From the IMG/VR virus record IMGVR_UViG_3300025168_000468, positions 1 to 28,730 of that record: 28,730 nt of DNA; one strand, written 5' to 3'. The position numbers and the translations under genes were made by a program. Of the stretch, positions 1-28,730 are shown one piece after another. The DNA is from a virus. Position 1 is the first letter of the stretch. Each line of letters starts with the position of its first letter. Under the pieces are notes generated by a model. That model saw only the letters and a program-made list of their open reading frames with translations. It was not told the DNA's origin and did no database searches.

Positions 1-1
1 G

Positions 2-568
2 CTAACAACCATCTTATCACTAAACCTAATCTGGGCATGGGCTTACCGTGGCGGTAGCCTATTCAAACAACAGTCATGGGGTTGGCTAGGTAAGACTCGA
101 TGGCTGGCTCTTCTAGCTGTACCTTTGTTTATGACAGCAGCCTTTGTATTCACTTCCGTGCCAACTACATGGCAGGTATGGTTACCGATGGCGTTAGGCT
201 TTGTTACACTCTTTGGCGCACAAGCTGATGGCTGGGGTAGGCAGATGGATCTGGGAAGGAATGATAACCCAGATAACGAAACCGGACATAAGCTACGTGA
301 TCTGCTATGGGAACGTAAGTCTTCATTTACTCGTGACCTAGCTGGTTTGTACATGCGCTTTGCACAGTTCTTAGTACCTGCTATTTGTTTCTATTTCGTT
401 AACCCCTGGTTTGCTTTACCATGTGTAGCCCTAGCTCTAGCGACTCCTATGCTTTGGGTGTTGGAACATCAAATGTATTACAGTAAAGATAAAGTACCTG
501 CGTTTGCATTCGTTGAGTTTCTCACAGGAGCGATGCTGTCTGTGACTACTCTTCTAGCTATTTCCTAG
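2..568 (+). CDS. Integral membrane protein, 5' end outside window
   Basis: The frame is open from base 2 to the TAG at 566-568, so the gene runs off the left edge; the visible 188 residues are its C-terminal part. A TTG (125) and an ATG (131) lie inside, but the upstream codons are equally protein-like (Trp-rich, hydrophobic), so I do not take them as the start. At least four hydrophobic segments are visible: around the WLALLAVPLFMTAAFVF stretch, WLPMALGFVTLFG, FLVPAICFYFVNPWFALP and the C-terminal FLTGAMLSVTTLLAIS. A polar, charged loop (KLRDLLWERKSSFTRDL) separates the second and third. I do not recognise the family. Its place ahead of the virion genes suggests a late function, but no enzymatic motif is seen. 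Confidence 0.75.
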   Translation, partial: LTTILSLNLIWAWAYRGGSLFKQQSWGWLGKTRWLALLAVPLFMTAAFVFTSVPTTWQVWLPMALGFVTLFGAQADGWGRQMDLGRNDNPDNETGHKLRDLLWERKSSFTRDLAGLYMRFAQFLVPAICFYFVNPWFALPCVALALATPMLWVLEHQMYYSKDKVPAFAFVEFLTGAMLSVTTLLAIS

Positions 569-584
569 GCTGTAAGGTGCCGCG

Positions 585-740
585 ATGGCTGTATTAGATG
601 CTATATCAACTACATGGCCTATATTCATTGGCGTTGTTGGTCTAGTAATTGTACTAGCTAAGATGCACGGGGATATACAGATAATTAAAGAGAAGGTTAG
701 AACATTGTTTGACCTCTGGAATAGCAAAGTAGGTAAGTGA
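585..740 (+). CDS. Small one-TM protein with charged tail (51 aa)
   Basis: ATG at 585, preceded by TAAGGTG about 8 bases upstream, runs 51 codons to TGA at 738-740. An N-terminal hydrophobic segment (roughly residues 11-26, WPIFIGVVGLVIVLAK) is followed by a short amphipathic, Lys-rich stretch ending in LFDLWNSKVGK. It has the same design as the next gene (one TM segment, then a charged helix), and the two overlap or abut, which suggests a functional pair. Small phage proteins of this shape include holin-like and spanin-like proteins, but nothing in the sequence settles this. No signal peptidase site or lipobox is seen. Confidence 0.6.
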   Translation: MAVLDAISTTWPIFIGVVGLVIVLAKMHGDIQIIKEKVRTLFDLWNSKVGK

Positions 741-742
741 GT

Positions 743-976
743 ATGGACATAGATCCGGTAATCTTTTGGAATGTAGTTTTAACTCTGGTAATTGCACCAG
801 CATTATGGAGTTTTAGAAGTTTGCTGAGTGAAGTAAAGCGACTTCAGATACTGATAAATCGTACCAGAGAAGAGTACGCTACTAGAGAAGAGTTACGAGA
901 AGACATGAAGAATGTGATTGATGGTCTACATAGAGTAGAAGATAAGATAGATAAAGTATTAGAAAGAGGTAGATAG
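743..976 (+). CDS. Small membrane-anchored coiled-coil protein (77 aa)
   Basis: I use the ATG at 743 (MDIDPVIFW...); an in-frame GTG at 737 would add two residues and overlap the previous stop. Residues about 6-26 form one hydrophobic segment (FWNVVLTLVIAPALW). The rest is a highly charged helix with heptad-like Leu/Ile spacing (LLSEVKRLQILINRTREEY, then VIDGLHRVEDKIDKVLERG), a likely coiled coil. The topology is one TM plus a long cytoplasmic or periplasmic helix. It abuts the next virion gene, whose ATG is at 978. Function is unknown; a holin/spanin accessory or a tail-associated membrane factor are possibilities only. Confidence 0.65.
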   Translation: MDIDPVIFWNVVLTLVIAPALWSFRSLLSEVKRLQILINRTREEYATREELREDMKNVIDGLHRVEDKIDKVLERGR

Positions 977-977
977 G

Positions 978-2039
978 ATGGCAATCGATCCACGACTTTT
1001 AGGCGGCGGCTTTACAACAGAGGCAGCGCTACGTGCCGACCCCGGTGCAATGAATGCACGTCAGGCGGGTTTAGATGCAGGTTTTGGTGGAAACTGGGGC
1101 GAAAACAGGTTCGTCAATTTCCAAGCGGGTAGAAGCAGTGTTCCTCAGACACAGTCCGCCCCTGTCTCTGCACCCCCAACTGTGGTTTCCCCACAAATAG
1201 ATTACTCCCAGATTAGCGGAATTATGGCCCCTCTCCAGACAGGTCAAGGCAATCTGATGACAGGTCAAGGCAATCTGATGACAGGTCAAGGCGATCTGAT
1301 GACGGGCCAGCAGGGGCTGGGGCAAGGTCAAGAGTCTCTCTATCAAGGTCAGCAGGGCCTAGTGGGAGGTCAAGAATATTTGGGCCAAGGCCAGGAGGCT
1401 CTAGGGCTAGGGGTCCAAAACCTAGGTGCTGGTCAGGCTGAACTGGCCGGTACTGTAGGGCAGGTAGGCCAACAAGTGGGACAAGTGGGGCAGCAGGTAG
1501 GAGGAGTACAAGCTGGCGTAACAGGTCTGCAACAAACAGTGGGTCAGGCTGCTACAGATCAGGCACCGGCCACGGGTCTGTACGCAGGGCAGACAGGTTT
1601 AATGGCGGGTCAGCAGCAGCTACAGGGAACTTTAGGTAGAGACATTAGTGGAGTAGGGGCTGATATAGCAGGTTTTCAACGCGCTATGGAAGCATATCAG
1701 AGAGGTGCCGATGTTCAGCGCGGCGACATACAGGCTGCTGGTTTGTCGGGACGCGAGCAGATACAGAGGCAGGTTGGCGACGTGGGTATTCAAGCTAATC
1801 GCGCTGCTGAACAGATGGCCGCTGCCCGTCAGCAGATGTTATCCACGCCGCAAGGGGCGGCATTACTAGGGGCAGGGGCTGTGCCTGGAGGTATGCCTCA
1901 ACAGGCGGCTCAGTTTGCCCAGACAGCGCAGAACTTCCAGCAACAGCCTGTTCCTGTACAGCAGCAGCCATTGAGCCCCCTAGGGCCTGTATCAGTAGAT
2001 CCACGTCTACTTCCACAGGCTGGGTTGATGAGACAGTAG
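978..2039 (+). CDS. Gln/Gly-rich repetitive virion protein (353 aa)
   Basis: The 353-residue protein is dominated by Gly, Gln, Ala and Leu. The N-terminus (MAIDPRLLGGGFTTEAALR) and the C-terminus (VDPRLLPQAGLMRQ) share a DPRLL motif, which may be a docking tag repeated at both ends. Between about residues 85 and 200 there are tandem seven-residue units of the form GQxxLxx (TGQGNLM, TGQGDLM, GQQGLGQ, GQESLYQ and so on), giving a regular Leu spacing expected of an extended helical or fibrous repeat. The middle and C-terminal parts are Gln/Ala-rich with predicted helix. No enzyme motif is present. Its position at the head of the late block, directly upstream of another low-complexity protein, supports a virion structural role. 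A minor tail or fibre-like component is possible. Confidence 0.7.
   Translation: MAIDPRLLGGGFTTEAALRADPGAMNARQAGLDAGFGGNWGENRFVNFQAGRSSVPQTQSAPVSAPPTVVSPQIDYSQISGIMAPLQTGQGNLMTGQGNLMTGQGDLMTGQQGLGQGQESLYQGQQGLVGGQEYLGQGQEALGLGVQNLGAGQAELAGTVGQVGQQVGQVGQQVGGVQAGVTGLQQTVGQAATDQAPATGLYAGQTGLMAGQQQLQGTLGRDISGVGADIAGFQRAMEAYQRGADVQRGDIQAAGLSGREQIQRQVGDVGIQANRAAEQMAAARQQMLSTPQGAALLGAGAVPGGMPQQAAQFAQTAQNFQQQPVPVQQQPLSPLGPVSVDPRLLPQAGLMRQ
1239..1301 (+). repeat. Three tandem 21-bp repeats inside the Gln/Gly-rich gene
   Basis: Three consecutive 21-bp units begin at 1239, 1260 and 1281. The first two are identical and the third differs by one base (A to G, Asn to Asp). Each encodes TGQGNLM or TGQGDLM. 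More degenerate copies of the same heptad continue downstream to about 1440. The near-identity of the first units suggests recent slippage or unequal exchange, so copy number may vary between relatives. Confidence 0.9.
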
Positions 2040-2051
2040 AGGGAAACAGAC

Positions 2052-3791
2052 ATGGCACCTAAACTACAAGTATTTGACGAGGGGCTCGGCCCTAACGGGC
2101 AGTTCAGGCCCCCCACGCCAGATGAAATTGCGGAAGGGACCCCTGGGGGGAAAGAAGAAACTCCTGAGGTTCCTGACATTGTTCCTGAAGGGGTCGCTCC
2201 GGGAGTTGTAGACGGTCAATTCTTAGCTTCTGACCCAGAGACGGGCGCACCTATACTACAGACTGATGCTACTACGGGCCAGCAATTTTACAACCTCAAT
2301 CCAGACATGCTAGGTGGAGAAATATCTGATCCTCGTATAGGCGTTCCTGGGGTGAATACTGATGTCAATGCGGGCCAGCTAGGTTTTCGCAGAACCGCCA
2401 GAGCCAGGGGATTTACGGGAGACATATCCGATGCTATGGTCCGTAACTTTGTGGAAGAGGATAAAGGACGACGAGGTCTAGTAGATCAGTACGGTTACAA
2501 GAGTGCATCTGGACGCCTAGAAGACATTCTCACCTCCCCAACATCAGACATGCCAGAAGGGACCGTGATAGATACTTCTTTAATTGATCCGAATGCTCCT
2601 GGAACCGTACAAGACGCGACAGACGCCGGGCAGTATATAAACACCCTCCCACTCGTACAACAGACGGGGGCAGCGGCCACGAGCGCACAGACTGTGGGGG
2701 AAAGGGCAGCGGCCCAGTTCGAGGCCAAACAACAGTTCGATGCTATATCTGAACAGAGGGCGAACGCTACTCTCATAAATGATCAGATACAAATGATCAC
2801 TGCCCAAGAAGAAGAAGCGGGCGATATGTCTACTGTGCGGGGTCAGCTAACCCGCCTGACGAGTGACTTTGACGGGGGCGTCATCCCTCCGTGGGCAGAA
2901 GGCCCAGTAGCGGCGGCGAAGGCGGTGATGGCGGGTAGAGGACTGGGCGCTTCTAGTATAACGGCTGGCGTCATTACGTCTTCATTAATGGGTACTCTAA
3001 TTCCTATAGCACAGGCTGATGCTAACATCAATGCGGAATTTCAGCGGCTCAATTTAAACAACAGGCAACAGGCTCAGGTACAGAACGCAGCTAACCTGCT
3101 GACCACGGACATTAAAGATTCGGACAATACTCAACAGGCCGCTCTGTTTAATACGGGAAATCGGGTGCAAGCTCTGTTTACGGACCAATCAGAGGCGAAT
3201 GCTGCGCGGCGCATTAATGCCGCATCGGATAATCAGACCCAGCAGTTCTTCGTAGGACTACAGCAGTCTGTTCTAAGTTCTAACGCAGCCCAGAAGACGG
3301 CCATATCTCAATTCAATGCCGGGCAAGCAAATTCCCTTGAGCAGTTCCGTGCTACTCAAAACATAAATGCCCAGCAGTTCAATGCTACGAACTACACTGC
3401 AATTAAACAGGCTAACACGCAGTGGTTCAGGCAGGTAAATACGGCAAATACGGCGGCGATCAACGCGCAGAATCAGTTCAATGCTACTAATATCCTTAAT
3501 AGATCTAATAATGCCCTTAATAATTCATTACAGATTATGCGTGATCAGGCAGACTTCACATTTAATAACTCCCAGAATGCCTCTCAGAGGGCTAACAACC
3601 TAGCAATAGCTACCCTGCAAGCTGAAGCTGCCTCTAAGGCAAGCGGTGGCGGAGGTGGCGGAAGTTTCTTAGGTGCGGCTGGCGGAATCTTAGGGAAAAT
3701 CTTTGGGAACTTTGCGGGTACGGAGGGCGGAGGCAGTTTGATTGCTTCTGGTGTTAAAGCACTACTGCCTACGAGCTTTTTTCCTGGATAG
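2052..3791 (+). CDS. Asn/Gln-rich virion protein with Gly-rich C-terminus (579 aa)
   Basis: The first third is acidic and proline-rich (FRPPTPDEIAEGTPGGKEE) and looks disordered. The middle and C-terminal parts (about residues 190-520) are a long predicted helical region rich in Asn, Gln and Ala with repeated QFNA-type motifs (QFNAGQ, QFNATN twice). Around residues 290-325 a hydrophobic Ala/Gly/Ile segment (ITAGVITSSLMGTLIPIAQA) could insert in a membrane. The C-terminus has a run of Gly followed by a small hydrophobic patch (GGSFLGAAGGILGKIFGNF). These traits recall internal or ejection proteins of marine podoviruses, but I cannot name the family. The start ATG at 2052 lies 12 bases after the previous stop, with a GAGGG about 10 bases upstream. 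Confidence 0.7.
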   Translation: MAPKLQVFDEGLGPNGQFRPPTPDEIAEGTPGGKEETPEVPDIVPEGVAPGVVDGQFLASDPETGAPILQTDATTGQQFYNLNPDMLGGEISDPRIGVPGVNTDVNAGQLGFRRTARARGFTGDISDAMVRNFVEEDKGRRGLVDQYGYKSASGRLEDILTSPTSDMPEGTVIDTSLIDPNAPGTVQDATDAGQYINTLPLVQQTGAAATSAQTVGERAAAQFEAKQQFDAISEQRANATLINDQIQMITAQEEEAGDMSTVRGQLTRLTSDFDGGVIPPWAEGPVAAAKAVMAGRGLGASSITAGVITSSLMGTLIPIAQADANINAEFQRLNLNNRQQAQVQNAANLLTTDIKDSDNTQQAALFNTGNRVQALFTDQSEANAARRINAASDNQTQQFFVGLQQSVLSSNAAQKTAISQFNAGQANSLEQFRATQNINAQQFNATNYTAIKQANTQWFRQVNTANTAAINAQNQFNATNILNRSNNALNNSLQIMRDQADFTFNNSQNASQRANNLAIATLQAEAASKASGGGGGGSFLGAAGGILGKIFGNFAGTEGGGSLIASGVKALLPTSFFPG

Positions 3792-3803
3792 GAAACAAAC
3801 CAC

Positions 3804-3832
3804 TTGACAAATGTGTCATTATGTGGTATAAC
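3804..3832 (+). promoter_or_regulatory. Sigma-70 type promoter, TTGACA-17-TATAAC
   Basis: A perfect -35 box TTGACA (3804-3809) and a near-perfect -10 box TATAAC (3827-3832) are separated by exactly 17 bases. They lie in the short gap between two virion genes. Transcription would begin near 3839, leaving a short leader with a strong ribosome site (GAGGGGGAG) before the ATG at 3857. It would let the genes from 3857 onward (ejection proteins, lysis) be transcribed separately by host RNA polymerase. Confidence 0.8.
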
Positions 3833-3856
3833 TAATCATTATTTGAGGGGGAGACT

Positions 3857-4111
3857 ATGTCGCATACAGATAGGTTCGGAGATAAAGTTCAGCACGTAAA
3901 CACGGCTGCATTTTTCGGTAGTAGCAGACAGAATCCCTTGAATAAAAGACCCCAAGAATACTCCCCAGAAAACCGTAAGTCTAACACACGTAGGCCCATG
4001 GTATCTGGTGTTACGCCTATGTCTCAGGCAGCAACAAGCACCGGCGCAGTCTGGAGAGAAGCGATAGCGTCAATAATGAATACAGGTTCAAACCCCATTA
4101 GGAGGGCCTAA
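3857..4111 (+). CDS. Hypothetical basic protein (84 aa)
   Basis: This is the first gene after the promoter at 3804-3832, with GAGGGGGAG about 6 bases before its ATG. The 84 residues are polar and basic (several Arg/Lys, Ser, Asn), with motifs such as NPLNKRPQEYSPENRKSNTR and no hydrophobic segment, Cys pair or known domain. The next gene's ATG (4113) follows after a single base, so the two are probably translated together. It could be a small virion or chaperone-like protein, but I do not recognise it. Confidence 0.65.
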   Translation: MSHTDRFGDKVQHVNTAAFFGSSRQNPLNKRPQEYSPENRKSNTRRPMVSGVTPMSQAATSTGAVWREAIASIMNTGSNPIRRA

Positions 4112-4112
4112 C

Positions 4113-4718
4113 ATGGTCATGTCAGACGTAGACGAATCAATGCGCAGTCAATTTGAGGGGCCCATCCCTGGTCAGTCATTAGCAGGGGATAAAGATATGG
4201 GATCATATCCGTGGGAGAACCCTCCTGATTTTCCAGATCCAGATGAGTTTTATGAGTTCACCGTAAATAAGCTCCTCAATGACGAGGAGAATCTTATGAA
4301 CGTAGTGAAGTTGCTGGAGATGGAAATACCAGTTAACACCATTGCGGATGGCCTCCTGATGAACTCCTTTATGATGGGGCAGATCACGCCACAAGTGGCC
4401 ATCATCTCCAAAGAACCCGTCATGGAATTGTTGATGCTGATTGCACAAGAGGCGGAAGTGCAGCCTGTATTATCTGATCCATCAATTGGGCGTAATGAAG
4501 AGACACAAATTGATGCCGCTATGGAGGAACTTGCCGGTCAGGCTCCTCCCGATGATATGATGGCAGAAGAAGGGGAAGAGTCCGTGCCTCCTCCAATGGG
4601 CATGATGGCCCCTCCCCCGGAAGAAGACATGATGATGGCGGAAGAAGTAATGGATACGGGAGAAGTGATGCCCCCATTAGCGGGCGCCGACGAGGAACTT
4701 CTACTAGAGGACGTATAG
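4113..4718 (+). CDS. Acidic Met/Pro-rich virion-associated protein (201 aa)
   Basis: The N-terminal part has FEGPIPGQSLAGD followed by PWENPPDFPDPDEFYEF. A PGQSL tag followed by a PWE-PP motif is a pattern I recall from structural-module proteins of marine T7-like and cyano-/pelagiphages. A folded helical middle (about residues 45-125) follows. The C-terminal third is extremely acidic and rich in Met and Pro (PPPMGMMAPPPEED, MMAEEV), surely disordered. The start is uncertain by two residues (ATG at 4113 or 4119). The gene sits between the small basic protein and the 386 aa protein. A role in the virion interior or as an assembly factor is inference. Confidence 0.7.
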   Translation: MVMSDVDESMRSQFEGPIPGQSLAGDKDMGSYPWENPPDFPDPDEFYEFTVNKLLNDEENLMNVVKLLEMEIPVNTIADGLLMNSFMMGQITPQVAIISKEPVMELLMLIAQEAEVQPVLSDPSIGRNEETQIDAAMEELAGQAPPDDMMAEEGEESVPPPMGMMAPPPEEDMMMAEEVMDTGEVMPPLAGADEELLLEDV

Positions 4719-4721
4719 GAT

Positions 4722-5882
4722 ATGGCTAGTTTCAAAAAGGGTTTGATGGAATTTGGAGAAGGGTTCCTACTGAGCTTTGGTGACACCGTCGCTACTAATA
4801 TTGCGGAGAAGGCAAAGCAGGACCGCGCCGATATATTGTCCACAACTAAAGACTTAAAGACTCGTATCAAAGCGGGTAAAACCGCTGACAATAAGCTGAA
4901 GATGAAGTACATTCAAGACGGCAATGATATTCTTCAGGCGCTGCCGGGACTTGACCCTGGCACTTTAAGGGAAACTCTTGCCAGCCCCGCTTACGCGAAA
5001 GCAATCCTAGCCCAGGCAGAAGCCGACACATTAAATACCGCGGAATGGTATAGGCCTATAGCAAAGAAATTTAATTTAGGTGAAGACTTCAATCCCTACG
5101 TGAGGAGAAAAGATCAGAAATCCTTGCCCACTCTCCTCAAGGGGTTTAGGACTGACGCTACTAGTAAAGAAGCTGACAAAAAAGATGAAGATGAAGATAC
5201 TATGGCAGAGGACACCATACGCAAGATGTTGGGCGGGGGCCTGACCGCAGAAGGAGTTATACGGAGGAGTAGAGCTGGATTGAGCGCACGGTTCTCCCCA
5301 GAGGAAATTGAAAGGTACGGAGGGGCAGGGTACACTCCTAGAACAGTCACATCAAGAGGTGGCGCCGTCAATTTTAGGAAACCATCAGACCCTAGCCAAA
5401 GTGTAGCCATGAGTTTGGCAAGCGCAAACGAGCAGGTTCCTAATACATTGGCTGTTCAGGATCTGACTTATAAGGGGGGGAAAACAGTCAAAGGAGTTGA
5501 CGTATATAGAGGAATACAAAAGTCCCCACAAATCAAGTCAATGCTTGATAATTTCTCCCGTCTCCTAGGGACTAAGCAAGGCCTAGCGGCAAGTGAGCAA
5601 GCACAATTTGACTTCTTAATTAGACAAAGCAGGGGCACTATTACAGAGAAGTATTTAGATAAGCCTTTTCTAATGAAAGACAAAAGTACCCCTTATACAT
5701 TTCAACCTTTAGGGGGCGGGGACAGAATGAACCTTACACCCAGGATTATCCTACAGACGTACAAAAGCAAGTTCATGGATTCTCTACGTAAATTAAATAC
5801 CCCAGGTAAGAAGGTCGGCTTCGACGCGGCGCAAAACTTTGGTGTAGGTGCCCCGCCGCTAGTTCCTGGCGCCGGGCAATGA
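4722..5882 (+). CDS. Putative internal virion protein (386 aa)
   Basis: The N-terminus (MASFKKGLMEFGEGFLLSFG) is amphipathic and could interact with membrane. The next 100 residues are helical and charged (KAKQDRADILSTTKDLKTR). The middle is rich in Lys, Asp and Glu (KKDEDEDTMAED) and the C-terminal half looks more globular. No catalytic motif is recognised. The gene starts just after the previous stop (TAGGATATG) and ends in an ATGA overlap with the giant 1401 aa gene. That spacing is typical of adjacent ejection-protein genes in podoviruses, so an internal or DNA-transfer protein is a fair inference from position and composition only. Confidence 0.65.
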   Translation: MASFKKGLMEFGEGFLLSFGDTVATNIAEKAKQDRADILSTTKDLKTRIKAGKTADNKLKMKYIQDGNDILQALPGLDPGTLRETLASPAYAKAILAQAEADTLNTAEWYRPIAKKFNLGEDFNPYVRRKDQKSLPTLLKGFRTDATSKEADKKDEDEDTMAEDTIRKMLGGGLTAEGVIRRSRAGLSARFSPEEIERYGGAGYTPRTVTSRGGAVNFRKPSDPSQSVAMSLASANEQVPNTLAVQDLTYKGGKTVKGVDVYRGIQKSPQIKSMLDNFSRLLGTKQGLAASEQAQFDFLIRQSRGTITEKYLDKPFLMKDKSTPYTFQPLGGGDRMNLTPRIILQTYKSKFMDSLRKLNTPGKKVGFDAAQNFGVGAPPLVPGAGQ

Positions 5883-8800
5883 GCTTAACAGAGCAATATG
5901 GAGAGGGCGGCGGCATAGTAATTGACGAAAGCAACTTCGTATCTTCTGGAAGTGACGGCGGTGATGGAGAGGGCATAGTAATTGATGAAAGCAACTTCGT
6001 ATCTTCTGGAAGCGCAGCAGAAGAAGGCACAATAGTCGATGAAAGTATTCCCTTCCAAAGTACGTATACTCCTATGTCTGCACAAGAGATAGTGGACGAG
6101 AGGGCAAGAAACCCTGAGCCTAAGAAATTCCCCGAAGATCCCACCTTTAGGGAATACCTAGGTGACATTGGGACGGGGCTTTCCTACGGAGTTGTAGAAG
6201 GGGGTCTTCAAACATACGACACTATTCGTGAGGGGGCAGAGGGGATTGCAGAGTGGGCAACTGGTAGGGAACTCTTCGACGTAGAAGAATCCGTAAACAC
6301 GTTCGATAAGCCCACTACAATAGGGGGCAACATAGCATCTGGAATAGGGCAGTTTGTACCGGGACTGGTTCCTGGGGCAGGTACTGTGGGTCTGAGCATT
6401 TCTGTTGGCAGGATGCTTCTTAATGTAAATAGGGCATTTGGCATATTCAAGGGTACTACGGTCGCCAACTTAACCGGTAATCTAATTAACTTTGGTACTA
6501 AGGCCCCAAAGACAGCATCCATAATTAAATCTTCTCTGGTTGCGGGGGCGGCGGAACAGTATGCCTTCGACACTACAGATCCCCGAATCTCAGATGCCCT
6601 TAAAAAGGCCGAGATGGGCGTCGTATCTGATATAGCGGCCCTAGTGGCACAAGACCCCGACGATACGGAATTTGAAGCAAGGTCTAAGATGTTCGTAGAG
6701 GGGCTGGGACTGGGCGCCGCCTTTGATGTGGCTCTACTGGGGGCTAAAGGGCTTATAGCGGGCGTTCGTAGTAAGCCGTCAATAGACAAGGACGTTCCTA
6801 CGATCACTAAAGAAGACATAAATCAGATGCAGCTAGACGGGAAGGTGGATGTTAACACCGTACAAGGCACAGCCCACGTAAATACTGTCGTTGTTACGAA
6901 GCTAAAGGCGCTGGGGTACGACGACTCCTACGTTAAGAAATACGTAGGGTCTTTAAATACGGAGCATCTTGCATCCAGTAGATTAGAGACATACAATTTA
7001 ATTAATGAAACTGGCTATGCCTTAGAGAAGATGCATGGAAACAAGTGGCAAGAAGTAATAACCAATAAGCAGACCCAGGAAGATGCTGCTGCACTACTAG
7101 GGCACGATAACATAGACGCTATGAATGCTGCCCTTACGCAGTCCCAGGGGTTCCTTAAATTAAGTAAGAACCCTGACGGAAAAGGGGAACTAGTAATAGG
7201 GTCGGGGCTACAGGGCCTCACCTCCTACGCCTACGCTGCGCGTCAGCTCCTTATGAACACTAATGACTTAGTATTTGCGCTGGCCTCAGAGACTAAAAAA
7301 CTGAAGCCCGGTGAGTTTGCAAAAGCCAGTGCAGAGGATATGCAGAAGTATCAGGCCTCTAAAGCTGCATTTATGCAACAGCTTCTTATCTATCAAAACG
7401 TACAGGATACAGTAAATAACATTGCCGGTGAGGCGGGCAGATTGCTCCAGTCCTTTAACATCAACGCAGGTAACGGCCTCAAGCCTACCTTTATTAATGA
7501 TATGATTGGCAGCTTAGGTACGGATCTTGACGATGTCATAACGGGCATAAGCAATAGGGCCGATAATCTGAGCGCTAACGCCTCCGGGAAGGACCGTCAG
7601 AAAGCCCTATTTGGCGACAAGAATGCTAAAAGCATCCTAGAAAAAGCAAAGGGCGCAATGGGGGAGTACTGGTACAACTCCATACTATCCGCCCCAGACA
7701 CACAGCTTGTAAATATAGCGGGCAATGCTGGTATACAGATCCTGAGGACATTTCTAGAGGGGACCGTGGGGGCCACTCGCGGAACCTTCAAACTAGCTGG
7801 CGCTAAACTTATGGGTAAAGACATAGATCCCGGCTCCGTAATGTTATTTGGGGATGTGTGGGCTCGTGTAAAAGGCATGACGTATGGCCAGTCCCAGGCA
7901 GGGGGGCTATCCCGTGTCGCGCTAATGGGGGGAAAAGATAACCCTGTAGTCATGGATAAATTAATTCTTGACGTATCTGCTGGCAAGTATGGTAAGGGTA
8001 AGACAGTAGAAGAAGTAGTGAGAGAGGAGGGATGGGATAAGCTGTATTCGCGTACTAAGGATTCTATCATAGACCAGCACGGAGCCTCCGTATCTGCTTT
8101 TGGCAAGGCTGTTAGGTTATTTGGACAGGCATTTAAGCACGAGATGCCGACAGAAGCTAGGTACTCTAAGTATGAGATGACCGAAGCCACCCGAGGGAAG
8201 GCCATCACCGTGCCCGTCCTGGGCCGTTTTCTGAGACTGCCTACTACTACCATGGGGGCCTTCGATACCGCATTTAAGTCATTGGCCGACAATGCCGCCC
8301 TGTATGAATCTGCGTATAGGGAACTACGGTCATTGAAATATAGGGCCAGTAAGAATAAAGACAACGCAGTCGTAATGCCAGATGGTAAGAAGGCAACCTT
8401 CAATAAAGATATGTTTACTCTACCTGGGGATGGCGATGGAGGTAACCCCAACACCTTTACGGCGGCTGAGTACGTAGAGCATCTGGTAGCCAATCCTACC
8501 GCGAGCATGGATAAGTATGCCCGTGATGAATTTTTACAGATGACTTTTCAACAGGAAGGGCTTGTCACAAAGGCGGGGGAAAAGGTTAGGAAACTCCTTA
8601 ACGAAAAACTGGGCCGAGGCGTGGTCCCAGTAGGCACTATGCTTATGCCATTTGTACGAACCCCTATAAATCTAATAGCGTATAGCTTAGATCGAACTCC
8701 TCTAGGGTATATGGCACCAGAAGTTACGAAGGCCAGAGCAACAATTAAGAAGCTATCCGGCATCAAGAATCCCTCTGTATCCGTTCGGCGGCAACTAAAC

Positions 8801-10084
8801 GACGCCTCTATAGAGATAGAGAAGATGTATAATAAGCAGGTCGTAGGGATGTCGTACCTAGCGGGTGCGTACTACGCTGCGTCAGCAGGATATATAACCG
8901 GTGCGGGCCCTTCCGATTGGGCTCAACGTAATAAGATGGAGAAGGAGTTAGGGTGGAAGCCCTACTCTATAAGGATAGGTACGAAAGATAAGAATGGGAA
9001 GACTAAGTACGAGTACTATCCTATCAGTAGGCTGGACCCCTTCTCACAGATAGCGGCCCTGGGCGCAGACATGCAGCACTTAGCGGGTACGCTGGCAGAG
9101 GCGAAGATGTCCCCAGAAGATAAGAACAATGCGGGTTCTCGGCTATACCACATAATGAATGGGTTGGCGGGCAGCATTCCACAGATGATTGTAGATAAAT
9201 CGTACCTTAAATCTCTAGGAGAAGTTGCACAGACTTTCATGAATCCTAGGGATAGAGAGACTGAGTTCGACCTTTTAGGCACAGTAGGAACGGTTGCTAC
9301 GAATGTGGGGGGCAGTGTTGTAGGGGGGCTGGTCCCTAATATAGTCAGCAGAGTAGCGGAGGCTTTCCACGACGAGAAGGAGGGGGCATCGTACTTCTAC
9401 GACCACAACATACGAGAGCTATACGCCGAAGCGGACTGGGTACGAAGATTCATATATAAGGCGACCTCTAAAATCCCCGGTGCTAGAAAGGATCTTGGTA
9501 TGGACGCATTCATGCCAAAACGAAACTCATTCGGGCAGATTATCAGCAGGGATGAAATGCCCTACGATAAAGAGGATCTCGCGGGTAGGTTATTAAATGC
9601 GGCGGGGACTATATCTCGCCCTGGATCTTCCCCCCTGACCCTAGAAGAACAGGCTATGGTGTATGTAGAGCAGAAGTACAGGGTCAGGGCCATTAGGGTA
9701 TCTAAGAAGTTCAGCCCCATTCCGTCAGCATCACCTAAGGAATTAAACCCTGCTCTGTACGATTTGAGATCTCAGTATCAGGGCCACCACTACAGGAATA
9801 GGTTAATAGCTCTTAATAAAACACCAGAGTTTAGGGAGCTATTAATAAAGGCAGAAAAGGGAAAGTCAGGGACTGCCGTCAAAGCTGTTCAAGAGGTAAT
9901 ATCAGGAATACAGGCGGAATCTCGGAAAGTGGCGGACGATTACTTGAAGAAAAACCATATGGATCTCATAAATAAATGGTACAAGGAGGCGGGTACTACC
10001 CGGTTTGATCAGATAGTAGACAAAGAAACTTCCGAATTGAGTCCTGCCGCTGCCGACCTGGACCGGTGGCGAAATGAGAGATAA
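5879..10084 (+). CDS. Giant internal virion / DNA-ejection-type protein (1401 aa)
   Basis: At 1401 residues this is the largest gene. The N-terminus holds a duplicated acidic motif (GIVIDESNFVSSGS at residues 12-25 and 32-45, with a third degenerate copy GTIVDES near 50-56). There follows a Gly/Ala-rich hydrophobic region (about 140-280: GQFVPGLVPGAGTVGLSISV, GLGLGAAFDVALLGAKGL) and long helical stretches. Around residues 920-945 there is MLMPFVRTPINLIAYSLDRT, a motif I associate with very large phage ejection proteins. The C-terminal 150 residues are basic and helical. Such size, last position in the late block and mixed hydrophobic/helical nature fit the T7 gp16-like class that crosses the cell envelope with the DNA. 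No lytic transglycosylase motif was found, so similarity to gp16 is by role, not sequence. Confidence 0.75.
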   Translation: MSLTEQYGEGGGIVIDESNFVSSGSDGGDGEGIVIDESNFVSSGSAAEEGTIVDESIPFQSTYTPMSAQEIVDERARNPEPKKFPEDPTFREYLGDIGTGLSYGVVEGGLQTYDTIREGAEGIAEWATGRELFDVEESVNTFDKPTTIGGNIASGIGQFVPGLVPGAGTVGLSISVGRMLLNVNRAFGIFKGTTVANLTGNLINFGTKAPKTASIIKSSLVAGAAEQYAFDTTDPRISDALKKAEMGVVSDIAALVAQDPDDTEFEARSKMFVEGLGLGAAFDVALLGAKGLIAGVRSKPSIDKDVPTITKEDINQMQLDGKVDVNTVQGTAHVNTVVVTKLKALGYDDSYVKKYVGSLNTEHLASSRLETYNLINETGYALEKMHGNKWQEVITNKQTQEDAAALLGHDNIDAMNAALTQSQGFLKLSKNPDGKGELVIGSGLQGLTSYAYAARQLLMNTNDLVFALASETKKLKPGEFAKASAEDMQKYQASKAAFMQQLLIYQNVQDTVNNIAGEAGRLLQSFNINAGNGLKPTFINDMIGSLGTDLDDVITGISNRADNLSANASGKDRQKALFGDKNAKSILEKAKGAMGEYWYNSILSAPDTQLVNIAGNAGIQILRTFLEGTVGATRGTFKLAGAKLMGKDIDPGSVMLFGDVWARVKGMTYGQSQAGGLSRVALMGGKDNPVVMDKLILDVSAGKYGKGKTVEEVVREEGWDKLYSRTKDSIIDQHGASVSAFGKAVRLFGQAFKHEMPTEARYSKYEMTEATRGKAITVPVLGRFLRLPTTTMGAFDTAFKSLADNAALYESAYRELRSLKYRASKNKDNAVVMPDGKKATFNKDMFTLPGDGDGGNPNTFTAAEYVEHLVANPTASMDKYARDEFLQMTFQQEGLVTKAGEKVRKLLNEKLGRGVVPVGTMLMPFVRTPINLIAYSLDRTPLGYMAPEVTKARATIKKLSGIKNPSVSVRRQLNDASIEIEKMYNKQVVGMSYLAGAYYAASAGYITGAGPSDWAQRNKMEKELGWKPYSIRIGTKDKNGKTKYEYYPISRLDPFSQIAALGADMQHLAGTLAEAKMSPEDKNNAGSRLYHIMNGLAGSIPQMIVDKSYLKSLGEVAQTFMNPRDRETEFDLLGTVGTVATNVGGSVVGGLVPNIVSRVAEAFHDEKEGASYFYDHNIRELYAEADWVRRFIYKATSKIPGARKDLGMDAFMPKRNSFGQIISRDEMPYDKEDLAGRLLNAAGTISRPGSSPLTLEEQAMVYVEQKYRVRAIRVSKKFSPIPSASPKELNPALYDLRSQYQGHHYRNRLIALNKTPEFRELLIKAEKGKSGTAVKAVQEVISGIQAESRKVADDYLKKNHMDLINKWYKEAGTTRFDQIVDKETSELSPAAADLDRWRNER
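5912..6012 (+). repeat. Direct repeat of 41 bp, 60-bp period, inside the 1401 aa gene
   Basis: Bases 5912-5952 and 5972-6012 are identical except for one C/T change (GACGAA versus GATGAA). The repeat encodes the acidic GIVIDESNFVSSGS motif twice near the N-terminus, with a divergent third copy starting at about 6025. The 19-bp spacer between the copies encodes Gly/Asp-rich linker. The near-identity points to a recent in-frame duplication. Confidence 0.9.
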
Positions 10085-10087
10085 TTA

Positions 10088-10411
10088 ATGGACGCCATTG
10101 ATAACCTATCTCTAGATTTTACAGCTTACTTTACACCTATGATTGCCCTTCTGATAAGCCTGTTCATAGGTTTGTGGGTAAAGGACTGGCTGTTCAATCT
10201 AATGAATGGCCTCAAGTTCAAGATGGACCCTTCCTTCAATGAGGGCGACCGCTGCATAATAGATGGAGACAGGGCTGTCATAGTTAAGATCGGCGTGTAC
10301 GAGACTGTGTTTTCCATACTCAACGGACGAGGGCACGTATGGAGGTACGTCCCGAATGAAAGAATTAAATTCCTGAAGATTGAAAAGATTATAGAGGAGC
10401 CGAAAGAATGA
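10088..10411 (+). CDS. MscS-like mini membrane protein (107 aa)
   Basis: One transmembrane segment (about residues 15-35, YFTPMIALLISLFIGLWVKD) is followed by a short basic stretch and a compact beta-rich domain. The segment FNEGDRCIIDGDRAVIVKIG, then T-FSILNGRGHVW and VPNERI, matches the beta-domain signature of MscS channels (F-xxGD-x-I-xx-G-x-G-x-V-xx-I, then T and a PN pair). Full MscS proteins have three TM helices and a C-terminal vestibule, and here only one TM and the beta domain remain. It lies directly before the holin gene and overlaps it by ATGA, so a membrane role linked to lysis or host osmotic state is a fair guess. The family match is by eye. Confidence 0.6.
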   Translation: MDAIDNLSLDFTAYFTPMIALLISLFIGLWVKDWLFNLMNGLKFKMDPSFNEGDRCIIDGDRAVIVKIGVYETVFSILNGRGHVWRYVPNERIKFLKIEKIIEEPKE

Positions 10412-10869
10412 TCACTATACTAGGTTCACTTATCGGCTTTGCCGGATCTGCCCTCCCTAAAGTATTCGACATGGTACAGGACTGGCAGGATCGTAAGCAT
10501 GAACTGCAAGTCATGGACCGGCAGGTAGAACAAGCTAAAGTCTTACACGGCCAAAAGATCGAAGCCCTCAACATAGAAGCAGACATCTCTGAGTCTAAGG
10601 CTCTGTACAAACATGACCAGTCCATGGCCAGTACTGGATTCATTGGGGCGCTACGATCATCCGTCCGCCCTGTGCTGACCTATCTATTCTTCTTACTATT
10701 TGCTACCATTAAGGGCGTCGCCCTGTACTCTATGATACACGCTAACGGGACTGACTGGGAAGTCGCTGTCATCTCTTTGTGGGACCTGGAAACACAGGGA
10801 ATCTTCTCAGCCATAATCGCGTTCTGGTTTGGTTCTAGGGCGCTCCAGAGATCAAGGAGTTCTTCGTAG
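10408..10869 (+). CDS. Phage holin, GTA/3-TM family
   Basis: The 153-residue protein has an N-terminal hydrophobic segment (ILGSLIGFAGSALPKVFDMV), then a charged coiled-coil (QDRKHELQVMDRQVEQAKVL), then SSVRPVLTYLFFLLFATIKG and a last hydrophobic segment ending IIAFWFGSRALQRS. The SVRP-TYLFF and AAIIAFWFGSRAL-like ends are the signature I recall for the three-TM holin family of alphaproteobacterial phages and gene-transfer agents (PF11351-like). Holins open the inner membrane to let the endolysin reach the wall; the GH24 endolysin gene lies 0.9 kb downstream. The start overlaps the previous stop (ATGA) and the next gene begins right after its own TAG. Confidence 0.85.
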   Translation: MITILGSLIGFAGSALPKVFDMVQDWQDRKHELQVMDRQVEQAKVLHGQKIEALNIEADISESKALYKHDQSMASTGFIGALRSSVRPVLTYLFFLLFATIKGVALYSMIHANGTDWEVAVISLWDLETQGIFSAIIAFWFGSRALQRSRSSS

Positions 10870-11196
10870 ATGTTAGATATAACTGAGCCCGCCAAGGAAT
10901 ACCTTAGAGGTATAGCAACCGACAACTCTCGTGACTACGTCGCCTTTGGTGTTAAGGGTGGGGGCTGCTCCGGGTTCTCTTACATATGGGACTTCTCAGA
11001 CGGCCCTCTTAAAGAGGACGAGGTGGTGGATCTGGGGGAAGGCAAGTCGTTAATCATTGATGGTATGTCGATCATGTATACGCTAGGAAGTAAAGTGGAT
11101 TATATTAAAGAGCTAGGTGGTACGTATTTAAAGGTCGAGAACCCTCTGGTATCTAGCCAGTGTGGTTGCGGCGAATCATTTAACGTAAGCATATAG
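10870..11196 (+). CDS. A-type Fe-S cluster carrier (IscA/SufA/ErpA, HesB family)
   Basis: The 108-residue length is normal for the family. The three cluster-ligand cysteines are all present: one in GGGCSGFSY (about residue 36) and two in the C-terminal CGCGESF motif (about residues 99 and 101). The text around them (NPLVSSQCGCG) is canonical. A-type carriers accept [4Fe-4S] or [2Fe-2S] clusters from a scaffold and hand them to apo-proteins. ATG follows the holin TAG directly, so it belongs to the late lysis operon. Iron-sulfur clients encoded in this window include the Cas4-like nuclease. A virion role is also possible and is not excluded. No other ISC/SUF gene is visible. Confidence 0.92.
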   Translation: MLDITEPAKEYLRGIATDNSRDYVAFGVKGGGCSGFSYIWDFSDGPLKEDEVVDLGEGKSLIIDGMSIMYTLGSKVDYIKELGGTYLKVENPLVSSQCGCGESFNVSI

Positions 11197-11205
11197 AGGG
11201 GTATC

Positions 11206-11505
11206 ATGGCAGTAACGTACAGAGGAGAGAACTTTTCGGGGTATAACAAGCCCAAGAGAACCTCCGGCCATTCCACTAAAAGTCATGTGGTCTTAGCTAA
11301 AGAGGGGGATAAAGTTAAGATGATCCGCTTCGGTGAGCAGGGAGCCTCTACTGCTGGTAAACCTAAGGAGGGCGAGTCGGCTAAGATGAAGGCAAAGCGC
11401 AAGAGCTTCAAGGCTAGGCACGGCAAGAATATTAAGAAGGGCAAAATGTCCGCCGCCTACTGGGCAAATAAGGTAAAATGGAATAAGGGAGGTGCCGTAG
11501 TATGA
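11206..11505 (+). CDS. Conserved small basic marine-phage protein (99 aa)
   Basis: The C-terminal two thirds (MIRFGEQGASTAGKP, then KAKRKSFKARHGKNIKKG and MSAAYWANKVKW) match a short protein I recall as recurring in marine podo- and myoviruses, where it stays annotated as hypothetical. It is strongly basic, with many Lys and Arg residues, so binding to nucleic acid or to an acidic virion partner is plausible. The start has a GAGGGG site about 6 bases upstream (AGAGGGGTATCATG). Function is unknown. Confidence 0.75.
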   Translation: MAVTYRGENFSGYNKPKRTSGHSTKSHVVLAKEGDKVKMIRFGEQGASTAGKPKEGESAKMKAKRKSFKARHGKNIKKGKMSAAYWANKVKWNKGGAVV

Positions 11506-11642
11506 CTTCTAAATTCGATGTCACAGGTATGCTCATGACCAACCCATGCGATAGCTGTCAGGAGACAGGGTGCGATCCTGATGTGTGCCGATGTGAATGC
11601 CATTTAATTGGCGATGACGCCCCTACTAAAGAAGGAGAATAG
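11502..11642 (+). CDS. Tiny Cys-rich protein (46 aa)
   Basis: ATG at 11502 overlaps the previous gene's stop (TATGACT) and lies about 6 bases after GGGAGGTG. Its 46 codons end at TAG 11640-11642. Six cysteines fall within a 19-residue stretch (CDSCQETGCDPDVCRCECH), spaced CxxC, then C, C, C-x-C and a His. This resembles a small metal-binding knuckle or a disulfide-rich peptide. No signal peptide is present, so a zinc or iron site is more likely than disulfides. It is a real-looking short gene in the lysis cassette; the function is unknown. Confidence 0.6.
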   Translation: MTSKFDVTGMLMTNPCDSCQETGCDPDVCRCECHLIGDDAPTKEGE

Positions 11643-11644
11643 AA

Positions 11645-11752
11645 ATGCCGATGGTCGCCGGTAAGAAGTATCCGTACACGGACAAAGGAAAGAGCGCCGC
11701 TGCAAAGAAGATGAAGGAACTTAAGAAGAAGAAGAAAAAGATGAAGAAGTAA
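11645..11752 (+). CDS. Lysine-rich micro-protein (35 aa)
   Basis: ATG at 11645 follows the previous stop by two bases, with GAAGGAG just upstream. The 35-residue product begins MPMVAGKKYPYTDKGKSAAA and ends in an almost pure Lys tail. A start of the MPMV-GKK-PYT type recurs in small marine-phage proteins that I recall as unannotated. The charge suggests DNA, RNA or membrane-phosphate binding. It may be translated in coupling with the Cys-rich gene. Confidence 0.6.
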   Translation: MPMVAGKKYPYTDKGKSAAAKKMKELKKKKKKMKK

Positions 11753-11759
11753 TAGCAGC

Positions 11760-12206
11760 ATGAGATCCATGACTGCCGAAGGGCTAGACCTCATAAAGCA
11801 TTACGAAGGGTTTAGCAGCGCCCCATATAAGTGTCCCGCTGGCTACTGGACAGTGGCGTATGGAGCTATATGGGGCATATACGGGACCAGAGTGGATGCA
11901 GCCCACCCAGATGTAAGTAAAGAACAAGGGAACCAACTGCTACGTAGGGACGTGGGTAAATCTGAGAAGGCTGTACTACGCCTGATCAAAGTCCCCTTGT
12001 CCGATGGGCAGTTTGATTCCCTCTGTTCATTTGTATTTAATCTGGGATCAGGGGCGCTTCAGAGTAGCACACTCAGGCGCAGACTAAATAGGGGGGCATA
12101 TGAAGAGGCGGCTAACGAATTTCCACGATGGGTATTTGCGGGAGGAAGAAAATTAAAAGGGCTTATTAGAAGAAGAAAGGATGAACGTATGATGTTCCTT
12201 TCATGA
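11760..12206 (+). CDS. GH24 endolysin (lysozyme, muramidase)
   Basis: The 148 residues match the phage T4/P22/P1 lysozyme family. The catalytic triad pattern E-8aa-(D/C)-5aa-T is present as E16 (HYEGF), C25 and T31, i.e. the cysteine variant seen in some phage lysozymes. The usual GYGH that follows is AYGAIWG here. The C-terminal fold motifs are clear: QFDSLCSFVFNLGSGALQSS and RWVFAGGRKLKGLIRRRKDE. It hydrolyses the glycosidic bond of peptidoglycan. There is no N-terminal signal or SAR segment, so export should depend on the holin encoded at 10408-10869. The start is the ATG after GTAATAGCAGC. It is the last rightward gene. Confidence 0.92.
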   Translation: MRSMTAEGLDLIKHYEGFSSAPYKCPAGYWTVAYGAIWGIYGTRVDAAHPDVSKEQGNQLLRRDVGKSEKAVLRLIKVPLSDGQFDSLCSFVFNLGSGALQSSTLRRRLNRGAYEEAANEFPRWVFAGGRKLKGLIRRRKDERMMFLS

Positions 12207-12329
12207 GCAGCTTTGAAGAGACTATATACAGGCTGCTAATCCCTCCGTGAGGCGGCTCAGAATTTAAATACAAAGTATAGGAGGCACTCAAACTCTGGCA
12301 TGTTCACGAAATAAAACTTGAAGGATACG
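12207..12329. other. Convergent junction between right- and left-reading arms
   Basis: The rightward endolysin gene and the leftward gene ending at 12330 meet here. The 123 bases are AT-rich at both ends. They hold a 15-codon ORF (12203-12250) with no ribosome site and a weak CCTC-CGT-GAGG hairpin at 12242-12252. I see no strong stem followed by a T-run, so I do not call a terminator, although transcription from both sides should stop nearby. Confidence 0.5.
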
Positions 12330-12518
12330 TCAGGCATTCCAATCCTCTACTTCATATTCGTACAGGGTATTCTGCTCATCCTCCCAATGCTCTTCTATCT
12401 TCACCCTGTCCCCAGGATCACTCGTCTGCCTAGCGTACTTCTTAGCATTCCGTAAAAGAGGGAAGGCGTTGCTGATACATATACCGTTAGGCTTATATAC
12501 AATTGTTTTATATGTCAT
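12330..12518 (-). CDS. Hypothetical small protein (62 aa)
   Basis: The last leftward gene. Its ATG (12518) follows the TAA of the upstream gene with no gap (TAAATG), which argues for coupled translation. The product has an N-terminal beta-like stretch (TYKTIVYKPNGICIS) and an acidic C-terminus (EEHWEDEQNTLYEYEVEDW). No metal or enzyme motif is visible. Unknown function. Confidence 0.55.
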   Translation of the reverse strand: MTYKTIVYKPNGICISNAFPLLRNAKKYARQTSDPGDRVKIEEHWEDEQNTLYEYEVEDWNA

Positions 12519-12767
12519 TTAATAATCCTCATCCGATCCCCATAGCCCATGATCCCCTGACTGGGCAGTCTTTATTACGTCAGGCAGATCTTCCTCTCGA
12601 AAGATATACACATCCTTGTACACGGGGGTAAAGCCACTAGGCCTATTGTAATCTTTCGAGTGCATGATCCTAGAGTGAAGCCATCCACCCTCCTTGTAGT
12701 CTACCTCTAAATAATTATCGTGGCCTACGTGGTGATAGACACGAGAAATCATGTTCGCACTCACCAT
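12519..12767 (-). CDS. Hypothetical small protein (82 aa)
   Basis: Two starts are possible: ATG 12767, overlapping the upstream stop, or ATG 12752 (residue 6), which has a better ribosome-like GGTGAG upstream. The sequence is His- and Tyr-rich in its first half (YHHVGHDNYLEVDYK) and acidic at the end (WGSDEDY). There is no TM segment and no recognisable family. It sits in the terminal small-gene bank next to the lysis genes on the other strand. Confidence 0.55.
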   Translation of the reverse strand: MVSANMISRVYHHVGHDNYLEVDYKEGGWLHSRIMHSKDYNRPSGFTPVYKDVYIFREEDLPDVIKTAQSGDHGLWGSDEDY

Positions 12768-13123
12768 TTCTGTTCCACTCTCTTCTTATCCTTTTGAATG
12801 CTTGGGCCAATACGGACAGAGCCCCCTTCTCCTGCATCTATAGGGCACATAATCTTTATGTTTTGTGGCACGATCTTGCCAGCAGTCCACGTCCCAGTAT
12901 CTGCATTCAGAAATACAATAACCATATAGCCGGATTTAGACACTCCCCTAAAGACAGGGGTTTCTCCATAACTTTGCTTTAACTTGGCTGACCCGGCCTT
13001 AACATCTGCACACCCCGATGCAAGTTGGGCCTGAGCCGGGGCTGAGAACCACGCTATAAGCGCAAACACCAATAGGACCATGGCCGTTATTAGAACGATG
13101 TCTCTATTCCTGCTCGGTAACAT
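12761..13123 (-). CDS. Secreted or periplasmic small protein with signal peptide (120 aa)
   Basis: I choose the ATG at 13123, since AGGAGG stands 8 bases upstream; an ORF start at 13150 would add nine residues. The N-terminus is a classic signal peptide: positive n-region (PSRNRD), long hydrophobic core (IVLITAMVLLVFALIAW) and an Ala-x-Ala cleavage site (APAQA, with Q following). The mature part has two Cys (in ASGCADV and IMCPIDA), which could form a disulfide in the periplasm. A phage protein aimed at the periplasm may block superinfection, modify the envelope or assist lysis. I recognise no family. Confidence 0.7.
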   Translation of the reverse strand: MLPSRNRDIVLITAMVLLVFALIAWFSAPAQAQLASGCADVKAGSAKLKQSYGETPVFRGVSKSGYMVIVFLNADTGTWTAGKIVPQNIKIMCPIDAGEGGSVRIGPSIQKDKKRVEQKW

Positions 13124-13328
13124 AACTATTTCCTCCTCTATATGACTCATCCTTATCTACGCAAAGATAAGTGCGAGTAATTCTACTACTAACCTTCAGC
13201 GCTTCTGTAACGTATCCGTCCACCATCGTATGGCAGATTTCTATATTCGGCACTCTAACACTGGTTATCTCTGTGATCTGTGCTGGAGAGCCTAGCGACA
13301 TCATTGCTGTTACTAAGTAGGTTATCAT
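13104..13328 (-). CDS. Small protein with hydrophobic N-terminus (74 aa)
   Basis: ATG 13328 overlaps the upstream stop as ATGA, and the 3' end overlaps the signal-peptide gene by about 20 bases. Residues 1-14 (MITYLVTAMMSLGS) are weakly hydrophobic and may be a short signal peptide. Two Cys follow, in EICHTM and TYLCVD. With its neighbour it forms a pair of small putatively exported proteins with two Cys each. No known domain. Confidence 0.55.
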   Translation of the reverse strand: MITYLVTAMMSLGSPAQITEITSVRVPNIEICHTMVDGYVTEALKVSSRITRTYLCVDKDESYRGGNSYVTEQE

Positions 13329-13534
13329 GCTTCAATCTTCGTCGTAAATCGGTACTGTTCACCAGTATCTGCTAGGTTGTCGCCGCATTCTTGTAGGTAC
13401 TCTTCTGCTTCTATATAAGTTGGGAAGTACTCAGATGATCTAGAATAAGGACCACTATTTCCATTATCAGTAAAAATATTCCCTACATAATATCCCCAAT
13501 CACTATTGATAATCATTAGCTCTGATATTTGCAT
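13325..13534 (-). CDS. GYYVG/GPYSR small protein, copy A (69 aa)
   Basis: The central motif runs WGYYVGNIF, then GPYSRSSEYFPTYIEAEEYL. The same pattern (GYYVG, an acidic/polar loop, GPYSR-S-YF, then an AE-YL helix) is found in the gene at 27868-28071, so the two are paralogs. GGAG lies 7 bases before the ATG at 13534. The layout suggests a short beta hairpin followed by an amphipathic helix, i.e. a small single-domain protein. No catalytic motif is seen. Having two copies at opposite ends of the leftward arm suggests divergent duties, for example in host takeover, but that is speculation. Confidence 0.65.
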   Translation of the reverse strand: MQISELMIINSDWGYYVGNIFTDNGNSGPYSRSSEYFPTYIEAEEYLQECGDNLADTGEQYRFTTKIEA

Positions 13535-13546
13535 ATTTCTTCTCCG

Positions 13547-13858
13547 TTACACGTCTGCATCACTGGGTGCGGACACGGTGCTCAGTAGCATCTCTGTTTT
13601 AATCTTGAGCATCTCAGCCAAGGCTAATTCCCGCTGCACTTTAGCTGGCACCCAGACCTCTACCCAGTTACCTGGATCTTCCCGCCTACCCATAGGCAGG
13701 TTCAGCTTTGCAGACGAATGATTACCAGCGTCCATGTGCTGCAACATACTTTCCAGATCATCCATCCTCTTTCGTAGTTTAAGCACATAGGATAAGGTAT
13801 CAATAGACATATTCATAATTGGGTTTTCTTTCTCCAGATACTCGGTGGCTTCAGTCAT
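13547..13858 (-). CDS. Hypothetical helical protein (103 aa)
   Basis: The ATG at 13858 has GAGGAG 7-8 bases upstream. The N-terminal half contains a charged amphipathic helix (YVLKLRKRMDDLESMLQHM) with heptad-like spacing, probably a coiled coil. A proline/Trp segment follows (REDPGNWVEVWVPAK), then a second helix (ALAEMLKIKTEMLLST). It could be a small regulatory or scaffold protein. I do not recognise it. Confidence 0.6.
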   Translation of the reverse strand: MTEATEYLEKENPIMNMSIDTLSYVLKLRKRMDDLESMLQHMDAGNHSSAKLNLPMGRREDPGNWVEVWVPAKVQRELALAEMLKIKTEMLLSTVSAPSDADV

Positions 13859-13859
13859 G

Positions 13860-14003
13860 TCAAGTCTCCTCGTTGGGATGACCGCCTAGATAGTTAGGTG
13901 CGGGTATGTTGGGATTGTATTTTAACTTTCCTATAAAGAAACCTACGGCATAGCCAGCAGCAAATATAACTAAGGGCACTACGCCATATAGAATAATATC
14001 CAT
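13860..14003 (-). CDS. Single-TM small protein (47 aa)
   Basis: I prefer the ATG at 14003 because AAGGAG lies 9 bases upstream; an ORF start at 14051 would overlap thyX. The product MDIILYGVVPLVIFAAGYAV has a hydrophobic segment with a GxxxG-like small-residue face, then a short basic tail and PNYLGGHPNEET. It is a small membrane peptide of unknown role, directly downstream of thyX. Confidence 0.6.
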   Translation of the reverse strand: MDIILYGVVPLVIFAAGYAVGFFIGKLKYNPNIPAPNYLGGHPNEET

Positions 14004-14020
14004 CACACTTATCTCCTTTA

Positions 14021-14701
14021 CTACCATGGCGCAGTCAGTGCCATCCAACATTCAGGGAAGAGAGGTATCATTATAATATCCCACTGCTTCGCCAACTCTC
14101 TCACCTCTTGCTGCGCGTCAGGCTGGGACCGTAGATTGTACGCTCTAGCCCATGCGTATAGAGATCCAGTAACGTAGTACTCTGTGTACATGGACTGGGG
14201 CAGTACCATCCTAGCTTGCTCTGGACATACGCCCTTTCGTAGCATCTGTTTGTACACCCACATACATCTGTTAATAGCGTGATCATAGTCATCTACCATG
14301 GCCTCGTTTCCGCTGGCAGTAGCAGGATTGATATCTATAACTACATCAGATGACCCCTGCTTCTTATCCTCTGCTTTGCCGCGCCACTCGTCCGGCTTGT
14401 AGAACTCTGGATCTTCATCCACATACCTACGGCTTACTTCGTTGTACGAGAAACCAATAGTATGCTTGAACCGCTGCCTAGCCACGAACAATGGAACCTT
14501 CTCACGCATCGTAACAGTGGCATGAGTAAAGGGTGTGAAGTGATCGTGGTCAGCTAAGTATTTAAGTAGCTTTATATCCTTCTCTTCTACGTGTGCCCCC
14601 ATCTCCGTCAGTTTATATGAGGACTCTTTGTTGAAGCTGACCCTGGCCGCGTTCACTACGGAGAGGTCCGTCCCCATCGAGTCTATCAGTTCTACTTTCA
14701 T
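14021..14701 (-). CDS. thyX: Flavin-dependent thymidylate synthase ThyX
   Basis: The 226-residue product makes dTMP from dUMP using FAD, NADPH and methylene-tetrahydrofolate. The ThyX core is clear: FTPFTHATVTMREKVPLFVA, then RQRFKHTIGFSYNEVSRRY, and EQARMVLPQSMYTEYYVTGS followed by YAWARAYNLR. The canonical RHRx7S signature is changed to KHT (residues 79-81) with one extra residue before the NEVS segment, a variant I believe occurs in phage ThyX proteins; the SxNExSxRY part is intact. The start overlaps the endonuclease stop (ATGA). With nrdJ and the MazG-like gene it forms the nucleotide-pool set. Confidence 0.93.
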   Translation of the reverse strand: MKVELIDSMGTDLSVVNAARVSFNKESSYKLTEMGAHVEEKDIKLLKYLADHDHFTPFTHATVTMREKVPLFVARQRFKHTIGFSYNEVSRRYVDEDPEFYKPDEWRGKAEDKKQGSSDVVIDINPATASGNEAMVDDYDHAINRCMWVYKQMLRKGVCPEQARMVLPQSMYTEYYVTGSLYAWARAYNLRSQPDAQQEVRELAKQWDIIMIPLFPECWMALTAPW

Positions 14702-15123
14702 TTGCCCACCTCAAGATATGCTATTGCACGATTTAAAATCTCAACACAATCATCGAAGCCGCCCAATGCCCTGTTGCATTTGTGGCAGAGCCAGCCTCTA
14801 AAAGTCTCTGTTTCGTGGCAGTGATCTAATACCCATGACCCATTCTTGGTATTCCCTTTGCCCTTAACTTGATCCTCATCCTGATTACATATAGGGCAGA
14901 TGTAGCCCACAGTGGGCATACCATGCTCTTTACGTAACACCTGTCTTACATTGTGCAAGTATCTGTTGCACTTCTTACACTCAGGCCGAAGGTAGTTACC
15001 CCCTGATGTCATAGAGAATGAGGACAGGGGGAGGTACTCTTCACATTTACTACATACCTTACCTTCCCCTGCCCCTAGGTCCCCATGCTCCTCAAACATG
15101 TCTAGCTGTGCTGAATGCGTCAC
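14698..15123 (-). CDS. Endonuclease VII-like HNH nuclease (141 aa)
   Basis: The C-terminal half has the recombination endonuclease VII signature: CPIC (76-79), then WVLDHCHETETFRGWLC with the DH-H active-site block (D100, H101, H103), CHKC (113-116) and N117 followed by RALGGFDD. The N-terminal third carries a separate Cys cluster (C24, C27, C49, C52) that looks like a second zinc finger. Endonuclease VII cleaves Holliday junctions and branched DNA. I take the GTG at 15123, with AGAGG upstream and a GTGA overlap with the preceding gene; an ATG at 15099 has no ribosome site. Homing HNH nucleases share this fold, so a homing role is an alternative. Confidence 0.85.
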   Translation of the reverse strand: MTHSAQLDMFEEHGDLGAGEGKVCSKCEEYLPLSSFSMTSGGNYLRPECKKCNRYLHNVRQVLRKEHGMPTVGYICPICNQDEDQVKGKGNTKNGSWVLDHCHETETFRGWLCHKCNRALGGFDDCVEILNRAIAYLEVGK

Positions 15124-15623
15124 AGTTCGCGACCTCTGACCACCAACTCGGTAAGGTCTACCGGAGAATAGTTAGGGGGCTTTTGTAATTTACCTGACTC
15201 ACTTAGGGTGCCCTCATTCAGCTTCAGCATATTGTTTGCGTGTACCATATTGAATGCTTCCGGCAAGAAGGACAGTTCTTTGTAGCGGACAGACATGCCA
15301 ATGATAACGTACAGTAAGTCGCACATCTCTTTTAGTAATCGCGCGGCTCTTGCATCCTGCTCTGTCTGCGTACTTGCAGTCTCATCCGTAGGACTTACCT
15401 GGAGAAGGCTCTCTACCTCGTATACCGTATCCAGAAATTCATCGTACTCTTCCTGAATTAGGTCCAAACAAAGATCCCAGGACGCATTGCCCTTAGAGTG
15501 ATGGTAGTAAGGGAGCCCGTGCCCTGTCTTATGAAGATCCCCAGACTCCTCCAGCCCCTCCCCTTGCAGTTTAACGGAGAGGCTGTTCTGGAATTCCTTT
15601 AAGAACTTAACCGCTAAATGCAT
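15120..15623 (-). CDS. MazG-like NTP pyrophosphohydrolase (167 aa)
   Basis: The all-alpha NTP-PPase metal site is visible: EEYDEF at 58-63 and E99-x-x-D102 in KEMCDLLYVIIGM. The family's C-terminal strip also appears: MVHANNMLKLNEG, a Lys, then NYSPVDL. The enzyme would hydrolyse a nucleoside triphosphate (or a signal nucleotide) to the monophosphate and pyrophosphate. A Ser/Thr/Gln-rich insertion (about residues 76-92) separates the two metal motifs. It overlaps the neighbouring 119 aa gene by ten bases, and its TGA overlaps the GTG of the endonuclease gene, within the nucleotide metabolism set. Confidence 0.85.
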   Translation of the reverse strand: MHLAVKFLKEFQNSLSVKLQGEGLEESGDLHKTGHGLPYYHHSKGNASWDLCLDLIQEEYDEFLDTVYEVESLLQVSPTDETASTQTEQDARAARLLKEMCDLLYVIIGMSVRYKELSFLPEAFNMVHANNMLKLNEGTLSESGKLQKPPNYSPVDLTELVVRGREL

Positions 15624-15973
15624 GGACTTTCCTTCTCCACTTGCAGTGCCCGGTACATACCGTACCAGCAGTCCCCTAGGCCTTTTTTATAATCTTTATC
15701 GGACACAGAGTTCTTGAAGTTGTCGTAATCTATGTCTAGTACTTGTTCCGTAAGCCAGTCCCCTACATCGTACTTGCTAACGAATGTGCGGTAAGCGTAA
15801 TCCCTATGAGGTGTGTACACAATATCGTGACCAGGGAACAGCCCCTCTAGATGGTTCTTCTTACGGGAGCGTACCATCAGGTGATCTTCAGGGACTGAGT
15901 TGCCCGTGTCCCTATCGTTCTCAGCGTGTAGCTGTACCACTGACACAAACCCACCTCTTGTCATGATCCACAT
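15614..15973 (-). CDS. Conserved small protein, MWI-GGF-SVVQ family (119 aa)
   Basis: The product begins MWIMTRGGFVSVVQ and continues with DHLMVRSRKKNHLEGLFPG, TPHRDYAYRTFVSKYDVGDW and IDYDNFKNSV. I recall this layout (MW-GGF-S-V, LMVR-R-HLE-LFP, DY-YR, IDY-NFK) from a widespread uncharacterised bacterial and phage family. That family's proteins usually start at the MW, so I choose ATG 15973 rather than 15964; GGAG lies upstream. No catalytic site is known to me. The alternating hydrophobic/basic pattern suggests a compact alpha/beta fold. It sits in the nucleotide metabolism cluster. Confidence 0.75.
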   Translation of the reverse strand: MWIMTRGGFVSVVQLHAENDRDTGNSVPEDHLMVRSRKKNHLEGLFPGHDIVYTPHRDYAYRTFVSKYDVGDWLTEQVLDIDYDNFKNSVSDKDYKKGLGDCWYGMYRALQVEKESPCI

Positions 15974-16194
15974 TTTGTATTTGTCTCCTTCTTCTTATCT
16001 TCTTTTAAGATACGTTTCAAGTTGCTAAAGTATGCAGAGTTGTAGCCCCTCTCCCACTCTTTGTGTTTTATTCCCGTGCCACTGTGCGGATTATAAGAGT
16101 TACTGTAAAATCCTTGCACCCCTTCCGAGAAGGATTTGTGCATGAGCTTGCCAGTATCCCTACTCTTAACATCTCTACTGATACGTGTCAACAT
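15961..16194 (-). CDS. Ribosome modulation factor (Rmf)-like protein (77 aa)
   Basis: The core SFSEGVQGFYSNSYNPHSGT, followed by KHKEWERGYNSAY, matches the Rmf/CrpP-type pattern: a G-x-x-A/G-F helix, a short polar loop with an N-P-Y/H turn, then W-x-x-G-[WY]-x-x-A. The N-terminus and the C-terminal KRILKEDKKKE tail are strongly basic, as expected for a ribosome binder. In bacteria Rmf dimerises and silences 70S ribosomes in stationary phase. In a phage it might slow host translation or protect ribosomes, or belong to the short Rmf-fold family of unknown role. It is encoded directly downstream of nrdJ. The assignment is by motif only. Confidence 0.6.
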   Translation of the reverse strand: MLTRISRDVKSRDTGKLMHKSFSEGVQGFYSNSYNPHSGTGIKHKEWERGYNSAYFSNLKRILKEDKKKETNTKCGS

Positions 16195-16198
16195 CTAT

Positions 16199-17905
16199 TT
16201 ATACTCCACAAACGCCGCCGGTGTTACTTATCTCACATATATCATGTGTCTCTACGTGTTCCTCAAACTCTTCCCCTAGCTTATCGACAGCTTCCTCGTA
16301 AGGCACAGGAGTAAGGGGCTGTCCTCCTCGCGAGCCATCAGGGTAGCACGTAAACCCGCGAAGCCTGTGGGCGTAGTCAGCTAGCGTGTGGGCAAATCCT
16401 GCGACCGTATCAGGGTTGTTGTGCTTACTGCCCCACTCTGGCAGGTTGATCGTAGAACTAATAGACATATCAACGTAGTCTTGAACGTCTGCTTGAAAAG
16501 CAATGCGCCTTTCATACTCAGAGGCTAGGTCTAGGGCGCTCTCTATATTGTCTGGATCTATGCCGTAGACATCAATCATCTCCTTGGCTGCACTGTCTAC
16601 AACGTACTGATATTTCCAGCGAGTACCGTTCGTCAGATACCTTCTCTTATAGGCTATGGCAAACAAGGGCTCTATCCCCGTAGTAGTACCTGCCAAGATC
16701 CCAATGCTGCCAGTAGGAGCAATGGCGCGTACCGCAACGGGGCGTGATACAGACAACTCATCCGCAAAGGATGAAGCCGTCTTATCAGACCATCTCTTAT
16801 ACACATGAAGCCATCTATGCAGTTCGTCAGTAACTTCATACTTATGCCCCCTTTTAATCAGCCACTCATGTATTCCCATCAAGCCTAGGCCTAGCCGCCT
16901 GTTCTTATTCCTAACCTCGTACACCTTGGCGTAAGGAAGCTGCGCCCTAAGTGTACCACACAGAAGGAATTTAGTGCCTAGTTCTACGACATCTGCAAGC
17001 TCCCTGAGCGACTCAATACGGCCAAGGTTGACGCTGCCCAAATTGCAGACATCAGAGTCATCAGCAGAGCAAACTTCAGTACAGGCGTTGCGTAAAGTTT
17101 CATTTTCATTCTCCATAAAGTTAAAGCTAAATCCAGGTTCCGCCGACATTAGAGCCTGTCGTACATTTTGCATGTACACCTCTCCTAACTCACCAGTGGT
17201 CCAGTATCTATACAGCCACTCGTTATCGTAGTTCACACTGATGTTTGTCATATCCAGTGGTGCCGGAAAGTTAAAGTCTGATTCTTTAATCTGTTTTAAA
17301 GTTTGGCCCGTGTTACCTACAGGCATTGATCCCCAGTCTTTTGCTTTAAGAAATTTATCTATGTCCCCGTGCTTCCAATTCAAGGAAGCGTAAATAGCGG
17401 ATCTGCGCGAGCCGCCCTGCATCACGCGCCTTCCTATCTCATTTATCATAGACATCTTAGGAATAGGCCCGCTGGCTGTACCTCCCGTGCCCACTAGCGC
17501 ACGTCCCGAAGGGCGGTACACAGAGTAGTCTACCCCTATACCTCCCCCCGTCATGAGGCAGGACTCTGACTTCCAACTTAGGTTTGCCCAGTCCTCTCGC
17601 GTATCTTCTTCTGCTGCCAACAGGAAGCAGTTATTGTAGAACCTGTTCTTACGCCCCGCGTAGTAGAGATACCGTCCCCCAGGCACGAACTTCAGATCTA
17701 TAATGTACTGAGTAAGCTGGGCTATCTCAGTGGCCGACATCAAGTTCTGTTCCCCGTCGCGCAAGTCCCCGCACACATCCTTAACCAACACGGTGGAAAG
17801 ATCCTGCCATGTGGTGCATCCAGGATGCGCGTACTTCAGGTTAAATATATCCTCAGAGAACTTAGATCTAAACATAGGATTTTCATTTGATTTATATGAA
17901 AGCAT
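16199..17905 (-). CDS. nrdJ: Class II (B12-dependent) ribonucleotide reductase NrdJ
   Basis: The 568 residues form a compact reductase. Visible sites are C93 (YNNCFLL, first redox Cys), N273-x-C275-x-E277 (catalytic radical Cys and Glu), C287 (DVCNLGSVNL, second redox Cys), the PTGSIGILAGTTTGIEP loop at about 397-413 and a C-terminal Cys pair (C557, C566) for re-reduction. No small radical subunit (nrdB) and no class III activase is encoded nearby, which fits the adenosylcobalamin-dependent class. It reduces ribonucleotides to deoxyribonucleotides, so the phage depends on host cobalamin. There is no N-terminal ATP-cone. The 62 aa gene's stop lies just before the start, with AGGAAAC as ribosome site. 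Confidence 0.93.
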   Translation of the reverse strand: MLSYKSNENPMFRSKFSEDIFNLKYAHPGCTTWQDLSTVLVKDVCGDLRDGEQNLMSATEIAQLTQYIIDLKFVPGGRYLYYAGRKNRFYNNCFLLAAEEDTREDWANLSWKSESCLMTGGGIGVDYSVYRPSGRALVGTGGTASGPIPKMSMINEIGRRVMQGGSRRSAIYASLNWKHGDIDKFLKAKDWGSMPVGNTGQTLKQIKESDFNFPAPLDMTNISVNYDNEWLYRYWTTGELGEVYMQNVRQALMSAEPGFSFNFMENENETLRNACTEVCSADDSDVCNLGSVNLGRIESLRELADVVELGTKFLLCGTLRAQLPYAKVYEVRNKNRRLGLGLMGIHEWLIKRGHKYEVTDELHRWLHVYKRWSDKTASSFADELSVSRPVAVRAIAPTGSIGILAGTTTGIEPLFAIAYKRRYLTNGTRWKYQYVVDSAAKEMIDVYGIDPDNIESALDLASEYERRIAFQADVQDYVDMSISSTINLPEWGSKHNNPDTVAGFAHTLADYAHRLRGFTCYPDGSRGGQPLTPVPYEEAVDKLGEEFEEHVETHDICEISNTGGVCGV

Positions 17906-17908
17906 CTT

Positions 17909-18079
17909 TTATGGTTTCCTCTTACCTAATGGCACAACGCTCAGTGTCTCTGCTCCATCTATATCAAACAATAAATCTTGCAGAATGTCAACAACTTCTT
18001 GATCAACATCTCCGTCAGTAGGCACGGGGAAATCTTCAGGATCTATTCGTATAGACACTTTGAAATGTCTGGTTATCAT
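17909..18079 (-). CDS. Hypothetical small protein (56 aa)
   Basis: I choose ATG 18079, which overlaps the upstream stop as ATGA; an ORF start at 18097 would overlap the neighbour by 22 bases. The sequence (MITRHFKVSIRIDPEDFPVP, then an acidic helix and ETLSVVPLGKRKP) looks like a small beta-alpha-beta domain. No motif or family is recognised. It is the last gene before nrdJ. Confidence 0.6.
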   Translation of the reverse strand: MITRHFKVSIRIDPEDFPVPTDGDVDQEVVDILQDLLFDIDGAETLSVVPLGKRKP

Positions 18080-18444
18080 TGGCCCACTCGTCCGCACTTA
18101 GATATCTCTGCCGTTAAAGCGGCGTACCCTGCCACATCCACCCAAGAGTCTGTGTGGCCTGGGGTATTGACCAGTCGAGAGATCTTCATCCATACCATCA
18201 TCATACCAACCTGCTCTTTAGTTACAGGAGTACCCATTATGACAGACCAGCCGGAAGCAATCCTCTCGTACATATCGTAGGCGGGGCCGTATGATGCTGC
18301 CCTATCGTCGCAGATCAATTTCTTAGCAGTGTCCAGCACGGCCTCTCTACCATTCTCCTCTATGCTATCTTGCACATCATAGTAGTCATCCGGCGTCGAT
18401 GATGCTGGCCCGAATATAAGATCGTCTACTTCTTTAAGTGCCAT
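18076..18444 (-). CDS. DUF6378-like phage protein (122 aa)
   Basis: The C-terminal half shows RAASYGPAYDMYERIASGWS, then VTKEQVGMMMVWMKISRLV and HTDSWVDVAGYAALTAEI. This order (YG-p-YD, IA-W, vT-qVa-mm--lK-aRl, DsW-DvaGYaal) is the pattern I remember for a domain of unknown function common in phage DNA metabolism clusters. It is helical, with a conserved His/Asp-rich end that could be metal-linked, and resembles the NTP-PPase helical fold in outline. Its position, two genes upstream of nrdJ, suggests a nucleotide-related task. Confidence 0.75.
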   Translation of the reverse strand: MALKEVDDLIFGPASSTPDDYYDVQDSIEENGREAVLDTAKKLICDDRAASYGPAYDMYERIASGWSVIMGTPVTKEQVGMMMVWMKISRLVNTPGHTDSWVDVAGYAALTAEISKCGRVGQ

Positions 18445-18464
18445 AGATGTACTCCTTATTTAAT

Positions 18465-18731
18465 TTAATGTACGGTGCCGTTATCATCGGTATGCAGAAT
18501 TATTTCTACGCCCTCATGTTCATCGTCAAACATAGTATCGTATCTATCTACCAGATATGCAATCTCGTCAGGGGGAAAGGTAGTAACCACACACATAGCT
18601 TTTATCACATCGGTCATGGCCTCAACCCCTTCTTCAGAAAGAACGGACATGTCTGGGTGATGGAAAGGGCTTATGTCGTAGAAGATACTACTGTCCGAGG
18701 GGTCCTCTGACCGCACGGTTATCTTTACCAT
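18465..18731 (-). CDS. Hypothetical acidic protein (88 aa)
   Basis: The frame opens at 18866, but the first 45 residues would be encoded inside the endonuclease I gene. I therefore use the ATG at 18731 (MVKITVRSEDPSDSS), which leaves a 44-base overlap. The product is acidic (DDEHEGVEIILHTDDNG at the end) with two central helices. The ribosome site is poor for either start, so the start is uncertain. No known motif. Confidence 0.5.
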   Translation of the reverse strand: MVKITVRSEDPSDSSIFYDISPFHHPDMSVLSEEGVEAMTDVIKAMCVVTTFPPDEIAYLVDRYDTMFDDEHEGVEIILHTDDNGTVH

Positions 18732-19197
18732 CAATTCGTTTGGCTCTATTCCCGACGCCTCCACGCTTTTTAGTTTTTCCACGAGGCTTCTTCCTTTCTT
18801 TAATCCATTCTTCAGGGATGCTCTGATTGGCGTATACAAATTCATACTTATCACACCAGTCCGCATACGAAGTCTTACTGCCTTTTCTTATCTTGGATCT
18901 AGAGCTTGTAAATACGAAGCGTATGTCCAGATGTGGATGCTGCTCCCTAACCCATAGATGCTTCTGCCTGTCCTGTAAGGTAAAGATACCTTTAGTCTCT
19001 ACTATTACACCATTAGGTAATATGAAATCCGGCGTGTAGTTACGGTGCTTTTCCGGCTGAAGAAAGGGTATCTTCATTGTCTCGTAGCAATCTATTATAC
19101 CTAAGAATGCTAACTGCTCAGATACCCTCTCTTCTAGACCGGACCTAAAGCCCTTGGCCAGCTTCCATCTTTTGCTACTATAAGGTGAAGTGGCCAT
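18688..19197 (-). CDS. T7 endonuclease I-like Holliday junction resolvase (169 aa)
   Basis: The T7 gp3 catalytic set is present with the right spacing. Counted from the upstream GTG, E30, D65, E75 and K77 match T7 E20, D55, E65 and K67; from the ATG at 19197 they are E22, D57, E67 and K69. The surrounding text FRSGLEERVSEQL, HRNYTPDFILPN and VETKGIF is typical. The C-terminus adds a basic tail (ERKKPRGKTKKRGG) that probably holds DNA. The enzyme cuts four-way junctions and helps degrade host DNA in T7. The ATG at 19197 is chosen by similarity of length to T7; the GTG at 19221 is also possible. Confidence 0.93.
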   Translation of the reverse strand: MATSPYSSKRWKLAKGFRSGLEERVSEQLAFLGIIDCYETMKIPFLQPEKHRNYTPDFILPNGVIVETKGIFTLQDRQKHLWVREQHPHLDIRFVFTSSRSKIRKGSKTSYADWCDKYEFVYANQSIPEEWIKERKKPRGKTKKRGGVGNRAKRIDGKDNRAVRGPLGQ

Positions 19198-19261
19198 AGA
19201 GGAAGCTAAAATCTGGCGCACCTACTGTCGCCGCATATTCCGCCTGTGTCTCTTTCATCAT
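19178..19261 (-). CDS. Possible leader micro-ORF before endonuclease I (27 aa)
   Basis: ATG 19261 overlaps the nuclease gene's stop (CATGATG) and has a strong GGAGG 6 bases upstream. Twenty-seven codons (MMKETQAEYAATVGAPDFS and so on) end at TAG 19178-19180, inside the start region of endonuclease I. The 5' end of endonuclease I has no good ribosome site of its own, so translation of this short frame could deliver ribosomes to it. It may equally have no protein function. Confidence 0.35.
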   Translation of the reverse strand: MMKETQAEYAATVGAPDFSFLYGHFTL

Positions 19262-20061
19262 GCGTGTTCCTCCTTTATATATGTATACGATACAATCGGC
19301 TTGGTCTTAGCTTGGGAAGGGATAGACCCCGTCTCTGTTAGCCCAGGCCAACAACTGAACCTATACTTGCACCAGCTACAAGTCATTCCTAACTTGCGAT
19401 TGCCAGTGGGTACTTTGCGGAACAACTCTTCTTGGTCCTCGAAGCACCTCTTAAAGGGCAAGTCTAGATTTATAGTGTCTACTTTATCCTCAATCTCTTT
19501 AAGGATTACGTCACGTTCCTCGTCCGTGTCGGTACACTCAATACGACTGATGTGCCCCTTCGCTACGTTGAAGGCCCAAATACCCCCAGGCTTTGCCTTC
19601 TTAGCCTTGGCGTATAAATGTAACTGGCCCACGTACCCGAAGGGATCGTCCGCCTTTAGAGTATCCCAACTCACGAACTTATTGCGAAAGGCGTAGTCCG
19701 AAGTGGACTTGATGTCATCAGGCATACCATCGAAGGATAGATCTGTCTCCCCGTTTATGGTGTTGCCTCCTACATCAACCTGCACTTTCTCCGATGACAC
19801 AAACCCAGGAACGCCAGCTTCTTTTATGACCCCTTTCAATACTGCTTCTACGATGTCCCCAACTGCCATGCGTAAGAGAAAGTTATAGGTGGGATCTGCC
19901 GTCTTAGTACCCGCCTTCTCCATTTGTAATTGACATAAGGGGCGCCCCAAGTTAGAAGGTCTGACTCTGAACCCTGCGTTGCGGTTCCGTTGTGAGGCAA
20001 ACTGCTTCCGCATAGCTTCTTTAACGTCCTCAGAAATGGTGGAGATGGTATCCTCACTCAT
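19258..20061 (-). CDS. Cas4/RecB-type PD-(D/E)XK nuclease with Fe-S cysteines (267 aa)
   Basis: The ATG at 20061 is chosen because GGGGGAGG lies 6 bases upstream; the longer frame begins with a GTG at 20124. Nuclease core: GETDLSF (D107), PDDIKST (D116-x-K118) and GQLHLYA (Q146, Y150), the QxxxY motif of RecB-like nucleases. Four cysteines, C43 (RPLCQL) and C228, C231, C237 (CSWCKYRFSCWPG), are placed as in Cas4 and AddB, where they hold a [4Fe-4S] cluster. It is probably an exonuclease that resects DNA ends for recombination or degrades host DNA. It lies between an unknown gene and endonuclease I, in the replication module. Confidence 0.85.
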   Translation of the reverse strand: MSEDTISTISEDVKEAMRKQFASQRNRNAGFRVRPSNLGRPLCQLQMEKAGTKTADPTYNFLLRMAVGDIVEAVLKGVIKEAGVPGFVSSEKVQVDVGGNTINGETDLSFDGMPDDIKSTSDYAFRNKFVSWDTLKADDPFGYVGQLHLYAKAKKAKPGGIWAFNVAKGHISRIECTDTDEERDVILKEIEDKVDTINLDLPFKRCFEDQEELFRKVPTGNRKLGMTCSWCKYRFSCWPGLTETGSIPSQAKTKPIVSYTYIKEEHA

Positions 20062-20125
20062 GGATACCTCCCCCTCCAAGTTCTTCTGAAGCCAAGCTAC
20101 GACTCTTGCAACTTTAAGATCCACT

Positions 20126-20995
20126 CTATGAATCCAGTGTCACAAAAGAACTATCAGCATCAATAGATTTATCAGTAGAAACAGGGGATAAAGCTCCATG
20201 ATGTTTCTCCAAGATCCATTTATTAATCTGTGCAATGTGAGTACCAAACTTACCGTGCATATCTACGGCGCGTTCGTCCATCGTGTGAGATGGATCTCCA
20301 TGCATAGACGCTTCAATATCGTAGTACGTAACGCCTCCTGTAATCTTCTTAGACTTCAGGGTAACATCACAGAAGTTAGGGTAGATGCCAAGACGCACGG
20401 CAATGTCATGATAGAACGAAGCCAGGGTCTTGCCGGAAGTTTTGCCAGACAACTCCATCTCTACAGGAACAGTAACGTCTACCTTCTCACTATCCTTATT
20501 GACGCCTACTACATGCGCCTCGCCAAAGAAGATAGTCATGATGCGGCAGGACCGAATGAACTCTTGCCTATCCTTAGACAAGCTATTCCAATCCTTGATG
20601 TACTCCAGAGGGCGACCGCACTGGAAGCTGCCATCCTCAGAGGGGGCCTCATCCCGCTGCCCCTGCACAAGAACGGAGTGTACGTAGCTGCCTCGTGAGG
20701 TTGACCCGTCGCGGTTCTTACGTTCTGCATCGGCATCGTACCGCTTATGACGATAGCGATGATCGTAGTAGCGGAAGTCTACGGTCTTAGCGTATACCGT
20801 CTCGCCATTGTAACTAACAGCAAAGTGACCGGCGGGGCACAGGATGTCCCCGTCGCTATCCTCTACGTTGTCCCGTAGAATACGGACGCGGCCCAGGGCA
20901 TTTGAATTAGACGACTCCTCGACATCACTGAAGCGTGACGTGAAAGCCGCAAGCAGCGTAGCCTTATCCATCGTTGCAATTTCTGTCATACTCAT
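20126..20995 (-). CDS. Unknown replication-module protein (289 aa)
   Basis: AGGAGG stands 9 bases before the ATG at 20995, and a consensus promoter lies just upstream. The gene is first in its transcript, ahead of the nuclease and resolvase genes. The sequence has an N-terminal helix, a probable beta-rich middle (GETVYAKTVDFRYYDHRYRH; VDVTVPVEMELSG) and a Ser/Asp-rich, slightly acidic C-terminal tail (SIDADSSFVTLDS). A beta-rich core with an acidic tail, beside an exonuclease, would fit a single-strand DNA binding or annealing protein. But I see no OB-fold, RecT or Erf signature, so this is position-based only. Confidence 0.65.
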   Translation of the reverse strand: MSMTEIATMDKATLLAAFTSRFSDVEESSNSNALGRVRILRDNVEDSDGDILCPAGHFAVSYNGETVYAKTVDFRYYDHRYRHKRYDADAERKNRDGSTSRGSYVHSVLVQGQRDEAPSEDGSFQCGRPLEYIKDWNSLSKDRQEFIRSCRIMTIFFGEAHVVGVNKDSEKVDVTVPVEMELSGKTSGKTLASFYHDIAVRLGIYPNFCDVTLKSKKITGGVTYYDIEASMHGDPSHTMDERAVDMHGKFGTHIAQINKWILEKHHGALSPVSTDKSIDADSSFVTLDS

Positions 20996-21025
20996 AAAGT
21001 ATATCCTCCTAGTTTCAGAATTATA

Positions 21026-21054
21026 GTTATACTACACATCACGTATAATGTCAA
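21026..21054 (-). promoter_or_regulatory. Sigma-70 type promoter overlapping the polymerase stop codon
   Basis: On the minus strand, TTGACA (21049-21054) and TATAAC (21026-21031) are 17 bases apart, the same hexamers and spacing as at 3804-3832. The TGA stop of the DNA polymerase gene (21051-21053) is part of the -35 box. The start of transcription would be near 21019, about 24 bases before the ATG at 20995, leaving room for the AGGAGG site. Confidence 0.8.
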
Positions 21055-23165
21055 GCCATATCTAGCCAGTTCTCTCCTTTTTTAGTGTCGATAGACAGAG
21101 GTACATTCATATCAAATCCGTAGAAGTCCTCGATCATTTGCCGTATGCTATCAGTAGAAAACTCCACCTCTAGTATGCGTTTGATAACAGGCACTTCATC
21201 CTCCATGCAATCCAGCAACACGCTGTCATGTACTGTGTTCACGATGCTAGAGTTGAGCCCTCTCCATCGCAGAGCTTCCCTCAAGTTGACTAGGCACAGA
21301 GGGACGATGTCAGCAGTGGCAAAGCTCTGCACCGGATAGTTCTTAATCTTAGTAGCCCCCGTCGCCCCTCCATTCCTATTCCTCTTGGCATCAGGGAAAG
21401 AGAACACCCTTCCAGTAGGGAGTACGATACTCTTATTACGAATAGCGTCGTCCTGTAGTCTCCTATGCCAGTCCTTTATGCCGTTGTACTTATCGATGAA
21501 GTGTACATTGTAAGCCTTCTCAGCGGGAGATCCATTCATAGCACCATATAGTGGGGCGAACGTCCGGCTCTTAGCCTCCTGCCTAGAAGTAGACTGCCCC
21601 ATCTTAGTGAGGAAGTCCGCTGTGTACGTATGCACATCGAAGCCTGTGTCTATTTCTTCTTTGGCCACGGCATCATCGGACAGATACGCCGCTGCCCTAA
21701 ACTCTAGCTGGGCGAAGTCAAACTCCATCAACATCCCATGGTCCCCAAACCTAGAGACAAAGGCCTTCTTGACAGGGAACGTCCCTCCCCGTGGCATGTT
21801 CTGCATGTTGGGCCGACTGGATGACAACCTGCCCGTTGCAGTACGGCACTGATTAAACTCTGCGTACAAGGTGTACATACGATTTACGGAAGTGGACCCA
21901 CCAATCACTGTGCTTCTGGAAGGTATGGCCCGCTTACGTATGCCCTCTACAAAGGAGGACAGGTACGTTTCTATTGCACCCAGGCGCTCAACCTTCTCTA
22001 AGAACTCTATCGCATCGGAGTACGTGTCGGGGGACTTGGCCCTCAATTGACTAGCCAGTATCCGCAACCTCTGCTTATCCGTAGAGAACCCATTCATGGT
22101 CGCCCACTGAGAGTCAGGAGGATTAATCTTGAAGCCCCCTATCTGCCCAGTAGATCTGTATACGACGCCATCTCCCCCGCATCCACCGCATATGTTAGCA
22201 GACTTATAGGGGTTACCATCCTTCTTTACGCGCAGCACTTTACCATTTCCCCGGCAGTCGCTGCATACATTAGACTCAGTACGAGTAACTATGGTGCATC
22301 CGCTGCTTAGATAGGCCTTGAACTTAGAGGCTGACACAGAGGGCCGGAAGCTGCGCTCCAACTGAAAGAACTCCTTGTGCCTCTTCTTATCCTTTGGTGA
22401 TCGTGAGAATATCATAGAGGACAATTGCTCCGGGCTGCTTAGATTAACCGGAGTATCCCCCATGTAAGTATTGACCAGGAATTTAAGCCTACGTTCCAGG
22501 GCCTTCTTCTCTACGCGATAGTCGAACTCCACCTTATCCAATACATCCATGTCAATATACATGCCGCTCTTCTCTATTTCAGATAGGCACATACACATCT
22601 CATTTGTAAGATCCACAGTCTTCTGAAGGGAGGTGCCCTCCAAGTCTTCTACCTGCTTAAGATAAAGCTCACGGGTAGACAGGATATCCGCCGTGCCATA
22701 TTCCTTTACAACACTCCAAGGCATGGCCTCGTACCCTATCCCCCGGTCCCAGTACTCCTTAGTTATATCAGACTTCTTAATGTCCAAGTCCCGGTACTCA
22801 CAGATAGCGCCAAGCGACAGCCCTTTACGGATACCTCTGTGCAGGATGTACTCTGTTGCCATGGTATCATGTATCTTCCCAGAGTACCGGATGCCCACTG
22901 CCCACAACCATTGAAGATCATACTTAATGTTGTGACCAACGATCAGATCCGCCCCTTCGATAAGCTCCTTAACCATCTTAAGACCTGCTAGATCTGGGTC
23001 TTTCTCTTCGTGATACACGCACACATAGCTTACTGCGCCGGTATCTATGTCAACCACTCCTATGCTAACTAATTCGTTGTTACTATTGTAGGGGCGATTG
23101 TCTACTCCCCCACTTGAAGGCTTAGTAACACTGTTCTCTACATCCACTACAAGTCTTCTAGTCAT
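21051..23165 (-). CDS. polA: Family A DNA polymerase with DnaJ-type zinc insertion
   Basis: The 704-residue enzyme has a 3'-5' proofreading domain (D8/E10 in VVDVEN; GHNIKYD at 77-83; YGTAD at 156-160) and a polymerase domain: motif A MEFDFAQLEFR (D483), motif B RQEAKSRTFAPLYG (R528, K532, F536, Y540) and motif C VHDS (H646, D647). Motif C has Ser where HDE is usual. F536 aligns with E. coli F762. Between the domains, CSDCRGNG (301-308) and CGGCGGDG (326-333) form a DnaJ-like zinc pair with an 18-residue loop. This unusual insertion was reported for marine phage HMO-2011. The ATG at 23165 overlaps the helicase stop. Confidence 0.96.
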   Translation of the reverse strand: MTRRLVVDVENSVTKPSSGGVDNRPYNSNNELVSIGVVDIDTGAVSYVCVYHEEKDPDLAGLKMVKELIEGADLIVGHNIKYDLQWLWAVGIRYSGKIHDTMATEYILHRGIRKGLSLGAICEYRDLDIKKSDITKEYWDRGIGYEAMPWSVVKEYGTADILSTRELYLKQVEDLEGTSLQKTVDLTNEMCMCLSEIEKSGMYIDMDVLDKVEFDYRVEKKALERRLKFLVNTYMGDTPVNLSSPEQLSSMIFSRSPKDKKRHKEFFQLERSFRPSVSASKFKAYLSSGCTIVTRTESNVCSDCRGNGKVLRVKKDGNPYKSANICGGCGGDGVVYRSTGQIGGFKINPPDSQWATMNGFSTDKQRLRILASQLRAKSPDTYSDAIEFLEKVERLGAIETYLSSFVEGIRKRAIPSRSTVIGGSTSVNRMYTLYAEFNQCRTATGRLSSSRPNMQNMPRGGTFPVKKAFVSRFGDHGMLMEFDFAQLEFRAAAYLSDDAVAKEEIDTGFDVHTYTADFLTKMGQSTSRQEAKSRTFAPLYGAMNGSPAEKAYNVHFIDKYNGIKDWHRRLQDDAIRNKSIVLPTGRVFSFPDAKRNRNGGATGATKIKNYPVQSFATADIVPLCLVNLREALRWRGLNSSIVNTVHDSVLLDCMEDEVPVIKRILEVEFSTDSIRQMIEDFYGFDMNVPLSIDTKKGENWLDMA

Positions 23166-24375
23166 CGTACTTAGCCTTTCTCCCGTCTAGCATGACATGT
23201 ATTTGCCCGTGCCATCCACTGATTTTATTCTTAGCTATGTTGAATACACGCCTAGGATCGTTCTCTTGGGCCCCTTCTACCTGGGAATACTTACCAATAA
23301 GAAGCATAAGATCAGCTTCTGCTGCCTTACCTGTGCGGGAGTTCTCCATCATAGACAAGTTTAGATTAACCCTGCCCTCTGCTTCTGCACTTAGCTGAGA
23401 GTATCCGAAGATAACGCAGCCATACTTAGTAGCTAGATCCCTGGTCCTACGGTACAGTTCACGAAGCCTTTCATGCTGCGCTAGGTCAGATGATCCCTCA
23501 ATTGTCACCTTATCCAACATGTCAATTACCAGGATGTCAGGGCCATGCGTGTTGAGATGAGACTCTACGCCGTCAATCCCGTGCGTGTCATCTATCCTAT
23601 CTATAAGAAGGTTGCCCCTCTTGAACTCGCCATTGATCTGCCCTTTACTAGCTAACAATTCTGGCTCTGTCTTATTAGTGGAAGCAGACATGTACCGTAA
23701 GGCTACGCGCTCTGCTGGTTCTTCGTTGCATAGCACATGCACGACGGCACCCTGATCTATCCATCCCCCTGCTGACATAGCAAAGGAGGCATGGCTACTA
23801 GTCTTGCCCGTCTCCGGCCTAGACCCTACCACCACGAAGTGCCCTGGACTTACGCCGGGTACTCTCTCGGCTAAGGCAGATAGGTTAAAGGCCCACTTAG
23901 ATTGTGTCTCAAGAGAGTCGAGTAGACTATCAGGACTGAGGTCAATGCCGTGGAAGGGAGATCCCGTAGATACGAAGCCCTCCGAAGTATCTTCTATCAG
24001 TTTCTTTATCTTGTTTAAGTTAGTGTCTACGCCTTCCATCAACTCAAAGCCAAGCTCAGAGATACGACGCCCTGTCTCTACGCGCCACAGAGATTGCATA
24101 ACATCGGTCACGACATCAGCCCCTATGGTATCCGCGTGATCTATCTTAGCGAACAGTACCTTGTACGTATCCTTCTGTGCCTCAGTAAGGGTAGTGTTGT
24201 GGGCAAAGAATACGTGCCTCAGTTCGCCCACAGTTATGTCGCGATCAAACTTATCGTGTACCTCTACTAGTGTCTGTACTACGCGCTTAGGCTCCCTATC
24301 GAATGCGCTTACTGGGATAGGCCCCGCCGAATGGAAGGCATCCTTACTGCATAGAGACTTGATCAAGTCCAGCAT
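23158..24375 (-). CDS. Replicative DNA helicase, DnaB/gp4 type (405 aa)
   Basis: RecA-fold helicase motifs are clear: Walker A GSRPETGKTS (184-193), the catalytic Glu after strand 2 (CNEEP, 217-220), Walker B ILVID (281-285) and the sensor Gln in FGYSQLS (Q327). An N-terminal 130-residue helical domain, without zinc finger or TOPRIM, fits a stand-alone helicase that works with the separate primase. In phage T7 both activities sit in one protein. The start (24375) overlaps the primase stop and the end overlaps the polymerase start, so primase, helicase and polymerase form one translationally linked set. It should unwind DNA in the 5'-3' direction at the fork. Confidence 0.93.
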   Translation of the reverse strand: MLDLIKSLCSKDAFHSAGPIPVSAFDREPKRVVQTLVEVHDKFDRDITVGELRHVFFAHNTTLTEAQKDTYKVLFAKIDHADTIGADVVTDVMQSLWRVETGRRISELGFELMEGVDTNLNKIKKLIEDTSEGFVSTGSPFHGIDLSPDSLLDSLETQSKWAFNLSALAERVPGVSPGHFVVVGSRPETGKTSSHASFAMSAGGWIDQGAVVHVLCNEEPAERVALRYMSASTNKTEPELLASKGQINGEFKRGNLLIDRIDDTHGIDGVESHLNTHGPDILVIDMLDKVTIEGSSDLAQHERLRELYRRTRDLATKYGCVIFGYSQLSAEAEGRVNLNLSMMENSRTGKAAEADLMLLIGKYSQVEGAQENDPRRVFNIAKNKISGWHGQIHVMLDGRKAKYDD

Positions 24376-25145
24376 GTTTGTATATCCTCTACCGTCATAT
24401 CCTTAATGTCTTTATTGAGCATCGATATGCTACACGACTTCACTCCCATGGCGATACGCCTGGACATAGCAATAGACTTCCTAGTCGCATCCTGGTCTAA
24501 GCATATCACTACGTTATTGTACTTCCATGCTGCCTGTAGATGCTTATCTGATAAGCTAGTACCTAGCAGCGCCATGACGTTGCATGATGGCACATGCTTA
24601 ACCAGCTTCCATGCCGATACTATATCCTCTACTATGTATAGCTTACTTAAAGTATCTGGTACACCAAAGGGGAGTATCACCGGATCGTCTGAAGCAGAAT
24701 AGCGTTTCCATTTAGGAAACTTATACCTGTTGGTTGCTCTTCCGATGCCGTCTATGTACTCCCCCTTGATGTTCTCTATCAGAAACACCACGCGGTGTTC
24801 CTTTGCATCGTACATTACGGGGATGTCCGTATAGTATATATTGTACTTGTTCAGATAATCAGTGACAGAAGCATGGCTCCCCAGATACCTAGTATCAATA
24901 GGCCCATTCGATATCTCCTTATTACTATTAAAGTGAATAGAGGGGCGAAGCGTTGCCCTTACGTCTTCCACAGACAGGTTGTCGGGATACCTCCGGCCCC
25001 TCAAGTCACAACTGGCAGAATAACAATTCCATATAATGGCAGTGCGTAGCCTAGTGACAGTAAAGGTTCCCCGCCGCCTACATGAGGGGCACTCCCCTCT
25101 GTACGTGTCGTCAATAGATAGGTTATCTATAATGTTCTCTAGCAT
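24363..25145 (-). CDS. DNA primase, zinc finger plus TOPRIM (260 aa)
   Basis: The N-terminal zinc-binding domain has C19, C22 (CPSC), C41 and C46 (CYSASC). The TOPRIM core follows: LYIVEDIVSAWKL (E173) and VICLDQD (D217, D219), the metal-binding Glu and DxD. I choose the ATG at 25145 (MLENIIDNLS); a GTG at 25160 would add five residues. The ribosome site is weak for both. A stand-alone primase next to a stand-alone helicase is the split form of T7 gp4. The expected product is short RNA primers for lagging-strand synthesis. Confidence 0.92.
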   Translation of the reverse strand: MLENIIDNLSIDDTYRGECPSCRRRGTFTVTRLRTAIIWNCYSASCDLRGRRYPDNLSVEDVRATLRPSIHFNSNKEISNGPIDTRYLGSHASVTDYLNKYNIYYTDIPVMYDAKEHRVVFLIENIKGEYIDGIGRATNRYKFPKWKRYSASDDPVILPFGVPDTLSKLYIVEDIVSAWKLVKHVPSCNVMALLGTSLSDKHLQAAWKYNNVVICLDQDATRKSIAMSRRIAMGVKSCSISMLNKDIKDMTVEDIQTCWT

Positions 25146-25175
25146 AGCGCACCCTACCACATCTATAGTTGAATG

Positions 25176-25847
25176 TCAATCGTTGGGCATCTCCAGAAAG
25201 TTTAAGTTCACACTGAAGCTGCGACGCTCACCCTTAGTATAGAACGGATAGACACAATGGAATAGATCCGATGGGAATAGATAGAAGTCCCCTACCTCTG
25301 GCTTAATCATAAAGTTAGTGGCGCTCCAGTGGCTAGGCGTCCCGTGAACAAACTGAATATGCCCATGGCTAGGGTGATGATCCTTGTAATCCTCTTCAAA
25401 CTCTGCGTCAATTCCATCTGGCATAGACAGATACCCTACACAACTTAACTTACAACCGGTATGAATATGCAAAGGATTGTACTGACCCTCGCGTTGGCGT
25501 ACTACCCACCCCGCTACGAATTGGATACCGTATTTGTTTTTAGATGAGTCCATAGATCTGGCGCCCATGCTATTACGGATCTCCATCCAACCGGCGTACT
25601 TGCTGACCAGTTCGCGCGTCTCTTGTAGAAACATCTCTTTCATGTTGTCATCAAACAGAAGCTCTTCGTCCACCTTACCTACTAGATTGTCAGAGAAATC
25701 TGTTAGTGGAGCATCCCTTCCTGGCAATCCTTCGATGATGTCATTCATCTTATTCACATAAGTATCAGACAGCTTGAGCTTGGCCATACCTGGGCCGAAG
25801 GGTGTGAAGAACTGTTCATCCTTATCACTGGTGAAGAAGGTAGCCAT
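25176..25847 (-). CDS. Putative 2OG-Fe(II) oxygenase-like protein (223 aa)
   Basis: The C-terminal half has the double-stranded beta-helix signature of the group often seen in marine phages: NPLHIHTGCKLSCVGYLSMP (H127, H129), then GHIQFVHG, GDFYLFPSDLFHCVYPF (H197) and GERRSFSVN (R208, R209). In such enzymes two His and an acid bind Fe(II), and the Arg binds 2-oxoglutarate. Here the second ligand of the HxH/HxD pair is His. The N-terminal 100 residues are helical. Substrate is unknown; peptidyl-proline, nucleobase or virion protein hydroxylation are options. The start overlaps the upstream stop by one base (TAATG). Confidence 0.8.
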   Translation of the reverse strand: MATFFTSDKDEQFFTPFGPGMAKLKLSDTYVNKMNDIIEGLPGRDAPLTDFSDNLVGKVDEELLFDDNMKEMFLQETRELVSKYAGWMEIRNSMGARSMDSSKNKYGIQFVAGWVVRQREGQYNPLHIHTGCKLSCVGYLSMPDGIDAEFEEDYKDHHPSHGHIQFVHGTPSHWSATNFMIKPEVGDFYLFPSDLFHCVYPFYTKGERRSFSVNLNFLEMPND

Positions 25848-26020
25848 TAATCTTTATCCTCTGTGTTTGCACGAGCGATAGCGTCCAGCTTCCATACCAT
25901 AGTGGATAGATTATGAACATCAGAAAGCCACAAGTCAGAACATTCGGCTATGTCCATGTTTATCTTTTTGAGTTGCTCAACAATTTCAGTTAAAGTACTC
26001 ACTTCTTTTTCGGTCAGCAT
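25847..26020 (-). CDS. Small helical protein (57 aa)
   Basis: The gene is linked by one-base TAATG overlaps on both sides, with the oxygenase-like gene and with the 61 aa gene. Fifty-seven codons run from ATG 26020 to TAA 25847-25849. The product starts MLTEKEVSTLTEIVEQLKKI and is mostly helical with alternating charged and Leu/Ile residues, probably a short coiled coil (about residues 5-50). Unknown function. The tight linkage is the main evidence that it is real. Confidence 0.65.
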   Translation of the reverse strand: MLTEKEVSTLTEIVEQLKKINMDIAECSDLWLSDVHNLSTMVWKLDAIARANTEDKD

Positions 26021-26205
26021 TAACTCATCTCCCCCAACTGATCACGTATATACTCGCACACATGGCATCTCTTCATAAACTCTTCGTTAGCTTTCTCGTG
26101 TTCTTCATAAGTCTTAATCTCCCCTACAGGCTTATGAAATTTACTCTCTATATCGGCAAGCTCCCGCTCCAGTACCGCCTTGCGTATCCAATCGCTGCTG
26201 TCCAT
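26020..26205 (-). CDS. Small charged protein with Cys pair (61 aa)
   Basis: The sequence MDSSDWIRKAVLERELADIE begins a charged helix; a second helix carries FMKRCHVCEYIRDQL with a CxxC pair that could bind a metal ion with another partner or dimerise. GGAAGG lies about 12 bases before the ATG. The stop overlaps the next start (TAATG). No known family. Confidence 0.6.
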   Translation of the reverse strand: MDSSDWIRKAVLERELADIESKFHKPVGEIKTYEEHEKANEEFMKRCHVCEYIRDQLGEMS

Positions 26206-26231
26206 TTGAGTGTGCCTTCCATTCCATAAGA

Positions 26232-26393
26232 TTATATTGCAGAAACTATACTGTACTTATCAGGACGGGACGCGGCCCTATCCCTCTTCGTAACTTTCTT
26301 TATCCTATTTATTCTGCCTACTCTATTGGGAGCAGCCGACTTGCGAGGGGGCCTCATTTTAATAGTACAGGATGAAGACGATGATGATGTCAT
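26232..26393 (-). CDS. Possible basic Ser-tract protein (53 aa)
   Basis: I use the ATG at 26393, which has AAGGG 8 bases upstream. The product has a run of Ser after the Met, then a strongly basic body (RVGRINRIKKVTKRDRAAS). Lys/Arg content suggests nucleic acid binding. It is bounded by the DUF932-like gene upstream and the 61 aa gene downstream. It could be a chance frame, and the low-complexity start does not help. Confidence 0.4.
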   Translation of the reverse strand: MTSSSSSSCTIKMRPPRKSAAPNRVGRINRIKKVTKRDRAASRPDKYSIVSAI

Positions 26394-26453
26394 GATGTTA
26401 ACCCTTAGTAATGGTGGCCGGGGACACCTCAACAATGCCCCCGGTTAGATATG

Positions 26454-27317
26454 TTAGGCTGCAATCGCCATGAACTCAGGCGATGAAGTCCACTTAGCTA
26501 CGTCCGTATTACGATTGAACATACGCTCCGCGATATTATTGTTGGCGGTATTCTTTAAGCCGAAGCGATCCTCATGTGAAGCGTACTGTGTGAAGGCTGA
26601 ATAGACTGACCATACATTCCAGCCACGGGTGCCTACTTCCTCCATCACAGAGTCCAGCATCTTAGTACGGGTGCGTTCAAAGGGGATGACGTTATCCAAC
26701 AGCATCCTGATCTGATCTTCCGACACTCGCTTGGCGGCTATCTGCTTACACCATTCTACGTGAGCTTCAAACCGTTCCTCCAGTCCCCCTATGTCATCAA
26801 CGAAATCATCCAAGGAAAAGTTCTTCGTGTTCTTTTTCTTTAGATGGTCGTAATCGCCTCGGATCATGCCATTAGTGCAGTAGAAATCGATGGCCCCGAC
26901 CAAGCAATTTGACTTGCAATTACCAGACAGGCCGTGCCAATAGATGAAACGGAGCGCGATATCAGTTGAGTGCTTGTCAGTTTCAATGGTCGTCTTAGCA
27001 CGGGGGAAGATGACTTCCTCTAATGCCCACGCGCCATTGCTACTGATCTTGTTATGGATCTTCACATCATCCAAGAGGTGGGGGAGTTTATCCTGCCATA
27101 CGGGGCGGATAGAGCCGAAGAAATCAGGGTGCGAAGTGGGCAGGAACGATTGCCCAACGATGCCTAATGCTTCATCGGTCTTGCTATTAACTACAAAGAA
27201 TTTATCATTGATCCCCGCGCGGGTGATCCGCTCCTTATGTACGGGGAAATCGAGGGCCTCATCAAAGGTGTTCATCTTATCTTGATAGTATTTCTTCTCA
27301 TCAAACATGATATGCAT
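26454..27317 (-). CDS. DUF932-like protein (287 aa)
   Basis: The middle and C-terminal parts carry the marks I associate with DUF932, a domain on plasmids and phages: the ALGIVGQSFLPTSHPDFF region, then FYCTNGMIRGDYDHL, a helical block and WSVYSAFTQYASHEDR near the end. The domain's role is unknown; it is linked to mobile genetic elements and sometimes to defence or anti-defence islands. ATG 27317 (or 27308, three codons later) follows AGGGAT. It is the first large gene of a unit behind the promoter at 27461-27489, with a leader of about 137 bases. Confidence 0.75.
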   Translation of the reverse strand: MHIMFDEKKYYQDKMNTFDEALDFPVHKERITRAGINDKFFVVNSKTDEALGIVGQSFLPTSHPDFFGSIRPVWQDKLPHLLDDVKIHNKISSNGAWALEEVIFPRAKTTIETDKHSTDIALRFIYWHGLSGNCKSNCLVGAIDFYCTNGMIRGDYDHLKKKNTKNFSLDDFVDDIGGLEERFEAHVEWCKQIAAKRVSEDQIRMLLDNVIPFERTRTKMLDSVMEEVGTRGWNVWSVYSAFTQYASHEDRFGLKNTANNNIAERMFNRNTDVAKWTSSPEFMAIAA

Positions 27318-27503
27318 ATCCCTATGCTGATTTGTGCTACGATGCGCGGGGCCTTTCTAGCGAGGGCGCCCCACCCTTTCCCACGGGTATCTTTAGTTTA
27401 GTGTCGTTAACCCGCTTAACCGTGTTTGTACACTCACTCGACATCGTCATTAGTAAACATGTTGTACCATAACTTATACAGATTGTCAACGGTTTATTTT
27501 ATT
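27318..27503 (-). other. Long leader of the DUF932-like transcript, with inverted repeats
   Basis: This 186-base gap is the longest in the window. Besides the promoter it contains a GTTAA-cccgc-TTAAC inverted repeat (27406-27420) and a GC-rich stem GGGGC / GCCCC (27348-27352 with 27368-27372) that includes the palindrome GGGCGCCC. Both lie downstream of the inferred start near 27454, within the leader. They could be an operator, an attenuator or mRNA-stability elements. No T-run follows the stem on the minus strand. I see no other open frame. Confidence 0.45.
27461..27489 (-). promoter_or_regulatory. Sigma-70 type promoter, TTGACA-17-TACAAC
   Basis: Minus-strand TTGACA (27484-27489) and TACAAC (27461-27466) are separated by 17 bases, the same geometry as at 3804 and 21026, with one change in the -10 box. 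It points at the DUF932-like gene. The -35 box lies just downstream of the stop of the 67 aa gene (27504). Confidence 0.65.
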
Positions 27504-27707
27504 TTATTTAGTAAGGCGCTTTTCCCAGTGCCTGTTTATCATGCCCACATATTGAGTAGCATCCGTTTCTACGATGCGGGCGTACTCTCCCTTGCCCACG
27601 CCACAATAAGGGGAATTGATGTAGATATCCTGACACACGAGCATCTCTAATTCCCCATATCCTTCGCGCTCTCCCGCGCTTCGTATGGCTCCATAAGTAG
27701 TAAACAT
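27504..27707 (-). CDS. Hypothetical small protein (67 aa)
   Basis: ATG 27707 follows the upstream TAA with no gap, with GGAGG about 7 bases before it. The sequence (MFTTYGAIRSAGEREGYGEL, then LVCQDIYINSPYCGVGKGEY) contains two Cys and a Tyr/Gly-rich body. No motif I can name. It is followed by an AT-rich spacer and the promoter at 27461-27489, so it probably ends its own transcript. Confidence 0.6.
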   Translation of the reverse strand: MFTTYGAIRSAGEREGYGELEMLVCQDIYINSPYCGVGKGEYARIVETDATQYVGMINRHWEKRLTK

Positions 27708-27884
27708 TTATACCTCCACATCGATGACGCCGCGCCGGTTAATAGCGGGCGTTGATTTACTGCTGCTACCGCGATTGTATGATCCTTTACCTTTCTTAGA
27801 TAGGACCACCCGGTTAGCCCACTTGCGGCGATCGTATGCCATATCGCGGGCGACGGGGTTGGCTGGTTTAATTATCCTCGTCAT
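27708..27884 (-). CDS. Small strongly basic protein (58 aa)
   Basis: ATG 27884 lies 5-6 bases after AGAGGG and overlaps the GYYVG paralog gene by 17 bases; the stop abuts the next ATG. The 58 residues (MTRIIKPANPVARDMAYDRR, then KWANRVVLSKKGKG and a Ser-rich stretch) are very basic. It is likely to bind nucleic acid. Unknown function. Confidence 0.65.
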   Translation of the reverse strand: MTRIIKPANPVARDMAYDRRKWANRVVLSKKGKGSYNRGSSSKSTPAINRRGVIDVEV

Positions 27885-28071
27885 AGTGAAGCCCTCTTAA
27901 GTATGCTTCAGCCTGTTTAGCTGTCGCGAAGTACCCGGACAAGCGAGAGTAAGGGCCGTACATGCCGTCCTCTTCCTCGTAATACTCGCCCACGTAATAA
28001 CCGGCGGCGGATTGCATAACCTCCGGCTCGGTTATCCGCGTGTTTGATATCATCATATCCGACGCAATCAT
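27868..28071 (-). CDS. GYYVG/GPYSR small protein, copy B (67 aa)
   Basis: A paralog of the gene at 13325-13534: GYYVGEYYEEEDGMYGPYSR, then LSGYFATAKQAEAYLRG. The two share GYYVG, GPYSR-S-YF and the AE-YL helix with similar spacing. Several Met codons lie near the start (28071, 28056, 28053); GAAAGGAT is 7 bases before 28071. Its position in the right-end small-gene bank suggests early expression. Function is unknown. Confidence 0.65.
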   Translation of the reverse strand: MIASDMMISNTRITEPEVMQSAAGYYVGEYYEEEDGMYGPYSRLSGYFATAKQAEAYLRGLHYDEDN

Positions 28072-28089
28072 ATCCGTTATCCTTTCAGT

Positions 28090-28146
28090 TTATTTAAGAA
28101 GGCGACATATGAAAGCCACCGCGCGTGTTGGCACAATGGCTGACAT
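28090..28146 (-). CDS. Possible micro-ORF or leader (18 aa)
   Basis: ATG 28146 has a strong GGGAGG 8 bases upstream, but the frame is only 18 codons (MSAIVPTRAVAFICRLLK) and ends at TAA 28090-28092. The spacing suits a leader peptide or a tiny membrane-active peptide ahead of the GYYVG gene. The strong ribosome site is the only support. Confidence 0.3.
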   Translation of the reverse strand: MSAIVPTRAVAFICRLLK

Positions 28147-28164
28147 ATATATCCTCCCTGTTTC

Positions 28165-28365
28165 TTATGCGATGGCGCGGCCCGTCGCGTTGTCCCGCAC
28201 GAACAGAACGCGGGCGTTAGGGTGTTGGCGGATCGCCATGTCGTTGGCGCGGCGCTTAGTAGTTGCGCCTCGGATAGCCCGAGCCTTGACGGTGAACACA
28301 TGGGCGCCCGCTACGTTGCGCTTGTGCTTCATCACTACTGAGAAATTATTATTATTATTCGACAT
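28165..28365 (-). CDS. Small basic protein with Asn tract (66 aa)
   Basis: ATG 28365 with GGAG 10 bases upstream. After MSNNNNNFSVVMKHKRN the protein is rich in Arg, Lys and Ala (VFTVKARAIRGATTKRRAND, then HPNARVLFVRDNATGR), with probable beta strands. It may bind nucleic acid. The Asn tract comes from an ATT-type run on the plus strand. Unknown. Confidence 0.6.
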   Translation of the reverse strand: MSNNNNNFSVVMKHKRNVAGAHVFTVKARAIRGATTKRRANDMAIRQHPNARVLFVRDNATGRAIA

Positions 28366-28519
28366 GGTCTATGCTCCAGTTAGATTGGCCGCTATAATCG
28401 ATGCGACTAGTTGGTGATGTTGGGACTATGTCCCATTCACTGATAGGACTGTGCCACAGACTGTCCAACTTGTCCAGTGTTATATCATCTTCGTTGTTGT
28501 CATTATGATCGTCAAACAT
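28355..28519 (-). CDS. Small acidic protein (54 aa)
   Basis: I choose ATG 28519 because AGGAGC lies 8-9 bases upstream and the promoter at 28567-28595 would place the transcript start about 40 bases before it; the longer frame from 28576 would begin within the -10 box. The product is acidic (MFDDHNDNNEDDITLDKLD) with a Trp/Pro/Ser-rich end. No family is recognised. Small acidic early proteins of phages sometimes mimic DNA, but that is only a possibility here. Confidence 0.55.
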   Translation of the reverse strand: MFDDHNDNNEDDITLDKLDSLWHSPISEWDIVPTSPTSRIDYSGQSNWSIDHVE

Positions 28520-28566
28520 GTGATGCGCTCCTGTTGTGTATCTTACCCGTTCCAATTGACAAGCGA

Positions 28567-28595
28567 AGCGTATCATAGATTGCCCCGCCTGTCAA
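28567..28595 (-). promoter_or_regulatory. Probable sigma-70 type promoter, TTGACA-17-TACGCT
   Basis: Minus-strand TTGACA (28590-28595) is followed after 17 bases by TACGCT (28567-28572), a weak -10 that keeps the key TA and final T. It is placed between the stop of the zinc-ribbon gene and the acidic 54 aa gene, in front of the right-end small-gene bank. Confidence 0.5.
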
Positions 28596-28605
28596 CCGTT
28601 AACTT

Positions 28606-28730
28606 TTAATGTTGCAGATAATCGACGTTGCCGATATCAGCGCTCCAGCACTTGCGGCATGATCCACAATGGCCGAAGTCGCGGGCCTTCCTTTCTTTGC
28701 GATCCATTGCGTGATGCTCTTCGTGCGATA
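28606..28730 (-). CDS. Small zinc-ribbon-like protein, possibly continuing past window
   Basis: The frame is open to the right edge. An internal ATG at 28707 gives a 33 aa product (MDRKERKARDFGHCGSCRKC, then W and an Asp-rich end), but upstream codons (His/Glu-rich) are also open, so the start may lie outside. Three Cys in CGSCRKC plus the preceding His look like a metal site. Stop TAA at 28606-28608. Too short to name. Confidence 0.5.
   Translation of the reverse strand, partial: SHEEHHAMDRKERKARDFGHCGSCRKCWSADIGNVDYLQH

Follow-up and report, generated by a model that had tools for sequence, protein, structure and literature searches.

The family A DNA polymerase encoded in the window, meaning the whole stretch of 28,730 nucleotides of viral DNA analyzed here, carries a DnaJ-like finger with four cysteines inside its thumb, in the loop between helices H1 and H2, where it is predicted to stand on a beta stalk (Table 1). 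We give about an even chance to the reading that this finger works as a zinc-pinned basic grip on the primer-template, which would raise processivity without thioredoxin and may perhaps also serve as the docking site for the acidic tail of the product of the next gene downstream.

Table 1. Positions in the window of the polymerase, the parts of its thumb insertion and the neighboring replication genes.
Feature	Positions	Strand	Basis
Family A DNA polymerase, 704 aa	21051..23165	(-)	ORF; Pfam; AlphaFold
Entire insertion in the thumb (residues 254-361), flanked by helices H1 (245-253) and H2 (364-377)	22083..22406	(-)	Anchor spacing, Klenow profile alignment, model
Predicted stalk strand 1, residues 294-300	22266..22286	(-)	DSSP on AlphaFold model
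Four-Cys DnaJ-like finger, residues 301-333 (C301, C304, C326, C329)	22167..22265	(-)	Sequence, conservation, structure match
Basic inter-repeat loop, residues 309-325, KVLRVKKDGNPYKSANI	22191..22241	(-)	Group charge, K315/G317 conservation
Predicted stalk strand 2, residues 334-342	22140..22166	(-)	DSSP on AlphaFold model
Candidate SSB gene, conserved, directly downstream of the polymerase; 289 aa with an acidic C-terminal tail	20126..20995	(-)	Tail charge, weak SSB-like fold matches
DnaB-type replicative helicase, overlapping the polymerase start	23158..24375	(-)	Pfam DnaB_C 2e-12
DNA primase (Toprim), N-terminal cysteine pairs of its own	24363..25160	(-)	Pfam Toprim_2 3.7e-06, PHROG 47, sequence

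The polymerase is laid out as an exonuclease domain (about residues 1-175), a thumb (about 181-412) and palm and fingers (about 418-701), and Pfam recognizes both the family A domain (PF00476 DNA_pol_A, 3.7e-43) and the 3'-5' exonuclease domain (PF01612 exo1, 9.5e-07). The original prediction had named two CxxCxGxG motifs at residues 301-308 and 326-333, and they are found exactly there in the 704-residue reading frame, as CSDCRGNG and CGGCGGDG; in 200,000 shuffles of the polymerase, a single motif turned up 216 times and two motifs never did. The Pfam model DnaJ_CXXCXGXG (PF00684) aligns with residues 295-337 at E=0.0098, under its gathering score and over positions 12-55 of its 65, and the same model is matched by 69 of 70 group members, with a best E of 1.5e-6. 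Among solved structures, a profile of the finger is matched best by the Cys-rich domain of E. coli DnaJ (1exk, E=5.9e-06), at its repeats 2 and 3, followed by DnaJ homolog subfamily A member 3 and, weakly, by anti-TRAP and the phage antitermination protein Q. The phage finger shares two CxxCxGxG knuckles with the E. coli domain and differs from it in having only two of the four repeats (which in DnaJ make two zinc sites), in its longer basic spacer, in a glycine, Gly331, that is often lost in the group, and in the lack of a J-domain, none being present among the Pfam matches of the polymerase up to E=1. When the finger was searched against phage records with tblastn, nothing came up beyond HMO-2011-type polymerases except four records at E 2-9, which were considered as finger relatives and taken as chance.

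The nearest annotated phage polymerases are gp12 of HMO-2011 (43.5% identity over 99%) and then the CRP and HTVC033P polymerases, and the order of primase, helicase and polymerase in the window is the same as in HMO-2011. In a tree of 32 polymerases, the 17 that bear the finger lie on one side of a branch (support 98/98, 98% of bootstrap trees), and therefore one gain suffices and the finger has a single origin. Judged by its sequence, the window is thus a member of the HMO-2011-type group, as had been predicted, with its polymerase and gp12 on that common branch. The finger as such was already known, and the window adds a further member, because the trait is common to all named HMO-2011-type phages and is treated in published work as group-defining (PMC9038755, PMC6918029, PMC8528129). 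The named polymerases (HMO-2011 gp12, CRP-1/2/3 and HTVC033P) have in common an exonuclease domain, a partial DnaJ Cys-rich domain and a polymerase domain (PMC9038755, PMC6918029); they are 37-44% identical to the window polymerase and, like it, have two CxxC repeats 17 aa apart and genes for primase, helicase and polymerase in this order. Unlike them, the window polymerase is on its own branch within the group, its nearest neighbors in the tree being L004 (65% identity) and L013. A short extension at residues 417-432 of the polymerase (the PSRSTVIGGSTSVNRM region, about 21870-21917 of the window on the minus strand, with a model pLDDT of about 53) is common only to the window polymerase and L002, the closest relative aligned, and is absent from the other aligned relatives. 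In addition, phage contigs of 55,371 and 62,825 bases (L274/L275 and L278/L279) were each binned in two MAGs of different labeled lineage, Flavobacteriales TMED123 and Neomarinimicrobiota MED589, and are probably mis-binned phage DNA.

In the widest scan, relatives were fetched by patterns outside the finger (near GHNxKYD and YDTMxGE), so that the sample is free of selection for the cysteines. Checked in close relatives, as the original prediction had proposed, the cysteines are kept: among 55 non-redundant relatives (<85% identity), C301, C304, C329, G306, G308, G317 and G333 are 100% conserved, C326 98% and K315 95%, the sole cysteine to be replaced being C326 in contig L055; wherever a locus lacks the motif, a contig end interrupts it. 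Only 49% of these relatives retain Gly331, the DnaJ-type glycine in repeat 2, and a strict search for two CXXCXGXG motifs passes 53 of 101 sequences, missing about half of the sample. A second set, with CRP-738 and HTVC033P as queries, has a spacer of 17 aa in 84 loci and of 29-30 aa in 69, the longer form occurring only in the CRP-738 group, whose polymerases (L114-L193) have a loop between the putative zinc knuckles that is longer by 12-13 residues, most of them basic. Over the finger, purifying selection was found in every close pair tested. The inter-repeat loop is net basic in every group member, with a mean charge of +5.4 in the group vs. -2.6 for the whole protein; the loop had been predicted to be basic and 18 residues long, and it is indeed basic, with a length of 17 residues.

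These features bear on a first alternative, namely that the finger recruits or mimics a chaperone, binding the host DnaK system or a non-native protein as host DnaJ does in lambda replication. The best solved-structure match speaks for it, being the Cys-rich domain of E. coli DnaJ, and the literature on HMO-2011-type phages itself points to the role of DnaJ in lambda replication (PMC9038755). The polymerase, however, has only part of that domain and lacks the J-domain, and the loss of Gly331 in about half of the relatives, while the basic loop is strongly conserved, suits a charge-bearing zinc knuckle better, so we judge a chaperone function of the finger unlikely and leave it only a slight chance.

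Where the finger sits was determined from anchor motifs, namely GxxxD, where thumb helix H begins, NxSS, which opens helix H1, and GFST, which precedes helix H2, with spacings taken from these motifs and MAFFT, the hhalign profile alignment of the group with T7 gp5 having drifted across the insertions. The GxxxD-NxSS and NxSS-GFST spacings are 40 and 118 in the window polymerase and 40 and 112-136 in the other finger-bearing polymerases, vs. 35 and 29 in Klenow, 104 and 29 in T7, 74 and 27 in SIO1, and 81 and 29 in Bacillus phage phi18; the Klenow profile alignment stops at NLSSPEQLSSMIFSR, profile position 255. The AlphaFold model of the polymerase (pLDDT 91, pTM 0.83), which as a whole matches the Bst, Klenow and Pol theta structures, contains H at 206-235, H1 at 245-253, small helices at 260-267 and 279-289, H2 at 364-377 and helix I at 383-412, and in it strands 294-300 and 334-342 flank the finger; the tip of the insertion is its less certain part (block pLDDT 76-90), in a model that holds neither metal nor DNA. 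Because the anchor spacing and the model put it there, the finger is placed in the thumb, within the H1-H2 loop and on a predicted beta stalk, and the original wording, which had it between the exonuclease and polymerase domains, was imprecise, since it lies after the exonuclease domain but inside the thumb. In T7, H1 spans residues 339-348, strands 6c and 6d 355-357 and 361-363, and H2 365-372, and peptides 346-355 and 360-373, which cover these elements, crosslink to the template (PMC9198812). The finger grows out of the equivalent of this DNA-contacting hairpin of T7.

T7 gp5 is also a family A polymerase with a large thumb insertion, but its insertion lies between H and H1, is without CxxC and binds host thioredoxin, whereas that of the window polymerase lies between H1 and H2 and leaves a short H-H1 loop (40 vs. 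104 in T7). The original prediction had likened the two insertions, which is right as to the thumb and wrong as to the loop (H1-H2, 118, against H-H1, 104 in T7). We considered the finger insertion as a homolog of the thioredoxin-binding loop and rejected this on position, the T7 insertion being one loop earlier, and a homologous replacement is excluded because the H-H1 loop of the window polymerase is of Klenow length. Of the proposed replacement of the T7 loop, the positional stand-in therefore falls, with only 40 residues between H and H1, and a functional, non-homologous replacement is possible. The missing thioredoxin gene, which had been taken as a hint, is uninformative in this regard, given that T7 relies on the thioredoxin of its host and that the window is a partial genome of 28.7 kb.

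The H1-H2 loop is also enlarged in polymerases without the finger. By anchor spacing, it reaches 64-69 residues in MEP402, QDWS535, ICP2 and VP41s3 and 118-134 residues in Petty, RHph_N37, Stappia SI01 and Vibrio 526E57 (L325-L328), in all cases free of cysteines, so that the same thumb loop is enlarged to 64-134 residues between anchors with no CxxC; the four-Cys unit is missing from 21 of 21 MEP402-like contigs. The polymerases of MEP402, ICP2, QDWS535 and VP41s3 (L023, L110, L112, L329) are each encoded by two reading frames, the break falling shortly behind the TGRLSS motif, and a small ORF lies between the two halves in MEP402 and VP41s3. Large insertions in both thumb loops were present in none of the polymerases examined, a small sample in which EF24C came closest (80 and 44). 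Because cysteine-free polymerases carry insertions of the same size, several lineages evidently accommodate an H1-H2 insertion, and stability could be all that the metal provides, with the finger stabilizing the long thumb hairpin and having no partner at all. We allow this purely structural role a small, though not negligible, chance, since the loop is conserved beyond the needs of a scaffold, as seen in K315 and G317, and is basic in every member of a group whose polymerase is slightly acidic on average.

The grip that we prefer would work as follows. The insertion would form a metal-pinned accessory module at the tip of the thumb of the HMO-2011-type family A polymerase, in which one zinc ion is held by cysteines 301, 304, 326 and 329, as in DnaJ, where repeats 2 and 3 together make one zinc site. 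The two resulting zinc knuckles would stand on a two-stranded stalk, itself an enlarged form of the H1-H2 hairpin, which is small in other family A polymerases, and would display a conserved basic loop (K/R-x-K-K-D-G-x-P-F/Y). In family A polymerases the tip of the thumb normally travels on the duplex, behind the active site, and because of this the finger most likely holds the primer-template by its backbone, a grip that would give higher processivity without thioredoxin; the same basic surface might also dock the acidic tail of the downstream replication protein, as a second or alternative role. This reading is supported by the conservation of the finger, the constancy of the spacer, the purifying selection, the basic loop, the H1-H2 site, the stalk strands of the model and the template crosslinks of T7. 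Against it are the facts that DnaJ fingers are known mainly for binding proteins and that the charges of the finger and of the downstream tail do not co-vary (see below).

Protein binding of this kind is what would be expected if the finger were mainly a docking module of the replisome, attaching to the tail of the candidate SSB, the helicase or the primase, and thereby coupling synthesis to unwinding or to lagging-strand priming, with little holding of DNA. The downstream protein has a tail with a net charge of about -8.2 in its last 25 residues, vs. -0.2 per 25 in its body (61 non-redundant relatives), weaker in the window (-3). A strongly acidic tail is found in most of the group, and in HMO-2011, CRP-1, CRP-3, CRP-738 and HTVC033P the gene likewise follows the polymerase. 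Its AlphaFold model (pLDDT 85) has weak fold matches, led by a phiC31 integrase-RDF fusion (E 2.5e-03), with several bacterial SSBs lower and a few viral ssDNA-binding proteins also weakly matched, and on this basis we regard it as a candidate SSB. The copy in HMO-2011 is annotated with a FliD_C Pfam match that looks spurious. In T7, the acidic C-terminal tails of the gp4 helicase bind basic patches near the thumb insertion of gp5 (PMC12593628), a precedent for docking; the window-type helicase differs from gp4 in having no acidic tail (mean tail charge of +1.7 in relatives). The protein that supplies the tails in T7 thus has none here, which counts against a docking module, and, because its own tail is acidic and the helicase has none, the downstream protein is the best candidate for tail docking; both features also support the docking part of the grip reading. 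Finger charge and downstream-tail charge, however, show no co-variation (Spearman -0.04, 156 loci), and for this reason they lend docking no support, and the site of the finger is the part of the thumb that in T7 crosslinks to the template. We therefore hold a mainly docking role to be doubtful, albeit a serious candidate. Elsewhere in the window, a 2OG-Fe(II) oxygenase gene lies just upstream of the primase (25176-25847, minus strand, Pfam 5.8e-19), and 14021-15123 and 16199-17905, also on the minus strand, contain ThyX and a gene resembling endonuclease VII, as well as a ribonucleotide reductase of 568 aa that weakly matches a class II insertion domain.

What is added here to the published finger is its exact position in the thumb, the wider class of H1-H2 insertions and a named candidate partner, together with the rejection of positional equivalence with the thioredoxin-binding loop of T7 and the separation of conserved from relaxed positions in the finger. 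We tentatively propose, as a possibility that we rate below an even chance, that phage family A polymerases acquired modules for processivity or docking in either of two thumb loops, H-H1 (T7, SIO1, SPO1-like) and H1-H2, the latter class being either cysteine-free or zinc-pinned, and that the zinc-pinned form, which arose once and is universal in the abundant HMO-2011-type marine phages, is a built-in, thioredoxin-independent grip working with the adjacent acidic-tailed SSB.

HMO-2011-type phages are considered dominant and widespread marine viruses, and the finger of their replicative polymerase is a repeated finding to which the papers cited here assign no established function. Its location in a different thumb loop from the thioredoxin-binding loop of T7 narrows its possible roles, and the exact site, the conserved core of four cysteines and the basic KKDG loop as opposed to the dispensable Gly331, and the candidate acidic partner make these roles directly testable. 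Should the finger indeed take the place of a processivity factor, it would do so as a compact, metal-dependent solution within one chain, with a possible use in making processive polymerases.
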